Shown one piece after another: positions 1 through 64,000 of a stretch of DNA of 64,000 nucleotides. The stretch is from NCBI GenBank assembly GCA_028287235.1, contig JAQBQB010000025.1, positions 62,001 to 126,000 of the forward strand, given 5' to 3'. The notes under the pieces were generated by a model. That model was not told where the DNA came from. It did no database searches and was given only the letters and a program-made list of their open reading frames with translations. The first letter of the stretch is position 1; each line of letters starts with the position of its first letter. The stretch comes from Gemmatimonadota bacterium (GTDB lineage: Bacteria > Gemmatimonadota > Gemmatimonadetes > Gemmatimonadales > Gemmatimonadaceae). A program made the position numbers and the translations under genes.

Positions 1-245
1 CGCGCGGGCGACTCGATGAATGCGGCGACTTTCGTCACGAGCTTCGCCATGGTGGCGTCACCGTCGATCAACGTGGCGAGCGGAAAACGCTCCTCGACGT
101 CGCGGCGCAACGCGTCACGATCGTCGCCGAGCAAGATGGCGGCGAGCCCGGTCGGGCTCCGCGCCACGAGCACGAGTCCGAGCGACGATTCGCCGATCGC
201 GACTTCGATCTCGTCGGATTTCGGAGGGGATATGTGGGTGGTCAT
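1..245 (-). CDS. ogt: Methylated-DNA--protein-cysteine methyltransferase, N-terminal part (partial)
   Basis: Only the first 81 residues lie in the window; the gene runs off the left edge. The start is ATG at 245, with AGGAG about 5 bases upstream. The visible part reads IGESSLGLVLVARSPTGLAAILLGDD and then an ERFP segment, which is the N-terminal ribonuclease-like region of Ada C-terminal/Ogt proteins. The family repairs O6-methylguanine by irreversible transfer of the methyl group to its own cysteine. The catalytic PCHR region is outside the window, so activity cannot be judged. It is divergent from the Ada-AlkA gene at 444, so together they split the functions of an Ada protein over two genes. 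The call rests on recognising the sequence pattern. Confidence 0.8.
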   Translation of the reverse strand, partial: MTTHISPPKSDEIEVAIGESSLGLVLVARSPTGLAAILLGDDRDALRRDVEERFPLATLIDGDATMAKLVTKVAAFIESPA

Positions 246-314
246 GATGAACTCCTGTCGGGTCTCGGTAGCGGTCACGAGATGCAACCTATGACAGCGC
301 ATCGCAGATGTCTC

Positions 315-408
315 GCCATTTTCGGACAGCTAATAATATAATCTGATAGCCATCTAAATCGTTGCGCGCATATAGCTTACGATCAACGATTGCATGTCCG
401 AAAATGGC
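315..408. promoter_or_regulatory. Inverted 14-bp repeat in the ogt/ada divergent promoter region
   Basis: GCCATTTTCGGACA lies at 315-328 and its perfect reverse complement at 395-408, with 66 bases between. On the plus strand the first copy is followed after 8 bases by TATAAT (337-342), so it would cover the -35 region of a promoter for the gene at 444. The other copy is placed similarly for the leftward gene. Ada proteins activate their own and neighbouring repair promoters by binding such upstream boxes. The repeat is seen directly; its role as an Ada box is inference. Confidence 0.5.
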
Positions 409-443
409 TATTACGCCAACGCGTGGCGAGTTACCTTGCAGCC

Positions 444-1919
444 ATGACACAGGATAGCGCCGCGCTCTACAGCGCATATGCCGCGCGAGATTCGCGCTTC
501 GACGGCGTCTTCTATATCGGCGTCACGTCCACCGGCATCTACTGCCGCCCGGTGTGCACCGCGAAGACACCAAAGGTGGCGAACTGCAAGTTTTTCGACA
601 GCGCCGAGGCGGCGGAAAAGGCGAATTTCCGTCCGTGCCTTCGTTGCCGGCCCGAGCTCGCTCCCGGCAACGCGCCGGTCGACGATGCGCATCGCATCGC
701 ACACCTGATCGCGAACCGCATTGATGAAGGAATGCTCGACGACGGCGCCAGCCTCGAGGAGATCGCCCGCCGCTTCGGATGGAGCTCGCGCCAGATTCGC
801 CGCATCATGCAGAAGGAGCTCGGTGTCTCGCCGATCGAGCTCGTGATGACGCGCCGCCTTCTCCTCGCCAAGCAGCTGCTCACCGAGACGATGCTCCCGA
901 TCACCGAGATCGCTTTCGCGAGCGGCTTCTCCAGTCTGCGCCGCTTCAACGACGCGTTCAGTGGACGCTATGGCATGCCGCCCACCCGATTCCGCAAAGC
1001 GGCCGACGCGACGGGGGCGAGCGTTCCCTCTACCGATTCGTTTGCGCTGCAACTGTCCTATCGTCCGCCTTTCGACTGGACGGGCATGATGCGTTTCCTC
1101 GGCACGCGCGCGTTGAAAGGCATCGAGTCCGTCCACGAGGACGAGTATCTCCGTACCGTTCGACTCGGCCAGCACACGGGTTGGGTTCGCGTCCGCCACG
1201 CGCCGGAGCGGCGCACGTTGCTCGTCGAGCTCACGCATTCGCTCACGCCGGTGCTTCCAGCTCTCCTCGGACGGCTGCGGAATCTGTTCGACCTCAGCGC
1301 GCGGCCCGACGTCGTGGGTGCGCAGCTCGTGCAGGATCCGCTGCTCGCCGGCGCCGTCGCGCGCAACCCGGGACTGCGCGTTCCCGGCGCGTTCGACGGC
1401 TTCGAGCTCGTGGTGCGCGCGATCCTCGGCCAGCAGATCACCGTCAAAGCCGCGACGACCATCGGTGGACGATTCGCCGAGGCGTTCGGCGATCCGGTCG
1501 CGACGCCGCACTCGGCGTTGACGCGATTGACGCCGACCGCCGAGCGCGTTGCGAGAGCGAGCGTCGACGAGCTGGCGTCGCTCGGAATCATTCAGACTCG
1601 CGCGCGGAGCATCATCGCCATCGCGAGCGAGATTGCGTCCGGGCGGTTGGTATTGGAGCCGGGCGCCGACCCCGACCGGACGATCGAGCAGTTGGTCGCG
1701 CTTCCAGGCGTCGGCGCGTGGACGGCGCACTACATCGCCATGCGCGCGCTGCGCTGGCCCGACGCCTTTCCGAAGGAAGACGTCGTGCTGCGAAAGAATC
1801 TCGGCGGTGTCACCGCGGCGCGCGCCGAGGAGCTGTCGCAGTCGTGGCGCCCGTGGCGCAGCTACGCAACGCTGCATCTGTGGGCCGGCAACGGGTCGCG
1901 TCTCGCCGAGGAGGATTGA
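444..1919 (+). CDS. Bifunctional Ada-type regulator / AlkA-type DNA-3-methyladenine glycosylase
   Basis: A 491-residue fusion for alkylation-damage repair. Residues 1-75 are an Ada N-terminal zinc domain with C34, C38, C65 and C68 spaced as the four metal cysteines of Ada; the first is the one that accepts methyl from phosphotriesters. Residues about 85-190 are an AraC-type helix-turn-helix region. Residues about 200-300 are the AlkA N-terminal domain. The rest is a helix-hairpin-helix glycosylase domain (ILGQQITVKAA, LPGVGAWTA, and the catalytic aspartate region FPKEDVVL). ATG 444 was chosen because the upstream TTG extension adds nothing conserved and runs into the repeated element. The methyltransferase domain of classical Ada is absent here but is encoded by the divergent neighbour. 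Confidence 0.92.
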   Translation: MTQDSAALYSAYAARDSRFDGVFYIGVTSTGIYCRPVCTAKTPKVANCKFFDSAEAAEKANFRPCLRCRPELAPGNAPVDDAHRIAHLIANRIDEGMLDDGASLEEIARRFGWSSRQIRRIMQKELGVSPIELVMTRRLLLAKQLLTETMLPITEIAFASGFSSLRRFNDAFSGRYGMPPTRFRKAADATGASVPSTDSFALQLSYRPPFDWTGMMRFLGTRALKGIESVHEDEYLRTVRLGQHTGWVRVRHAPERRTLLVELTHSLTPVLPALLGRLRNLFDLSARPDVVGAQLVQDPLLAGAVARNPGLRVPGAFDGFELVVRAILGQQITVKAATTIGGRFAEAFGDPVATPHSALTRLTPTAERVARASVDELASLGIIQTRARSIIAIASEIASGRLVLEPGADPDRTIEQLVALPGVGAWTAHYIAMRALRWPDAFPKEDVVLRKNLGGVTAARAEELSQSWRPWRSYATLHLWAGNGSRLAEED

Positions 1920-1971
1920 CGTGACTGGACTCGGGTCCGATTCTACGCTGACTCGCAACCCGTGATTCTTC

Positions 1972-2646
1972 GTGCAATCGACCACATCCGCCGCTCAACC
2001 GCTCGTTTCGAAGCAGCTCGACGTCTTCGCCGTCGACCATTTGGTGATGGCCGGCTGGGCCGGCCGCGACCACGCGGCAGTCGAAGCGCACATCCGTGAG
2101 CTCGAGGCGCTTGGCACACCGCGGCCGTCGCGGACGCCGGTTTTCTACCGAGTTGCCTCGTCGCTGCTGACGACGCGCGACGTCCTCGAAGTGGTGGGAA
2201 GCGAGACGAGCGGCGAGGTAGAGTTCGTGCTCGTGATGCAGAGCGACGGCCTGTGGGTCGGCCTCGGCTCCGATCACACCGATCGCGCCATGGAACGCAC
2301 CAGCGTTGCGCTGTCGAAGCAGCTGTGCGGCAAGGTCGCCGCCACGCAACTCTGGCGGTACGACGACGTCGCGCCGCACTGGGACCAGCTCGTGTTGCGT
2401 TCGTGGGCGCACCGCGACGGAGCACGGCATCTCTATCAAGAAGGTCGATTCGCCGCCATCCTGCCCGCCGAGCAACTCCTCGCCAAATACGCGCTGCGTC
2501 CTGGCGGCGCGATGTTCGGCGGCACGATCGCCACCGTCGACCGGATCGCGCCCGCCGACGAATTCGAGATGGAGCTCGACGATCCCGTGCTCGGCCGCCG
2601 GCTGCACCATCGGTATCGCATTGTCGCGCTCCCCGCGAATTCGTGA
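1972..2646 (+). CDS. DUF2848 family protein
   Basis: A 224-residue soluble protein matching the DUF2848 family, with the segments VMQSDGLWVGLGSDHTDR, TSVALSKQLC and a central HWDQL...RSW region. The family has no firmly assigned reaction; its fold is thought to relate to fumarylacetoacetate hydrolases and it usually sits beside small-molecule catabolism genes. The likely start is GTG at 1972. Its stop overlaps the GTG start of the MFS transporter (GTGA), so the two are probably translationally coupled. With the CocE-type hydrolase that follows, the set looks like uptake and hydrolysis of an organic acid, ester or amide. The substrate is unknown. Confidence 0.7.
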   Translation: MQSTTSAAQPLVSKQLDVFAVDHLVMAGWAGRDHAAVEAHIRELEALGTPRPSRTPVFYRVASSLLTTRDVLEVVGSETSGEVEFVLVMQSDGLWVGLGSDHTDRAMERTSVALSKQLCGKVAATQLWRYDDVAPHWDQLVLRSWAHRDGARHLYQEGRFAAILPAEQLLAKYALRPGGAMFGGTIATVDRIAPADEFEMELDDPVLGRRLHHRYRIVALPANS

Positions 2647-3944
2647 CCGCCGTCGCGGCTGAAGCAGGTAAACCGGCGAACGCGATCGAGCGCGCGACGA
2701 TGCGCAAGGTGAGCCTGCGCGTGCTCCCGTTGCTCTTCGTCCTCTACATCGCCGCCTTTCTCGACCGCACCAATGTGGGACTCGCGTCGTTGCACATGAA
2801 TCGCGATCTCGGACTCAGCGCAGCCGCGTACGGCTTCGGCGCCGGTGTCTTCTTCATTGGATATGGACTGTTCGAGATACCGAGCAACCTGTTTCTCGCG
2901 CGCGTGGGCGCGCGGCGGTGGATCGCGCGAATCGCGATCACCTGGGGCGTGCTCGCCTGCGCGATGATGCTCGTGCGCGGCGCCACGAGCTTCTACATCC
3001 TCCGCTTCCTCTTGGGCGCCGCGGAAGCCGGATGCTTTCCGGGGATCGTCTATTACCTGAGCCAATGGTTTCCGGAGCGCCAACGCGCGAGCGCCATGTC
3101 GCGTTTCATGATGAGCATTCCGCTCTCGGGTACGATCGGCGGTCCGCTCGGCGGCGCGCTGTTGTCGCTCGACGGGCGTTTCGGACTCGCGGGCTGGCAG
3201 TGGCTCTTTCTCGTCGAAGGAATTCCGTCGATCCTGCTCGGCATTGCGGTGCTTTTTTTGCTCACGGACCGCGTCGAAGAGGCGCACTGGTTGACAGAGT
3301 CGGAACGGTCGTGGCTGACGGCACGTCTCCAGTCCGAACGAGCGGTACGCATCGGAGTGAGCGAGACCAGCGTCGTGCGAGCTCTCACGAGCGGAGTCGT
3401 ATGGTGGCTCGCGGTGCTTTACCTGCTGGCGATCGCCGCGGAGCTGGGGCCGGTATTCTTCGGACCCGCGCTCGTCGCCGATGCGCTGCATTTTGGCAGC
3501 ATGGGGGTTGGTTGGGTGATCGGCGCGATCGGTCTGGCCGGCGTCGTGGGCATGCTGCTCAGCGGCGCGCACTCCGATCGGAGCGGCGAACGAATCGCGC
3601 ACGCGGCTATCCCAATGATGCTCATGGCCGTGGGCTTCGTCGTGACCGCGATGTCGCATCAGGGTGCGATGGTCGTGGTCGGGCTCGTGCTGGTATCCAT
3701 AGGCGTGAACGCATTTCTGCCCGTGTTCTGGACCGTGCCGTCGACACTGCTCAGTGGAAGCGCCGCCGCCGGCGGCATCGCCCTGATCAATTCAATCGGA
3801 AACCTCGGCGGCTTCTTTGCGCCGAACATCCTAGGGTTCGGCAAGGTTGCGACGGGCAGCTACACAAACGGATTGGTGACGCTGGGATGCCTCGCGCTCC
3901 TGGCGGGGCTGATGATGATACCCGTTCGCCGGACGCTGAAATGA
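2643..3944 (+). CDS. MFS transporter, anion:cation symporter-like family
   Basis: A 433-residue inner-membrane transporter with about 12 hydrophobic segments. The first segment is followed by AAFLDRTNVG, the signature of the ACS branch (phthalate, hydroxyphenylacetate, glucarate and sugar-acid permeases), and a FLLGAAEAGCFPG segment lies near helix 4-5. Starting at GTG 2643 gives a short cytoplasmic leader of about 20 residues, normal for the family; ATG 2700 is the alternative. The gene overlaps the DUF2848 gene by GTGA and the hydrolase by ATGA. It probably imports an organic anion in symport with protons. The substrate cannot be told from sequence. Confidence 0.85.
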   Translation: MTAVAAEAGKPANAIERATMRKVSLRVLPLLFVLYIAAFLDRTNVGLASLHMNRDLGLSAAAYGFGAGVFFIGYGLFEIPSNLFLARVGARRWIARIAITWGVLACAMMLVRGATSFYILRFLLGAAEAGCFPGIVYYLSQWFPERQRASAMSRFMMSIPLSGTIGGPLGGALLSLDGRFGLAGWQWLFLVEGIPSILLGIAVLFLLTDRVEEAHWLTESERSWLTARLQSERAVRIGVSETSVVRALTSGVVWWLAVLYLLAIAAELGPVFFGPALVADALHFGSMGVGWVIGAIGLAGVVGMLLSGAHSDRSGERIAHAAIPMMLMAVGFVVTAMSHQGAMVVVGLVLVSIGVNAFLPVFWTVPSTLLSGSAAAGGIALINSIGNLGGFFAPNILGFGKVATGSYTNGLVTLGCLALLAGLMMIPVRRTLK

Positions 3945-5722
3945 CGCACGTACGCATGATCGCTCGATTGGTTGGTGGCGCGCTTGGATTATTCGTCGCG
4001 CTCGTTCCCGCGTCGAGCGCACAGGGAGCTCCAGCCGCGACGAAGACACAGGCGGATGTTTCCATCCCGATGCGCGACGGCGAGCAGTTGGGCGCCGACG
4101 TCTATCTGCCGACCGGCCAGGGGCCGTTCCCCGTGCTGCTCACCATCACGCCGTACGGCAAGAACGGCTCGGCGCGGATGGCGGCGACGTCGGTGTCGCG
4201 CGGCTACGCCGTCGTCGCCGTCGACTCGCGCGGGCTGCGCGCGTCGCACGGCAAGTGGGAGCCGTACATCCACGAAGCGGAGGACGGCTACGACGTTCAG
4301 CAATGGGTTGGCCATCAGCCGTGGTGTAACGGCAACGTCGGAATGTTCGGCACGTCGTATCCGGCGTACACGCAGATCGCGCCGGCGCCGCTCCGCAGCC
4401 CGTATGTGAAGGCGCTCGTGCCCGTATCCGCGCAGTCGGACAATTACGGCAGCGTGTGGAGCAGCGACGGAATCTTTCACCTGGCGTTCGGACCAACCTG
4501 GGCGGCACAGCAGGAAGCGATCGCCGAGAGAAAGCCTGCGCCGGTCGTGGATTGGGTGAAGGTGACCTGGACGCTTCCCTTGAAAGCGATACCCGACATG
4601 ATCGGAGTGCGCTCGCCTTTTCTGGCGGACGTAATTGCGCACGATGCGCACGACGCCTTCTGGAAATCGATGAGTGTCCGCGATAAGTATTCTGAAATGG
4701 ACGTTCCGGCGTTCCATGTCACCGGATGGTACGACGACCTGAGCTCGGAAACGCAGCGCAACTTCATCGGCATAAGCACCGGGTCGAAGACCGATCGGGC
4801 CAGGCGTTGGCAGAGGCTGTTGATCGGACCGTGGGGTCACGGCGTACCGCGCTTTCCGGACGGCGACTTCATCTTTGGGGACGTGAACTTCGGACCGGAG
4901 GCGAAGATAGATTTTCAGGCGATGCAGTCGCGCTGGTTCGACTTCCACCTCGCGGGAGCCAAGAACGGCGTCGATACGGAAGCGCCGGTGCGAATATTCG
5001 TGATGGGCGCCAACAAGTGGCGCGATGAAAAGGAATGGCCCATCGCCCGCGCTCGTCCAACGCGCTACTATCTGCACAGCAAGGGATTCGCGAACTCCCG
5101 TTTCGGCGACGGGGTGCTGAGTACCACGCCTCCGGCCGAAGAGCCCGCGGATCATTATCGGTATGATCCACGCAATCCGGTGCCGACTTATGGCGGCCAC
5201 GGATGCTGCGACTATACCTTCGCCGCGATGGGTCCGCTCGACCAGCGTGTCACCGAGCTGCGGCCAGACGTGCTCGTCTACTCCACCGAGCCCCTCGCCG
5301 AAGACACGGAGGTGAGCGGCATGGTCGAGGCGCAACTCGTTTTCTCGACGGACGTGACCGACACCGATTTTTTCGTCACGCTGTCGGATGTCTATCCGGA
5401 CGGCAAGGCGATCGACATCACGGAGGGCCAGGTTCGCACGCGCTTCCGCGAGTCGCAGGAGCGCCCGAGTCTACTCAGCCCGAACAAGGAATACCCCGTC
5501 ACGATCGCGCTTTGGGGTACGAGCAACCTGTTCAAGAAAGGTCATCGGATCCGCGTGCATGTCACCAGCAGTAACTTTCCACGATTCAGCCGGAATCTGA
5601 ATTCCGGAAAGAACCCGGCCGACGAAGCGGATCAGGACATCCGCGTCGCGACACAAACGATTTATCATGCTGGCGGTCGCGCGTCGGCGATCGTGCTGCC
5701 GATCGTGCCGAGCTCGCCGTAG
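3941..5722 (+). CDS. CocE/NonD family hydrolase (X-Pro dipeptidyl-peptidase-like), exported
   Basis: A 593-residue alpha/beta hydrolase. Residues 1-30 form a signal peptide ending near SSAQGA. The nucleophile elbow reads MFGTSYPAYTQ, placing the serine in the usual G-x-S-Y context. YDDLSSETQ and GPWGHG supply the expected acid and histidine regions, and a jelly-roll C-terminal domain follows (VSGMVEAQLVFSTDVTDTD). CocE-like enzymes cleave esters or amides such as acyl esters and X-Pro peptides. The start is ATG 3941, overlapping the transporter stop by ATGA. Being exported and co-transcribed with a permease, it probably releases the transported molecule outside the cytoplasm. Confidence 0.85.
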   Translation: MTHVRMIARLVGGALGLFVALVPASSAQGAPAATKTQADVSIPMRDGEQLGADVYLPTGQGPFPVLLTITPYGKNGSARMAATSVSRGYAVVAVDSRGLRASHGKWEPYIHEAEDGYDVQQWVGHQPWCNGNVGMFGTSYPAYTQIAPAPLRSPYVKALVPVSAQSDNYGSVWSSDGIFHLAFGPTWAAQQEAIAERKPAPVVDWVKVTWTLPLKAIPDMIGVRSPFLADVIAHDAHDAFWKSMSVRDKYSEMDVPAFHVTGWYDDLSSETQRNFIGISTGSKTDRARRWQRLLIGPWGHGVPRFPDGDFIFGDVNFGPEAKIDFQAMQSRWFDFHLAGAKNGVDTEAPVRIFVMGANKWRDEKEWPIARARPTRYYLHSKGFANSRFGDGVLSTTPPAEEPADHYRYDPRNPVPTYGGHGCCDYTFAAMGPLDQRVTELRPDVLVYSTEPLAEDTEVSGMVEAQLVFSTDVTDTDFFVTLSDVYPDGKAIDITEGQVRTRFRESQERPSLLSPNKEYPVTIALWGTSNLFKKGHRIRVHVTSSNFPRFSRNLNSGKNPADEADQDIRVATQTIYHAGGRASAIVLPIVPSSP

Positions 5723-5769
5723 CGGACCAGTCCGCCGCGCGAATGCGGTTGCCCAGTGTATAACGAGGG

Positions 5770-7314
5770 ATGATGAACGGGGATTCGAGCACGGCGACAT
5801 CCGACGGTGCGCCGATCGAGATCGAGAGTGGTGGCCTCTATCGGCTTCTGGTCGATAGCGTACGCGACTACGCCATCTTCGCGCTCGACGCTACGGGACA
5901 CATCCTGACCTGGAATCAGGGCGCACGACGCATCAAGGGCTACGAGGCGAGCGAGATCATCGGCAAGCACTTCTCGACGTTCTACCCCGAGGCAGACGTC
6001 GCGGCCGGCAAGCCGGATTGGGAATTGGAGGTCGCGACTCGCGAGGGTCGGTTCGAAGAGGAAGGGTGGCGCATCCGGAAGGACGGCTCCCGCTTTTGGG
6101 CCAACGTCGTCATCACCGCGCTTCGGAACGAGGCGGGCCGCCTCGTGGGTTTCGCGAAGGTCACGCGCGATCTGACGGAGCGCCGTGCGGCCGACGAGAC
6201 ATTGCGCTCGAGCGAGCAGCGCTTCCGTCTTCTCGTCCAAACGGTGAAGGACTACGGCATCTTCATGCTCGATCCACACGGTCTGGTCGTCAGTTGGAAT
6301 GCTGGCGCCGAGCGCATCAAAGGCTACGTGGCGAGCGAGATCATCGGCAGGCACTTCTCGACGTTCTACCCCGAGGCAGACGTCGCGGCCGGCAAGCCGG
6401 ATTGGGAATTGGACGTCGCGACTCGCGAGGGTCGGTTCGAAGAGGAAGGGTGGCGCATCCGGAAGGACGGCTCCCGCTTTTGGGCCAACGTCGTCATCAC
6501 CGCGGTACACGGCGACAACGGAAAGCTCATCGGCTTCGCGAAGGTGACGCGAGATTTGACCGAGCGCCGGGCGGCACAAGAACAGGCCCTCGCTGACGCG
6601 CGCCGGATTACCGAGGCCGAGGTGGCCAATCAGGCGAAGAGCCAGTTCCTCGCCGCGATGTCGCACGAGCTGCGCACGCCACTCAACGCCATCGGCGGCT
6701 ACGCCGAGCTCATCGAGCATCGCATCGGCGGGCCGGTCACCGAGCAGCAACTGGAGTATCTGGGACGCATTCGCGGCAGCCAGCAACATTTGCTCGGCAT
6801 CATTACGGACTTGCTCAATTTCAGCCGGCTCGAGGCCGGACAGGTGACGTACGACGCCGTGGCGATTCCCGTCAACGCCATGGTCGACACGGTGCTACCT
6901 CTGCTCGAACCGCAAGCGGCAGCCAAGCAGATTGTGCTCGAGAGCCAGCCGTGTCCCGCGTCGCTCATCGCGCGCGCGGACCGCACGAAGGCCGAGCAGA
7001 TCGTGTTGAACCTGCTCTCGAACGCCGTGAAGTTCACGCTGCCCGGCGGGCGCGTGTCGGTCGAGTGCAACGCCGTGGGCAATTCCGTCACGATCGCGGT
7101 GCGCGACACCGGACCGGGCATTCCACTGAACAAGCAGGCCGCGATCTTCGAGCCGTTCGTACAGCTCGGGCGAAGCCTCACCAGTCCGCACGAAGGCACC
7201 GGGCTTGGACTCGCGATCAGCCGCGACCTCGCGCGGGCGATGGGCGGTGATGTAACCGTCGAGAGCGAGCCGAAGGTGGGAAGCACTTTCACGTTGACGC
7301 TGCCGCGGGACTAA
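5770..7314 (+). CDS. PAS-PAS sensor histidine kinase
   Basis: A 514-residue kinase with no membrane segment, so probably cytoplasmic. Two PAS domains (about 20-135 and 145-263) are followed by a HisKA domain with the phospho-acceptor H299 in SHELRTPL. An HATPase domain follows, with the N box EQIVLNLLSNAVKFT, G1 DTGPGIP and G2 GTGLGLAIS. It has no receiver domain and no response regulator gene beside it. The two PAS domains are almost identical at the DNA level over about 174 bases (5947-6120 and 6331-6504, two differences seen), pointing to recent duplication or gene conversion. The ATG at 5770 is the first of two adjacent ATG codons. Confidence 0.92.
   Translation: MMNGDSSTATSDGAPIEIESGGLYRLLVDSVRDYAIFALDATGHILTWNQGARRIKGYEASEIIGKHFSTFYPEADVAAGKPDWELEVATREGRFEEEGWRIRKDGSRFWANVVITALRNEAGRLVGFAKVTRDLTERRAADETLRSSEQRFRLLVQTVKDYGIFMLDPHGLVVSWNAGAERIKGYVASEIIGRHFSTFYPEADVAAGKPDWELDVATREGRFEEEGWRIRKDGSRFWANVVITAVHGDNGKLIGFAKVTRDLTERRAAQEQALADARRITEAEVANQAKSQFLAAMSHELRTPLNAIGGYAELIEHRIGGPVTEQQLEYLGRIRGSQQHLLGIITDLLNFSRLEAGQVTYDAVAIPVNAMVDTVLPLLEPQAAAKQIVLESQPCPASLIARADRTKAEQIVLNLLSNAVKFTLPGGRVSVECNAVGNSVTIAVRDTGPGIPLNKQAAIFEPFVQLGRSLTSPHEGTGLGLAISRDLARAMGGDVTVESEPKVGSTFTLTLPRD
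5947..6504 (+). repeat. In-frame duplicated PAS segment (copies at 5947-6120 and 6331-6504)
   Basis: The two segments are offset by exactly 384 bases (128 codons) and differ at only two positions that I can see, one of them silent-looking and one changing Glu to Asp. The flanking PAS sequence is much more diverged, so identity is local. This pattern fits gene conversion between older PAS duplicates rather than a single recent tandem duplication. Confidence 0.85.
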
Positions 7315-7324
7315 GCCACCCGCA

Positions 7325-9094
7325 ATGATCGTTCGTCTCGTTCTCCTGCTGATCGCGCAGCCGCGCGTCGCCGGCGACAGCGCGGCATTCGTGCGCGTGA
7401 ACCAGCTCGGCTACCGCCCCGACGCGCCAAAGGTGGCGGTCGTTTGCGCGCTGCGGCCGGTGGCGCTGTCACGCTTCATCGTGGAGAACGCGCGCGGCGC
7501 GCGAGTGCTCGGCCCCTTGCCCGCGCGGCGCGACGGCGCGCTCGGTGGATGTGCCGAGACGTGGCGTCTCGATTTTAGCGCGCTGCGGCACCCTGGTCTG
7601 TATCGCGTCCGCGTCGGCGACTACGTCTCACCACCGGTGCGCGTGGCCGACGACGTCTATCGCGGGCTCGCCGACACGCTGATGGGTTACATGCGGCAAC
7701 AGCGCTCGGGCTACAATCCGTTCTTGCGCGACTCGGCGCACAAGAAGGACGCCGTCATCGTCGATCACCCCACGCGGAGCGGTGAGTTCATCGCGGTGAG
7801 CGGCGGCTGGGCCGACGCCGCCGACTACCTGCAGTACGTCGCCACGTCGGCCACCACGACCTACCGCTTGTTGGCCGCCTATCGCGACAGGCCAGCTGCG
7901 TTTGCCGACGCATACGACGCGCGCGGACTGCGTGGCGCCAACGGCGTGCCCGACGTGCTCGACGAAGCGCGACACGGACTCGAATGGTTGATGCGCATGT
8001 TCCCCGACGACAGCACGATGTTCAACCAGATCGGCGACGATCGCGATCACACCTATTGGGATCTGATCACCACCGACAGCTCCGACTACGGTTGGGGAAA
8101 AGGCGGAGCGCGACCGGTGTATCCGTGCACCGGCCACGAGCAGGGGATTCTGGGAAACAAGAATCGCTCGACGGGATACGCATCCACCGCGGGGAAGATG
8201 GCGGCCGCTTTCGCGCTCGGCGCGCGGCTCATGGCGAACCGCGACCGCGTGTTCGCCGACAGCCTGCGACGAAAAGCCATTGCCGCCTACGCGCTCGGTG
8301 TGCGCTATCCCGGCGTCTGTCAGACCGCGCCCGGACACACACCCTATTTCTATGAAGAGGACAATTGGACGGACGACATGGAGCTCGGTGCGGCGCTGCT
8401 GCACCAGCTCACCAGAGAGCCGCGCTACCTCACGGACGCGCTGGCGTTCGCGCGCCGCGAACCGGTCACGCCGTGGATGGGTGCCGACACGGCGCGCCAC
8501 TACCAATGGTATCCGTGGCACAACGCCGGACACTACGAGGCATGGACGCGCGCTGATGCGCGCGGTCGCGCCGAGCTGTCGGGCTTCTATCGCGAGGGCA
8601 TCGAGCGCGTGGCGAAGCGCGCGACGAACGGATTCCGCGTGGGGATACCGTTCATCTGGTGCTCGAACGACCTCATGGTATCGTTCGCCACGCAAGCGAG
8701 CCTGTATCGCCGCATGACCGGCGACTCGCACTTTAGAGAGCTCGAGCAGGCCGCGATCGACTGGTTGTTCGGTACGAATCCCTGGGGAACGTCGATGGTG
8801 ATTGGCGTTCCGCGCGGCGGCGTCTACCCGCGCGATCCGCACACCGAGCTCCCCGCGACCCTTCGTGAAGGGCTCACCGGCGGTCTGGTCGACGGTCCGG
8901 TGTACGCTTCCATCTTCCGAAATCTTCGCGGCATCAGCCTGCATAGTATCGATCGCTTTGCGGCGTTCAACACCGGCGCAGTCGTCTACCACGACGACCT
9001 CGGCGACTACTCGACGAACGAGCACATCATGGATGGGACGGCGAATCTGGCCTACCTCCTGTCCACGCTCGACCCGGCGCGGTCACCGCGATAG
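7325..9094 (+). CDS. Glycoside hydrolase family 9 protein with N-terminal Ig-like domain
   Basis: A 589-residue enzyme with a short hydrophobic leader, a cellulase N-terminal Ig-like domain (VRVNQLGYRPDAPK ... GLYRVRVGD) up to about residue 105, and then an (alpha/alpha)6 GH9 catalytic domain. SGGWADAADYLQY corresponds to the GGW-DAGDY motif, keeping both catalytic aspartates but with Ala for Gly. YSTNEHIMDGTANLAY near the C-terminus supplies the catalytic glutamate. Family members cleave beta-glucans, or exo-act on cello- or glucosamine-oligosaccharides; the Ig-GH9 layout without a cellulose-binding module fits an oligosaccharide-acting enzyme. Its stop overlaps the convergent lipoprotein gene by 12 bases. 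Confidence 0.88.
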   Translation: MIVRLVLLLIAQPRVAGDSAAFVRVNQLGYRPDAPKVAVVCALRPVALSRFIVENARGARVLGPLPARRDGALGGCAETWRLDFSALRHPGLYRVRVGDYVSPPVRVADDVYRGLADTLMGYMRQQRSGYNPFLRDSAHKKDAVIVDHPTRSGEFIAVSGGWADAADYLQYVATSATTTYRLLAAYRDRPAAFADAYDARGLRGANGVPDVLDEARHGLEWLMRMFPDDSTMFNQIGDDRDHTYWDLITTDSSDYGWGKGGARPVYPCTGHEQGILGNKNRSTGYASTAGKMAAAFALGARLMANRDRVFADSLRRKAIAAYALGVRYPGVCQTAPGHTPYFYEEDNWTDDMELGAALLHQLTREPRYLTDALAFARREPVTPWMGADTARHYQWYPWHNAGHYEAWTRADARGRAELSGFYREGIERVAKRATNGFRVGIPFIWCSNDLMVSFATQASLYRRMTGDSHFRELEQAAIDWLFGTNPWGTSMVIGVPRGGVYPRDPHTELPATLREGLTGGLVDGPVYASIFRNLRGISLHSIDRFAAFNTGAVVYHDDLGDYSTNEHIMDGTANLAYLLSTLDPARSPR

Positions 9095-9541
9095 AGGATC
9101 TCGCTGGCGCGCCATGAGCTCCCCCGTCGCGAGCTCGTGTGAGAATGTCCAATGCAGCGACAGAAGCGCTCCCACCGGCTGTTTGATCGTGGTCGATGCG
9201 CGGGCGTCGCCCGCCACTCGCTGCGATATGCTCTGTCCCTCCAGCACCGCGAGCCGCATCGCCCCGGCGTTCTCGGTCAGCGCGGCCTCAGGAATGCGCA
9301 ACGTGGCGCGCGCCCCCGGCTCCACGCGGCCGAGCAGCCACTCGCGCTGCTCGCCGACGAGATAAACGTGCACGTAGTTTCGGGCAGCGTTGTCGAACTG
9401 GACCGTGACGGCGGCCTCGGCGGCGGGGGAGGGTCTGTCCAGTGGCAGGCGCGAGGGGGCGCTGGCGCAGCCGCCGGAGGCGAGGGCGAGGGTCAGGGCG
9501 GCGGCGAGTGAAACCAGGGAACGGGTGCTTGGCGTAGTCAT
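9083..9541 (-). CDS. Small lipoprotein of unknown function
   Basis: A 152-residue protein with a clear lipoprotein signal (LALASGGC, cysteine at about residue 25) and a region following that is rich in beta-type residues (VTVQFDNAARNYVHVYLVGEQREWLLG). The start is ATG 9541 with GGAGG upstream. It carries no catalytic motif that I recognise. It is convergent with the GH9 gene and divergent from the ECF sigma gene at 9671. The pattern VQFDN-x(5)-VYL...LGRVEPG is reminiscent of short carbohydrate-binding or assembly lipoproteins, but this is only an impression. Confidence 0.75.
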   Translation of the reverse strand: MTTPSTRSLVSLAAALTLALASGGCASAPSRLPLDRPSPAAEAAVTVQFDNAARNYVHVYLVGEQREWLLGRVEPGARATLRIPEAALTENAGAMRLAVLEGQSISQRVAGDARASTTIKQPVGALLSLHWTFSHELATGELMARQRDPLSR

Positions 9542-9670
9542 TGTGTCCTCCAGGAGCGGGAACGGCGCGCTCGGCGCCTTGTCCCTTAGCGCGCAGAACG
9601 CGGTCAAACCCACTCACGGCTGGTGGTGTCCAACTGCGAAGACCGGTTCTCCCTTCAGCCCCGAGCGACC

Positions 9671-10282
9671 ATGCGCATCACCCCAGTGCCCACCAGGCCC
9701 GCGTCCGCCGCGAACGGCCAGATGTCGCCCGGCGTCACGGAGCTGCTGCGCGCGTGGGGCGCGGGCGACGCGGGTGCGAGCGAGGAGCTCGTGCCGCTCG
9801 TCTACGCGGAGCTTCGCCGGCAGGCGCGGCGCGCGCTGCGCCGCGAGGGCGAAGGCCACACGCTCCAGGCAACCGCGCTCGTGCACGAGGCGTGGTTGCG
9901 CCTCGATGGACAGCACGACGCGCGTTGGGAGAGCCGCACCCAGTTTCTCGCCGTCGCCGCACAGACGATGCGTCGCGTGCTCGTGGACCATGCGCGCGCG
10001 CGTCGCGCGCTCAAGCGTGGAGGCGGCGGGGCGCAGGTCACGCTCGGCGACGCGGAGCATGCGGCGGCGGCGGCGCACGATGAGGTGGACGTGCTCGCGC
10101 TGGACGAGGCCCTCGCACGTCTCGCGATCCTGGATCCACGAAAGGCGCGGCTGGTAGAGCTGCGCTACTTCGCGGGGCTGAGCATCCCCGAAGCCGCGGC
10201 GACGCTCGGCATCTCGTTGGCCACGGTCGGCCGCGAGTGGGCCGTCGCGCGCATGTGGCTTCGCCGCGAGCTCGAGGCATGA
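9671..10282 (+). CDS. ECF-type RNA polymerase sigma factor (Sigma70_ECF family)
   Basis: A 203-residue sigma factor of the ECF-like family common in Acidobacteria, Planctomycetes and Gemmatimonadota. Region 2 reads LLRAWGAGDAGASEELVPLVYAELRRQARR and then TALVHEAWLRL; region 4 reads LRYFAGLSIPEAAATLGIS with an HTH. ATG 9671 is used; ATG 9722 would start right at MSPGVTELL and is equally plausible. It overlaps the kinase gene by ATGA. There is no anti-sigma gene, so the kinase next door is the natural candidate regulator. Confidence 0.9.
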   Translation: MRITPVPTRPASAANGQMSPGVTELLRAWGAGDAGASEELVPLVYAELRRQARRALRREGEGHTLQATALVHEAWLRLDGQHDARWESRTQFLAVAAQTMRRVLVDHARARRALKRGGGGAQVTLGDAEHAAAAAHDEVDVLALDEALARLAILDPRKARLVELRYFAGLSIPEAAATLGISLATVGREWAVARMWLRRELEA

Positions 10283-12369
10283 TGACGCCCGAACGGTGGC
10301 GCGCGGTGGACGCGATCCTCCAGGCCGCGCTCGCATGCGAGCCCGATCGGCGGAACGCCGTCGTCGCCGCCGCGTGTGGCGACGACGAGTCGCTGCGAGT
10401 CGAGGTCGCGTCGCTCCTCGCGGCGCACGTGGACGCCGCCAACGATTTTCTCGAGCGGCCCGCGGCGGAGGTGATCGGCGCGCCGCCGCTCGCCGGCCGC
10501 CTCGCCGACGCGCTTGCGGGGCGCTACGCAATCGTCCGCGAGATTGCGCGCGGGGGGATGGCTACGGTGTACCTCGCGCGCGACCTGCGGCACGACCGCC
10601 GCGTCGCGATCAAGGTGCTGCGTGACGAGCTCGCGGCCGCTGTGGGCGCCGAGCGGTTCCTCACGGAAATTCGTGTGACTGCGTCGCTCCTCCACCCGCA
10701 CATCTTGCCCCTGTTCGACTCGGGGAGCGCGGACGGGCTCCTCTGGTACGCGATGCCGTTCGTCGAAGGCGAGACGCTGCGGTCACGGCTTGCCCGCGAG
10801 GGGCAGCTCCCGGTCGCCGAGGCGGTGCGCCTTGCTCGCGAGATCGCGGACGCGCTCGACCACGCGCACCTTCGCGGCATCGTCCACCGCGACGTCAAGC
10901 CGGAGAACGTGCTGCTCCAGGACGGACACGCGCTGGTCGCGGACTTCGGCATCGCGCTGGCGCTCGAGCAGGCGGGCGGCGAGCGAATCACGCGCACGGG
11001 CTTCGCGCTCGGCACCCCGCAGTACATGGCGCCGGAGCAGGCGGCGGGCGAGCGCGTGCTCGACGCGCGGGTCGACGTCTACGCGCTGGGCGCGGTGCTG
11101 CACGAAATGCTCGCGGGCGAGCCTCCCTTTGCGGCGCCGACGCGACAGGCCGTCGTGCGGCGTATGATGCACGAGCTGCCGCCGGCGCTGGCGACGCGCC
11201 GGCCTGACGTCGCGCCATTCGTGGACGCTGCCGTGCGGAAGGCGCTGGCGAAGCGACCCGACGATCGATTCCCGAGCGCCGCGGCGTTTGCGGCGGTGCT
11301 CGCGGCGCCGCTGGACGGAATCAATTCCAGCGCGACCGCATCGGAGAGTCGTCGCGCCGCCCCGCGCGGCCGCACGGTCTCCGCGCGCGCGGCACTGTAC
11401 ACCGTTGTCGCTACGCTAATGTTGGGACTGGTGGGCGGCCGGCTCGTCGACCCCTCCTCAGTCATCCGGCGCTGGGCTGACGACGCACGCGCCGCGCTGC
11501 GCCCGGCCGGCGACGCCGGCCGCGCGACGCCCCTCGTGACGGCGGGCGACCTACCCGACTTACCGCTCACCGTGTTCGACCGGGCCGGCCGTCCACTGCG
11601 CGAGATTCCGGGGAATCGTCCCTGGACGCCGCGCTTTTCCCCGGACGGACATCGTGTGGCGTACGGCGCGTTCGGCCCCGGACGTGAGACGAGCGACCTC
11701 TGGGTGACGGACTTGGACGCCGGCACGACACTGCGACTCACCGATGACGACGCAGACGCCAACGACCCGCAGTGGAGCTCCGACGGTTCGGCCATCGCCT
11801 ACTCGGTGAACGCGCCCGGTGGCAAGGACGTGGTGACGCGACCACTGGCGCGCGGCACGGCGCACGTGCTCGCGGCGCGCGACGGGGCTCAATTTCCGAG
11901 CGACTGGCTGCGTGACGGCAGCGCGCTACTCGTCACGGAGGAGGCTGGACCGAACAAACACGACATTCTCGTGCAGCCGGCCGACGGCTCGCCGGCGCGG
12001 CCATATGCGGCGACGCCCGCGGACGAGACGGCCGCGCGCATCTCGCCCGACGGGCGCTGGGTCGCGTATACCTCCGACGAGTCGGGCCGGCCCGAAGTGT
12101 ACCTCGACTCTTATCCGCGACCCGGGCGGCGCCTGACGATCTCCTCGAGCGGCGGCGTGCACCCTGTGTGGCGTGGCGACGGTCGGGAGCTGTACTACTG
12201 GCGAGACGGAGCGCTGGTGGCCGTGCAGCTCGGTGCGGCAGTGGGCGGCGAACTGCCGAGGCTCGGCGCACAGACCGTGTTGTTCCGGGCGCCGTATCTG
12301 GTCAGCATTAATACGATGTACGACGTGTCTCCGGACGGCCAGCGGTTCGTGATCGTGCGACAGCGCTGA
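10279..12369 (+). CDS. Membrane Ser/Thr protein kinase with C-terminal PD40/TolB-like propeller
   Basis: A 696-residue protein. Residues about 80-345 are a Hanks-type kinase with the glycine loop ARGGMATVYLA, the lysine in VAIKVL, HRDVKPENVLL, DFG and GTPQYMAPEQ all present. Residues about 372-390 (LYTVVATLMLGLVGG) form one membrane helix. Residues about 430-696 carry PD40/WD40-like repeats (RFSPDGHRVAYG, RISPDGRWVAYTSDESG), which would lie outside the cytoplasmic membrane. An N-terminal helical segment of 80 residues precedes the kinase. The gene starts at ATG 10279, overlapping the sigma gene. Phosphorylation of the sigma factor by its co-encoded kinase is a reasonable model but not shown here. 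Confidence 0.93.
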   Translation: MMTPERWRAVDAILQAALACEPDRRNAVVAAACGDDESLRVEVASLLAAHVDAANDFLERPAAEVIGAPPLAGRLADALAGRYAIVREIARGGMATVYLARDLRHDRRVAIKVLRDELAAAVGAERFLTEIRVTASLLHPHILPLFDSGSADGLLWYAMPFVEGETLRSRLAREGQLPVAEAVRLAREIADALDHAHLRGIVHRDVKPENVLLQDGHALVADFGIALALEQAGGERITRTGFALGTPQYMAPEQAAGERVLDARVDVYALGAVLHEMLAGEPPFAAPTRQAVVRRMMHELPPALATRRPDVAPFVDAAVRKALAKRPDDRFPSAAAFAAVLAAPLDGINSSATASESRRAAPRGRTVSARAALYTVVATLMLGLVGGRLVDPSSVIRRWADDARAALRPAGDAGRATPLVTAGDLPDLPLTVFDRAGRPLREIPGNRPWTPRFSPDGHRVAYGAFGPGRETSDLWVTDLDAGTTLRLTDDDADANDPQWSSDGSAIAYSVNAPGGKDVVTRPLARGTAHVLAARDGAQFPSDWLRDGSALLVTEEAGPNKHDILVQPADGSPARPYAATPADETAARISPDGRWVAYTSDESGRPEVYLDSYPRPGRRLTISSSGGVHPVWRGDGRELYYWRDGALVAVQLGAAVGGELPRLGAQTVLFRAPYLVSINTMYDVSPDGQRFVIVRQR

Positions 12370-12397
12370 TCGGGCCGGCGAGCTTCGAGAGCAGCGG

Positions 12398-13363
12398 TCA
12401 ATCGTCGCCGACGTTGCCCAGGACCACGGCGGCGTTCCGCTTGAGTCCGTCCAGCTTCGCGCGTTTCATCGGTGAGTTCTTGAACGCTATTCTAAAACTC
12501 TCAACATCCATCGAGAGAATCTCTCGCGCCAGCGTTTGCGCATTCTTGCCAGCGATCACCTGTCGCGCGGCGAACGCCGGCTCGCGTAACGGCAACGCGA
12601 ACTTCTCGTTCCACGGGCAGACCTCCTGGCAGATGTCGCACCCGTACAACAGCTCACCGATCTGCTCGCGATACTGAACTGGAATATCGCCTTTCAGCTC
12701 GATCGTCAGATACGAGATGCACTTCGTCGAATCCAGCACGTGCGGCTCCACGAGCGCGCCCGTCGGACACGCGTCAAGACACCGGCGGCACGTACCACAG
12801 TGATCCGTCACGAACGGCGTGTCTGCCTCGAGCTCGAGATCGAGCAGCAGTGCGCCGAGAAAGAAGAAGGATCCCGCGCGCGGATTGATCAGCGTCGTGT
12901 TCTTGCCGAACCATCCGAGCCCCGCGCGCCGGGCGAGATCGCGCTCGAGCAACGGACCGGTGTCGACGTATGGCTTTCCGGTGACGCCGCGTCCGACCTG
13001 CTGCTCGATCCAGCGATGCAGCTGCGTCAACCGCTCGACCATCACGTCGTGGTAGTCGTCGCCGCGCGCGTATCGCGCCACCGGCCCTGAAGGTTCGGCG
13101 CCGCCGTAGCTCATCGCGACCACGATCGCGCGTGTCGTGCCCACGAAGGGCAACCGCGAATCGCGACGCTTGTCCGCCGTGCGCGGGATGTACGACATCT
13201 CGCCGGCGTACCCGCGTGCGAGCCAGTCGTCGAACGCATCGGTGGTCGTCGCCGGTCCGAGCGTCGTCACGCCGGCGAGATCGAATCCCAGGCCGTACGC
13301 CTGCGCCTTGATCAACGCTTCGAGCGTCTCGCCCGCTGCGGGCAGCGCGGCGGGAGCGATCAC
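12398..13363 (-). CDS. queG: tRNA epoxyqueuosine(34) reductase
   Basis: A 321-residue cobalamin-dependent iron-sulfur enzyme that carries out the last step of queuosine synthesis in tRNA. The key evidence is the ferredoxin-like pair HCGTCRRCLDACPTGAL and YGCDICQEVCPWN, together with the N-terminal LGFDLAGVT and YGG segments typical of QueG. I chose GTG 13363 because it overlaps the stop of the upstream 83-residue gene as GTGA; a TTG at 13381 would add six residues. No other queuosine gene is visible nearby. Confidence 0.92.
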   Translation of the reverse strand: MIAPAALPAAGETLEALIKAQAYGLGFDLAGVTTLGPATTTDAFDDWLARGYAGEMSYIPRTADKRRDSRLPFVGTTRAIVVAMSYGGAEPSGPVARYARGDDYHDVMVERLTQLHRWIEQQVGRGVTGKPYVDTGPLLERDLARRAGLGWFGKNTTLINPRAGSFFFLGALLLDLELEADTPFVTDHCGTCRRCLDACPTGALVEPHVLDSTKCISYLTIELKGDIPVQYREQIGELLYGCDICQEVCPWNEKFALPLREPAFAARQVIAGKNAQTLAREILSMDVESFRIAFKNSPMKRAKLDGLKRNAAVVLGNVGDD

Positions 13364-13611
13364 GAGTCGCGCACCGCCCAACGCGCGTAGCGCACGATGT
13401 CTTCGGCGGGCGGAACGATGTGCTCGTCGCCGTACGCCGTGTACATGCGCCAGCGCAGGTACGCCGCGGCGGGAAGCGGGAGAAACGGAGCGTGCCGGTT
13501 CCAGTCGCGCGCGCGAAATCTCCAGCCGACCCGCAGCAGCGCGAGCCCGGTGCGCGGGCTCAGCAGACCGCGCCAGGCGAGCGCTAGAACGAGTCGGGGC
13601 CAGGTGGACAT
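13360..13611 (-). CDS. Conserved hypothetical protein upstream of queG
   Basis: An 83-residue basic protein, MSTWPRLVLALAWRGLLSP at the N-terminus and WRMYTAYGDEHIVPPAEDI near the C-terminus. It has no membrane-length hydrophobic helix of clear confidence and no known motif. Its stop overlaps the queG start (GTGA), so the two are co-translated. An upstream in-frame start would extend it 28 residues into promoter-like sequence and is less likely. The function is unknown; the coupling suggests a role with QueG. Confidence 0.7.
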   Translation of the reverse strand: MSTWPRLVLALAWRGLLSPRTGLALLRVGWRFRARDWNRHAPFLPLPAAAYLRWRMYTAYGDEHIVPPAEDIVRYARWAVRDS

Positions 13612-13650
13612 GGTTGAAAGATGCGATGGAAGCCCGGCCCTGTCATCCGC

Positions 13651-13656
13651 TAGAAT
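13651..13656 (+). promoter_or_regulatory. Candidate -10 element TAGAAT in GCTAGAAT context
   Basis: TAGAAT preceded by GC lies 28 bases before the GTG at 13684. No good -35 hexamer is visible at 16-18 bases upstream, so this rests on similarity to the GCTAGAAT and GCTACAAT elements before the genes at 47872 and 45060. Confidence 0.3.
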
Positions 13657-13683
13657 GCGACATCCCGCAATGTTGGAGAACTC

Positions 13684-13923
13684 GTGCTCTACCAAGTCAT
13701 CTCGATGATCGGCGCACTGCTGATCCTGGTCGCCTACGCCGGCTCGCAGGCGGGTCGCATCGATCGTCGAAGCACGTCGTACAACGCGCTCAATCTCGTT
13801 GGCTCGGCGCTGCTCGCCTGGGTTGCCATCGTGAACCGGCAGGCCGGGTTCATCGTGCTCGAATCGCTGTGGGCGCTCCTCTCGATTCAGCCGCTTCTCG
13901 CCAGCATGCGGAAGACCGCGTGA
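13684..13923 (+). CDS. Small two-helix membrane protein, CBU_0592 family-like
   Basis: A 79-residue protein with two to three hydrophobic helices: ISMIGALLILVAYAGSQAG, then YNALNLVGSALLAWVAI, then IVLESLWALLSI. This layout and the SxxNLVGS...ESxWALxS pattern match the CBU_0592 family of small membrane proteins, whose role is unknown. The start is GTG 13684 with GGAGA 5 bases upstream. A TAGAAT element at 13651-13656 may be its -10 box. It ends two bases before the convergent phosphodiesterase gene. Confidence 0.75.
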   Translation: MLYQVISMIGALLILVAYAGSQAGRIDRRSTSYNALNLVGSALLAWVAIVNRQAGFIVLESLWALLSIQPLLASMRKTA

Positions 13924-13924
13924 T

Positions 13925-15322
13925 CTAGAGGAACGAAGCGCCGTCCAATCCCGGCGGCACCAGCTTGCCCATCGCTACGAGCGCGCTCGGCATGACGTCT
14001 ACCGTGCGCCGCGGTGTGGATACCGCCGGCCGATTCACGAGCAGCGGTACGAGCATGTGCTCGCGGTGCAGCGCGCCGTGCGAGCTGAGATGCGGAATCG
14101 GCTCGTAGCGCGAGCGAAAATCCCAATCGCGCGCGGCCGACAGCACGATCTCTCCCGACCGCGGTGCCATCACGAGGTGCACGATCTGCACGAGCCCGTC
14201 CGGGTAGTCGGTGTCGATCGTCGCCTCGTACGCCTCGGTCGTCGACGCTCCGCTCACGTCGCTGCCGATGCCGAGCGGATCGCCAGTATCGCGGCGATAG
14301 TGGAATCGGCCGTTCTCCGACCATGTGACCGCTGTGCCGCGCGACACGGTGATGATCGCGACACTCTTCGGCTGCCGCAGCAACAGTAGGTCCACCGACG
14401 GCCGCGCGAGCACCGCGTCGAACAGGTTGCGCCAGCGAGCGTCGAGCGGATTACACCGCTCCTTCGACCGAACGTCGAGGTACAGATGCGCCATCGCGTT
14501 GCCGCTCACCATCACGGCGACCTCCGGCGCGATGCCGTACACCCACGGATGCGACATCGAGCGATAGCCTGCCGCGTCGATGATGCCGGCGAGATCGTCG
14601 TGCTGCGTGACGCGCGAGTGTCCGTGGTCGCTCACCACCCAGAGGCTCATGTCGTCCCAACGCCCCGCACGCTCGGCGTCGGCGCGGATCTCGGCGGCGG
14701 CGTCGTCGACGATGCGCAGCGCATCCATGATCATCGGCGAGCCGTGCCCGCGCGCATGCGACACCTTGTCCACGCCGGTCAACGCGGCGAAGACGAACTC
14801 GGGTTTGTCGTCGCGCACACGTCTGGTGATCTGGCTCGCGACGTCGCGGTCGATCTGCAACCATCCCGCGACGTTTCCGCTGAAATGCGTGCGGGCGGCG
14901 CGAAATGCCGACAGCGCGGTGATCGATCCGATGCGATTCGTCTTGGGTAATCCGCGCCCGATGACGTTGAGAGCGCCAATGCTCGCGCCCGCGAGCTCGA
15001 AGATCGTCGGCGCGTCGGCCGCGATGTCGCCGTCGACCGCGCCCATCTGATATCCGACATAGCTGCGCGAGTAATCGGGAAAGCTGCACACCTCGCGCGC
15101 GCGGTCGAACCACCGAAGGCCAGGCAATCCGATCGGGCCCGGGAAGCGGCCCATCAGAAAGGGCGCGTAGGCGGGACCGGTGACCGAGGGAAAGCATGAC
15201 GTCACCGTGTGCAATCCGCCTTCGGCGCGCAAACGCGCCAGGGCCGGAAGGGCACCGTTGGTCAGCGCGGCGTCGAGCGTGTCAGGACGCGCGCCGTCAG
15301 CGAGAAGGATGACGACGGACAA
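13925..15322 (-). CDS. Alkaline phosphatase/phosphodiesterase superfamily protein
   Basis: A 465-residue member of the nucleotide pyrophosphatase/phosphodiesterase (PF01663-type) fold. Metal-binding features visible are the N-terminal VILLADGARPDTL, the nucleophile region TSCFPSVTGPAYAPFLMGRFPG with Thr/Ser, and SLWVVSDHGHSRV near residue 245. It lacks a signal peptide, so it is probably cytoplasmic unless the start is wrong. The best start is TTG 15322; no ATG or GTG is better placed. The substrate may be a nucleotide, phospholipid headgroup or phosphonate; sequence alone cannot decide. Confidence 0.85.
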   Translation of the reverse strand: MSVVILLADGARPDTLDAALTNGALPALARLRAEGGLHTVTSCFPSVTGPAYAPFLMGRFPGPIGLPGLRWFDRAREVCSFPDYSRSYVGYQMGAVDGDIAADAPTIFELAGASIGALNVIGRGLPKTNRIGSITALSAFRAARTHFSGNVAGWLQIDRDVASQITRRVRDDKPEFVFAALTGVDKVSHARGHGSPMIMDALRIVDDAAAEIRADAERAGRWDDMSLWVVSDHGHSRVTQHDDLAGIIDAAGYRSMSHPWVYGIAPEVAVMVSGNAMAHLYLDVRSKERCNPLDARWRNLFDAVLARPSVDLLLLRQPKSVAIITVSRGTAVTWSENGRFHYRRDTGDPLGIGSDVSGASTTEAYEATIDTDYPDGLVQIVHLVMAPRSGEIVLSAARDWDFRSRYEPIPHLSSHGALHREHMLVPLLVNRPAVSTPRRTVDVMPSALVAMGKLVPPGLDGASFL

Positions 15323-15398
15323 GACCGAAAAAGCTCACTGTGTGGGTTCCGGAAGCTCGCCTCTGTGCACTCGCCGCTCAACCCCGTAAACTTCACGG

Positions 15399-16388
15399 AT
15401 GCCAGAGCCAAAAAAACGCGTACGACCGAAGTCGTCCAAAGCGCCGAAGCCGGCAAAGTCCTCACGGCCCGCGAAGTCCGCCAAGCCTCTGAAGCCAACC
15501 AAGTCCCCGCGCACCGCGGGCGGCAAGAAGGGGAGTCCCGCCGTCCTCGCCGAGGCGTCGATCACCGCCCAGGAAGGGTTCAAGGAGCGGACCGAAGCGG
15601 GGCATCGCGCCGCCGGACGCACGCCCCCGTCCGAGAAGAGCGCCGCGCGCACGGCCGGCGCCGCGCGAAAGCTCGACACCGACATTCGCAGTTGGATCGG
15701 TCCCGAGACGGAAGACGAGAAGCTGCTTCAGCCCGGCAGCGACCGAAGCGACTTCCGCAGCACCGACACCTGGCGCGTGATGCGCATCATGGGCGAGTTC
15801 ATCGAGGGATTCGACAACCTCGCCGGCGTGGACAAAGGCGTGTCGATCTTCGGATCGGCGAGGACGGATCCCGACGACCCGCAGTACATGGCGGCGCAGG
15901 AAGTCGCGCGACTCCTCGCGGAGGCAGGCTTCGCGATCATCACCGGCGCCGGCCCGGGAATCATGGAGGCGGCGAACAAGGGCGCGAGGGAAGGCGGCGG
16001 CCGCTCCATCGGCTGCAACATCGAGCTCCCGTTCGAGCAGGGCGCGAATCCCTACGTCGACACTCTCGTCAACTTCCGCTATTTCTTCGTGCGGAAGACG
16101 ATGTTCATCAAGTACTCGAATGCGTTCATCATCTTTCCCGGTGGCTTCGGCACGCTCGACGAGGCGTTCGAAGCGCTGACGCTGATCCAGACGGGGAAGA
16201 TCTATCAATTTCCTGTCGTCCTGTTCGGCCGCCATTACTGGGCCGGACTCATTCGGTGGCTGCAGTCGCGGGTCTTGGGCGAAGGAAAGATCTCGCCTGC
16301 CGATCTCGACCTCCTGCTGCTCACCGACGATCCGCGCGAAGCGGCGCACGCCGTGATCGCGTCCTGGGAATCACAGCAGACCAAGTAG
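15399..16388 (+). CDS. LOG family protein with basic histone-like N-terminal tail
   Basis: A 329-residue protein. Residues about 120-310 are a Rossmann-like LOG/TIGR00730 domain with [12 protein letters not shown] and PGGFGTLDE, the motif for nucleotide-5'-monophosphate nucleosidase (LOG, PpnN) activity. The first 50 residues are repeats of Lys, Pro, Ala and Ser resembling a histone H1 tail, followed by a linker to about residue 90. The tail is unusual for this family and might bind nucleic acid or polyanions. The next gene starts 10 bases downstream, so the pair is likely an operon. Confidence 0.88.
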
Positions 16389-16398
16389 AATTCGCTTC

Positions 16399-17640
16399 AT
16401 GGCAAACAAGAAAGAAGGAAAGGCATCGGCCGCCGGCCCCAAGGCGGAACAGAAGCGCGCCGCCGAGGAGCGCGAGCGCGAGGGCGTCAAACACACCTCG
16501 CACGAGAAGAGCAAGTTTCTCCGCGGCGACCGCATCGATCCCAATCCGATCGACGGGTCGGAGTCCGTCGCCGATCTGATCGACAACGCCTTCCTCGCGT
16601 ACAACGCGGCGCGCCTGCGCGAAGCCTGTGGCCTCTTCACCAAGAAGATGCTCGAGCCCGACGTGACCGTCGGTATGACGCTCACGGGCGCACTGACGCC
16701 CGCGGGACTCGGCATGGCCGCGCTCATTCCGCTCATCGAGAGCGGCTTCGTGGACTGGATCATCTCCACGGGCGCGAATCTCTATCACGACACGCACTTC
16801 GGCCTCGGTCTCGCGATGCATCGCGGAAACCCGCAGGAGTCCGACGTCGTGCTGCGCCAAGAGGGCGTCGTTCGCATCTACGACATCTTCTTCGACTACG
16901 ACGTTCTGCTCTCGACCGACGCGTTCTTCCGGAAGGTCATCCAGGGAGCGGAATTCCAGCGCCCGATGTCGAGCGCCGAGTTCCATCATTTGTGCGGCAA
17001 GTACGTGCGCGAGCGCGAGCGGGCGCTGGGACTCGGACAGAAGTCGCTGCTGTCGGCCGCGTATCAGGCGGGCGTTCCCATCTACACGTCGTCGCCCGGC
17101 GATTCGTCGATCGGCATGAACGTCGCGGCGCTCGCGCTCGAGGGGAACAAGTGCACGATCGATCCGAACATGGATGTGAACGAAACGGCGTCGATCGTGC
17201 TCACCGCCAAGCGCGGCGGCGGCAAGTCCGGCGTATTGATTCTCGGCGGCGGCAGCCCGAAGAACTTCATGCTTCAGACGGAACCGCAGATCCAGGAAGT
17301 GCTCGGTATCGACGAGAAGGGGCACGACTACTTCCTGCAGATCACCGATGCGCGTCCGGACACCGGCGGTCTCTCCGGCGCTACACCTGCCGAAGCCGTG
17401 AGTTGGGGCAAGATCGATCCCGACCGTTTGCCCGATGCCGTCGTGTGCTATCTCGACTCCACCGTGGCACTGCCGCTGCTCACGTCGTACGCGCATGCGC
17501 GTCACGCACGGCGGCCGCTCAAGCGGTTGTACGACCGCCGCGATGAGATGATGAATCTCTTACGGAGCGAGTTCGAGAAGGCCGGCCACGAGCCGGTGGC
17601 GGCGGAGGATGCGGACTCGAAGCTGCCGATGCACCGTTAG
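16399..17640 (+). CDS. Deoxyhypusine synthase-like protein (possible homospermidine-forming enzyme)
   Basis: A 413-residue member of the deoxyhypusine synthase family. [41 protein letters not shown] and EAVSWGKI are all conserved NAD and spermidine-binding segments. K288 in GGGSPKNF aligns with the catalytic lysine of the human enzyme (GGGVVKHH). Bacteria lack eIF5A, so bacterial homologues are thought to move the aminobutyl group to putrescine (homospermidine) or to other acceptors. It has a basic, low-complexity N-terminus of about 45 residues. Its stop overlaps that of the convergent MBL gene. Confidence 0.9.
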
Positions 17641-18428
17641 CCCGCCACCCGCCGGCGAGCTGCCTTCACGAGATTTCGCCGCGAGTAGTCTCCACGCGAC
17701 GCGACCGCGCTCATCTCTTCGCCGCCGAGTACGCGGCGAACGATGGCGCGGTCGCTCCAGCCCTCGGCAACGCGCCGCTCGATCGTCTGGAGTGTGTCGC
17801 CCAGCCACTCGATCTTCGCCGTGATCGCCTCGACGGGCCTACCGACGAAGCCGCGGTGTGCGTCGAACATCCGCGCCGGCGACAGTGCGAGGACGGTACG
17901 CAGACTGTCGATGATCGTATACGGATCTTCGCTCGCGTGGAGGATGCGCGCGCGAACGCCGAGCCACAGGTCGCCGGAGAACAGCGTGCCCGTCGCCGCG
18001 TCCCACACTGCTTGATGGTCGGTCGAGTGCCCCGGTGTGTACAGACACTGCATTCCCGACGCGTCGAAGCCGGCGAGCGGCGTCGACAACGACGGCGGGT
18101 GTCCCCACACCACGCGGCGATAGAGTTGGATGCCCGGTAGCGCGCGCAGCGTCGCTTCGGTGTCGGCGCGCATCAGCAGTGGAATGCCGCGGCTCGCGAG
18201 GAGCGGCACGTTGCCCGCGTGGTCTTCATGCCAGTGCGTGACGATGGCGCCGCGGACACGAAGCCGTTCGACCGCCTCGAGGAGCGCGCGGCGCGCGCGA
18301 TGAAAGCCGGTGTCGATCATCACGCCGCGCACGACGTAGGCACTCACGTCCATTCCAGCGGCGCGACTTCCGGGGCTGTTCATGCGCAGACGTGTGACGT
18401 CGCCGTATCGATCGATTAAGAGAGCCAT
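17637..18428 (-). CDS. MBL-fold metallo-hydrolase
   Basis: A 263-residue metallo-beta-lactamase-fold hydrolase. THWHEDHAG gives the HxHxDH metal motif, [10 protein letters not shown] the next histidine, LFSGDLWLG the bridging aspartate and FDAHRG the last histidine. The C-terminal 60 residues form a helical region seen in hydroxyacylglutathione-hydrolase-like and lactonase-like members. It has no signal peptide. The substrate is unknown; family members cleave thioesters, lactones or phosphodiesters. It starts at ATG 18428, close to but divergent from the GreA gene. Confidence 0.87.
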
Positions 18429-18545
18429 CGCTCCGTGTACCGTTTGCGGGAGTGCGTACCGGAGGATACCTTCACAGAGTCAGTGGCGCCCGGCCCCATC
18501 ATGGTCGGGCGCTCCAGTTTTTGGTCGCCCAATGTCGGTTGGAAT

Positions 18546-19022
18546 ATGCTCGAAGAACTGAAAAAGAAACTCGCGCGTGAGGCGGAAGCCCTGCAGTTCG
18601 AGCTCAACGTCACCTTGCCGAGCGAGATCCGGAAGGCGGTTGAGCACGGCGACCTCCGTGAGAACAGCGAGTACAAGGCCGCGCTCGAGCGGCAGCGGTT
18701 CGTCCAGGCCCGCCTCGGTCAGCTGCACGAACGGTTGAGCAAGATCGCGTCGATCGACCCGGCGCAGATTCCCACCGATCGCGTCGGTCTCGGTTCGCGC
18801 GTCGTCGTTCAGGATGAGAAGAGCAAGGTCAAAGAGACCTACTCGATGGTGTTCGGCGACGGGCTCGAGCTGGAAGAAGGGCATGTCACGATGGCGTCGC
18901 CGATCGGACGCGCGCTGCTCGGCAAGGCGTTAGGCGAGATCGCGTTTCTCAGGCTTCCGGCCGGGATGCGTCAGTTGAAAGTCGTGGAGCTCCAGACCGT
19001 CCACGACTTGGGCGACGCATAA
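18546..19022 (+). CDS. GreA/GreB-family transcription elongation factor
   Basis: A 158-residue protein of normal GreA length when started at ATG 18546. The N-terminal coiled coil carries the acidic tip HGDLRENSEYKAA, which enters the RNA polymerase channel and stimulates cleavage of backtracked RNA. The C-terminal FKBP-like domain reads VGLGSRVVVQDE and SPIGRALLGKALGE. An in-frame extension to 18435 would add 37 unconserved residues that look like promoter DNA, so it was rejected. Confidence 0.9.
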   Translation: MLEELKKKLAREAEALQFELNVTLPSEIRKAVEHGDLRENSEYKAALERQRFVQARLGQLHERLSKIASIDPAQIPTDRVGLGSRVVVQDEKSKVKETYSMVFGDGLELEEGHVTMASPIGRALLGKALGEIAFLRLPAGMRQLKVVELQTVHDLGDA

Positions 19023-19025
19023 GAC

Positions 19026-20660
19026 TCAGCTCGCGACAGCCACCAGTGTGTGCGGCACCGGATGGCGATGGATGATCGTCGTCCGCATCACGCGCTCGAA
19101 GCGCGCGAAGAGCTCGGGATCGAACAGCTTGCCGCTGTCGGCCGCCATCATGGTCAGCGCCTGCTCGCGGGTAAAAGCCGGGCGGTAGGGACGGTCGGTG
19201 GTCAACGCATCGAACACGTCGGCGACGCAGACGATGCGCGCGCTGAGCTCGATGTTCTCGCCGGCGAGCTTGTCGGGATAACCGCGGCCGTCCCAGCGCT
19301 CGTGGTGCCCGCGAACCATCGGCAGAATGTCCCATGGGAAGTCGATGTCGCGCAGCAGGTCGCTGCCGGCCGGCGCATGGCGCTCCATGACCTCGCGCTC
19401 CTCGTCGGTGAAGCGGCCCGGTTTGTTCAGGATCTCCGGCGGCACCACGATCTTGCCGACGTCGTGCAGCAGCGCGCCGATGCGGAACCAGAACATCGTG
19501 ATCTCGTCGTAGCCCACGTCACGCGCCAGGGCGCAGGCGTAGTCGGCGACCCGCTCGCAGTGGCCGTGCGTATAAGCGTCGCTCGACTCGATCGTCTGCG
19601 CCCAGTTGGTCACGACGTCGTAGAACTTTCGTTCGAGGCGGCCGATGCGACGCTCGAGGTCGGCCACGTTGTGCTGCGCGCGGAGCTTGCCGAACAACCG
19701 ATGTGACAGCGACAGCGCCTGGAGCATCTCGCGGTTCTTGCCCATGCGCTCGTAGAGCTCGGCCTGTTCGCGCGCCGTTTCGGCGGCGAGGAGCGAGTCC
19801 TCACGGTTGGTCGCAATCTCGAACGCGAGGGCGAGATGGCGTTCGGAGTCGTCGTACGCGCCGCGTAGCCGCGCAATGACCCCGAGGTGCCGGTATGTCT
19901 CGCTCAGCGAGCGTTGATCTCCCGCCTCGATCGCATCGGCGAGCACGGTGTGGCAGAGCTGGGCGGCGCGATCGATGTCTCCCCGGGCGAGCCAGAGCGC
20001 CGTCGAGTTGATCAGCGCCAGCAATCGGTGGGTGACGTCGCCGCATGCGTCGCAATGCGTGACCGCCTCGTCGTACGCCGCTTGCGCCTCGTCGAGGCGG
20101 TCGAGCTGCGTGTACACGAGGCCCATGTTGTTGAGCACCGGGCCGAGGTATTCTCGGTGTCCCGCTGCGCGCCACGTTGCCAGGCAGGCACCGAAGTGAT
20201 CGAGCGCCGCGCCAAGATTTCCGCGCATGCTCGCGATGATTCCAAGGTTCTGGGAGATGATCGCCTGCAGGCGTTCGTCGCGAGCCGTCGTCGCATGCCC
20301 GAGGGCGGTCGCGTAAAGAAGGTCGGCATCGTCGAGGTTGCCGCGGAGTAATTGCGTGCCGGCCATCCAGTTCCATGCGTGCGCGACACCGTCGAAGTCG
20401 TCGAGCGCTTCGGCAATCCCGAGCGCCGCGGCAAAGCAGTCGAACGCCGTTTCGAACTGACCTTCGTCGACATAAGTCCCGGCAATGCGACGAATGATCG
20501 CCGACGCTGTGACGCCCTCGCCCTCCCGTAACAAATACAACGCCGTTTCGTACCGCTGCCGCGCGACCGCACGCGCTCCCGACCGCTCCGAGCGCTGCGC
20601 CTCATCGAGCAGCCCAGCGATCATCGGACGCAACACAGATGGTTCGAACGGCGGAGTCAT
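19026..20660 (-). CDS. TPR-HD-GYP protein, probable cyclic-di-GMP phosphodiesterase
   Basis: A 544-residue cytoplasmic protein. Residues 1-335 are TPR-like helical repeats ([37 protein letters not shown]) and residues about 340-530 are an HD-GYP domain. HDVGK near residue 399 and [11 protein letters not shown] near residue 450 are both intact, so hydrolysis of cyclic-di-GMP is likely. It is the last gene of a four-gene minus-strand operon and overlaps the sigma-54 activator by ATGA. Its TPR part is visibly homologous to the separate TPR protein two genes upstream, suggesting duplication followed by fusion to HD-GYP. It has no receiver or PAS domain, so input probably comes through protein contacts. 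Confidence 0.93.
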
Positions 20661-21715
20661 CGCGCCGAACCCGCGTCAGCGCACGCGCGCGTCGCCATCT
20701 TCTTCGCCAACGTGGGCCTGGAAATGCCGAGCAATCGTGCCGCGGCTGCCTGATTTCCGCCGGTGATCTTCAACGTCAACGCCACGGCTTCGCGCTCGAC
20801 GTCCTCGAGCAACTTTCCGTTGCGCGGGATTCGAATGTCGCCGATGCTGTCGTCCGGCTCCACGACACGAGTCGTTCGGCGCTGGATCAACAGATGCTCC
20901 GCACGAACCATCACGGAGTCGGCGCTCAGGATGGCGGCCCGCTCCACCACGTTCTTCAGCTCGCGCACGTTTCCGGGCCAGCGGTGGACCAACAAGGCGG
21001 CCACGGCGTCGTCGGAAAAGCGTTTCGCCGGCTGATAGTCGCGCGTCTCCTCGTCGAGAAAATGCCGCGCGATCTGCTCGACGTCCTCTAAGCGGTCGCG
21101 GAGCGGCGGAAGTGTGATCGAGAAAACATTCAGGCGATAGTACAGATCCTCGCGGAACTCACCGGTTCCAACGACCTGCTCCAGCAATGGGCTGGCGGCG
21201 GCGATGATGCGACACTCGATTGGAAACTCGTTCAGCCCTCCAAGCCGGCGAACCCGCCGCGATTCCAGCGCGCGGAGCAGCTTGGGTTGCAGTTGTCGGG
21301 GGAGGTGATGGACCTCGTCGAGGAAGAGCGTTCCGAAGGCCGCGAGCTCGAGCAGGCCCTGCTTGCGCGCCTGTGCCCCGGTGAACGCGCCGCGTTCGTG
21401 GCCGAACAACTCGGACTCGAGCAGGTTCTCGGGGATCGCCGCGCAGTTGATGGCGACGAACGGTTCGTTCGCGCTCGCTCCGGCGTAGTGAATACCGCGG
21501 GCGAACAGCTCTTTGCCGGTACCGGTTTCACCGATGAGCAGCACCGTCGTCCGACGAGTCGCCGCTACTCGCTCGGCCATCTTGATGGCATCGCGAAGAA
21601 TGGCGCTATCGCCAACGACATTTTGAAAGCCGAAATCCGGCTCGACTGCGACGGCTCCGGAAACGCCGACTTCGGCGGTATCCAAACGGACCTCGTGAGC
21701 GGTGTGAACGACCAT
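20657..21715 (-). CDS. Sigma-54-dependent transcriptional activator without N-terminal sensor domain
   Basis: A 352-residue AAA+ enhancer-binding protein. Walker A GETGTGKE lies at 62-69, the sigma-54 contact loop GAFTGA at 109-114, Walker [11 protein letters not shown] at about 128-136, and a Fis-type helix-turn-helix at about 310-340 ([20 protein letters not shown]). The usual receiver, PAS or GAF domain is missing; only about 30 residues precede the AAA+ domain, as in PspF. Control must therefore come from another protein, and the co-encoded TPR proteins are the obvious candidates. It sits 27 bases after the TPR gene and overlaps the HD-GYP gene. A -24/-12 promoter precedes the whole operon. 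Confidence 0.95.
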
Positions 21716-21742
21716 AGCCGGCGTCGGGAGACGCCCTCTGCG

Positions 21743-22801
21743 CTACAAGTATCGGCCGGAGTCTCCGCCGCTCAACTGTTTTCGAATTCGATCAGCCCAT
21801 TTTGGCATTCCGATCCGTTGAAAGGCGTCTAGCGCGGCCTCCCAGACCTCGCGCGCGTTGGCGACTTCGCCGGACGCATGGAGCGCCATGCCGAACTGAT
21901 AGAGGATCTCGGCGCCCAGCAACGCATCTTCGACGATCGCGCAGAGTGTGAGCGCGTATCGAAGGGTGTCAGCCGCGTCGGCGTGGTTCCCCGACAGACG
22001 TTCGTGGGCCCCACGCAACTTGAGCGCGGCGGCGAGGCGCACATCATCGCCGCGCACCTCGGCGATTTCCAGCGCGCGGCTCAACGATACGTTCGACTCG
22101 TCCAACCGGCCCATCGTGAGTTTGAGCTCGGCGCGATTCTCCTCGAGAATTCCCTCGGACATGAGGTCGCCGCGCGCGCGGGCGATGCCGAGCGCGCGAT
22201 CGTACATGGACTGCGCGTCGTCGAACCGCTCTTCCCGCACATACATGAAACCGAGGTTGTTCAAGACCGCGCACAACGGCTGCAGATCGTTCGTGGCCTC
22301 GAACATCGTGATACACCTCCGCCAGTGCGCGGTGGCGGCGGCAAGATCTCCCTCGATGTCGGCGACGATGCCCAGGTTCTGCGCGACCAATCCCTCCAGC
22401 CGCGTCTCGCCACAGCTATCCGCGAGCGAGAGCGCCTCCGTCATGAGGCGCGTCGCCCGATGCAGATCGCCGCGGCGAAGCGCCAGCGTTCCCAGATGGT
22501 TGAGCGCGTGAGCGCGTCCCGCGTCGTACCCGAGTTCGGACGAGATCGCGAGGCTGCGGAGATACAGCGGCTCGGCTTCTGCTGTGCGTCCACGATCGCA
22601 CAGCACCGACGCCTGCCAGCGCAGGACGTCGGCGAGCAGCGAGCTTTTCTCGTCCGTTCCGAGCAGCGCCAATGCTTCGCCATTCAGCTGCACGGCGTCG
22701 TCCGGTGAATCGCCGAAACCCGCCGCGCGCGCCAGTTCGGCGAGGCGGCGGGCTTCGACTGTCCCGTTGAATCTCCTATCCTTCGGAGCTGCGTGTGCCA
22801 T
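21743..22801 (-). CDS. TPR repeat protein of the sigma-54/HD-GYP operon
   Basis: A 352-residue all-helical protein with six or more TPR-like repeats (LAQNLGIVADIEGDLAAA-type and VLNNLGFMYVREERFDDAQ-type units) and no catalytic or membrane segment. It shares repeat wording and order with the N-terminal half of the HD-GYP protein at 19026-20660, so the two are paralogous over about 300 residues. ATG 22801 lies 17 bases after the lipoprotein stop. A longer in-frame reading to 23446 is only a shadow of the lipoprotein gene. It is a likely scaffold or inhibitor acting on the neighbouring activator, by inference from context. Confidence 0.85.
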   Translation of the reverse strand: MAHAAPKDRRFNGTVEARRLAELARAAGFGDSPDDAVQLNGEALALLGTDEKSSLLADVLRWQASVLCDRGRTAEAEPLYLRSLAISSELGYDAGRAHALNHLGTLALRRGDLHRATRLMTEALSLADSCGETRLEGLVAQNLGIVADIEGDLAAATAHWRRCITMFEATNDLQPLCAVLNNLGFMYVREERFDDAQSMYDRALGIARARGDLMSEGILEENRAELKLTMGRLDESNVSLSRALEIAEVRGDDVRLAAALKLRGAHERLSGNHADAADTLRYALTLCAIVEDALLGAEILYQFGMALHASGEVANAREVWEAALDAFQRIGMPKWADRIRKQLSGGDSGRYL

Positions 22802-22818
22802 CCGACATGCGTCCGAGA

Positions 22819-23409
22819 CTACTGATCTTCGCCAACCGTGATGATGTAGCCCGAGAAATGCCAGATCGTGGTGATGGCGGTCTGGTTGAGCAGATTCACG
22901 TTGATGTTCAGCAGCTCGGTGATCGTCGTGATGTGCGTGCTGTCGGGGAAATAACCGACGCCGAGCGACAACGGACTCACCAACCCGCCGTTGCGCGCCT
23001 GCGTGTTCCGCAGATCCTGCGTCGCCACGAGCGGCAGATTGAAGCGCAGCCCGTGCGGCGCGAACTCGTACGCCACCTTCGACCCGGCGAGCGCCGTCAC
23101 GGTGATGCGCGTGCCCATGGGTGCGGCAAGCGGCGGAACGATGACCGAGAAGCCCGCGCCCGGGATGACGATCGCGGTGCCGAGCAGGCCCACGGTGCCC
23201 GACGCGGAGAGGTTCGCCGCGAGCGGCGTGTTCCGCAGCAGCGGCGTGATCGTTTTCGGCGCGCCCAGCAAGGTGCCGAGCAACGAGTGCGACGCCGCGG
23301 TCGGCGGAGCTACGGCCGTGGCGGGGGCAACGGGATTGGCCTGGTCGCACGCGGCGAACAGGGTGACGGCGAGCGTGATGGTTAACGTGCTTAGTATGCG
23401 TCGGCGCAT
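22819..23409 (-). CDS. Lipoprotein with C-terminal HFSGY motif, first gene of the sigma-54/HD-GYP operon
   Basis: A 196-residue protein with a lipobox LFAAC at residues about 17-21. It has a beta-rich middle with a ZU5-like look (GFSVIVPPLAAPMGTRITVTAL, then YEFAPHGLRF) and the C-terminal HFSGYIITVG. A second protein of the same build lies at 56713-57414. ATG 23409 was chosen because residues before it do not form part of the signal peptide. Being surface- or periplasm-anchored at the head of a regulatory operon, it may be the sensed or produced envelope component. Its function is unknown. Confidence 0.8.
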   Translation of the reverse strand: MRRRILSTLTITLAVTLFAACDQANPVAPATAVAPPTAASHSLLGTLLGAPKTITPLLRNTPLAANLSASGTVGLLGTAIVIPGAGFSVIVPPLAAPMGTRITVTALAGSKVAYEFAPHGLRFNLPLVATQDLRNTQARNGGLVSPLSLGVGYFPDSTHITTITELLNINVNLLNQTAITTIWHFSGYIITVGEDQ

Positions 23410-23464
23410 AGCACTGCTCCTCAGGGAAAATAAGAAAACACAACATCCAGCCGAGCCCGTCCTA

Positions 23465-23480
23465 AGCACCGCTCGTGCCA
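23465..23480 (-). promoter_or_regulatory. Probable sigma-54 (-24/-12) promoter of the lipoprotein/TPR/activator/HD-GYP operon
   Basis: Read on the minus strand the sequence is TGGCACGAGCGGTGCT. The -24 block TGGCACG is perfect, and the GG and GC pairs are separated by exactly 10 bases. The -12 block is GTGCT rather than TTGCT, one mismatch. It ends about 56 bases before the ATG at 23409, giving a leader of roughly 45 bases. The operon it would drive encodes a GAFTGA-containing activator, so autoregulation is likely. Confidence 0.65.
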
Positions 23481-23507
23481 GTGGCGTAAGACATTGCACG
23501 ATAGGAG

Positions 23508-23582
23508 TTTACACAATTTCCGCCTCGCGGATCGCCCCCGATGTGCAAAGTATTTTTGCACCGAATTTTTCGCTTGTGTAAA
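23508..23582. promoter_or_regulatory. Candidate upstream activator sites (palindromes) for the sigma-54 promoter
   Basis: Two inverted repeats lie just upstream of the -24 box. TTTACACAA (23508-23516) pairs with TTGTGTAAA (23574-23582), and inside them GTGCAAA (23543-23549) pairs with TTTGCAC (23555-23561) around a five-base centre. Enhancer-binding proteins bind palindromes at such distances (about 30-100 bases) upstream of -24. They could equally serve the divergent padR gene at 23683. Confidence 0.4.
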
Positions 23583-23654
23583 GATTCTTCGCCGTCCGTC
23601 GAATCGGCCGTGTCGTCCACCAGCGCTTGACGCCCGCCGCTCGCGATCCAATCT

Positions 23655-23675
23655 TCCCCGTACCTGGTACGGGGA
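23655..23675. promoter_or_regulatory. Perfect palindrome overlapping the padR ribosome binding site
   Basis: TCCCCGTACC, one T, then GGTACGGGGA: 10-bp arms with a single central base. The right arm contains the GGGGA that serves as ribosome binding site for the ATG at 23683. It is well placed as a PadR operator for autorepression, and as RNA could hide the ribosome binding site. Confidence 0.55.
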
Positions 23676-23682
23676 GAGACCG

Positions 23683-24015
23683 ATGGCCGCGAAACCGATG
23701 GACCTCCTGCAAGGCACCCTCGACGTGCTCGTCCTTCGCACGCTCGCCTGGGGCTCCATGCACGGCTACGCCGTGTCGCGCTCCATCCACCAGCGCACCG
23801 ACGGCGTGCTCGAGATCGAGGACGCGCCGCTCTACAAAGCGCTGCACCGCCTCGAGCAGGCCGGATTCGTCTCCGCCGAATGGGGACTCTCCGAGAACAA
23901 CCGGCGGGCGCGCTATTACGCACTCACCCCTGCCGGACGCCGGCAGCTCCGCACCGAGGAGAGCGCGTGGCGCCGCTACGCCGAGGCCGTGTTCAAGGTG
24001 CTGGAGCCCACGTGA
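23683..24015 (+). CDS. PadR family transcriptional regulator
   Basis: A 110-residue winged-helix repressor: MDLLQGTLDVLVLRTLAWGSMHGYAVSRSI, the recognition region APLYKALHRLEQAGFVSAEW, the wing NNRRARYYALTPAGRRQL, and a short C-terminal dimerisation helix. ATG 23683 has GGGGAG 7 bases upstream, lying within a palindrome that is its likely operator. It overlaps the permease gene by GTGA. PadR-ADOP pairs are frequent in Acidobacteria and Gemmatimonadota. The inducer is unknown. Confidence 0.93.
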   Translation: MAAKPMDLLQGTLDVLVLRTLAWGSMHGYAVSRSIHQRTDGVLEIEDAPLYKALHRLEQAGFVSAEWGLSENNRRARYYALTPAGRRQLRTEESAWRRYAEAVFKVLEPT

Positions 24016-26675
24016 CACCGCGGCGCAAGAAGTTCTTTCGCTTCCCCTGGCGCACCACGCGCCAGATCCGCGAAGACGTCGACGAGGAGCTCCGCTTCCA
24101 CCTCGACATGCGCGTCGACGCGCTCGTGGCGCTCGGACTCTCGCCCGACGCGGCGCGCACCCGAGCATTGCGCGAGTTCGGCGACCTGGACGACGCCCGC
24201 CGCTACATCGGCGCGGTAGACCGCGACATCGAAGCCGCGCAGCGGCGGAGTGATTTCATGAACGATCTCTGGCACGACATCGGATACGCCTTGCGCAAGC
24301 TTCGCGCGGCGCCGCTCTTCACGCTCGCCGCAATCGTCACGCTCGCTCTCGGTATCGGCGCGAACACGGCCATCTTCAGCGTCGTCAACGGCGTGCTCCT
24401 GAAGCCACTCCCGTTCCCGCAGCCCGAGCGCCTCGTTCGCCTCCGCTTCACGCAGCACGGCCATTCCGACGCCGGCACTCCGATGGACCTCGTCGACAAC
24501 CGCTCGCGCGCCACGAGCTTCGCCGGCTTCTCGGTGATGGAAGGAACGACGGCGAACTTCATCCACGACAACGCCGACGCCGAACGCGTGCAAGGCGTGC
24601 GCGTCGGAACGAACTGGTTCTCCCTGCTCCGCGTGAAACCCATCGCCGGCCGGTTCTTCGCCGACGGCGAGGACCAGGCCGACGCGCCGAACGTCGCCGT
24701 GATCAGCGAAGGCCTCTGGAAGCGCGATTTCGGCGGTGCGCAATCCGTGATCGGCAAGACCGTCCGTATCAACTCACAGCCGTTCACCATCATCGGCGTT
24801 GCGTCGGCGGACCAGCACTACCCGCTGACGGTCGATCTTTGGATGTTGAAGCGGTGGGCGCCGAACGAGCTGGTCGACCAGTCGCGTGGCGCGCGATGGC
24901 TCGGCTTCCTGGCGCGCGTGAAGGATGGCGTCGACGTCTCGACCGCCGACAACGAGGTTGCCAAGATCTCGGAGGCGATGGAGAAACAGTTCCCCGAAGC
25001 GTTCCGCGAGCGTCGCACGCACGTCGTCGCGCTGCAGGACTGGCTCGTCGGCGACGTTCGAAAGCCGCTCTTCATCATGCTGGGCGCCGTCGCGCTGGTG
25101 CTGCTCATCGCCTGCGCGAATGTCGCCAACCTCATGCTCGTCCGCGCCACCGCGCGCGAGGGTGAGATGGCGGTGCGCACGGCCCTCGGGGCCGGACGCG
25201 GGCGACTCGTTCGCCAATTGATGACCGAGAGCGTGATGCTCTCCACGGTCGGCGCGCTCGCCGGACTCGCCGTGGCGAAGCTGGGCATGCACGCGCTGCT
25301 CGGCCGCGCGCCGCAGGACCTCCCGCTCGTCGCGACCGCCTCGATCGACGGCGCCACGCTCGCCGTGACGGCCGTCATCGCGCTGCTCACCGGCGTAGTG
25401 TTCGGCGTGCTGCCGGCGATGCAGGTCGGCAAACACGACCTCGCGACGGCACTTCGCGCCGGCTCGCGCGGCACGCGCACGCGGCCGGGCGCCAATCGCG
25501 CCAAGCGCGCCATCGTGATCGCCGAAGTTGCCGTCGCCGTCACGCTGCTCACCGGTGCGGGTTTGTTGCTGCACAGCTTCGCCAAGCTCCTGTCGGTCGA
25601 CCCGGGCTTCCGCCCCGAAGGCGTGCTGTCGATGAAAATTCTCCTGCCGTCGCGCGCATACGACAGCACGAGCTCGAGAAACTTCATTCACGCGCTCGAG
25701 GAACGCGCGCGCGCGATGCCCGGGGCCAAGAGCGTCGGCATCACGAACATCATTCCGCTCGACGGCGGCGGCTACGGCTTCAGCTTCGCCATCCGCGGAC
25801 GTCCGGCCGGGCGTCCGAGCGACGAGCCGAATACGGAGGTGCGCGAGGTAACGCCGGACTTCTTTGCCACGATGGGCATCCCGGTCCTGCGCGGCCGCGG
25901 CATCATGGCCTCGGACCAACCGGGCGCGCCCAAGGTGCTCGTCGTCAACCGCGCCTTCGCCGATCGATTCTTTCCCAATGAAGAGGTCATTGGCCAGGAG
26001 ATTCGCCTCGGGTGGGGCAAGGAGCCCAAGGGCGAGACGACGCCGATCGTCGGCGTCGTCGGCGACGTGCATGGCGACGCACTCGAGTCCAAGCCGGAGC
26101 CCACGGTCTACGCGTCGATCATGCAGGCGCCCGACGACGGACTTTCGATCGTGGTGCGCACGAACCTCGATCCCGCGTCGCTAGCCGCTCCGCTCCGCGC
26201 GATCGTGCACGAGCTCGATCACGATCTCCCGGTGTTCTCGGTGCAGACCATGGAAGAGCGCGTTGCCGGCTCGGTGGGACGGCAGCGCTTCTACGCGACG
26301 CTGCTCGCGATCTTCGCCGCGGTGGCGCTCATCCTCTCCGCCGTCGGGCTGTACGGCGTCATCGCCTACGCCGTGAGCCAACGCACGCACGAGTTGGGCG
26401 TGCGCGTCGCGCTCGGTGCGACCGGGGACCGCATCTCACGCATGGTCATCGGCGAAGGGCTCACCCTCACCGCGATCGGCGTCGTGATCGGCGTCGCCGG
26501 ATCGTTTGCCGCGGGCAAGCTGGTCGCCACACTGCTCTTCGGCGTAGGGGCGTTCGATCCTCTCACGATTGGGTCCGTCGTCGTCGTGCTCGCCGCTGTG
26601 GCCGCGCTCGCGAGCTGGCTGCCCGCTCGCCGCGCCGCGCGCGTCGATCCACTCGCGGCAATGCGCGGCGACTAG
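24012..26675 (+). CDS. ADOP-type ABC transporter permease (MacB/FtsX-like)
   Basis: An 887-residue membrane protein. Residues 1-85 are the ADOP N-terminal domain (DVDEELRFHLDMRVDALVALGLSPDAARTRALREFGD). A first helix near 95-120 contains LALGIGANTAIFSVVN. Two MacB-like periplasmic core domains follow, alternating with FtsX helices (LIACANVANLMLVRATAREGEMAVRTALGAGRGRL near 370; ILSAVGLYGVIAYAVSQRTHELGVRVALGA near 770). No ATPase gene is adjacent. Such permeases may use an ATPase encoded elsewhere, or act in lipid or lipoprotein handling. GTG 24012 overlaps the padR stop. Its end overlaps the convergent glpD by 4 bases. Confidence 0.92.
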   Translation: MTPRRKKFFRFPWRTTRQIREDVDEELRFHLDMRVDALVALGLSPDAARTRALREFGDLDDARRYIGAVDRDIEAAQRRSDFMNDLWHDIGYALRKLRAAPLFTLAAIVTLALGIGANTAIFSVVNGVLLKPLPFPQPERLVRLRFTQHGHSDAGTPMDLVDNRSRATSFAGFSVMEGTTANFIHDNADAERVQGVRVGTNWFSLLRVKPIAGRFFADGEDQADAPNVAVISEGLWKRDFGGAQSVIGKTVRINSQPFTIIGVASADQHYPLTVDLWMLKRWAPNELVDQSRGARWLGFLARVKDGVDVSTADNEVAKISEAMEKQFPEAFRERRTHVVALQDWLVGDVRKPLFIMLGAVALVLLIACANVANLMLVRATAREGEMAVRTALGAGRGRLVRQLMTESVMLSTVGALAGLAVAKLGMHALLGRAPQDLPLVATASIDGATLAVTAVIALLTGVVFGVLPAMQVGKHDLATALRAGSRGTRTRPGANRAKRAIVIAEVAVAVTLLTGAGLLLHSFAKLLSVDPGFRPEGVLSMKILLPSRAYDSTSSRNFIHALEERARAMPGAKSVGITNIIPLDGGGYGFSFAIRGRPAGRPSDEPNTEVREVTPDFFATMGIPVLRGRGIMASDQPGAPKVLVVNRAFADRFFPNEEVIGQEIRLGWGKEPKGETTPIVGVVGDVHGDALESKPEPTVYASIMQAPDDGLSIVVRTNLDPASLAAPLRAIVHELDHDLPVFSVQTMEERVAGSVGRQRFYATLLAIFAAVALILSAVGLYGVIAYAVSQRTHELGVRVALGATGDRISRMVIGEGLTLTAIGVVIGVAGSFAAGKLVATLLFGVGAFDPLTIGSVVVVLAAVAALASWLPARRAARVDPLAAMRGD

Positions 26676-28285
26676 GCCGATGACACGGAAAAAATCCGCT
26701 CCACTTCGCCCGCATACCCTTCGATCTCCTTCGCATCCCCGCCGAGCGCGCGCACCGCTCGCTCGGCGGCCGCTATTCCATGATCTCGCGTCTCGAACGC
26801 GAGATGCGTGCGCCGAACGAACAGGTCGCCGAGCGTCGTGGCCATCTCCTCGCGAAGCGAATAGCGAAGCTCGCCGATGGTGTAGGGAAGTCCGTCGGCG
26901 ACGACGGTGCGGCCGTCTCCCGTATTGATTTCCGCCAGCACCGCCGGCCAACGGCTGCCGAACGACGAGACGAGATGCGTCGCGAACGGAATGTCGTTCG
27001 TCGCGCGCACCGCGCTGGCGATGAGATCGTTGATCGACGAGAAGTCGCCTCCGAACAATGGGACGGTCTTCGTGAGGTCGCGTCCGGCGCGCAGCCCGAG
27101 ACGCCGCAGCACGACGTGCACGACGTCCGCCGCCATGACGCGGTAGGTCGTGAGCTTGCCGCCGGTGATCGAGACGAGACCGTCGGCGCTCGTGGTGATC
27201 GCGTGCTCCCGCGACGCGCCGCCGGGCGTGTCGCCGCTCGACGGCACGAGCGGACGAATCCCCGCCCACGCGCTCACCACGTCGCTCGTCGTGAGACGGG
27301 CCGCGGGGAAGAAGGCGTTCGCCGAGTCGATCAGGTAGCGCACGTCTTCGTTCGACGCGTGCACGCTGTCGGGTGACGAGGACGTATACGTATCGGTCGT
27401 GCCGATGATCGCATGCGTGTCGGCGGGAAGCACGAACATCACTCGTCCATCCCGCGGCGACGTGAGCGTTAGCGCGTAGGTATTGCCCACGCGCTCCCGC
27501 GGCACAGCGACGTGCGCCCCCTTGCTGCCGCGAACGGCCGGACGTCCGCTCGACGCAATCGACGGATCGAGGTGCCGCAGCTCGTCGCTCCATGGGCCGG
27601 TCGCGTTGACGACGACACGCGCGGTGACGTCCGCCGTCCGTGCGCCGAGCGTGTCGCGCACCCGCGCGCCGATCACTCGACCATTCTCCGAACGGAGGGT
27701 CGTGACCGCGGCATGATTGACCACCACCGCTCCCGCCTCCGCGGCGCTCAACGCGTTGGCGAGCGTCAGCCTCGCGTCATTGGTGGCGGCATCGTAGTAC
27801 CGAGCGCCGCCGAGCAGCCCGTCGGGCCGCAGCATGGGCTCGTGCTCGAGCACGTCGCGCGCATTCAAACGGCGGTGTCGGCCGACGTTTCGAAAGAGCG
27901 CAAGCGCATCATAAAGCATCAAGCCGGCGTCGAGCTTCCAGCGCGGAATCCGCGCGCCTTCATAGACAGGCCAGGTAAACTGCAACGGCCGCACGAGGTG
28001 TGGTGCCATACGGAGCAGCCGGCGCCGCTCGGCGCTCGACTCGAAGACGAGATGCAGCTGCCCATGCTCGAGATAGCGGACACCGCCGTGGATCAGCCGC
28101 GACGACCGGCTCGACGTTCCGCTCGCGAAGTCGTTTTTTTCGACGAGCGCGACGGAAAGCCCGCGCAACGCCGCGTCCCGGGCAATACCGCACCCGGTCA
28201 CGCCACCGCCGATCACGAGCAGATCGAAATGCACTCGGTTCAGCGCCTCGAACCGATCGGCGCGCGACGTCGACAGGGAAGTCAT
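26672..28285 (-). CDS. glpD: Aerobic glycerol-3-phosphate dehydrogenase
   Basis: A 537-residue FAD-dependent dehydrogenase that oxidises glycerol-3-phosphate to dihydroxyacetone phosphate and passes electrons to quinone at the membrane. The FAD dinucleotide fold reads LLVIGGGVTGCGIARDAALRGLSVALVEKND, followed by SGTSSRSSRLIHGGVRYLE, both family hallmarks. TGGKLTTYR is the C-terminal FAD contact. The C-terminal helical cap ends EGYAGEVERIF. ATG 28285 has GGAG upstream. It is divergent from fadI, so fat and glycerol breakdown genes share a 69-base pyrimidine-rich promoter region. Confidence 0.95.
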   Translation of the reverse strand: MTSLSTSRADRFEALNRVHFDLLVIGGGVTGCGIARDAALRGLSVALVEKNDFASGTSSRSSRLIHGGVRYLEHGQLHLVFESSAERRRLLRMAPHLVRPLQFTWPVYEGARIPRWKLDAGLMLYDALALFRNVGRHRRLNARDVLEHEPMLRPDGLLGGARYYDAATNDARLTLANALSAAEAGAVVVNHAAVTTLRSENGRVIGARVRDTLGARTADVTARVVVNATGPWSDELRHLDPSIASSGRPAVRGSKGAHVAVPRERVGNTYALTLTSPRDGRVMFVLPADTHAIIGTTDTYTSSSPDSVHASNEDVRYLIDSANAFFPAARLTTSDVVSAWAGIRPLVPSSGDTPGGASREHAITTSADGLVSITGGKLTTYRVMAADVVHVVLRRLGLRAGRDLTKTVPLFGGDFSSINDLIASAVRATNDIPFATHLVSSFGSRWPAVLAEINTGDGRTVVADGLPYTIGELRYSLREEMATTLGDLFVRRTHLAFETRDHGIAAAERAVRALGGDAKEIEGYAGEVERIFSVSSA

Positions 28286-28354
28286 CGCTCCAATGTAAGA
28301 GGCTTTCCCTCTTCCCCCTTCCCCCGTCCCTCTTCCCCCAATCAGTTTCAACGA

Positions 28355-29653
28355 ATGCCATCCCTCGGTACTCCCGGTCGACGCGTCGCCATCATCGACG
28401 GCGTCCGTACGCCCTTCGCGCGCGCGGGCACCGCATTGAAGGGTCTGTCGGCGATCGAGTTGGGCAAACGGTGCGTCGCCGAGCTGATTCAACGCACCGA
28501 TCTCGATGGAGACTTGGTCGAGGCGATCGTGTACGGAACGGTCGTTCCTTCGGTCATCGCGCCCAACATCGCGCGCGAGGTGTCGCTCATGCCGATGCTG
28601 CCGCGCGGATGTGAGGCGTACACGGTGAGCCGGGCCTGCGCGTCCGCGAATCAGGCGATCACCGACGCGGCCGACCAGATCATACTTGGCCATCACGACG
28701 TGATCATCGCCGGCGGCGCCGAATCGTTGTCCAACGTGCCGATCCTCCATTCGCGGTCGATGTCGGACAAGCTCGTCGCCTTCTCGAAGGCCAAGGGGCC
28801 GGGCGCGCAGCTCGGGATCCTCGGCTCGATCCGGCCGAAGGACTTCGTCCCGATCACGCCGGCCATCGCCGAGCCCTCTACGGGCGAGACGATGGGACAG
28901 TCGGCCGAGAAGATGGCGAAGATCAATCACATCTCGCGCGAGGAGCAGGATCAGTTCGCGCTTCGTTCGCATCGCCTGGCCGCGGTGGGAACAGAGGATG
29001 GACGCCTCACCGCGGAGATCACGCCGGCCTACATCCCGCCGCGCTACGACACGGCGTTGACGAGCGACAACGGCATTCGCGCCGACGCGTCGATCGAGGC
29101 GTTGCGCGCGCTCAAGCCCGTGTTCGACAAGCGGTATGGCACGGTGACGGCCGGCAATGCGTCGCCGCTCACCGACGGCGGCAGCGCCGTGCTGCTCATG
29201 AGCGAAGAGCGTGCGAAGGCCCTCGGTTACACGCCGCGCGCGTACATCCGTTCGTACGCCTACGCCGCGCTCGACCCGGGCGAACAACTGCTCATGGGCC
29301 CGGTGCTCGCGGCGCCGGTGGCGCTCCAGCGCGCGGGACTCTCGCTGGGCGACATCGACTTGGTCGAGATGCACGAGGCGTTCGCCGCGCAGGTGCTGTG
29401 CAATCTCAAAGGGCTCGAGTCGCGCGAGTGGGCGGCACGCGCCGGCTTCTCCGAGCCGGTCGGCGAAGTCGACCGCTCGAAGCTGAACGTCATGGGCGGC
29501 TCCATCTCGATCGGCCACCCCTTCGGCGCCACCGGCGGCCGAATACTCACGACGCTCGCCAACGAGCTCACCCGCCGCGGCGGTCAGTTCGGTCTGATGA
29601 CCGTCTGTGCCGCCGGCGGCATGGGCCACGCGATGGTCATCGAACGGACATGA
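28355..29653 (+). CDS. fadI: Acetyl-CoA C-acyltransferase (3-ketoacyl-CoA thiolase)
   Basis: A 432-residue thiolase for the last step of fatty-acid beta-oxidation. The nucleophilic cysteine lies in SRACASANQ, the histidine in SIGHPFGATGGR and the second cysteine in TVCAAGGMG. Its length and the 60-residue insertion (PGAQLGILGSIRPKDFVPITP) match FadI/trifunctional-beta types rather than biosynthetic thiolases. It overlaps fadJ by ATGA. A much longer in-frame reading to 27512 runs antisense through glpD and was rejected. Confidence 0.93.
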   Translation: MPSLGTPGRRVAIIDGVRTPFARAGTALKGLSAIELGKRCVAELIQRTDLDGDLVEAIVYGTVVPSVIAPNIAREVSLMPMLPRGCEAYTVSRACASANQAITDAADQIILGHHDVIIAGGAESLSNVPILHSRSMSDKLVAFSKAKGPGAQLGILGSIRPKDFVPITPAIAEPSTGETMGQSAEKMAKINHISREEQDQFALRSHRLAAVGTEDGRLTAEITPAYIPPRYDTALTSDNGIRADASIEALRALKPVFDKRYGTVTAGNASPLTDGGSAVLLMSEERAKALGYTPRAYIRSYAYAALDPGEQLLMGPVLAAPVALQRAGLSLGDIDLVEMHEAFAAQVLCNLKGLESREWAARAGFSEPVGEVDRSKLNVMGGSISIGHPFGATGGRILTTLANELTRRGGQFGLMTVCAAGGMGHAMVIERT

Positions 29654-31800
29654 GCGACGAGACACGAGCGGGAACCGGGCAGACGCTCTCCACCGAGCTG
29701 GTCGACGACGTTCTCGTCGTCACGATCGACAAGCCCGGCGAGGCCGTGAACACGCTGAGCACCAATCTCCTCGGCGAGTTCGAGGGCGTGTTTCTGCGCG
29801 TCAATGAGGATGTGCTCATTAAAGGAGTAGTATTGATCTCCGGCAAGCCTGACGGCTTCATTGCCGGCGCCGACATCGAGCAGTTTCTCGAGATCACCAC
29901 GGCGGCCGAGGCCGAACGGGTGAGCCGGCTCGGGCAGGACCTGTTGAATCGCATGGAGAAGCTGCGCGTGCCCGTCGTCGCGGCGATCCACGGAGCCTGC
30001 CTGGGCGGCGGCCTGGAGACGGCGCTGGCGTGCCGGTATCGCATCTGCACCGACCATCCCAAAACGTCGCTCGCGCTGCCCGAAGTGCAACTCGGTCTGA
30101 TTCCCGGCATGGGCGGCACGCAGCGTCTGCCGCGTCGGGTTGGGCTGCAGGCCGCGCTGGACATGATCCTCACCGGCCGCGCGATCCGCGCGAAGAAGGC
30201 GCTCCAGATGGGCCTCGTCGACGAGATGGTGCACCCCGCGATCCTTCGCGAGATCGCCATCGATCGCGCGCGCGGACTCGGCGACGGCACGCGCAAGGCG
30301 TCGCGTCCGTCGAATCATGGCGCGACGAGCCTGCTCCTCGAGCATAATCCCATCGGACGCGGCGTGGTGTTCAAGAAGGCGCGCGCCAGCGTGATGGAGA
30401 AGACGCACGGACACTATCCCGCGCCGCTCGCGGCGCTCGAGGCGGTACAGGCTGGCTATTCGCGCGGCGTCGAGGGCGGTCTGCGCGAAGAGTCGCGCCT
30501 GTTCGGCGAGATGGCCGTGACCGACGTGTCGCACCAGCTCGTCTTCCTGTTCTTCGCGAGCAACTCCCTCAAGAAGGATCCGGGCGTCGACGCGCCGGCG
30601 CCCCCGCCGCGGCCCATCAAGAAGCTCGCGGTGATGGGCGCCGGCTTCATGGGCGCCGGCATCGCGTCGATCGCCGTGCAGCAGGGAACGCTGGTGCGCC
30701 TCAAGGACACCGACACGGCGCGAATCGGCAAAGGATTCGCCGCGATCGCCGGCGTGTTGAAGGAGCGGTTCACGCGCCGCCAGATCACGCGACAGCAGTT
30801 CGACGACTATTTGAGTCTCGTCGGCGGTACGACCGACTACTCGGGCTTCGGCTCGGCCGACCTCGTGATCGAAGCCGTGTTCGAGGACATCGCGCTCAAG
30901 CACAAAGTGCTCGAAGAAGTGGAGCCCGTGATCAACGACTCCACTATCTACGCTTCCAACACGAGCACGATCCCGATCGGCCGGATCGCCGAAGTGGCGC
31001 AGCGTCCCGATCGCGTGCTGGGCATGCACTTCTTCTCGCCCGTGCACCGTATGCCGTTGCTCGAAGTCATCGTCACGCCGATGACCGCGCCCGAGGCCAC
31101 GGTGAGCGCCGTGGCCTACGGCAAAAAGCTTGGAAAGACCGTCATCGTCGTGAACGACGGTCCCGGCTTCTACACGACGCGCACGCTGTCGGCGTATATG
31201 AATGAAGCGGGGCGCCTTCTCGACGAAGGCGCCTCGATCGAGTCGATCGACACCGCGCTCGTCGACTTCGGTTTCCCGGTGGGTCCCATCACCTTGCTCG
31301 ACGAAGTGGGCATCGACGTCGGCGGAAAGGTGGGGCTCGTACTGGCCGAGGCTTTCGGCCCGCGCATGGCGCCGTCTGACGCGATGCGGCGTGTGGTCTC
31401 CACGGGCCGCACGGGCCGAAAGGGAGGGAAGGGCTTTTACCGGTACGACGAGTCGGGCACGAAAGGCCAGGTCGACGATTCGATCTATGAGCTCATCGGC
31501 GGACAGCGTCGCGAGATTCCCGCGCAGGAGATCGTTCAGCGATGCGTGCTCGCCATGGTCAACGAAGCCGTGCGCTGTCTGGAGGAAGGAATTCTGCGCT
31601 CGGCGCGCGACGGCGACATCGGCGCCGTGTTCGGCATCGGATTTCCGCCCTTCCGCGGCGGACCCTTCCGTTACGTAGACAGCGTTGGAGCCCACCGGAT
31701 CGTAGAACAACTGGAAGAGCTGAACGCCCGGTTCCAGCCTCGCTTCGAGCCGGCGCAGCTGTTGATCGAAATGGCGCGGGCGCGTCGGAGCTTTTATTAG
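29650..31800 (+). CDS. fadJ: Fatty-acid oxidation multienzyme: enoyl-CoA hydratase / 3-hydroxyacyl-CoA dehydrogenase
   Basis: A 716-residue multifunctional beta-oxidation enzyme. The crotonase domain (residues 1-200) has the oxyanion-hole segments SGKPDGFIAGADIEQF and HGACLGGGLETALACRYR, with the glutamates of LPEVQLGLIPGMGGTQRLPR. An NAD-binding domain from about residue 320 reads LAVMGAGFMGAGIASIAV, followed by SNTSTIPI and GMHFFSPVHRMPLLEV, then the C-terminal 3HCDH domain. It is co-translated with fadI and should form the alpha2-beta2 complex with it. Confidence 0.94.
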   Translation: MSDETRAGTGQTLSTELVDDVLVVTIDKPGEAVNTLSTNLLGEFEGVFLRVNEDVLIKGVVLISGKPDGFIAGADIEQFLEITTAAEAERVSRLGQDLLNRMEKLRVPVVAAIHGACLGGGLETALACRYRICTDHPKTSLALPEVQLGLIPGMGGTQRLPRRVGLQAALDMILTGRAIRAKKALQMGLVDEMVHPAILREIAIDRARGLGDGTRKASRPSNHGATSLLLEHNPIGRGVVFKKARASVMEKTHGHYPAPLAALEAVQAGYSRGVEGGLREESRLFGEMAVTDVSHQLVFLFFASNSLKKDPGVDAPAPPPRPIKKLAVMGAGFMGAGIASIAVQQGTLVRLKDTDTARIGKGFAAIAGVLKERFTRRQITRQQFDDYLSLVGGTTDYSGFGSADLVIEAVFEDIALKHKVLEEVEPVINDSTIYASNTSTIPIGRIAEVAQRPDRVLGMHFFSPVHRMPLLEVIVTPMTAPEATVSAVAYGKKLGKTVIVVNDGPGFYTTRTLSAYMNEAGRLLDEGASIESIDTALVDFGFPVGPITLLDEVGIDVGGKVGLVLAEAFGPRMAPSDAMRRVVSTGRTGRKGGKGFYRYDESGTKGQVDDSIYELIGGQRREIPAQEIVQRCVLAMVNEAVRCLEEGILRSARDGDIGAVFGIGFPPFRGGPFRYVDSVGAHRIVEQLEELNARFQPRFEPAQLLIEMARARRSFY

Positions 31801-31880
31801 CGTTGCCGGGTAAACAGGTGGACAACCGCCGGTCCCCGTTCCCATTGTGACCCCTCCCCCTCTCCCCAGGTCTGTGCTTC

Positions 31881-32426
31881 GTGGAAGGAAGCTCTGACGC
31901 AGTAATCGTCGCCCGCGTTCTGCGCGGGGATGTGGAGGTGTTCCGGGTGCTGGTCGAGCGATATCGCGACCGGTATGCTCGGTATGCTTTCCATATGCTC
32001 GGCAATCGCGAGGACGCGGAAGAGGCGTTGCAAGACGCTTTCACGCGGGCCTATCGGTCGTTGGCGCGATGCGAGGATCCCGAGCGGTTTGGCGCATGGC
32101 TGTTTCGCATTTTGCTGAATCGTTGCCGAACCATGGGAGCTCGCCGGGGTCGGCGCGCGCGCACGTTCGTCGTCGACGAAGTCGCGCTGCTCGAAGCGGC
32201 GGAGGAGCATCCTGCCGAGCAGGCCGCGTGGCGCGAGGAGATCGATCGCGCGCTGCAACGACTGCGTGCGGATCAGCGGGAAGCGTTCCTGCTGAAATAC
32301 GTCGAAGATCTGGGCTACGACGAAATGTCGCTGCTCACCGGAGTCGGAGTGTCGGCGCTGAAGATGCGGGTCATGCGCGCCTGCGAACGGCTTCGTGAGC
32401 TGCTGAGTGAGGTGCATAATGCGTGA
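31881..32426 (+). CDS. ECF RNA polymerase sigma factor
   Basis: A 181-residue sigma factor of RpoE-like type: region 2 VLVERYRDRYARYAFHMLGNREDAEEALQDAFTRAYRSL with the WLFRI helix, and region 4 ADQREAFLLKYVEDLGYDEMSLLTGVGVSALKMRVMRACERL. The start is GTG 31881. It overlaps the anti-sigma-like gene by 8 bases. It probably responds to a signal passed through the neighbouring membrane protein. Its promoter targets are unknown; I did not find an obvious self-promoter. Confidence 0.92.
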   Translation: MEGSSDAVIVARVLRGDVEVFRVLVERYRDRYARYAFHMLGNREDAEEALQDAFTRAYRSLARCEDPERFGAWLFRILLNRCRTMGARRGRRARTFVVDEVALLEAAEEHPAEQAAWREEIDRALQRLRADQREAFLLKYVEDLGYDEMSLLTGVGVSALKMRVMRACERLRELLSEVHNA

Positions 32427-33003
32427 AGACGACAGCATGATGAGAGAGATCGCGAAGGAGCTTCGCGGCGCAGTGCCGGTGAGCGCGTCGTTCGACGCGC
32501 GCGTCATGGCCAACGTTCGCCGCCTGCCCAGGCATTCGCGCTTCGGCTTGTGGTCGCGCCTCACCACGCCGCGCACCGTCACGGTTACCCCGCTGTCGTG
32601 GGGCCTGCTCGCCGCCTCGCTCGTGCTGTTCGCCTCGCTCGGCGCCGTGCACGCCACGGTCGACTTGAATCGCACCAGCAAGCTGTTCACGAACGCCTTC
32701 TTTCCCACGACCGCGGCGTCCAAGCCCGACCAGCGCGTGCAGTTCGTGCTCGTCGCCCCCGACGCGAAGAAGGTCTCCGTGGTGGGCGACTTCAACGGCT
32801 GGGACGCATCGCATGTGTCCTTTCAGGCGCAGCATCGCGGCGGCGGTGTCTGGTCGGTGACTGCACCGGTGCCCATCGGACACCATCGCTATTCGTTCGT
32901 CGTCGACGACAGCCTCTGGGTCGTCGATCCGACCGCGCCGCGAGTGGTGGACAACGATTACGGAATGGCGAACTCCGCGATCGTCGTCGAAGAACAAAAA
33001 TGA
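32419..33003 (+). CDS. Membrane anti-sigma-like protein with C-terminal CBM48/AMPK-type glycogen-binding domain
   Basis: A 194-residue protein. Residues 1-57 are a basic, helical cytoplasmic part beginning MREDDSMMREIAKELRGAVP, where an anti-sigma domain is expected. A single helix spans about 58-79 (LSWGLLAASLVLFASLG). Residues about 100-190 are an early-set carbohydrate-binding domain: VQFVLVAPDAKKVSVVGDFNGWD, then WSVTAPVPIGHHRYSFVVDD, as in CBM48/AMPK-beta glycogen-binding modules. Its position right after and overlapping an ECF gene makes it the likely anti-sigma factor. The domain would lie outside the membrane, so it might bind a glucan or another ligand as signal; that is inference. 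It overlaps the next gene by ATGA. Confidence 0.8.
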   Translation: MREDDSMMREIAKELRGAVPVSASFDARVMANVRRLPRHSRFGLWSRLTTPRTVTVTPLSWGLLAASLVLFASLGAVHATVDLNRTSKLFTNAFFPTTAASKPDQRVQFVLVAPDAKKVSVVGDFNGWDASHVSFQAQHRGGGVWSVTAPVPIGHHRYSFVVDDSLWVVDPTAPRVVDNDYGMANSAIVVEEQK

Positions 33004-33611
33004 GCGTTGCCGCGCGCACGTTGCTCGCGCTCGCGCTCGTTGCCTCGCCCGCGTTCGCGCAGGACGTCCGGCTCCAGGCGCGCCTCGACAAGCCGACTAT
33101 GGTCGCGGTGAACGCGATCGTCGATTCCGCCCGCCACGCCAAGCTGCCCACCGCGCCGCTCGTCGACAAAGCGCTCGAGGGGGCAGCCAAGGGATCGGAA
33201 GGGCCCAAGATCGTCGCCGCCGTGCAGCAGCTGTCGCTGCGCATGGGTTCGGCGAAGCGCGCGCTCGGCAACACCGCGAGCTCCGATGAGATCAAGGCCG
33301 CCGCCGCCGCGATCGACGCCGGCGTGTCCGTCCGCGATCTGGCGCGTCTACGCGCCGCGGCTGGAAAGCGCCCCGTGACCATGCAGCTGGCCGTTCTCTC
33401 CGATCTCATCGGCGAAGCGGTGCCGATCCCAACGGCCACGAGCCTCGTGGTGCAGCTCGCGAAATCCGGCGTGAAAGATCCCGACCTCGCCCTCTTTCAA
33501 CGCAACGTGCGCAGCGACATCGGCCGCGGCGCCGATCCCACCGCCGCGGCCACCACCAGGGCGCGCGGCCTCGTCCTGCGCACCGGACCGGCTCCCAAGC
33601 CCTCAGAGTAG
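33000..33611 (+). CDS. Exported alanine-rich helical protein of the ECF operon
   Basis: A 203-residue protein with a signal peptide (LLALALVASPAFAQ, cleavage about residue 20). The rest is helix-forming, rich in Ala, Lys and Arg, with no cysteine and no catalytic motif. It starts at ATG 33000 inside the anti-sigma stop, so the three genes sigma/anti-sigma/exported protein form one unit. It may be a periplasmic partner of the CBM48 domain. The function is unknown. Confidence 0.75.
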   Translation: MSVAARTLLALALVASPAFAQDVRLQARLDKPTMVAVNAIVDSARHAKLPTAPLVDKALEGAAKGSEGPKIVAAVQQLSLRMGSAKRALGNTASSDEIKAAAAAIDAGVSVRDLARLRAAAGKRPVTMQLAVLSDLIGEAVPIPTATSLVVQLAKSGVKDPDLALFQRNVRSDIGRGADPTAAATTRARGLVLRTGPAPKPSE

Positions 33612-33665
33612 CGGCCCTACGGACCGATCGGGTACAATTCCCGGTCTATGGTCCCTGGGGAATTC

Positions 33666-35480
33666 ATGCGTCGCACCGCGCTATTCGTAGCCGCCGTCAT
33701 TTTCGCCGGCACGTTCGCCCACGTCGCGTTGGCTCAGCAGGTCGACACACGGTCGATCCCGGCGAAGAGCAAATACAACCTCCAGAGCTTCGCCGGTAAG
33801 CGCCCGCTCACCCGCGCCGAGCGGACGAACTTCACGGAGACGTCGCACTACGACGACGTCATCGTGTTCATCGATTCGCTGAAAAAGCTCGGCGCCAAGA
33901 TCGCCACCGGCTCGATCGGGAAGACCGGCGAAGGACGCGATCTGCCGTACGTAATCGCGTCGCGCCCGCTGATCACGACGCCCGCCGAAGCCAGGCGGCT
34001 CGGCCGGCCCGTGGCGTACATCCAAGCGAACATCCACGCCGGCGAAGTCGAAGGGAAAGAAGCGATGCAGTCGCTCCTGCGCGACCTGCTCTTCGACAAG
34101 AAGAAGAACGTGCTCGACTCCGTGGTGTTGATCGTGCAGCCCATCTACAACGCCGACGGCAACGAGAAATGGGCGCCGCAGGCGAAGAACCGCGGCGCGC
34201 AGCTCGGGCCCGAGATGGTGGGCACGCGCCAGAACGCGTCGGCGACCAACCTGAACCGCGACTATGTCGCGGCCACGGCGCCCGAGACGCGCGCCTCGCT
34301 CGCGATGCTCAACGAGTGGACTCCCGATCTGTTCATGGATCTCCACACGACCGACGGCAGTGTGCACGGCTACGCGCTCACCTACTCGCCGTCGCTCACG
34401 CCCACCGCCGTGAACGTTCTTCCGTACACGGCGAAGACGATGCTCCCGGTCATTCGCCATCGGATGCTCGCCCGCGACGGGTTCGAGGTGCAGGACTACG
34501 GCGACTTCAGCCGCACGCGTACGGGAACGCCGGGTGGCGCGCCCGGCGGAGCGCTCGGCGGCGGCGGCTTTGGGCGGGGCGGCGGTCGAGCTGCGGGCCC
34601 GTCGCTCGAGCAGATCATCGCCGATTCGATTCCCACGAGCGGCTGGGTGTTCTCCACCTACGAGCCCTTCCCGCGCTACGGGTCGAACTACTATGGCCTG
34701 CGGAACCGCATCTCGATTCTCAGCGAAGCGTTCTCGCACGATCCCTTCGACCGCCGCGTCGCGTCGACGTACGACTTCGTGAGCGAGATCCTGTCGTATC
34801 TCGCCGAGCACAAGAAGGAGATCATCGCGCTCGGCAAGGAGGGCGACGCGAAGGTCGCATCGTGGGCGAAGAACCCCGGCTCGTCGCCGCCGCTCGCGCT
34901 CGAGTCGCGCATGGACACCACGCGCATCGAGGACGTACGCGTGGAGGTCGTCACGCCGCTCACCGACAGCAGTCAGCGCGAACCGGGCATGGGCATGCGC
35001 AAGCGTACCGGCGTGATCAAGCTCGTGCGCATGCCGGTGATGGCGAGCTTCACGCCGACGTTGACGAGCACGCTCCCCTATGCCTACGCGTTCGACGCGA
35101 AGACGGCCGCCGCGATTGTACCCATTTTGAAGATTCATGGTATAACTGTGGAGCAGGTCGACGCGCCTGGCAGCGTCACCGCGCAGTCGTTCGCGGTGGA
35201 CACGGTCATGGATCGCGGGCGCTCCGAGACGCCGCGCACGATGAAGGACGTCGGTGGTCGGTGGAACGAACCGGCGGCGCGAACGTTGCCCGCCGGATCG
35301 TACATCGTGCGTGCCGGACAGCCGTTCGGCCTGCTCGCGTTCTATTTGCTCGAGCCCCAGAGCGACGACGGGCTCGCGCAATGGAGCTACTACGACAACA
35401 TTCTCGCGCCGCACGACCAGTTTCCGGTCGTTCGCGTCACCAAGCCCGCGACCATTCGCACGCACGTCGTCCGAAACTGA
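33666..35480 (+). CDS. M14 family zinc carboxypeptidase-like protein, exported
   Basis: A 604-residue protein with signal peptide (LFVAAVIFAGTFAHVALAQQ). Zinc ligands are the H and E of NIHAGEVEGKEA and the H of DLHTTDGSVHGY; the general-base glutamate lies in ISILSEAFSHD. A glycine-rich insert near residues 285-305 (TPGGAPGGALGGGGFGRGGG) splits the domain. A C-terminal beta region follows. ATG 33666 has GGGGAA upstream and is preferred over ATG 33648. Its TGA shares a base with the start of proline dehydrogenase (TGATG), so peptide cleavage and proline use may be linked. Confidence 0.88.
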   Translation: MRRTALFVAAVIFAGTFAHVALAQQVDTRSIPAKSKYNLQSFAGKRPLTRAERTNFTETSHYDDVIVFIDSLKKLGAKIATGSIGKTGEGRDLPYVIASRPLITTPAEARRLGRPVAYIQANIHAGEVEGKEAMQSLLRDLLFDKKKNVLDSVVLIVQPIYNADGNEKWAPQAKNRGAQLGPEMVGTRQNASATNLNRDYVAATAPETRASLAMLNEWTPDLFMDLHTTDGSVHGYALTYSPSLTPTAVNVLPYTAKTMLPVIRHRMLARDGFEVQDYGDFSRTRTGTPGGAPGGALGGGGFGRGGGRAAGPSLEQIIADSIPTSGWVFSTYEPFPRYGSNYYGLRNRISILSEAFSHDPFDRRVASTYDFVSEILSYLAEHKKEIIALGKEGDAKVASWAKNPGSSPPLALESRMDTTRIEDVRVEVVTPLTDSSQREPGMGMRKRTGVIKLVRMPVMASFTPTLTSTLPYAYAFDAKTAAAIVPILKIHGITVEQVDAPGSVTAQSFAVDTVMDRGRSETPRTMKDVGGRWNEPAARTLPAGSYIVRAGQPFGLLAFYLLEPQSDDGLAQWSYYDNILAPHDQFPVVRVTKPATIRTHVVRN

Positions 35481-36415
35481 TGCTTCGCTCAACTCTGCTC
35501 TATCTCTCGAACCAGCCGACGGTCTTCCGCTTCGTTCGGAACAACAAGCTGGCAAAAAGATTCGCCTCGCGCTTCGTCGCCGGCGAAACGCTCGACGAGG
35601 CGCTCACCGCGGTCCGCGTCCTCAACGCCAAGGGCATCAGCGCGTCACTCGACTTGCTCGGCGAGAGCGTCACGAACGAGCGCGAGGCGCGCGCCGCGGC
35701 CAATGCATATCTCGGGATCCTCGACCGGATCCAGCAGCAGAAGCTCGACGCGAACGTGTCGGTGAAGCTCACCGCGATGGGCCTCGACATCTCCGAAGAG
35801 CTGTGCGTGGCGATCATGCACGACGTGCTCGGACGCGCACAGGCGTACAACACGTTCGTTCGCCTCGACATGGAGGCGAGCCCGTACGTCGAGCGCACGC
35901 TACGGCTGTTCTACGACCGTCTGTACCCGGCGTACAAGGACAACGTCGGCATCGTGCTGCAGAGCTATCTCTATCGCACCTGGTCGGACGTAGAGCGTGC
36001 CATTCAGACCCGCGCGCGCGTGCGCATCTGCAAGGGCGCGTACAAGGAGCCGGCCGCCGTCGCATTCCCGGACAAGCAGGAAGTCGATCAGAATTACGTG
36101 AAGTGCATGCAGGCGCTGATGGAGCAGGGACACTATCCCGGTATCGCCACGCACGACCCGGCGATCATCGACGAGGCCAAGCGCTGGGCGAAGTCACACG
36201 GCATCGATGCGTCGCGCTTCGAGTTTCAGATGCTGTACGGCGTGCGCCGCGACCTGCAGGAGCAGCTCGTCCGTGAAGGTTACCGCATGCGCGTGTATGT
36301 TCCATTCGGGACGCAGTGGTACCCGTATCTCATGCGCCGCCTCGCCGAGCGCCCCGCCAACGTGGCGTTCATCACCGGCAACGTCGTGAAGGAAATGATC
36401 GGTAGGAAGTCGTGA
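35480..36415 (+). CDS. Proline dehydrogenase (monofunctional)
   Basis: A 311-residue PRODH barrel of single-domain type, FAD-dependent, oxidising proline to pyrroline-5-carboxylate. Key segments are NVSVKLTAMGLDIS, VRLDMEASPYVERTL, GIVLQSYLYRT, RICKGAYKEP, GIATHDP and the C-terminal EFQMLYGVRRDLQ...VYVPFGTQWYPYLMRRLAERP that carries the conserved arginines for substrate carboxylate. No P5C dehydrogenase is in the window. It is translationally coupled to genes on both sides (TGATG upstream, GTGA downstream). Confidence 0.94.
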   Translation: MLRSTLLYLSNQPTVFRFVRNNKLAKRFASRFVAGETLDEALTAVRVLNAKGISASLDLLGESVTNEREARAAANAYLGILDRIQQQKLDANVSVKLTAMGLDISEELCVAIMHDVLGRAQAYNTFVRLDMEASPYVERTLRLFYDRLYPAYKDNVGIVLQSYLYRTWSDVERAIQTRARVRICKGAYKEPAAVAFPDKQEVDQNYVKCMQALMEQGHYPGIATHDPAIIDEAKRWAKSHGIDASRFEFQMLYGVRRDLQEQLVREGYRMRVYVPFGTQWYPYLMRRLAERPANVAFITGNVVKEMIGRKS

Positions 36416-36816
36416 AGTCCCATGCGCAGCATCGCCAGCCCGATCACTCGAAAGGCGACGAGTCGACGATCGGCGGCTACTCTGCGGTCCACGATCGGCC
36501 CGCGGCGTTCGAGGGAAGCGACGGCTACTCCTACAGCGTCGAGCTGATCGTCGAGGAGACGGGCGACGCCGAGGCGGTGTGGGGCGGCTTCATTCTGTTC
36601 GTCAAATGGGGACGGCTTGGCGCGCAGAGCCCCGAGGGCCACGTCGAGAGCGACTATCTCGTCCACGCCGACACCGAGGCCGACGCGCGCACTCAGCTCG
36701 GACAGATCTCGCTCGCCGCCGTGAAGACGCTTCTCGACCAGTTGGTCGCCGAGCGATCGGGCGGCCGGGAACGCCCGTGGTGGGACGCGATGCGCGACGA
36801 GAGCGTCGAATCGTGA
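36412..36816 (+). CDS. Hypothetical protein between proline dehydrogenase and rsgA
   Basis: A 134-residue acidic protein without signal peptide. Its middle reads YSYSVELIVEETGDAEAVWGGFILFVKWGRLGAQ, which looks like beta strands, followed by a helical region HADTEADARTQLGQISLAAVKTLL. I do not recognise a family. It overlaps both neighbours by GTGA, so it belongs to the M14/PRODH/rsgA operon. It starts with GTG 36412. Confidence 0.7.
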   Translation: MKSHAQHRQPDHSKGDESTIGGYSAVHDRPAAFEGSDGYSYSVELIVEETGDAEAVWGGFILFVKWGRLGAQSPEGHVESDYLVHADTEADARTQLGQISLAAVKTLLDQLVAERSGGRERPWWDAMRDESVES

Positions 36817-37796
36817 CCGGCGAGGCGCTCGTCCACGGCGTCGTCGTGAGCGGCACGGGTGGCGTGTGGCAAGTGCGCACCGACGACGGCGAGACCATAG
36901 AGGCGTCGATGCGCGGTCGTTTAAAGAAATCTAACAGCGGCAAGCGGGCCGACGGCTCGCTGCGGCGCGACACGATCACCGCCGCGGCGCAGGTGCTCAA
37001 GCTCGCGGTGGGCGACGACGTGCATCTCGAGCGTGATTCGCCCGCCGACGCGTGGGCCATCGGGGAGATTCTGCCGCGCCGCTCGCAGCTCGCGCGCCGC
37101 GCGCCTGGCGGCGGGCAGGGGCAGCGCATCGTTGCCGCCAACGTCGATCAGGTGGTCGTGATGTTCGCCGCGGCCAAGCCCGAGCCGCATCCGCGCATGC
37201 TCGACCGCTTTCTCGTCATCGCCGAGGGGAACGACCTGCCGGCTCGGATCATCATCAACAAGGTGGACCTCGTGGGCGAGCAAGCGGCCCACGACCGGTT
37301 CGATGCGTATCAGCGCGCCGGCTACCCCGTGCACTACACCGCGGTGAAGAGCGGCGTGGGGCTCGAGGAGGCGCGCGCCATGCTCGCCGGCCGTCGCTCG
37401 GTGCTCACCGGCCCGTCGGGCGTCGGCAAGTCGTCGCTGTTGAACGCGCTGTTCCCCGGCGCGAATCTGCGCGTGGGCGCGATCAGCGAATCGGTGAACA
37501 AAGGGCAGCACACGACCGTCGGCGCGTTGATGCTCCCGTTGCCGGGCAGCGACGGCGGCTACGTGATCGACACGCCAGGGTTGCGCGAAGTGGGTCTGTG
37601 GGCGCTCGACGCCGAGCAGTTGGACCGTTGCTTCCCCGAGATTCGCTCGCATCGCGACCAGTGCCGCTTCGCGGATTGCAGCCACATCGTGGAGCCCGAT
37701 TGCGCCGTGCGCGAGGCGGTGCAGAGCGGCGAGATCAGCGCGGCGCGGTACGACAGCTACCTCAAGCTGCTCGACGAGATCCAGAGTGGACAGTAG
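36813..37796 (+). CDS. rsgA: Small ribosomal subunit biogenesis GTPase RsgA
   Basis: A 327-residue circularly permuted GTPase that checks late 30S assembly. It has an N-terminal OB-fold, then G4 NKVD before G1 GPSGVGKSSLLNAL, G2 with KGQHTT and G3 DTPG, in the permuted order typical of RsgA. A C-terminal zinc knuckle reads CRFADCSHIVEPDCAV. It starts at GTG 36813 overlapping the upstream stop. A basic insertion (RLKKSNSGKRADGSLRRD) follows the first strands of the OB domain. Confidence 0.95.
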   Translation: MTGEALVHGVVVSGTGGVWQVRTDDGETIEASMRGRLKKSNSGKRADGSLRRDTITAAAQVLKLAVGDDVHLERDSPADAWAIGEILPRRSQLARRAPGGGQGQRIVAANVDQVVVMFAAAKPEPHPRMLDRFLVIAEGNDLPARIIINKVDLVGEQAAHDRFDAYQRAGYPVHYTAVKSGVGLEEARAMLAGRRSVLTGPSGVGKSSLLNALFPGANLRVGAISESVNKGQHTTVGALMLPLPGSDGGYVIDTPGLREVGLWALDAEQLDRCFPEIRSHRDQCRFADCSHIVEPDCAVREAVQSGEISAARYDSYLKLLDEIQSGQ

Positions 37797-37875
37797 AAGA
37801 ACTGGGCTGGGCTGGCATCCCGTACCGAGTCAATCAAATCCATCGGGCCATTCACCCTTCCGTCGAGCGCTCATC

Positions 37876-38844
37876 ATGCGCGCCAGCCTCGTTCTCTCAT
37901 CGATGCTCGCCGTCTCCGCACTCGGTCGCGCGGGCGCACAATGTTCGCCCGCCACACAAAAGCTGATCGCCGACCTCCGCTACGACGAGGCCCGCGCGCA
38001 GACGGATGCGCTGATCAAGCAGAATGGCTCGGACGACGCCGCGCTCCATTGCATGGGCACGATCTACATTCAGATGGACAAATCGAACGATGCGATCGAG
38101 TGGTTCGAGAAGGCCGTCAAGGCGAACGACGCCAGCTCCGTGCACCACCTCTGGCTGGCGAACTCGCTTGGCGACCAGGCCAACCACACGAGCAAGATTA
38201 AGCTCCCCTTCCTGGCGCGGCGAATCAAAGGCGAGTTCGACAAAGCCGCGCAGCTCGATCCCACGTCCATCGACGCGCGCCACGGCCTGATTCAATTTTA
38301 CTCGCAGGCCCCCGGTGTGATGGGCGGAAGCATGGACAAGGCGAAGGAACAGGCGCGCGAGATCGGTAAGCTCAACGCGATGCGCGGCCACTTCGAGATG
38401 GCCAACCTGCTCGGCCGCGAAAAGGACACGAGCGGTGTCGAGCGCGAGATGAAGGCAGCCGTCGCCGCCGCGCCGGACAGCATCGTTGCGCCGCTCACAC
38501 TGGCCGCGTTTTACGCGAATGAAAAACGGTGGCCCGACGCCTTCGCCATTTACGACCGCATCATCAAGGAGAAGCCCGGCGAGATGATGGGGCACTTTCA
38601 GTACGGGCGTGCGGCGGCGATCTCCGGCGAGAATCTGGAACGCGGCGCCACCGAGCTGAAATACTATCTCGCCAACGCTTCCAAAGACGCGCCCATCGTC
38701 ACCGTGGCCGGCGCACACTGGCGCCTCGGCATGATCGCCGAGAAGCAGGGGAAGAAGGACATTGCGCGATCGGAGTACCAGACGGCGCTGTCCATCAATC
38801 CCAAGAACACAGATGTGAAGAAGGCTCTAGAGGCGCTCAAGTAG
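37876..38844 (+). CDS. Exported TPR repeat protein
   Basis: A 322-residue protein with signal peptide (VLSSMLAVSALGRAGAQ) and several TPR units (ALHCMGTIYIQMDKSNDAIEWFEKAVK; HWRLGMIAEKQGKKDIARSEYQTALSINPKNTDVKKALE). It is probably periplasmic. ATG 37876 is preferred; an upstream reading from 37786 would place 30 charged residues before the signal peptide. It ends near a TTTAGGG-containing hairpin shared with the convergent GntR gene. Confidence 0.87.
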   Translation: MRASLVLSSMLAVSALGRAGAQCSPATQKLIADLRYDEARAQTDALIKQNGSDDAALHCMGTIYIQMDKSNDAIEWFEKAVKANDASSVHHLWLANSLGDQANHTSKIKLPFLARRIKGEFDKAAQLDPTSIDARHGLIQFYSQAPGVMGGSMDKAKEQAREIGKLNAMRGHFEMANLLGREKDTSGVEREMKAAVAAAPDSIVAPLTLAAFYANEKRWPDAFAIYDRIIKEKPGEMMGHFQYGRAAAISGENLERGATELKYYLANASKDAPIVTVAGAHWRLGMIAEKQGKKDIARSEYQTALSINPKNTDVKKALEALK

Positions 38845-38845
38845 C

Positions 38846-38891
38846 AGGGTTTAGGGTCTAGGGTTTAGGGATCCCCGATACCCTAAACTCT
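38846..38891. terminator. TTTAGGG-repeat hairpin between convergent genes
   Basis: The stretch contains AGGGTTTAGGG twice (38847 region partially and 38860-38870), and CCCTAAACTCT at 38881-38891 pairs with the second copy. The stem is about 11 bp with one G-T pair and a 10-base loop. No T-run follows on either strand. It lies between two converging genes, so it may end transcription from both sides. Confidence 0.4.
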
Positions 38892-38894
38892 GCT

Positions 38895-39671
38895 CTACCA
38901 CGACCCGCGTTCGCCGGCCACCGCAATGACCTTGCTGAGTCGATCCGCCGCGTGCCGCCAGTTCACCTGCACCGCGAGCTCGGCGTCGTCCGCGCGTCCT
39001 TCATCGATCGCCGCAATGATGATGTCGTGCTCGTACACCGACGTCCGGATGTCGCTCGTCAGCATGCTGATGTACATGCGGATGTAGCGCTCCGCCTGCG
39101 GCTTCACCGCGTCGTGCAGCGCGAGCAGGCGCGGGCCGCCGCTCGCTTCGACGATGCGCCGGTGAAAGCGCTCGTCGGCCTCGTAGAAGGTGCCGTGATT
39201 GATCGGCACCACTTTCCCGGCGCGCTGAAACTCGCCGTTCAGCGATTTGAGATCGCGCACGAGGTTGCGGCGATCGGCCTGCGACATGAGTCCCGCCGCG
39301 CGCGCGCCCATGCCCTCGAGCGCACCGACGATGTTCAACAACTCGTACACGTCGTCGCGCGTGAGCGGCGCCACCGTGAGGCGCGACTGCTGCGCACCCG
39401 GCGATCCCATCACGTAGCCTTCCTGCTGCAACCGCTGCAGCGCTTCGCGCACCGGCGTGCGGCTCACGCCGAGCCGCGTCGCGATCTCCGTTTCGACGAT
39501 GCGGCTTCCCGGCGCAAGGAGCCCTTGCACGATCAGATCGCGCAATCGGGCATACACCTGCTCCGGCCGTGAGCCGTGCGGCGCGTCGGCCGCGCTCCCC
39601 ATGGGAAGCTCGACGGCGGTTCCGTCACCGACCATCGTGACGCGCGCGGCAGTCTTTCGGGCAGCAGTCAT
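38895..39671 (-). CDS. GntR family transcriptional regulator with FCD domain
   Basis: A 258-residue regulator: winged HTH at about 40-105 (QVYARLRDLIVQGLLAPGSRIVETEIATRLGVSRTPVREALQRLQQEGYV) and an all-helical FCD ligand domain with likely metal ligands in DERFHRRI, HDAVK and EHDIIIAAI. FadR/VanR-like proteins sense small organic acids. Low-complexity residues 1-35 are extra. No matching catabolic operon is adjacent, so its targets are unknown. The ATG is at 39671. An ACAC-C-GTGT palindrome in its upstream region might be its operator. Confidence 0.9.
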   Translation of the reverse strand: MTAARKTAARVTMVGDGTAVELPMGSAADAPHGSRPEQVYARLRDLIVQGLLAPGSRIVETEIATRLGVSRTPVREALQRLQQEGYVMGSPGAQQSRLTVAPLTRDDVYELLNIVGALEGMGARAAGLMSQADRRNLVRDLKSLNGEFQRAGKVVPINHGTFYEADERFHRRIVEASGGPRLLALHDAVKPQAERYIRMYISMLTSDIRTSVYEHDIIIAAIDEGRADDAELAVQVNWRHAADRLSKVIAVAGERGSW

Positions 39672-39797
39672 GTGAGTCGCAATATACCGACACCGTGTGA
39701 AACGAGCAGCACTCAGTTTGTGTCAACCGTTGCTGCCGTCGCTCACCGGCGCGACATTCAAAGCGACCATGAAGCGATTCCATTGTCCGGTGCCGGC

Positions 39798-40061
39798 ATG
39801 AGCTGGGCGCTCAACGAATTCTTCTCGGCCGTCGAGGAGGAGTTCGGCGTCCCGATCGGCGAGGCCGACGACCGCTTCCTCGAGACGCCGGGATCGGTCA
39901 TCGACTTCGTCGTCGAGAACTCGTCCCCGTCGGACGGGCTGGACGACGAGGAGTACCGCGATCACATCGCCGGCGTCGTGGGGGAGATCATGGCGCGCAC
40001 CCTCGGCATCACGCGCTACACCGAAGACTCGCGCTTCTTCCAGGACCTGCGCGTCCGGTGA
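39798..40061 (+). CDS. Small acidic ACP-like protein coupled to DNA polymerase IV
   Basis: An 87-residue acidic protein, ALNEFFSAVEEEFGVPIGEADDRFLETPGSVIDFV. This resembles the last two-thirds of an acyl carrier protein (helix II ending EEEFGV-I, then the T-G-x(2)-DFV helix) but without the phosphopantetheine serine in a DSL motif. ATG 39798 is likely; the gene ends inside the GTGA start of the polymerase. A carrier function is doubtful; it may be a degenerate, protein-binding relative. Confidence 0.6.
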   Translation: MSWALNEFFSAVEEEFGVPIGEADDRFLETPGSVIDFVVENSSPSDGLDDEEYRDHIAGVVGEIMARTLGITRYTEDSRFFQDLRVR

Positions 40062-41275
40062 CCGCGCGGCGGATTCTCCTCGCCGACGCCGACGCGTTCT
40101 TCGTCGCCGTCGCGCGGATGGTCGATCCCGAGGGCGCGGGGAAGGAGCCGCTGCTCATCGTGGGCGGAACGCGCGAGAGCCGCGGCGTGGTCTGCTCGGC
40201 ATCATACGAAGTCAGAAAATACGGCGTCCGCTCGGCGATGCCCATTTCGCGCGCGCTGCGCCTCTGCCCGCAGGCCATGTGCGTGCCCGTGCCGCGCCGC
40301 GTGTGCGGCGAGAAGAGCAGCGAGATACGATCGGTACTCGACCGGTACGCGCCGCTGGTCGAGGGCGCGAGCATCGACGAGTGGTACATGGACTTGGGCG
40401 GCACGGAGAAGCTCTACAACGACGAGCCGCTCGCGGTGACGGCGAAACGAATTCGCGACGCTGTGACCGACGCCACGAAGCTTTCCATATCGATCGGCGG
40501 CGGAACGTCGAAGCTCGTCGCAAAGCTCGCGGTGGAGCGCGCCAAACCAAAACCGGGGACGGGCGCGACCGGAGTGCACATCGTCGAACCTGGCGACGAC
40601 GGGCGGTTTCTCTCGACCTTCGATCTATCTGACATTCCTCTGATCGGCCCGCGCTTTCAGGAACGGCTCGCGAAGCTCGGCATGCACAAGGTGCCCGACG
40701 TCCTGCAGTACGACGCCGCGACGCTCAGCCAGTGGCTCGGTGAGCGCGAAGCGGAATGGTTGTACAATCGCGTGCGCGGCATCGATCACAGCGAGCTCGA
40801 ACCGCACGGCGACGCAAAAAGCATCAGCCGGGACGACACGTTTCCAGCCGACATCAACGATGACGAGGAATTGGGCCGCGAGCTCCTCGCGCTCGTCACG
40901 CGCGCCGCCATGGACCTCCGCAGCGACGGTCTCACCGCGCGAACGATCACCGTTCGCATTCGCGACTACGACTTCAAGACGCGCCAGGCGAGCCGCACGC
41001 TCGATGCGCCGGTCATCTCGGACCGCGTGATTCTCGAAGTCGCCCACATGCTCCTCGCGAAGCTGCGCGCCGCGCGGCGAGTTCCGGCGCGGTTGCTGGG
41101 CGTGGGACTGTCGTCGCTCACCGTCGATTCGACGGCGGACCAGCTCACGCTCTTCGAGCAGCGCGATCGCACGATCGACGAGACCGACCGCGATCGCGTG
41201 CTGGCGCGGACGGTCGATCAGGTGCGGGCAAGGTTCGGCGACAAGGGGATCTTTCCCGCTGGGCTCGCGGACTAG
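40058..41275 (+). CDS. dinB: DNA polymerase IV (Y-family)
   Basis: A 405-residue translesion polymerase. The palm motif I is LLADADAFFVAV, and motif III is ASIDEWYMDLGG with a Trp where most enzymes have Ala or Cys. The helix-hairpin-helix FDLSDIPLIGPRFQERLAKLG and the little-finger domain follow. The C-terminal QLTLF is a beta-clamp-binding motif. It starts at GTG 40058, coupled to the small ACP-like gene. The Trp in SIDEWYMD is near the active site and may alter lesion preference; that is inference. Confidence 0.9.
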   Translation: MTARRILLADADAFFVAVARMVDPEGAGKEPLLIVGGTRESRGVVCSASYEVRKYGVRSAMPISRALRLCPQAMCVPVPRRVCGEKSSEIRSVLDRYAPLVEGASIDEWYMDLGGTEKLYNDEPLAVTAKRIRDAVTDATKLSISIGGGTSKLVAKLAVERAKPKPGTGATGVHIVEPGDDGRFLSTFDLSDIPLIGPRFQERLAKLGMHKVPDVLQYDAATLSQWLGEREAEWLYNRVRGIDHSELEPHGDAKSISRDDTFPADINDDEELGRELLALVTRAAMDLRSDGLTARTITVRIRDYDFKTRQASRTLDAPVISDRVILEVAHMLLAKLRAARRVPARLLGVGLSSLTVDSTADQLTLFEQRDRTIDETDRDRVLARTVDQVRARFGDKGIFPAGLAD

Positions 41276-42027
41276 GGCGCGACGATCGGTACCCGCGGCG
41301 CCGGCTGACGGTCTTCGCCGCGCAGCTTCTCGGCGACCGCCGTGGTCGAGTCGTGCGAGGCGGAGAGGTAGCGAAGCGGATCGATCGGCGTGCCGTGCAT
41401 CATCACCTCGAAGTGCACGTGCGGGCCCGTCGCCAAGCCACTCGAGCCAACGGTGGCGATCGCCTGCCCAGCGTGCACCCGCTGGCCAACGCGCACAAGC
41501 GCTTCGCGACAGTGACCATACAGCGTCGTAACACCACCGGTATGCGTCAACTCAACTGTCAGCCCGTCGCCCATCTTCCAGCCGACGAAGGTCACCGTGG
41601 CAACGGCCGGCGCCACGATCTTCGTCCCGAACGGCGCCGTCAGGTCCACGCCGCGATGGGGGCGAAAGATCTGGAGCAGCGGATGGAAGCGCGAGCGGGT
41701 GAACTGGCTCGTCACCAGCCCGGCCACCGGCATGATCATATCCGGCGCGGAATCCACCCGGGCAGCGTCGTAGAGCACCTGGGTGCGCAGCACGTGCACG
41801 GTGTCGTGCAGCGTGAGGATCATCTGCTGCGCGGCCGCCAACTGGTCCGCGGTCGCCACCACGCTGGTCGCGTTCGCGGCCGCCCAGATACTTGCCGAGA
41901 TGAACGCGACCACGGTAACCGAGCTCACCGTCTTGACGGTACGCTCGGCCACGGAGACGCGACGCATCCGCCCCCCTGGCTCGGGGGGAACCAGGATGAG
42001 CGTCCATTTTCGGCGCGGGACGCGCAC
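41272..42027 (-). CDS. M23 family metallopeptidase, membrane-anchored
   Basis: A 251-residue LytM-type peptidase. One helix spans about 30-52 (VKTVSSVTVVAFISASIWAAA), then a short coiled segment, then the M23 domain with HRGVDL and HVHFE zinc motifs and GHC. It is expected to cut peptide crosslinks in peptidoglycan in the periplasm. It lies 4 bases after the bactofilin gene, an arrangement known from shape-control loci (CcmA/Csd1, BacA/LmdC). It overlaps the dinB stop by 4 bases in convergent orientation. Confidence 0.9.
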   Translation of the reverse strand: MRVPRRKWTLILVPPEPGGRMRRVSVAERTVKTVSSVTVVAFISASIWAAANATSVVATADQLAAAQQMILTLHDTVHVLRTQVLYDAARVDSAPDMIMPVAGLVTSQFTRSRFHPLLQIFRPHRGVDLTAPFGTKIVAPAVATVTFVGWKMGDGLTVELTHTGGVTTLYGHCREALVRVGQRVHAGQAIATVGSSGLATGPHVHFEVMMHGTPIDPLRYLSASHDSTTAVAEKLRGEDRQPAPRVPIVAP

Positions 42028-42031
42028 GTGC

Positions 42032-42457
42032 CTATCCGTTCAGCGCCGCCGACGAACGGTTCCGGGCGATCTCGAGGCGCGGCATCTCCCCCGCTTCCGC
42101 GTTGCGATGATCGACGTCGATGTGGCCGTGCACCGTCGCGCCCTCGTGGAGCAGCATGGCGATCGCCATGATGTCGCCCCGGACCGAGGCCGACGACTGT
42201 AGCTCGACGCGGCCGTCGGACGTGATGTTACCTTCAATGATGCCCCCGACGATGACCTCGCGGGCTTCAATGTCTCCGACCACGACACCCTTCGCGCCGA
42301 TGATCATCGTGCCGGCCCGCTGGAGGCGGCCTTCGAGCCGTCCATCGACTCGGATCGTTCCTTGAGTATTGATCTCGCCGCGAATGACCATCTGCTCGTC
42401 GACGACTGAATAACCGGTCGGTTCGGGCACGGCGGAACGGCGGGCAAAGAGCGTCAT
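42032..42457 (-). CDS. Bactofilin family cytoskeletal protein
   Basis: A 141-residue bactofilin (DUF583): MTLFARR leader, then beta-helical repeats VIRGEINTQGTIRVDGRLEG, KGVVVGDIEAREVIVGGIIEGNI and HEGATVHGHIDV. It polymerises without nucleotide and scaffolds local cell-wall synthesis. ATG 42457 is preferred to the upstream ATG that would add 43 residues lacking repeat character. It is probably co-transcribed with the M23 peptidase. Confidence 0.92.
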   Translation of the reverse strand: MTLFARRSAVPEPTGYSVVDEQMVIRGEINTQGTIRVDGRLEGRLQRAGTMIIGAKGVVVGDIEAREVIVGGIIEGNITSDGRVELQSSASVRGDIMAIAMLLHEGATVHGHIDVDHRNAEAGEMPRLEIARNRSSAALNG

Positions 42458-42558
42458 GAGGAAAACCCCTGAGGGAACTTGAGTGCAGGACTGCTTTTTT
42501 CTGTCCCCGAGGATTAACCCGAGAACAGATTGACGCCAGACTTGCCGAAATTGAGAAT

Positions 42559-43527
42559 ATGGATAATGCCAGCTCGCCACCCGCACAGAGACCGAAGACG
42601 GCCGCCGGAACGGCCGTAGGGTCGGTCGCGGCCGGCGAGCCCGTTTTTGCCGGCGCCACCCGCTTTCGCAGTCTTAGCGACCCGGAAAGCCTGCGCGAGT
42701 TCGCCCGGAACCTCCGCGAGGGGATCTACATCTCCTCCCACGACGGCCGAATGCTCGACGCGAACCCCGCATTCCTCGAGATGTGCGGCATTTCGTCGAT
42801 TGCCGAGCTCGGGGAATTCGGAGCAAAGAGCCTGTTCGCCGACCCGGCTCGCCGCACGGAACAACTCGCGCTGCTCGACAGCCGTGGCTCCATCCGCGAG
42901 TTCGAGATCACGCTCATCCGGCCGGATGGCGGACTCCGCACGGCGCTCGACACCTGTTATCTGATCCGAGATCCGGATACCGGCGAAGCGTTCATTCACG
43001 GTATCCTCATCGACATCACCGCGCGCAAGCAGCTGGAGGCGGCGCTCCTCGAGATGAGCACCCGCGACGCGCTCACCGGCGCGCTCAACCGCCACTACCT
43101 AGTGGAGCTGGAGCAGCGGTTGGCCGCAAATGAGGAGATGCGCTTCGGCTGCATCTTCGTCGACATCGATCACTTCAAGGTCTACAACGACCGGTTCGGC
43201 CACGCCGAGGGCGACGACGTGCTGAAGCGCATGGCGCGCTTCCTGATGCGGTACGTCCGCTCCGAGGAAGCTGTGCTGCGTATCGGCGGCGACGAGTTCG
43301 CTGTCATTCTGCACGATGCCGACGAGGCCGAAACGGAGCGCGTGGCCGACCGCTTCCGCGCCGAGGCGCTGAAGCATGCGCCGGTTCCATTCTCACTGGG
43401 CTGGGCGGCGCGCGCGCCCGGCGAGTCGTTGCAGCGAGTACTCGATCGCGCCGATCTCGGACTGATGGAAGTCCGCGTAGTCAAACGGCAGACGGACCCG
43501 CGCCAGCAGCGCGCGCAAAAGCAGTAA
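42559..43527 (+). CDS. PAS-GGDEF diguanylate cyclase
   Basis: A 322-residue cytoplasmic protein. The PAS domain (about 45-155, NLREGIYISSHDGRMLDANPAFLEM) is followed by GGDEF (about 160-305) with RDALTGALNRHYL, FVDIDHFKVYND, the intact active loop IGGDEF and SLGWA. It is expected to make cyclic-di-GMP in response to a PAS-bound signal. No inhibitory RxxD is obvious five residues before the GGDEF loop. Divergent from the bactofilin gene, with 101 bases between. Its stop abuts the LigD-type gene stop. Confidence 0.93.
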   Translation: MDNASSPPAQRPKTAAGTAVGSVAAGEPVFAGATRFRSLSDPESLREFARNLREGIYISSHDGRMLDANPAFLEMCGISSIAELGEFGAKSLFADPARRTEQLALLDSRGSIREFEITLIRPDGGLRTALDTCYLIRDPDTGEAFIHGILIDITARKQLEAALLEMSTRDALTGALNRHYLVELEQRLAANEEMRFGCIFVDIDHFKVYNDRFGHAEGDDVLKRMARFLMRYVRSEEAVLRIGGDEFAVILHDADEAETERVADRFRAEALKHAPVPFSLGWAARAPGESLQRVLDRADLGLMEVRVVKRQTDPRQQRAQKQ

Positions 43528-44277
43528 CTAGCGCGTCGCCTTCTTGGCGGTCGCCTTCTTGGCGCTCGTTTTCTTGGCGCCGGACTTTTTCGCGCCGGAC
43601 TTCTTCTTCGCCGCCGGCTTCTCGTCGCGGTTGCTGTTCCAGACACGGCTCTTCCCGCCGGCGATCTGGTCCATCGTTCGGCCGCTCGCGACCGATGTCG
43701 TGATCTCTTCGGTGACGTCGTATTTCGGGTTCGCCGTGTCGTCGCGGTGCTTGATCAACAGCCACTGTGCGCGCCCGCTTTCGTCGCGGCGCATGCGCAC
43801 GAGCACCCAGCCGCCCTGAAGACGCTTGCCGTGCATGACGATCTTGAGATCGCCGCGCTCGTAGCCGTCACGCACCGCATCGGCACCTCCGCCTCCTTCC
43901 GGTTCGTACGTACCCCGGTCCCAGAGCATGACGGTGCCGCCGCCGTACTGCCCCTTGGGAATCGTGCCCTCGAAGGTGTTGTACTCGATCGGATGATCCT
44001 CGACTTCCATCGCGAGCCGGCGCACCGCAGGGTCATGGCTCGGGCCCTTGGGTACTGCCCAACTCTTCATCACGCCGTCGAGCTCGAGGCGAAAGTCGTA
44101 GTGCAGATGACTCGCCGCGTGCTTTTGGATAACGAAGTGCAGCGCGCGCGCCGAACGGGAGCCGGCCGATTTACCGGCCGGCTCCGCGGTCTTCGTGAAA
44201 TCACGCTTCCGCTTGTACTCGGCGAGCGGCTTCGTTCGGGTGCCCGCCTTCGTCGATGCACGTTTGCGAGCAGCCAT
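43528..44277 (-). CDS. Stand-alone LigD 3'-phosphoesterase domain protein
   Basis: A 249-residue protein with the PE domain of bacterial DNA ligase D: HFVIQKHAASHLHYDFRLELDGVMKSWAVPKGPS, with the conserved H, D and R residues, then GTIPKGQYGGGTVMLWD and WLLIKHRDD. It removes 3' phosphate or ribonucleotide ends during end joining. The C-terminal 30 residues are KK-SGAKK-type repeats resembling histone H1 and would bind DNA. The ATG at 44277 shares a base with the upstream stop (TGATG). No ligase or Ku gene is in the window. Confidence 0.88.
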   Translation of the reverse strand: MAARKRASTKAGTRTKPLAEYKRKRDFTKTAEPAGKSAGSRSARALHFVIQKHAASHLHYDFRLELDGVMKSWAVPKGPSHDPAVRRLAMEVEDHPIEYNTFEGTIPKGQYGGGTVMLWDRGTYEPEGGGGADAVRDGYERGDLKIVMHGKRLQGGWVLVRMRRDESGRAQWLLIKHRDDTANPKYDVTEEITTSVASGRTMDQIAGGKSRVWNSNRDEKPAAKKKSGAKKSGAKKTSAKKATAKKATR

Positions 44278-44903
44278 CAGTAAAACTGCCGCAGCTCGAC
44301 GCGCGACTGATTGACGTACGTCCCGTAGAAGCGAACGAAGTCGCCGTTGCGGAGATTCTGGAAGCGATCGGAGTCGGTGCGGCTGACGTTGTATGGGAGC
44401 GACACGGTGATCAAAACGTTGGGCCCTGTCTCCACGGTGAACCAGCCGTTGTTTCGATCGACCTGGCGCACCGTTCCCTGCAGCGTTTGCACGTTGTTCG
44501 AGGTGGTCGAGCCGTTCGTTCCAATCGAACCGTTCGTGTTGTTCACCGACTGATCGACCTGCACGTAATCCGTGTAGTAGCCGCCGTTGTTGTTCTGCTG
44601 AACGCGCGCGGTGATCTGGTCTCCGCTCTCCAGCGACGTCACCGGGTAGGTGCGGTTCTGGTAGGCGACCTGCGTCTGGTTGTCGAACTGGAGGTAGATG
44701 TTCTGGCCGTTCGACTGCTGGAGCTGAATGGTTTGCGAGCGGGTATCGACACGTCGTACCGTGCCCGATACCTGGTTGCCGGACTGCTGCCCAAGCACGC
44801 TTCCAAGGACGCTGCCCAGTCCGCCGGTGCTGGAGCAGGCCCCAATCGCGAGAAAGGCCAACATTGCCGCCGCACGGCGAGTCGTCTGCTGAACGAGAGT
44901 CAT
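44277..44903 (-). CDS. Lipoprotein with repeated beta-barrel (DUF5666-like) domains
   Basis: A 208-residue protein with lipobox IGAC at about residue 20-23. Two repeats follow, VSGTVRRVDTRSQTIQLQQSNG...GDQITARVQQ and LQGTVRQVDRNNGWFTVET...GDFVRFYG, each OB-fold-like as in DUF5666 proteins. An Asn/Thr/Ser-rich linker of about 25 residues separates them. Probably periplasmic or outer-membrane, of unknown function. Coupled to the LigD-type gene by TGATG. Confidence 0.75.
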   Translation of the reverse strand: MTLVQQTTRRAAAMLAFLAIGACSSTGGLGSVLGSVLGQQSGNQVSGTVRRVDTRSQTIQLQQSNGQNIYLQFDNQTQVAYQNRTYPVTSLESGDQITARVQQNNNGGYYTDYVQVDQSVNNTNGSIGTNGSTTSNNVQTLQGTVRQVDRNNGWFTVETGPNVLITVSLPYNVSRTDSDRFQNLRNGDFVRFYGTYVNQSRVELRQFY

Positions 44904-45012
44904 TGATCCGATCCGGGTTGAATACGCTTCGCATTTGGCAAGCGCGGTGCCGACGGCGGCCTGTACGACCTGTAGGGAGCTGTAGCGGCGGTTGTCGCGC
45001 GCTCCCGGCCGC

Positions 45013-45018
45013 TACAAT
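45013..45018 (+). promoter_or_regulatory. Candidate -10 element TACAAT in GCTACAAT context
   Basis: Lies 42 bases before GTG 45060. TTGTCG at 44992-44997 is a possible -35 but the spacing of 15 is short. Confidence 0.35.
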
Positions 45019-45059
45019 CTTCTTCCTTCCCCGAAATCGCACTTCTCTTGGAGGGGTTC

Positions 45060-46694
45060 GTGTTCCGTCGCACCACACGCATGTTGATCGCCGGCGCGGT
45101 CGCGCTCGCCGCCTGCCACGGCTCAATGATCCCGAGCACGGCCGAGACGCCGGCCGGCCGCACGAGCTCGGCGGCTCCATTTGACATCTCATATCGCGTG
45201 GGATGGGCGGATCCTTCGTCGCATCTCTACGACGTGCAGATCGACCTCGGAAAAGTCGGCGGCGACGTCGTGAAGCTGCAAATGCCCGTGTGGTCGCCCG
45301 GCCGGTACGCGCCGTTCTATTTCGCGCGCAACGTCACCGAGTTCAGCGCCACGAGCGGAGGCAGTCCCGTGCGCTGGGACCGCGAGAATGGATCGCTCTG
45401 GCGGCTCTACCCCGCCGCTGGCACTACGACGCTCACCGTCCGATATCGCGTGTTCGCAAACACGCTGTCGGGTACGTTCAGCGTGCTCGACACGGCGCAC
45501 GCCAACTGGAACGGCCCCTCGCTGTTCATGTATGTCGCCGACCACAAGGCCGATCCGGTCCGCCTGCACGTTGGCGTGCCCGCCGGGTGGCACATCGTGA
45601 ATGGCGACACGCGTGCCGCCGACCAGGCCGACTATGCGTTCGAGAACTATGATCGGTTCGCGGACTCGCCCACCGAAGTGTCGGCGGGATTGACGCTCGA
45701 CACGCTGCGGATCGACGGCCGCATCTATCGTGCGATGATCCACCACAATGGTCCGACCACGCCAGCGCTGCGCCGGCGCTTCCTGGATGACCTCGGAAAG
45801 GTCGTGAGATATGAGAACACCGTGTTCGATGCGCCGCCGCTCGAGATGTACACGTTCCTGTTCAACATTGGATTCGCCGGCGGCGACGGCATGGAGCACC
45901 TCTACTCCACGCAGTGCATCGACCCGCGGCCCTGGTCGCCGAGCGAGTCGGTGCTCCCCGGAATCGAGACCGCGGCGCACGAATACTTCCACGTCTGGAA
46001 CATGAAGCGCGTGCGCGCCGCGGCGCTCGGACCGTTCGACTACACCCGCGAGCAGTACCAGACCACGTTGTGGGTGGGGGAGGGTTGGACGCAGTACTAC
46101 GGGATGATGGCGCTGCCGCGGTCAGGCGTGCAGCCGGCCGATTCGATCTACGGCGCGGCGGCGGAGATCATCGCCGCCAACCTCACCGCGCCGGGCCGAA
46201 AGGAAGTCTCGGCGCGCATGGCGTCGTTCGAAGCGCCGTTCTTCGACGGGGCGACCGCGGGTTTCGCGACCAACCGCAACGCCTTCTTCTCCTACTACAC
46301 GAAGGGCGCCGGCATTGCGCTTTACCTCGACCTGTTCATTCGCGGTCGCACGGCGAACCACAAGGCGCTCGACGACGCGTTTCGGTTGCTCCGCGATCGG
46401 ACGTGGGGCGCGCCCAACGCGTCCTACTATCTCCAGGGGCGCGGCTACACCGAGGAAGACGTCGTCCAGGCGGTGAGCGCCGCCGCGGGCACCGACATGC
46501 ACGCATGGTTCGACCGGCATGTCGGCGGCACCGAGGACATGAACTACGACGAGGTGCTTGGCCCCGCGGGAATGCGGCTGGTGCGCGGGGGCAGCGCCAA
46601 CGCGGCGACGTTTCGGTTGGAGCCGGTCGCCAACGCGACTCCCCCGCAACGCGCCGTCCGCGAGGGATGGGTCACGGGGAAGACGACGAAGTAA
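45060..46694 (+). CDS. M61 family peptidase (glycyl aminopeptidase-like) without PDZ domain
   Basis: A 544-residue exported metallopeptidase. A lipobox LAAC lies near residue 20. The beta-sandwich domain precedes a thermolysin-like fold with AAHEYFHVWNMKRVR (HExxH) and, 30 residues on, WVGEGWTQYY, the gluzincin glutamate. M61 enzymes normally carry a PDZ domain; here the chain ends about 40 residues after PAGMRLVRGG, so most of the PDZ is missing. GTG 45060 has GGAGG six bases upstream and was preferred over TTG 45048. Confidence 0.88.
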   Translation: MFRRTTRMLIAGAVALAACHGSMIPSTAETPAGRTSSAAPFDISYRVGWADPSSHLYDVQIDLGKVGGDVVKLQMPVWSPGRYAPFYFARNVTEFSATSGGSPVRWDRENGSLWRLYPAAGTTTLTVRYRVFANTLSGTFSVLDTAHANWNGPSLFMYVADHKADPVRLHVGVPAGWHIVNGDTRAADQADYAFENYDRFADSPTEVSAGLTLDTLRIDGRIYRAMIHHNGPTTPALRRRFLDDLGKVVRYENTVFDAPPLEMYTFLFNIGFAGGDGMEHLYSTQCIDPRPWSPSESVLPGIETAAHEYFHVWNMKRVRAAALGPFDYTREQYQTTLWVGEGWTQYYGMMALPRSGVQPADSIYGAAAEIIAANLTAPGRKEVSARMASFEAPFFDGATAGFATNRNAFFSYYTKGAGIALYLDLFIRGRTANHKALDDAFRLLRDRTWGAPNASYYLQGRGYTEEDVVQAVSAAAGTDMHAWFDRHVGGTEDMNYDEVLGPAGMRLVRGGSANAATFRLEPVANATPPQRAVREGWVTGKTTK

Positions 46695-46716
46695 GGCGCG
46701 CCGGCGCGCGCCTTAC
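46691..46716. terminator. Perfect 11-bp hairpin enclosing two convergent stop codons
   Basis: GTAAGGCGCGC (46691-46701), loop CGGC, then GCGCGCCTTAC (46706-46716). The TAA of the M61 gene and the TAA of the deacetylase gene are both inside the stem. No T-run follows, so termination by this element alone is uncertain. Confidence 0.5.
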
Positions 46717-47735
46717 TTCACGAAGCGCGTCTTGTTCTTGTCGAGCGCGTCGAGAGTCTTCGAGATATCGCTGCCGATCGCCTCGATGCGCGTGATCGAG
46801 TGCGGGTTGAACGCCGGGTCGTACGGGCTCTTGGTGGGGCCACCCGACACTTCGAGCACCGCCTCGAAATTGTACGGGTGCGCCTGACCGGTCTTGGGGT
46901 CGGTCCACGAGCCCTTCCACGCGAGCTCGCGGTTCTTCGGCCAGAGGCCGTAGGGCAATGCGAGCGTGCGGATCTTGTAGCCCGGAACCGCCGAGTCGAT
47001 GCCCATCTGGTTGCGCGCGATCTGCTCCTGCACCGCGGCGTCGGGATACTTGCTGAGCTGCATGTGCCAGAGCGTGTGGTCGCACAGCTCGAAGCCCTGG
47101 TCGGCGAGCCACTTCACCTTCTGGAAGCGCCACTCCTTCTTCTGGCCCTCGAACTTGGTCGCGTCGCCGAAGAAGTTGTGACCGGCCGCGCCGCCGTTCA
47201 GCATGCAGAACGTCGCACGGTTCTTCCACCCCGGATGCGTCTTCGCGAAGTCCTGCCAGATGCCCATGCCGCTCGTGGGATCGATCGCGAGCTGGCCGTT
47301 GTTCTCCACGTAGCGGAACTGCTCCGGCGACGCGTCGTCGAACACGAAGACCACCGGAGACATTCCAGCCGGCACGTCGGCGAAGTTCTTGTCGAGCATC
47401 TGCGCGATCGTGATCGGACGATAGCCGCGCTTGTATACATCCTCTAAATCGGCCTTGAAGCTCGCGGCGGTGCGCGAATACATGCCGTTCTTCTCCCCGC
47501 CGATCACGTGGTACTCGAGCACCGGGATCTTGCCGTTGTGGTTCGCCGGCAGCGCGCCGTGCGTCGTGTCGGCGGTCGCGCTGCCGGCGCCCTCGGTCGC
47601 CACCGCGCCCGCGGCGGAATCGGGGGTCGTCTTGGCCGCCGTCGCCGCGCCCTTCGTGTTGGCGGAGTCCGCCTTTCCACCACACGCCGCAGCAATTGCG
47701 ACGAGGGTCACAGATATCACCGTACGGAACGTCAT
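46713..47735 (-). CDS. Polysaccharide deacetylase family lipoprotein
   Basis: A 340-residue protein with lipobox IAAAC near residue 18. An Ala/Thr-rich linker of about 45 residues leads to a NodB-like domain with VFVFDDASPEQF (the metal and base aspartates), CDHTLWHMQL (two metal histidines) and LALPYG. It would deacetylate a polysaccharide or peptidoglycan sugar. ATG 47735 is taken; TTG 47777 is less likely. It is convergent with the M61 gene and divergent from PBP. Confidence 0.87.
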   Translation of the reverse strand: MTFRTVISVTLVAIAAACGGKADSANTKGAATAAKTTPDSAAGAVATEGAGSATADTTHGALPANHNGKIPVLEYHVIGGEKNGMYSRTAASFKADLEDVYKRGYRPITIAQMLDKNFADVPAGMSPVVFVFDDASPEQFRYVENNGQLAIDPTSGMGIWQDFAKTHPGWKNRATFCMLNGGAAGHNFFGDATKFEGQKKEWRFQKVKWLADQGFELCDHTLWHMQLSKYPDAAVQEQIARNQMGIDSAVPGYKIRTLALPYGLWPKNRELAWKGSWTDPKTGQAHPYNFEAVLEVSGGPTKSPYDPAFNPHSITRIEAIGSDISKTLDALDKNKTRFVK

Positions 47736-47787
47736 GGTTTCCACTGGAGTAGGACTGTTATCGATAATTCCGCTCAAATCGCGCGCT

Positions 47788-47817
47788 TTCGACTGTCGCG
47801 AGCCCCGCGGCTAGAAT
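47788..47817 (+). promoter_or_regulatory. Probable housekeeping promoter of the PBP gene
   Basis: TTCGAC at 47788-47793 and TAGAAT at 47812-47817 are 18 bases apart, with GC before the -10 as in the other GCTANAAT elements of the window. The -10 is 54 bases before the GTG at 47872. Confidence 0.45.
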
Positions 47818-47871
47818 CCTGCGATCAGCGAAGAGCGTACCAATCTCTAGAGTGCTCACTACTACTACAGC

Positions 47872-50064
47872 GTGACCGTCAACTTTCTTCGCGATCGCGC
47901 CGAGTTGTTTCGCCAGCGCCTGCGAGCGGACCCCGCGAATCCACCCTCGCAGTGGATTCGGCGTCACTGGCCCTGGCTCAGCCTGCTCGCGCTCGTCTGC
48001 GTCGGTGTCATTGCCTTCGACGCCTGGCTCGGAAGCTGTGGCTTCTACGGCTGCCCCAGCCCGGCCGAGATTCGCGCCTTCCACCCCAGCGAGGGCGGAA
48101 ACGTGTACGATCGCAACCAGAAGCTCGTCGGCCACCTGGAAAATATCCGCCGGGTGAACGTGCCGATCGGCGCCGTGCCCACGTACGTGCGCGACGCATT
48201 CGTCGCCACGGAAGACCGGCGCTTCTACCAACATAACGGGCTCGACTGGTACGGCGTGCTGCGCGCCGTCGCAAGAAACCTCAGCGCCGGCGGAATCCGC
48301 CAGGGGTTCAGCACGATCACCATGCAGGTGGCGCACAACAGCTTTCTCAGCGACCGCTATCACGGCCGGTCGATGCGCCGCAAGCTGGTCGAGCTCCGGA
48401 TCTCGCGGCTGCTCGAGCGCGAGCTCACCAAGGACCAGATCCTCGAGCACTACCTCAACGTCATCTACCTCGGCAACGGCGTAAACGGCATTCAGGCGGC
48501 GAGCCTGGATCTCTTTGGCAAGAACGTGAATCAGCTTTCGCTTTCCGAGGGCGCGCTGCTCGCAGGACTTCCGAAGGCGCCGTCGGCGTACACGCCGCGC
48601 CACAGCCCCGACCGCGCGCTGCAGCGCCGCAACCTGGTGCTCGGGCTCATGGCCGATCAAGGCTACGTCACCGAGGCACAGGCGCAGTCGGCCCAACGCC
48701 TGCCGCTTCGCATCGCGGAGAACGAGTGGCGTCCGTCGATCACGAGCGAGCTGAGCGCGCTCGACGCCGTGCGGACGCTGGTCGATTCGCTGATGCCCGA
48801 CGTGCTCAAGGAAGGCGACGTCAACGTTTACACGACGCTCGACTACACGGCGCAGCGTTCGGCCGACCGCACGATGCTGCGGCACATCGCGGCCATCACG
48901 GCGGAGACGCGCGAGACGATGGGCCGCGTGACCGAGGAGGCGCAGGGCGCGCTCGTCGCCATGGATCCGATGACGGGCGACATCCGCGCCGTGGTGCCGG
49001 GCCGACGCACGCAGCGCGGTGGGTTCAACCGCGCCTTCGCGGCGCGCCGGCAGCCAGGGTCGGCGTTCAAGCCGTTCGTCTACTCCGCCGCGCTCGCCGC
49101 CGGCTATCCGGCGTCGTCGGAGGTGGACGACGAGCCGGTCGACGTGCAGATCGGCCGCGGCGTGTGGCAGCCGGCGAACTACAACAACTCGTACGCGGGA
49201 CGCGTGACGTTCGCGCGCGCGCTGCTGTTGTCGGCGAACGCGGCCACCGTGCGCGTGAGCCGCGCCGTGGGTGAGCGGGCGGTGATCGCGGCGGCGCAGC
49301 GCAACGGCATCACCAGCCCGCTCACGCCGGTGCCGTCGATCGCACTCGGCGCGGAAGGCGTGACGCCGGTGGAGCTCGTGGCGGCGTACGCGCCGTTCGC
49401 GAACGGCGGCTCACGCGTGAAGCCGCGGCTCGTCACGCGCATTGAAGCGCCCGACGGCACGTTGCTCTGGAGCTCGGAGGTGCAGCGTCCCACACCGGCG
49501 ATGAATGCGCAGGATGCATATGAGATCACTCAGATGCTTCAGGGCGTCGTGAACTACGGGTCGGGGCGGTCGATCCGTGACATCGTGCCCACCGGCCCCA
49601 TCGCGGGCAAGACGGGCACGACGAACAGCGGGGAAGATGTGTGGTTCGTCGGCTTCTCACCCACGCTCGTTGCGGGCATCTGGTTCGGCTACGACACGCC
49701 GCGGCAGATCAGTACCAATGCGTCGGGCGGCCGACTCGCCGCGCCTGCATGGGCGGAATTTTACCAGGCCGGCTGGCACGAGCCGCGCGGCGCCGCCTTC
49801 GTGCCGCCCGCGGGGATGATCTCGGCGATGGTCGATCCGCAGAGCGGCGAGCTGGCCACCGAGTGGTGTCCCACGCGGACACGGCAATGGTACAAGCCCG
49901 GGAGCGAGCCGCGCGAGGAGTGTCATCTCCACACCGGGCCGCCGGAGGGGCAGATCGCGGCCGGTGCGGATGCGAATGGACAGCAGGCGCAGGCGCGCAA
50001 CGATCCGGTCGCGGCCGTGGGGCGCAGCATCGGGAGCATTCTGCGCAAGATCATCCGCTGGTAG
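47872..50064 (+). CDS. Class A penicillin-binding protein (PBP1A-type)
   Basis: A 730-residue bifunctional cell-wall synthase. One helix spans about 33-52. The GT51 domain has the catalytic glutamate in ATEDRRFYQHNGLDW, and QGFSTITMQVA. The transpeptidase domain has SxxK in PGSAFKPFVY, SAN in LLLSANAAT and GKTGTT. The C-terminal 60 residues are Ala/Gln-rich (NGQQAQARNDPVAAV). It starts with GTG 47872. It probably acts with the neighbouring deacetylase in envelope construction. Confidence 0.94.
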   Translation: MTVNFLRDRAELFRQRLRADPANPPSQWIRRHWPWLSLLALVCVGVIAFDAWLGSCGFYGCPSPAEIRAFHPSEGGNVYDRNQKLVGHLENIRRVNVPIGAVPTYVRDAFVATEDRRFYQHNGLDWYGVLRAVARNLSAGGIRQGFSTITMQVAHNSFLSDRYHGRSMRRKLVELRISRLLERELTKDQILEHYLNVIYLGNGVNGIQAASLDLFGKNVNQLSLSEGALLAGLPKAPSAYTPRHSPDRALQRRNLVLGLMADQGYVTEAQAQSAQRLPLRIAENEWRPSITSELSALDAVRTLVDSLMPDVLKEGDVNVYTTLDYTAQRSADRTMLRHIAAITAETRETMGRVTEEAQGALVAMDPMTGDIRAVVPGRRTQRGGFNRAFAARRQPGSAFKPFVYSAALAAGYPASSEVDDEPVDVQIGRGVWQPANYNNSYAGRVTFARALLLSANAATVRVSRAVGERAVIAAAQRNGITSPLTPVPSIALGAEGVTPVELVAAYAPFANGGSRVKPRLVTRIEAPDGTLLWSSEVQRPTPAMNAQDAYEITQMLQGVVNYGSGRSIRDIVPTGPIAGKTGTTNSGEDVWFVGFSPTLVAGIWFGYDTPRQISTNASGGRLAAPAWAEFYQAGWHEPRGAAFVPPAGMISAMVDPQSGELATEWCPTRTRQWYKPGSEPREECHLHTGPPEGQIAAGADANGQQAQARNDPVAAVGRSIGSILRKIIRW

Positions 50065-50074
50065 CGCGCGGGTG

Positions 50075-51370
50075 TTACAAGATCCCCAACCACTTCGACT
50101 GATTCCCATCGAACCCCGGGAACACCGCGCCCATCTTGGCCGCGCCCAGATGCTTGAACGCCACTTCAGAGAACACTGAACGGAAGTCGGTGGTGAGCGC
50201 GAGATCGCGCCCCTCGTTGAGCTGCTCCGGCTCGAGGCCGGGCCACCGGCCGTGCACCTTCTTGCCCTTCACGTCGCCGCCGATCACGAACATCGCCGTG
50301 GCGTGGCCGTGGTCGGTGCCGCCGTTGCCGTTCTGGTGCGCTGTGCGGCCGAACTCCGACATCGTGAGAATGGTGACGTCCGCCATGCGGTTGCCGAGGT
50401 CTTGCACCAGCGCCGCGATCGACTTGGAGAAATCGTCGAGGCGGTTGGCGAGCTGTCCGGTGGCGCCCCCCTGATTGACGTGCGTGTCCCATCCGCCCAC
50501 GTCGGCGAACGCGATCTCGAGGCCGACGTCGGCCTTGATGAGCTGCGCGATCTGCCGGAGGTGCGAGCCGAACGGCGACTTCGGATAGTCGGCGTTGTTC
50601 TGCGGGATGTACTGCTGCGGGTTCGCCGATTTGAGAATCTTCATCGCCTCGAACATCTCGCCGCCCGCGGCGTGCACCACGTCGGCGTTGCCCGTGCGAT
50701 ACAGCGACTCGATACGATCGGCCTGTGAGCCGTTCGTGCGAATCGTGAACTCGTCGAGGCTGTTCATCGCGACCGTGGGCGCCGGCCCTTCGAGGATGCG
50801 CGGGGTCTGCGGCGTCATCGCCACGGCCTGGAAGGGCGAGCCCTTGGCGCCCGCCTTCGGGTCGTTGAGATGACACTCGTCGCAGGTGCCCTTCACGGCG
50901 AGATACCGGTTGAGCCATCCGTCGCGCGTGCCCTTGTTGTCGGGCGTGCCGCTCTCCATGTAGTCCTGCGCGTCGAAGTGCGAGCGCGTGTTGCTCGGAC
51001 TGCCTACGGCGTGAACCGGCGCGAGGATGCCGTCGTCCCACAACCGCTTGAACGGCGCGAGCGACGGGTGGAGGCCGAAGAAGCCATCCAGGTCGATCGC
51101 CGTGGCCGCGGACCCGGAGACCGGCCGAGGCACCGCGATGGACGGACGCATCGAGTAGTACGCGCGCTCGCCGTGCGGCACGACGACGTTCAACGCGTCG
51201 GCCGCACCACGCTGGAACAGCACGATCATGACCTTTCCCTTGGCGTTGCCGTTGATCGCGGCGCCCTTGAGCAGGTCCTGCGCGAAGACGGTCTTCCGGA
51301 GAAACGTGGGGCTCAGCCCCATCGTCGCCAGCGCCATCGCGCCGGACTTCATGAACACTCGGCGATCCAT
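50075..51370 (-). CDS. DUF1501 domain protein, Tat-type signal
   Basis: A 431-residue protein of the DUF1501 (sulfatase-like) family. It starts MDRRVFMKSGAMALATMGL, a Tat-like signal though with a single-site RR. Family segments visible are VLFQRGAADALNVVVPHG, DAQDYMESGTPDNKG, DVGGWDTHVNQG and TMSEFGRTAHQNGNGGTDHGHATAM. Usually paired with DUF1800, as here. The role is unknown; an exported hydrolytic or metal-dependent function is suspected. Confidence 0.88.
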   Translation of the reverse strand: MDRRVFMKSGAMALATMGLSPTFLRKTVFAQDLLKGAAINGNAKGKVMIVLFQRGAADALNVVVPHGERAYYSMRPSIAVPRPVSGSAATAIDLDGFFGLHPSLAPFKRLWDDGILAPVHAVGSPSNTRSHFDAQDYMESGTPDNKGTRDGWLNRYLAVKGTCDECHLNDPKAGAKGSPFQAVAMTPQTPRILEGPAPTVAMNSLDEFTIRTNGSQADRIESLYRTGNADVVHAAGGEMFEAMKILKSANPQQYIPQNNADYPKSPFGSHLRQIAQLIKADVGLEIAFADVGGWDTHVNQGGATGQLANRLDDFSKSIAALVQDLGNRMADVTILTMSEFGRTAHQNGNGGTDHGHATAMFVIGGDVKGKKVHGRWPGLEPEQLNEGRDLALTTDFRSVFSEVAFKHLGAAKMGAVFPGFDGNQSKWLGIL

Positions 51371-51390
51371 ATCAGTATCCTCTAAAGGCT

Positions 51391-51457
51391 GTCATTCTGA
51401 GCGAAGCGAAGAATCTCTTTCTGAAGCGAGGCGATCCTTCGCGTCGCTCAGGATGAC
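51391..51457. repeat. REP-like imperfect palindrome
   Basis: A 25-base arm at 51391-51415 beginning GTCATTCTGAGCGAAGCGAA pairs with 51433-51457 ending GTCGCTCAGGATGAC, with three mismatches and a 17-base loop. This wording (CATTCTGAGCGAAGCGAAG) is familiar from short interspersed repeats in several phyla. It sits between the DUF1800 and DUF1501 genes, so it is transcribed in the intergenic part of that operon if there is read-through. Confidence 0.6.
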
Positions 51458-51467
51458 AAATTCTTGG

Positions 51468-53381
51468 TTAACGGCGCTGAAATTCAGGGGCGCCGAGTGC
51501 GAGACCGACGACCTGTGGAAGTCCTTGGAGGTTGACTTGGCGGCCGAACCCCGGGATCTGTGCGGCCGCGCCGCGCGGGAAGCCCTTGCCCGCCGCCTGT
51601 TGGGCCGGCTGCTTCGCGCCCTTGCCTCCCATCATGGGATCGCCGTCGTCCACGATCGCCATGCCGTTGACGTCGTTCGCCGGAGGTCCTTTCACGCTGC
51701 TGGTGTTGCCTGTGAGCATCGGATTCTCGCCGCTCATGAGCACCTGGCGCGTCTCGGCGGACACCTGGCCGCCGAGCATCGCCTTCACGACGCCGTCCAC
51801 CTGGTCAGAGCGCGGCAGTGTGCGGAGCGAGTCGAACTGCGGCCACCCTTCCATGCGCGCACCCGGCACCTGACCCGCGGCCAGGCTCAGGCCGAAGTTG
51901 ATGCGGTTGAGAATCGCGCCGGTGTTCATCCATGCGTCGCCGCGGTCGGGCCATCCGTCGGGAGTTTGACGTCCGAAGATCGGCTGGCCGAGCCGCGAGA
52001 CGATCTGCGCGGTGCGCGGCGTCGTGTCGGGCTGCGCGTTCACGGCGCGAAGTCCGGATGCGACGACCTCGAACGGTGTCTTCACCTTGACGCGATAGGC
52101 GGCGCGGCTGAAGAACTCGGGCGACGTCACGACGCAGCGCAGCGTCTCGCGAATGTCGCCGTCGCTCTTGGTGAACGTGCTCGAGCAGCGGTCCACGAGC
52201 GCTTTCGGCGGATCGTCGGACACGAAGTGGCGCGCCAGCTTGGTGGTGATGAAACGCGCCGTAGCCGGCGCGCGGGCCACGATGTCGAGCACGTCCTCGC
52301 CGTCCTGCTCTCCACGGCCCGCCGGGAGTCTGTGCCCGAGGACCGTCTTCTCTCCCGCATCGTGGACGTTCGGGTTGAAGACGAAATCGCCCGTCTGGCG
52401 ATTGAACGTCCAGCCCGTGAGCGCCCGCGCCACTTCCTGCACGTCCTTCTGTGAATATCCGCCGTCGACGCCGAGGGTGTGGAGCTCCATCAGCTCGCGT
52501 GCGTAGTTCTCGTTGAGGCCGCGCTTGGCCTGCTGCTGGAGCCGCTGCACGAGCTGCTGGCGCTGTTCGGGCGTCGCGTCTTGCAGGCGTTGCCGTGCGG
52601 CGGGCGGCAGCCGGTTGCCGGCGAGGAGCCCACCTCGGCGCGCCATTTGACCGGGGCGTTGCGCGAGCGTTGGGTGCGTGCTGTCGGCCGCGCTCTGCCA
52701 GTTGTCGAGGAAGAAGAGCATGGCCGGACTCTTGGCGACGGCGCCGAGCAAGTCGCGGAATTTCCCGAGCGCATTCGGACGAATGACGTCGCGATCGTAT
52801 TCCGGGAGGAAGAGCCGCACCTGCCCCTTGCCGGCAAAGACGCTGAAGTGATTCTCCCAGAAGTCGACCATGACCTCGTCGAGCTGGCGATCGGTGGCGA
52901 CGGCCCGCGCGAGCTTCGCCGACTGGACCTGGCCGACGAGCTGCTGCGCGAGACGCGCCGCGTCGGCGAGCTGCGGGTTCTGCGCGATGAGCTCGCGTCG
53001 CGTGTCCTTCTTGTCCATGGTCGTGTCGCCGGCGTCGGCTTTCTTGACTTGCCGCTGCAACTGCTGCACGACGTTGTAGTCGTGAATGATGTCGGCGGTC
53101 TTCATGTTGAAGATTGCATACTTCGACATGAGCGCGGCGGTGGCGCGATCGTCGATGCGCTCCGGGTGCAGTTGCTGGTCGATCCACTTGTCGACGCCCA
53201 TCGCGCGCACCTGCGCGACGTCGCCTGGACGCGCGCCGAAGGTGAGTCGATTGAGCACCTGCTGCACCTGTTCGTCGGGCAGGAGCTCACCGGCCGACAT
53301 TAGGCCCGGTTTGGCGGACTGGGCCCCGCCAACGGCGGCGGAGACCACGAGAGCAGCGGAGACGAACGCGAGTGTACGCAT
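51468..53381 (-). CDS. DUF1800 domain protein, exported
   Basis: A 637-residue protein with signal peptide (VSAALVVSAAVGGAQ). The DUF1800 pattern is seen in VLNRLTFGARPGDV, WIDQQLHPERIDD, MVDFWENHFSVFAGKGQ, RELMELHTLGVDGGYSQKDVQEVARALTGWTF and VFNPNVHDAGEK. The C-terminal region is Gln/Pro/Gly-rich. It is the upstream partner of DUF1501, with 97 bases holding a REP-like palindrome. The function is unknown. Confidence 0.88.
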   Translation of the reverse strand: MRTLAFVSAALVVSAAVGGAQSAKPGLMSAGELLPDEQVQQVLNRLTFGARPGDVAQVRAMGVDKWIDQQLHPERIDDRATAALMSKYAIFNMKTADIIHDYNVVQQLQRQVKKADAGDTTMDKKDTRRELIAQNPQLADAARLAQQLVGQVQSAKLARAVATDRQLDEVMVDFWENHFSVFAGKGQVRLFLPEYDRDVIRPNALGKFRDLLGAVAKSPAMLFFLDNWQSAADSTHPTLAQRPGQMARRGGLLAGNRLPPAARQRLQDATPEQRQQLVQRLQQQAKRGLNENYARELMELHTLGVDGGYSQKDVQEVARALTGWTFNRQTGDFVFNPNVHDAGEKTVLGHRLPAGRGEQDGEDVLDIVARAPATARFITTKLARHFVSDDPPKALVDRCSSTFTKSDGDIRETLRCVVTSPEFFSRAAYRVKVKTPFEVVASGLRAVNAQPDTTPRTAQIVSRLGQPIFGRQTPDGWPDRGDAWMNTGAILNRINFGLSLAAGQVPGARMEGWPQFDSLRTLPRSDQVDGVVKAMLGGQVSAETRQVLMSGENPMLTGNTSSVKGPPANDVNGMAIVDDGDPMMGGKGAKQPAQQAAGKGFPRGAAAQIPGFGRQVNLQGLPQVVGLALGAPEFQRR

Positions 53382-53565
53382 ATGAAGGGCACCGTGACCG
53401 GGTGTAGCGCGATTGACTGTCAGGTAGACGCGGAAGGCGGCGGTCTCGTTAAGAGTACGAAGGGGGTGTTTCGGCCTTGCGCCTGTTCGCCGCTCGTCCT
53501 ACGGTTCGGGAAGAGCCCATATATGAAGAGCCGACGCCGGTCCCCTCAGTAGGTTCCCACCAGTC

Positions 53566-56500
53566 GTGCCCCACTTTTATCGATCTCCGGACGAATTTGT
53601 CGCCGCCGCGCAGGCGGCGGTGGCTGGTGCTGCGCCCAAGTCGCCCGTCGCGGTGCTCGTGGGTTCGGTGGATCCCGCGGATGTCGCCGGTCCAGCTGGC
53701 CCCGAGGTCAACGAGGCGTCGCGCCTCGCCGCGGTGGCCGAGGCTGCCCGGTATCTGTTGCGGGCGGACGACCATGTTGGGCTGATCGACGACCGGCTGG
53801 TCATCGTGCTCACCGGGGCGACGGCGGACGACGGGCGCTCGGTGGGCGAGCACATTTGTGCGGCGGTGCGGATCCACCCGTTCGGCGAGGGGCTGGGACA
53901 GATCACGCTGTCGATCGGATCGGCGAGCGCGCCGGAGCATGGGAACAGCTTCGAGAGCGCGATGGTGGCGGCTCGGGGTGCGCTGGAAAGGATCGAGGCG
54001 CAGGGGCGCGACGGCGCGGGCGCGGCGCCCTTGCCGCATCACGAGGCGCTGCACCGTCCGCTGTCGATCGACCGGTTCGCCGGACGCGTGCAGGAAATGG
54101 CGTCGCTGACGCGCTGGCTGGATGAGGCGTGCTCGGGGCAGCCCCGCGTGGTGTCCGTCTATGGAGAGACGGGAACCGGGACGGCCACGCTACTCCGGCA
54201 GTTGGAGTCGGAGGTGCGGCTTCGCGGCGGGTTGTTCGCGATGGCGGCGTCGGCGAATCTGGACGTGCCGCAGCCGTACGGCGTGTGGGCGGCGTTGCTG
54301 AAGGCGACGCATCGGTTTCCGAGCGCGCCAAAGCGGGAGTGGCAGGAGCTGCAGCATCTCGAGCCGTCGTTGGGGGCGCCTGCGGATCCGGCGAATACGA
54401 CGGGGTCGCAGTACCGGCTGTTGGGCGAGCTGTCGGACTACGTGCGGGCACTGGCGTCGGAGCGGCCGCTGGTGGTGGTGTTGGACGAGATGCAGTGGGC
54501 GGACAGTACGTCGTGGGATGCGTTGGAGCATTTGCTGACGCAGCTCGACACCGACCGCATCATGGTCTGCATTGCCCAGCGGCCAGACTCCGTGTCCGAC
54601 AGCTCGCCTCACCGTCAGATGCTTGCGCGCCACGACCTCGTTCGTGAGCTAACGATTTCTCGACTCACGCGCGACGAGGTAAAGCAGTGGCTCGAGGCGG
54701 CATTCCATCGGCAGCAGGTTGGTAGGGAGTTTCTCGCATTTCTCTACCGCCACACCGAAGGGAATCCGCTGTTCATCACGCAAATGCTTCGATCCCTGAT
54801 CGAAGACGGGGCGATCTGGTATAGCGGGAATCGGTGGGAATGGAGACCGGTGTCGGAACTTAGACTACCGGCTGGCCGTACCGCGCTGATCGCGGATCGC
54901 CTGGCGCGCTTTTCTTCAAGTACACAGGCCGTCTTGGCGACCGCGGCGATCATCGGGCGGGAGTTCGACGTTGGTCTGCTCGTCGGAGCGGGTGCCGGGA
55001 GCGAGCCAGCAGTGCGGCTCGCCATTTCCGAGGCGGCAACGGCAGGGCTCGTACGTCCAACGTATGAACGCAAGCAAGGCGGTTTCGTTTTCGCGCACGA
55101 CGAGATCGGCGAAGTGCTCGTCGATTCCATTCCGCGCGAACGGTCACGCCAGCTTCACGAGCGAGTGGCGCAGTCGCTCGAGAAGCGAGCGGCAGGGCGC
55201 ACGGGAGAAATCGCCCTTCACCTGGATGCCGCAAGCCAAGCCGCCGACGCGTATCGCTGGGGAGCGGCTGCCGCCAAGGGTGCCGAACGTGTATACGCCT
55301 ACGCGACGGCTGGTGCGTACCTTCACATTGCCGCGAGGAACGCCACCAGCCCTGCCGAGCTGGCCGAAATTCGCGTTGCATTGGCCCACGTTGCCGAAAC
55401 CGTGGGCCGCCACGACGAAGTCGAGGAACTCTGCGACCTCGCCGTTGAGTGGTTCATTGGTCAAGCGGATGAGCATCGGGCGCTCACCATTCGGCGAATG
55501 CGCGAACGAGCGCGGATGGAACTTGGTCAGCCCGCTCGCGTCACCCTCGATGCGTTGGTGGCGCTGGATGCGGAGGCAAAGCGAATTGGGTTCGATCGGG
55601 AGAGAATTGCGCTGTTGATGATGTCATCACAAACCCACGGTCGTCTCGGTGATCAGCGAACTGCAGTTCGGATCGCCAACGAATGTGTTGGAATGGCTGA
55701 AGAACTTGGTGACCGGGCCTCGCTCGCCGCTGCGCTTAGCCGCTTGGGTAACGCCTTGGTCGCGGAGTCACCCGCACAAGCGCGAGTCGCATATGCGCGC
55801 GCGCTCGAGCACTACGAAGGAATCGGCGATGTTCGCGGGCAAGCTCGCGGTTATAGCAATCTGGGCATGTCAGCGGTGCTAGAGGCGAAGACGGGCGAGG
55901 CGCAGCGCGCATTCACCAAGGCCATTGCCGTCGCTCGTTCGGCCGGCATTCCGGATGTCTGGGGAATGGCGGCCGTCAATCTCGGCGTTCTGTCGCAGAA
56001 GCTCGGTGACTACGACCGTGCCCGTGAGCTATTCGGAGAGGCGCTCGCGCTTTTCGCTGCGGTGAAGCACAGCGAGTATCAGCTCGGGGCATTGCTTAAC
56101 ATGGCACACGTTGAGCGCGAGCTCGGCCTTTGGGACTCGGCCGCCGAGCTATACGATGCAACGATCCCCTTAGCCCAACGAATTGGCCATCAAGATATTG
56201 AGATCGGTGCAATGGCTGGAGCGGGCATCTGTTTTCTGGAACTCGGACGGATTGGTGAGGCGAAAAAGGCGCTCGCCGCCATTCTGGAAAAGACCAAGAG
56301 CCGTCCCGACTGGTTTCAAGGCCGTGAGCTTGTCGAGGCCCTGCATGTGTTGGTTAATGCAAGCGAGGGAAATCTGGCCGATGCAATGAGCCATTTTGAC
56401 CGAGTGATCGATGTCGCGGATGCCGCCGATCTTTACAGTGCGGCCTGGTTGACCGCCAGCTGCGCCGAGGCGCTACGACGCTTCAACCCTGAACGGGTCA

Positions 56501-56589
56501 GAGTGTCCGTCGACCGCTATCGTTCCAGGTTGACTGAGCTCGGATATCCCGAAATGACAAGACGTTACGAGCTGTTAGCACGAGAGTAA
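53566..56589 (+). CDS. Large regulator: degenerate GGDEF, ATPase with broken P-loop, TPR repeats
   Basis: A 1007-residue protein. Residues 1-150 keep the fold pattern of a nucleotide cyclase (ITLSIGSASAPEHGNSFESAM) but have LIDDRLVIVL where GGDEF should be. Residues about 165-450 are a STAND/AAA-type ATPase. Its Walker A at 200-207 is GETGTGTA instead of GxxGxGKT, so the P-loop lysine (position 206) is Thr, while Walker B VVLDEMQWADS is intact. Residues about 500-1007 are TPR repeats. ATP hydrolysis is therefore doubtful. There is no output DNA-binding domain. The part after about 54600 looks lower in GC than the first part. It starts with GTG 53566. Confidence 0.85.
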   Translation: MPHFYRSPDEFVAAAQAAVAGAAPKSPVAVLVGSVDPADVAGPAGPEVNEASRLAAVAEAARYLLRADDHVGLIDDRLVIVLTGATADDGRSVGEHICAAVRIHPFGEGLGQITLSIGSASAPEHGNSFESAMVAARGALERIEAQGRDGAGAAPLPHHEALHRPLSIDRFAGRVQEMASLTRWLDEACSGQPRVVSVYGETGTGTATLLRQLESEVRLRGGLFAMAASANLDVPQPYGVWAALLKATHRFPSAPKREWQELQHLEPSLGAPADPANTTGSQYRLLGELSDYVRALASERPLVVVLDEMQWADSTSWDALEHLLTQLDTDRIMVCIAQRPDSVSDSSPHRQMLARHDLVRELTISRLTRDEVKQWLEAAFHRQQVGREFLAFLYRHTEGNPLFITQMLRSLIEDGAIWYSGNRWEWRPVSELRLPAGRTALIADRLARFSSSTQAVLATAAIIGREFDVGLLVGAGAGSEPAVRLAISEAATAGLVRPTYERKQGGFVFAHDEIGEVLVDSIPRERSRQLHERVAQSLEKRAAGRTGEIALHLDAASQAADAYRWGAAAAKGAERVYAYATAGAYLHIAARNATSPAELAEIRVALAHVAETVGRHDEVEELCDLAVEWFIGQADEHRALTIRRMRERARMELGQPARVTLDALVALDAEAKRIGFDRERIALLMMSSQTHGRLGDQRTAVRIANECVGMAEELGDRASLAAALSRLGNALVAESPAQARVAYARALEHYEGIGDVRGQARGYSNLGMSAVLEAKTGEAQRAFTKAIAVARSAGIPDVWGMAAVNLGVLSQKLGDYDRARELFGEALALFAAVKHSEYQLGALLNMAHVERELGLWDSAAELYDATIPLAQRIGHQDIEIGAMAGAGICFLELGRIGEAKKALAAILEKTKSRPDWFQGRELVEALHVLVNASEGNLADAMSHFDRVIDVADAADLYSAAWLTASCAEALRRFNPERVRVSVDRYRSRLTELGYPEMTRRYELLARE

Positions 56590-56619
56590 TTCCTCGGACG
56601 GACGGGTACTTTGGTCTGG

Positions 56620-56685
56620 CGCTAGGTCAATTCTAGCGGTATCTTCTGGTTCGCACCCTCGTCTTCCTGAGGTTGGACGAAGACG
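56620..56685. promoter_or_regulatory. Two inverted repeats upstream of the second HFSGY lipoprotein
   Basis: CGCTAG (56620-56625) pairs with CTAGCG (56633-56638), and CGTCTTC (56660-56666) with GAAGACG (56679-56685). They lie in the 123 bases between the large regulator and the lipoprotein gene and may be operators or RNA hairpins. Confidence 0.35.
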
Positions 56686-56712
56686 TCCCACCCCGATCAA
56701 ACTTTATTACTC

Positions 56713-57414
56713 ATGCGCTCATCCTTCCGATATTTGGCCGCAGCTGCGGCAATGGTTGCACTCGCTGCTTGCGGCGATACGACGACCAGCCCGCGGGAGA
56801 CGGCGCGGAACCTGACGCCGACTTCCAGCCCCGCTTTCGACTACAGCGGTGGCGGAAGCCGCCAGTATGGCGATCAGGGATCTGACTTCACTGTGACTTC
56901 GCACGGTGGAACTTTCTCGGTCAACGGTCTTTTCACTGTGAACTTTCCGGAGAATTCCGTTTGTAATCCGGATCGGTCGACTTACGGCAGCACCGAGTGG
57001 GACAAGCCCTGCTCGACCCTGCGGTCCAACGAATCGATTAAGGTCACGGCCAGACTTCGCTTGACGTCGAACGGTCTCACGGTGGATTTCTCGCCCGAGC
57101 TGCGTTTCTCGCCCAGCACTGAGGTGACGATCTCGACCGACATCTTCGCGCCGGTGATCACGGGCAATCGCGCATACTTCGCCGCAAACCCGAGTGCCCT
57201 CGACTTTCTCGCGATCTCGTTCAGCCCGACGCTTGGTGGGGCTCAAGTTGCCGACTACGCGTCGGACGGTAGCCTGATTACTCGTGTGTACCTGAAGAGT
57301 GGGTCCGTTCGCCGCCGGATCAAGCATTTCAGCGGCTACATGATTGGCGGCGGTCAGCCGTGCGAGCCCAGTCCCGACAATCCGGATTGCGTCGCAGTAT
57401 TTTCGGACGGTTGA
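56713..57414 (+). CDS. Lipoprotein with HFSGY motif (paralogue of the 22819-23409 protein)
   Basis: A 233-residue protein with lipobox ALAAC near residue 20. A beta-rich, ZU5-like region follows (GLFTVNFPENSV, IKVTARLRLTSNGLTVDFSPELRFSP) and then KHFSGYMIGGG. The order and spacing of these segments match the lipoprotein at 22819-23409, although overall identity is low. It ends 12 bases before a strong terminator. It may be co-transcribed with the large TPR regulator upstream, repeating the lipoprotein-plus-TPR pairing. The function is unknown. Confidence 0.78.
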   Translation: MRSSFRYLAAAAAMVALAACGDTTTSPRETARNLTPTSSPAFDYSGGGSRQYGDQGSDFTVTSHGGTFSVNGLFTVNFPENSVCNPDRSTYGSTEWDKPCSTLRSNESIKVTARLRLTSNGLTVDFSPELRFSPSTEVTISTDIFAPVITGNRAYFAANPSALDFLAISFSPTLGGAQVADYASDGSLITRVYLKSGSVRRRIKHFSGYMIGGGQPCEPSPDNPDCVAVFSDG

Positions 57415-57426
57415 TGTGTCCAAATC

Positions 57427-57460
57427 AAAGGCCCCGGCGAATTCCGCCGGGGCCTTTTTT
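57427..57460. terminator. Strong Rho-independent terminator
   Basis: GGCCCCGGCG (57430-57439), loop AATTC, CGCCGGGGCC (57445-57454), then six T. The A-run on the left pairs with the T-run, so it can work for the convergent response-regulator gene as well. Confidence 0.9.
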
Positions 57461-57480
57461 ATTGTCCTGTGTCTGACCTG

Positions 57481-58194
57481 TCAGCTCTCACCCGTCCGCG
57501 CCCGCAGCACATACCCCACCCCTCGCACCGTCTGCAGCATCGGCTCCTCCGCCTCTGAATCCAGCTTCTTCCGTAAGTAGGCCACGTACACGTCGACGAT
57601 GTTCGTCTCCTCCACGTCCACCGGCGTCTGACGCCAGACCTGCTCGGCGATCGCCGCCCGCGTCAACGGCTTCCCGGCGTTGCGCATGAAGTACTCGAGG
57701 AGAGCGAACTCCCGCTGAGTCAGCACGAGCAGCCGTTCGCCCCGATGGACTTCGCGCGAGAGCGGGTCGAGGATCACGTCGCCGACGCAGAGCCGCGGCA
57801 CTCGGCCGTGCGTCGCGGAACGGCGCAGCAGCGCCCGCACACGCGCCACCAGCTCGTCCGAGTCGAACGGCTTGACCAGATAGTCGTCCGCGCCGGCATC
57901 GAGCCCGGTGATGCGATCGGCGACGGTTCCGCGGGCCGTGAGCATCAGTGTGGGCGCGTTCACGCCCTTCCGCCGGAGCTCCTGGACGACCTCGAATCCG
58001 TTTCGGCGCGGAAGGCCGACGTCGAGGATGAGCAAGTCGGGCTCGTTCTCGAGTGCGCTCACCAAGCCCGCCTCGCCGTCGCGCGCGGAACGCACCGCGT
58101 ACCCCTGTTCACTCAGCACGCGCTGGAGCAGGGCAACGAGTTCTGGACTGTCCTCCACGATCAGAATCGTGGTCGTGTGTGCAGCCGCGTGCAT
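57481..58194 (-). CDS. OmpR/PhoB family response regulator without adjacent kinase
   Basis: A 237-residue regulator. The receiver domain has ILIVEDSP, phospho-acceptor aspartate in LLILDVGLP, T in MLTARG and K in YLVKPFD. The C-terminal winged helix reads LTQREFALLEYFMRNAGKPLTRAAIAEQVW ... NIVDVYVAYLRKKLD. No histidine kinase gene lies next to it. ATG 58194 fits the usual start; upstream residues are not conserved. It is divergent from a small membrane protein. Confidence 0.92.
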   Translation of the reverse strand: MHAAAHTTTILIVEDSPELVALLQRVLSEQGYAVRSARDGEAGLVSALENEPDLLILDVGLPRRNGFEVVQELRRKGVNAPTLMLTARGTVADRITGLDAGADDYLVKPFDSDELVARVRALLRRSATHGRVPRLCVGDVILDPLSREVHRGERLLVLTQREFALLEYFMRNAGKPLTRAAIAEQVWRQTPVDVEETNIVDVYVAYLRKKLDSEAEEPMLQTVRGVGYVLRARTGES

Positions 58195-58331
58195 TGGGCG
58201 CTCAAGATACCTACGGAGCACGACCGAGCAAGAGCAGTTTCCGCATGTCGGGCCCGCGCGAGCGGCGACCGATTTGTCGAATTCTCGAATGCCCACTTGA
58301 GCGGCCGTCGAGCCACCGTTTGCTTTGTGCC

Positions 58332-58775
58332 GTGCCAGCCCAATCAAACTCTCCCGCGATCGTGGTCGGAGGCGTCGCGGCGGCGGCCACGTCGGGCGCT
58401 CTCATCGCGATGGGCCATCGAGCCGGATCAGCCGGCCTCCCGTTCGCGGCGATCGGTGCGGTCGTGGTGCGACAGACGGCAACCGGCGGATCCGCGAGTC
58501 TGGTGCTCGCGGGGCTCGTGCTCCATGTGGCGACGATGTTCGCGTGGTCCTTCATCGTCGTGTGGCTGTTCGAGCGCGCGATTCATCATGAGATCGTCGC
58601 CGCGGTGATTGTCGCTGCTGGCGAGTTTCTTCTGTCGTGGATCGTGGCATTCTCGACCGGAACTGGCCTGGCGAGCGTGCTCCTGCTCGGCGATCGACTG
58701 GTCTTTTCCCTGATCTTGGCGGCTGCATTGGTGGTGGGCATGCGCTTTGCCTTTTCGCGCTCGCAGAATGCATGA
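58332..58775 (+). CDS. Small four-helix membrane protein of unknown function
   Basis: A 147-residue protein with about four hydrophobic helices: AIVVGGVAAAATSGALIAMG, LAGLVLHVATMFAWSFIVVWLF, EIVAAVIVAAGEFLLSWIVAF and LVFSLILAAALVVGMRF. I recognise no family. The likely start is GTG 58332; no ATG precedes the first helix. It is divergent from the response regulator 57481-58194, which may control it. Confidence 0.65.
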   Translation: MPAQSNSPAIVVGGVAAAATSGALIAMGHRAGSAGLPFAAIGAVVVRQTATGGSASLVLAGLVLHVATMFAWSFIVVWLFERAIHHEIVAAVIVAAGEFLLSWIVAFSTGTGLASVLLLGDRLVFSLILAAALVVGMRFAFSRSQNA

Positions 58776-58963
58776 TCGCGTCTCCGCGACGTACACATCC
58801 ATTGTGACCCAGAGCGCTGCGCGGCAGTTGTACTAGGAACATTGTTGACGCACTTGGGTTTCGAGAGGTGAGCGCCGATGCTTACCGAGTCTGAAACTCT
58901 TTCGCGTTGGCGGTCGTCGAGGTAGAAGGGATGGCCAAGCAGTACCATTTTCAGGAGGGGGGT

Positions 58964-59503
58964 ATGGATATCCTCGTGATGCTCGAGGAAAACCCCGATC
59001 ACTCGCCAGTCCTGGCGCATGTGAACTCCGTCCCGTCGCCGTTGCACTCGTCGGAGCGGCCGTCGCGAGACATCGTGACGTTGTACGGGCAGCCAAGTCC
59101 GGAGTCGTTGGCGTTGGCACTTGCAGCGGCGGTCGAGTCACATCGGTCGAACGACGGACACACCGAGGCCATACGGCATCTCGGGATCTGGCCGGAGCGG
59201 GGCGCAATTGGGGACGCTGCCTGGAGGGATTCGGCGGGGCAGCTGGTGACGAGCGATCTCGAGATTCCACTCGAGACGTTGCATTCGACGGCGAAGCAGT
59301 TGCTGGCCGAGTGCGGGCAGGTGATCCGGAGGTTGGTCGCCGGGCTGTCGATGCCGGATTGGCCAGAGGGTGCACGGCGGGCGATCAGCGTGTCGATCGG
59401 ACCGATCGTGGGGATCACGGCACCGGTGTTCGCGCCGCTCGAGACGGTGATCGAGCGGATGAGAGAGGCAGACGGGTTGGCGTTCGAAACCGAGGGAGAT
59501 TGA
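58964..59503 (+). CDS. Hypothetical protein
   Basis: A 179-residue protein, soluble, with hydrophobic strand MDILVML at the start and helical stretches SLALALAAAVES and LHSTAKQLLAECGQVIRRL. No recognised motif. ATG 58964 has AGGAGG five bases upstream; ATG 58931 (11 residues longer) and TTG 58907 are alternatives. It is followed by a strong terminator. Confidence 0.6.
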   Translation: MDILVMLEENPDHSPVLAHVNSVPSPLHSSERPSRDIVTLYGQPSPESLALALAAAVESHRSNDGHTEAIRHLGIWPERGAIGDAAWRDSAGQLVTSDLEIPLETLHSTAKQLLAECGQVIRRLVAGLSMPDWPEGARRAISVSIGPIVGITAPVFAPLETVIERMREADGLAFETEGD

Positions 59504-59537
59504 GTTAGAAAACTGAAATGTCAGAGTTGGAACAACG

Positions 59538-59565
59538 CGGGGCGGCCTTTGGCCGCCCCGTTTTT
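59538..59565. terminator. Rho-independent terminator between convergent genes
   Basis: CGGGGCGGCC (59538-59547), loop TTT, GGCCGCCCCG (59551-59560), then five T. It lies between the hypothetical gene and the large BTAD/ATPase gene whose stop is at 59567. Confidence 0.85.
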
Positions 59566-59566
59566 G

Positions 59567-62500
59567 TTACGTCACCACTCCCTTGAGCCCTCGACGGGAC
59601 GCCGAGTCCGAACGTTGCGCCAGCGCGTCCAGTCCGTGAGCGGCGGGATAGAGCTCGCGGCGAATGGAATGGACAAAACGCGTCGCAAATCTCGTGGCTC
59701 GCTCAGGATCGTCATGCACGAGGCAATTCGCATAGACGCTTGCCGGCCAATCGAGCCAAAAATCCGGCTTGTCGAAACATGGGGCCATGTGGCAGGCCAG
59801 CTCCCGCGCGTCGTCGAAGCGATCCTCTCGAAGAGCAGCAGCCGCGTGGATGCCCACAAGTCGAACCTTCCACCGGGGAACGGGCATCTCAATGCATCTC
59901 GCTCTCGGGATTGCCCACTCTATCGCTCGCGCTGTATCGCCGCTCATTACCGCGAACTGTGCCTCATGGCTTGGCAAAACCAGATCGGCTGTAATGGATT
60001 CTCCGGCGACGCCAAGATTTCCGACGGCGCTCCACGCGTCATCAATGATTCGCCGAGTCACGTGGGCCGGATCAAAGTCAAAACTGAGTCCAATGAGGAA
60101 GTCGTACGTGACGGCGAGCAATTCGAACAGGCCGGATCGTTTACTCGTAGTGAGCGCGTCGACGTACGTGTTCTTTGCGTCGACTATGCGACCGGCAAGG
60201 GTCAGCCCGAGTGCTCTTGTAAGCAGGGCAAAACACTGTCTAGCTGGATCTCCGTTGGCTAGAGAGGACATTCTGTAGCTGGTCGTAATCCCCGTCTGAA
60301 TGTCCCCGACCCGATAGTGGCAGTGCGTCTCGATCACTGCTGCATCCCACGACTCACTGTCAGTGACTTGCGGAAGTTGGCGCGAGAGTTCGAACAGGAG
60401 GTGAAGAGTGTCCGGTGAGACCAAGTCAGCCGCTTTCGCGCATTCTCGTGCCGCATGCAGACGGTGTGAATTCGAAGCAGTGTGATCCTGAGCGCACCGC
60501 AACGTTGAGACAAAGTGCTGCGCAACATCTGCTGACTGACAGAAAATTGCTCGATGTTTCAGGATCTCCAGGTCGTTGTGGCTGTCGTATGCGGGATCCA
60601 GCTCGAGAGCCAGGGTTTCGTGCGATTCCACGGCTCTCCGTACATCACTCCAGTCGCCAACAAGTGTGAGGAGGCGAACCCGGCGGGCTAGGAGAGCGAG
60701 TCGGACGACCGCATCGTCCGTATGGGTAATAATTCGTTCATATGCACGCGCGGCGTCCGCGACGAATCCATTCGCGACGAGGTGCTCAGCTCCTTGTACC
60801 ACACACGCGCTTGCCCGCTCCGGTCGGCCTGCGCGATCCCAATGCCGGGCGCACTCCCACAGCAGTGAAAGGCTCGGCGCCGTAACGAGTTCCACGTCAA
60901 GCCGCTCTGCTGCGTGCCGATGCATGATGCGCGCGACATTTTGTGATAGGCGCGCGAGTGCCGCCTCGGCCCAGAGCACGTGGCCGTACGTCGTTCCGCG
61001 TGCATCGGCGCTAAGGATTCCAGATGCCTCGAGATCGCTGATAGCGTCGATGAATTTTGCTCGCGGTAGGGCGGCGACGCACTCTATCCGGTCCAACGTC
61101 GCATATGTATCGAGTACCGCAGAGACCTGTAGTACTCGCATGGTATATCGGTCCAGGGAACTCAAACCAACATCGAAGATCGTCAGGAGAGATCCCGGCA
61201 ACTCGTCGCATCGCCCCGTCGTTCCCCACTGGCGGGTCAGCTCGCGCAAAAAGAGCGGGCTCCCGGCGCCTCTCGCCATGAGCGCATCGCGCGAGGACCT
61301 GTCCAGCCGCCTGTCCGTGCGAGCGACGAGATCATCAAGTAACTCGTTTGTCGACGCTTGATCCAACGAGCCAATTGCGACGGCGGGCGCAACGACCGCC
61401 ACTCGATCGTGACGTGCCGATCGCTGCGCAAAGAGCCAGCAAACAGCGTGGCCCGAGCTCCACGCCAGGACGTTGTCCCACAACCAACCCAACGACGGAT
61501 CCGCCCATTGCACATCATCAATCTCGACGAGCAAAGCAGACTCGGAGCTGACGGCGTCGATAATGTCCAATAGGGCTGCGACGATGCGCGACCGATGAAC
61601 ATGAGGACTCGAGGGCGCTTGGTGCTCTCCCACATTACGAGGATCGGGGTGCGCTAGCCGTCTTAATCGCGCGAGATTCTCGGGGTCGCACCCGGCCGCG
61701 CCGCGCAGCTCGAGCAGCTGCGGAACTAGATCGGCGACCACGGATAGCGGCCGAAGCGCAGTCCCACGCTGGCAGCGAATCCGGACGACTTGCATGTCCG
61801 CCAACTTCGCTCGTACGCTCGCCTCATGAAGCAGACGCGTCTTCCCGATTCCTGCCGGACCTGTCAGTATGAGGGCGCCGCCGTTCTCGAGACGCGCAGC
61901 ATGGAGTAGCTCGTCGATTCGCCGCAGCTCCTCACGTCGACCGACGAAGCGCGGCTCGAATGTTCGCCCCGATTGTGCTACGCTTCGAATTCGCTCGAGG
62001 AACGCTCTGACTTGCACGCGCGCTTCGGAAGGTTGTTCGCCGACGCGCGCGAGGAACCGCTGGAGTCCCTCGGCGGCCGCGGTTCGCGCCCCAGCATGGC
62101 AGTGCGCTTCGGCAAGAGATAGTGCGGCTTCCTCGTTTAGGTCGTCTACCCGTTGGATGCACTGCGCGAGTGAGTCCGTCGTAGACCATTCCCCACGGTC
62201 AACGGCATCACGAAGTCGAGGCAGGAGCTTCCACAACACGGCCGCAGAGAGAACAGAGCGTCGATCGTCGAGCCACTCGGTGAAGCTCCGAGAAAGGACC
62301 GGCGCATAGCCTGGCAAAACGGCGCCGATTGTCTCGGGTCGCATCTGGTCGACCTCGTCCACGTCGATGGACACGTCTCGGACTGAAAGAGCGAGCTCCG
62401 TAGACTTGTTTTCTAACGGGAGCCCAAGCGCGCGCAACTTGGCGAGCAGCCACCGTAGTCGCGCGGCACGGGTCGTGTAATCGACGTCAGGCCAGAGCAT

Positions 62501-62662
62501 CCCAGCCAGATCGGCCCGCAGCCATCGGCGCCCGGGCTCGAGTCCAAGCAAGAGCAGTGCGGCGAATACGATGGCGGCGCTGGGTTCAATCCGCTTGTCT
62601 CCGACGACGGCCACACATCGGCCCAATGTCTCGATCCGTAGAGTCGCTGGCATCGATGTCAC
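59567..62662 (-). CDS. BTAD/STAND-type ATPase transcriptional regulator with helical repeats
   Basis: A 1031-residue SARP/LuxR-MalT-like regulator. Residues 1-100 resemble an OmpR-like winged helix (LLLLGLEPGRRWLRADLAGMLWPD, RLRWLLAKLR). Residues about 105-225 are a BTAD-type helical region. Residues about 240-470 are an ATPase with intact Walker A LTGPAGIGKTRLL and Walker B LVEIDDVQWADP. The rest is helical, TPR-like, ending in a Trp/Cys-containing region. It starts with GTG 62662 or ATG 62653. The gene upstream (62753 onward) is a paralogue, so this is a tandem duplication. Target genes are unknown. Confidence 0.88.
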   Translation of the reverse strand: MTSMPATLRIETLGRCVAVVGDKRIEPSAAIVFAALLLLGLEPGRRWLRADLAGMLWPDVDYTTRAARLRWLLAKLRALGLPLENKSTELALSVRDVSIDVDEVDQMRPETIGAVLPGYAPVLSRSFTEWLDDRRSVLSAAVLWKLLPRLRDAVDRGEWSTTDSLAQCIQRVDDLNEEAALSLAEAHCHAGARTAAAEGLQRFLARVGEQPSEARVQVRAFLERIRSVAQSGRTFEPRFVGRREELRRIDELLHAARLENGGALILTGPAGIGKTRLLHEASVRAKLADMQVVRIRCQRGTALRPLSVVADLVPQLLELRGAAGCDPENLARLRRLAHPDPRNVGEHQAPSSPHVHRSRIVAALLDIIDAVSSESALLVEIDDVQWADPSLGWLWDNVLAWSSGHAVCWLFAQRSARHDRVAVVAPAVAIGSLDQASTNELLDDLVARTDRRLDRSSRDALMARGAGSPLFLRELTRQWGTTGRCDELPGSLLTIFDVGLSSLDRYTMRVLQVSAVLDTYATLDRIECVAALPRAKFIDAISDLEASGILSADARGTTYGHVLWAEAALARLSQNVARIMHRHAAERLDVELVTAPSLSLLWECARHWDRAGRPERASACVVQGAEHLVANGFVADAARAYERIITHTDDAVVRLALLARRVRLLTLVGDWSDVRRAVESHETLALELDPAYDSHNDLEILKHRAIFCQSADVAQHFVSTLRCAQDHTASNSHRLHAARECAKAADLVSPDTLHLLFELSRQLPQVTDSESWDAAVIETHCHYRVGDIQTGITTSYRMSSLANGDPARQCFALLTRALGLTLAGRIVDAKNTYVDALTTSKRSGLFELLAVTYDFLIGLSFDFDPAHVTRRIIDDAWSAVGNLGVAGESITADLVLPSHEAQFAVMSGDTARAIEWAIPRARCIEMPVPRWKVRLVGIHAAAALREDRFDDARELACHMAPCFDKPDFWLDWPASVYANCLVHDDPERATRFATRFVHSIRRELYPAAHGLDALAQRSDSASRRGLKGVVT

Positions 62663-62678
62663 ATTTTGGGGATTCCCT

Positions 62679-62706
62679 CGTTGAGACGCTGCATCGCGTC
62701 TCGACG
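62679..62706. promoter_or_regulatory. Hairpin in the spacer between the tandem regulator genes
   Basis: CGTTGAGACGC (62679-62689) pairs with GCGTCTCGACG (62696-62706) with one G-T pair and a six-base loop. It lies 16 bases before the GTG at 62662. No T-run follows in the direction of transcription. Confidence 0.35.
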
Positions 62707-62752
62707 TTTCCTACTGGAGGACAGCTTTGGCGGGCAGCGCAGTCGTCGACGG

Positions 62753-64000
62753 TCAGAGCACAGCTAGGTGGTCGACGCTCGCATGCGCAGCGAGCTCGAT
62801 GAGGCTATTCGGTGGAGGGTAGAGCTCGCGACGAAATGAATGGATGTAGCGCGATGCGAACCGTGCGGCGTCTTCGGGGTCGTCGCACGCCAGGCAACTC
62901 GCATAGACGCTCGCCGGCCAGTCGAACCAACGGTCTGGTTCCGCGAAGCACGGCGTCATGTGGCGAACCACTTCGCGAACGAGATCTCTCTTTCCCAGCT
63001 GGCTCAAAGCCGCGGCATGGATCGCGAGCAGTCGAATTCTCCAACTCGGCGCCTCGAGGTTCATGCACTTTTCCAAAGGCATCGCCCACTTCAACGCAGC
63101 GGTTGCATCTCCCTGCAACACCGCAAGTTGAGCTTCATGGCTGGGGAAGACGAACTCGCTGACGATCCCTGACGTCATTTCAATCTCCTTGATCGCCTGC
63201 CACGATTCGTCGAGGAGTGTTCTAGTCGTCGCCAGCGGGTCGAGATCAAGCGCAATTCCAATGAGACAATCGTATGTGTACACGAGCGATGCGAGCCAAC
63301 CCATCCGGGTCGACAACCGAATGCCTTCCTCGAGTGAAGCCTTCGCTTCGGTAATTCGACCCGCAATGGCGTAAGCCTCCCCGCACGCCGTCAGCGCATG
63401 GCCACGATGAACCTCGCTGTGCCAGGCCGTCGAGGCGAGGCTCTCCGCGATGCTGACGGCTGTGGAGCGGTCTCCCAAACGAAGCTCATACATCAGTTGT
63501 GTCAACGCGCCATCCCACCGTGCTTCGTCGGTGGTGCGCGGAATATCGCGCGCCACATCCGCGACCAAACGAAGCGTCGCAGGCGAAACTAGATCGGCGC
63601 TTTTTGCACACACTTTCGCCGCATTCAGCCGGTGAGCGCTGGAGCCGCGCGGATCCAGCGCACACCGTAGCGCGTGCCTCATTTGGTTTGCCAAATCACC
63701 TCCAATGTCATAGCTGAGGTGTATGCGCATGATCTCCAGCTCGTTGTGTTCGTCATACGCGGGGTTGAGCTCGACGGCGAGCTGTTCGTGTTTGTCGATT
63801 TCTTCCCCGAGCTCACTCCAGCGTGCCGCAGTCCGAAGGAGCTCGATTCGCCGGCGCAGGAACGCCAAGCGCTCCGCGGGATCTCCTGCCTGTTGGATCA
63901 CGCCTCGATATGCGCGCGCCGCATCGATGACAAACCCGTTTTCCGCGAGATGCTCCGCCCCCTGCACCACACAACTCCTCGCCCGGTCTGGATGTCCCGC
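62753..64000 (-). CDS. Large helical-repeat regulator, C-terminal part (partial), paralogue of 59567-62662
   Basis: The gene continues beyond the right edge; 415 C-terminal residues are visible. They align along their length with the C-terminal part of the downstream protein: CVVQGAEHLAENGFV / CVVQGAEHLVANGFV, DLVSPATLRL / DLVSPDTLHL, FPSHEAQLAVLQGD / LPSHEAQFAVMSGD, DWPASVYASCLACDDPE / DWPASVYANCLVHDDPE, HSFRRELYP / HSIRRELYP. The N-terminal domains are outside the window but are expected to be BTAD and ATPase by analogy. The 90-base spacer to the paralogue holds a hairpin. Confidence 0.85.
   Translation of the reverse strand, partial: AGHPDRARSCVVQGAEHLAENGFVIDAARAYRGVIQQAGDPAERLAFLRRRIELLRTAARWSELGEEIDKHEQLAVELNPAYDEHNELEIMRIHLSYDIGGDLANQMRHALRCALDPRGSSAHRLNAAKVCAKSADLVSPATLRLVADVARDIPRTTDEARWDGALTQLMYELRLGDRSTAVSIAESLASTAWHSEVHRGHALTACGEAYAIAGRITEAKASLEEGIRLSTRMGWLASLVYTYDCLIGIALDLDPLATTRTLLDESWQAIKEIEMTSGIVSEFVFPSHEAQLAVLQGDATAALKWAMPLEKCMNLEAPSWRIRLLAIHAAALSQLGKRDLVREVVRHMTPCFAEPDRWFDWPASVYASCLACDDPEDAARFASRYIHSFRRELYPPPNSLIELAAHASVDHLAVL

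Follow-up and report, generated by a model that had tools for sequence, protein, structure and literature searches.

The window analysed here is a 64 kb stretch (66% GC) of the 5.73 Mb genome of a soil bacterium of the Gemmatimonadota, and it carries on its minus strand a predicted operon of four genes. The first of these (22819..23409) encodes a lipoprotein with a ZU5 fold, a lipobox cysteine (Cys21) and a good ribosome-binding site (CCTGAGGAGCAGTGCT-ATG), and it is followed by the genes for a TPR-repeat protein (21743..22801), a sigma-54 enhancer-binding protein (20657..21715) and a protein that combines TPR repeats with an HD-GYP domain and is probably a c-di-GMP phosphodiesterase (19026..20660). 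The assignment to one transcription unit is based on the short distances between the genes, namely gaps of 17 bp and 27 bp and then a 4 bp overlap (ATGA) between the activator gene and the last gene, and on the conserved gene order. This order is kept in most members of the genus and also in G034, G009 and L107, the exception being G001, where the first TPR gene is missing. The named relatives returned by a search with the lipoprotein were Gemmatimonadaceae and Gemmatimonadetes metagenome genomes. On the other side of the intergenic region a divergent PadR-like gene starts at about 23684 on the plus strand; just upstream of it lies a palindrome, TCCCCGTACCAGGTACGGGGA (23655-23675), which is probably the operator of the PadR-like gene and has a similar counterpart in G003.

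A preliminary description of this DNA had placed a near-consensus sigma-54 promoter in front of the operon. The element, TGGCACGAGCGGTGCT, is indeed found with exactly the sequence and coordinates given there, at 23465-23480 on the minus strand, and with the 10-base spacing between its GG and GC that had been reported. The GG would occupy positions -25/-24 and the GC positions -13/-12 of a transcript with a predicted start near 23454, and 55 bp separate the element from the ATG of the lipoprotein gene. Its sole deviation from TGGCAC-N5-TTGCW is a G that replaces the first T of TTGC. Since the orthologues within the genus carry C or A at this position and never T, this apparent mismatch is not meaningful, and relative to the consensus of the orthologous group itself, TGGCAC-N6-TGC(T/C), TGGCACGAGCGGTGCT shows no departure at all. 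A scan of positions 18800-23800 found no sigma-70-like promoter. Just upstream of the -24 element, at about 23481-23500, there is also a CAATGACTTG-like box that resembles an IHF-type site, and boxes of this kind occur at the same position in G034, L107, G009b and G025.

Taken alone, the motif is weak evidence, because in a GC-rich window of 64 kb a site that differs from the general sigma-54 consensus at one position is no rarity: there are two such sites, the other being located at 17465 within a coding gene. What decides the matter is where the element stands and that it is conserved. When the 200 bp upstream region was subjected to 1000 dinucleotide shuffles, none reached the score of TGGCACGAGCGGTGCT. 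A matrix built from the sites of five other genomes of the genus, with the site of the window itself left out, gives TGGCACGAGCGGTGCT the highest score anywhere in the 64 kb, both strands included, by a small margin over the runner-up (12.83 vs 12.66). In genome-wide pattern searches, TGGCAC-N6-TGCW occurred 10 times in 5.73 Mb (L062-L071 in G000), which makes it about ten times rarer than the reversed pattern (109 occurrences); of the ten, several precede genes, including one for an Hsp20-like protein (L071) and one for another lipoprotein (L066).

The alignment of the regions upstream of orthologous lipoprotein genes, which had been proposed as a check with non-conservation as the refuting outcome, came out in favour of the promoter: it revealed the -24/-12 element in all five other members of the genus that were examined, in the form of TGGCACGCGGCCTGCT (G005), TGGCACAGCCAATGCT (G003), CGGCACGAACGCTGCC (G004), AGGCACATTCGCTGCT (G001) and TGGCACATGGGATGCT (G002). 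At a mean column identity of 50%, the GGCAC and TGC blocks are invariant in this alignment while most of the flanking DNA has diverged. Outside the genus, corresponding elements are AGGCACGCCAGTTGCT (G007), TGGCCCGCCGGTTGCT (G034), TGGCCCGCCAGTTGCT (L107), AGGCACGCGCTATGCC (G009) and TGGCACGCGCATTGCC (G010), and a more weakly placed one is present in G021. In G018, which has the genes for the lipoprotein, the TPR protein and the activator, a recognisable promoter was not found directly upstream. We also considered that the divergent PadR-like gene might account for the conservation, and rejected this explanation, as the upstream neighbours apparently differ in G002, G004 and G005, where the promoter and the palindromes described below are kept. 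The frequency of one-mismatch matches and the narrow lead in the held-out ranking might be taken to mean that TGGCACGAGCGGTGCT is a coincidence and that the scan missed an ordinary promoter. We regard this as very improbable and reject it on the basis of the conservation and the held-out rank, given that about ten relatives keep the element in a comparable place despite their diverged flanks and that a phased pair of palindromes lies upstream of it.

These palindromes had gone unnoticed in the preliminary description. Both are 17-mers of the type TGTAAAGAWTCTTTACA and resemble enhancers: the promoter-proximal one, TGCAAAAATACTTTGCA, lies at 23544..23560 with its centre at about -98 from the predicted start, and the promoter-distal one, GGCGAAGAATCTTTACA in the minus-strand reading, at 23577..23593 with its centre at about -131. 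Counted from the T of TGGCAC, their starts lie 80 and 113 bp further upstream, which sets them 33 bp apart, or about three helical turns. A terminator-like match at 23543-23561 proved to be the proximal palindrome itself. The same offsets of -80/-113 are found in G002 and, in a weaker form of the pair, in G001 and G005, and the degenerate sites of G004 are located at -81 and -114. In G003, the pair as a whole has moved by 11 bp, i.e., one helical turn, to -102/-69, and the 33 bp spacing is intact. The outgroups G034, L107 and G009 each have one related palindrome at -80 or -81. When a matrix derived from the other genomes only was applied to the window, the proximal site took rank 1 and the distal site rank 2 of 63,984 positions.

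The question arises which protein binds these palindromes. The exact pattern TGYAAA-N5-TTTRCA has a single match in 5.7 Mb, which is the proximal palindrome, and a looser search of the genome returned few other places, none of those inspected being in a comparable promoter context. As further targets of the activator we considered C23:59030, C27:94923, C15:191222, C27:13333 and C30:148541, and discarded these candidate palindromes as none of the loci has a palindrome pair together with a correctly placed -24/-12 element. Across the relatives, upstream palindromes accompany 8 of 9 operons that contain the activator gene and 1 of 7 that do not (Fisher p 0.006), a comparison that is supportive only, as the species are related and the threshold was set after inspecting the data. 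From this co-occurrence and the near-uniqueness of the sites, the operon's own activator is most likely the protein that would bind them.

It could alternatively be imagined that the promoter is real and that a different enhancer-binding protein occupies the palindromes, the operon's activator acting elsewhere. The genome encodes a dozen activators of the same type, with 11 homologues elsewhere at E below 1e-60, and in G010 and G021 related lipoprotein and TPR/HD-GYP operons lack an activator gene and yet have the -24/-12 element (L087, L088). A -24/-12 element by itself therefore does not imply the operon's activator, and there may be a wider sigma-54 regulon of lipoprotein and HD-GYP genes in the family. 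Against a foreign binder stand the palindrome pair, which has hardly any counterpart in the genome and goes along with the operons containing the activator gene, and the conserved neighbourhood of the activator, which is this same operon, so that we consider such a binder unlikely.

The machinery for a sigma-54 circuit is encoded in the genome, which has one RpoN (PF04552, E 2e-63). The activator itself consists of an AAA+ sigma-54 domain (PF00158, E 3.3e-63), in which the alignment shows the Walker A sequence GETGTGKE and the GAFTGA loop, and of a C-terminal Fis-type helix-turn-helix (HTH_8; PF02954, E 1.6e-12), preceded by an N-terminus of about 33 residues without a sensor domain. The orthologues of G007, G025, G034 and G009 have GAFTDA instead of GAFTGA, which is a listed functional variant (PMC4641369). 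With 250 bits against the PspF equivalog TIGR02974 (NCBIfam), the protein stays below the cut-off of 443.55 and is not classed as PspF, although it may work in a PspF-like manner.

The claim that a sigma-54 promoter precedes the operon of its own activator is thus supported by the conservation of the element, the presence of rpoN, the GAFTGA motif of the activator and the conserved palindrome pair, which lies in the range, beyond about -70, where upstream activator sites are expected. From our point of view, the most plausible reading, to which we assign a probability of roughly 85%, is that the sigma-54 promoter drives all four genes and that the activator, dedicated to this operon, binds the palindromes and positively autoregulates it. 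Dimers of the activator would occupy the two phased sites, centred near -98 and -131, and assemble into a hexamer, which would loop to the RNA polymerase-sigma-54 complex at 23465-23480 and open it by ATP hydrolysis, thereby raising the transcription of its own operon. Because it has no sensor domain, the activator would need a partner that sets its activity, a role for which the neighbouring TPR protein is the strongest candidate. The same need for a control partner could, however, be met in a circuit of opposite sign, in which either the activator or the TPR protein, after being made, restrains expression, as in some NtrC systems; in Caulobacter, NtrC acts as a repressor of the operon that encodes it (PMC10274813). 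The paired sites at about -98/-131 from a -24/-12 promoter represent an activation arrangement and the GAFTGA motif is intact, and negative feedback hence appears improbable compared with positive autoregulation.

Paralogous copies of the module offer a natural experiment in which activator and promoter may have changed the sigma factor together. In the paralogous activators at G000:C12 (the same genome), G003:C44 and G005:C47, a short deletion has removed GAFTGA, and no good -24/-12 element was found upstream of the lipoprotein genes of these three clusters (L072, L085, L086). Instead, these genes share the upstream box CCGATAAT(T/C)CGA, which is similar in appearance to the -10 region of sigma-70 promoters. 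There is precedent for activators that lack GAFTGA and work at sigma-70 promoters (PMC10274813). The proposed mechanism agrees with this pattern, in which GAFTGA goes together with the -24/-12 element and the loss of one with the loss of the other.

With regard to the cargo of the operon, the predicted structure of the lipoprotein has a mean pLDDT of 85.5, and the first matches in a Foldseek search with this model were all ZU5 domains (ankyrin, UNC5b, ZO-1). In the structural comparison, the best match was the ZU5 domain of ankyrin-B, with a VIA Z of 11.5 over 121 residues, and GAIN domains and NLRP1 ranked lower. The Pfam model for ZU5 (PF00791) scores 20.1 bits, just below its cut-off of 21. 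Three residues, H184-F185-S186, are invariant in 32 relatives and lie between the last two strands of the model. In motif and position they match the HF/S self-cleavage site of PIDD and Nup98 (PMC3210808), and self-cleaving ZU5 domains have earlier been proposed for bacterial surface proteins (PMC3482391). Judging from the model, it is possible that HFS is a self-cleavage site in this lipoprotein as well, at which cleavage would release about 10 residues.

Autoregulated activator operons are already known, and it is hence the system that is new here and not the type of circuit. In the glnALG operon of enteric bacteria, a sigma-54 promoter (glnAp2) likewise precedes an operon encoding its own enhancer-binding protein, NtrC, and the activator sites, again a pair, lie roughly 90-140 bp ahead of the start (PMC7408454). 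NtrC, however, carries a receiver domain and works with a histidine kinase, whereas the present activator has no sensor domain and its partner is probably the TPR protein, and the cargo consists of a ZU5 lipoprotein and an HD-GYP protein and is not related to nitrogen metabolism. Similar in architecture are PspF and other single-component activators, which also combine AAA+ and Fis-type helix-turn-helix domains with almost nothing N-terminal and must be controlled by another protein; unlike in the case of PspF, there is no PspA-like partner in the operon described here, and the promoter heads the activator's own operon. Activators that target their own operon are further known from ZraSR and from Desulfovibrio operons such as DVU1418-1419 and DVU3382-3381 (PMC12316311, PMC4641369), but these are two-component systems, while kinase and receiver are both missing from the present operon. 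Lastly, the NtrC proteins of Rhodobacter capsulatus and Caulobacter as well as VspR, which lack GAFTGA and act on sigma-70 promoters, resemble the paralogous activators, whereas the activator of the window, with its GAFTGA retained, is of the conventional class.

In a search of the literature we found no sigma-54 regulon, enhancer sequence or activator-target pair described for Gemmatimonadota. One could speculate, and we put this forward as a tentative proposal that is rather less likely than the regulatory circuit itself, that the operon represents a previously undescribed signalling module of this phylum, in which a self-amplifying sigma-54 switch governs the joint production of a ZU5 (GAIN-like) lipoprotein capable of self-cleavage, a TPR partner, an activator without a sensor and an HD-GYP enzyme, and whose sister copy in the same genomes moved from sigma-54 to sigma-70-type control upon losing GAFTGA and the -24/-12 element of the lipoprotein promoter. 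The locus links sigma-54 to a lipoprotein cargo, which agrees with the view that this sigma factor governs the exterior of the cell (PMC3162934), and it provides for the Gemmatimonadota one complete set of promoter, phased enhancer pair, putative cognate activator and cargo.
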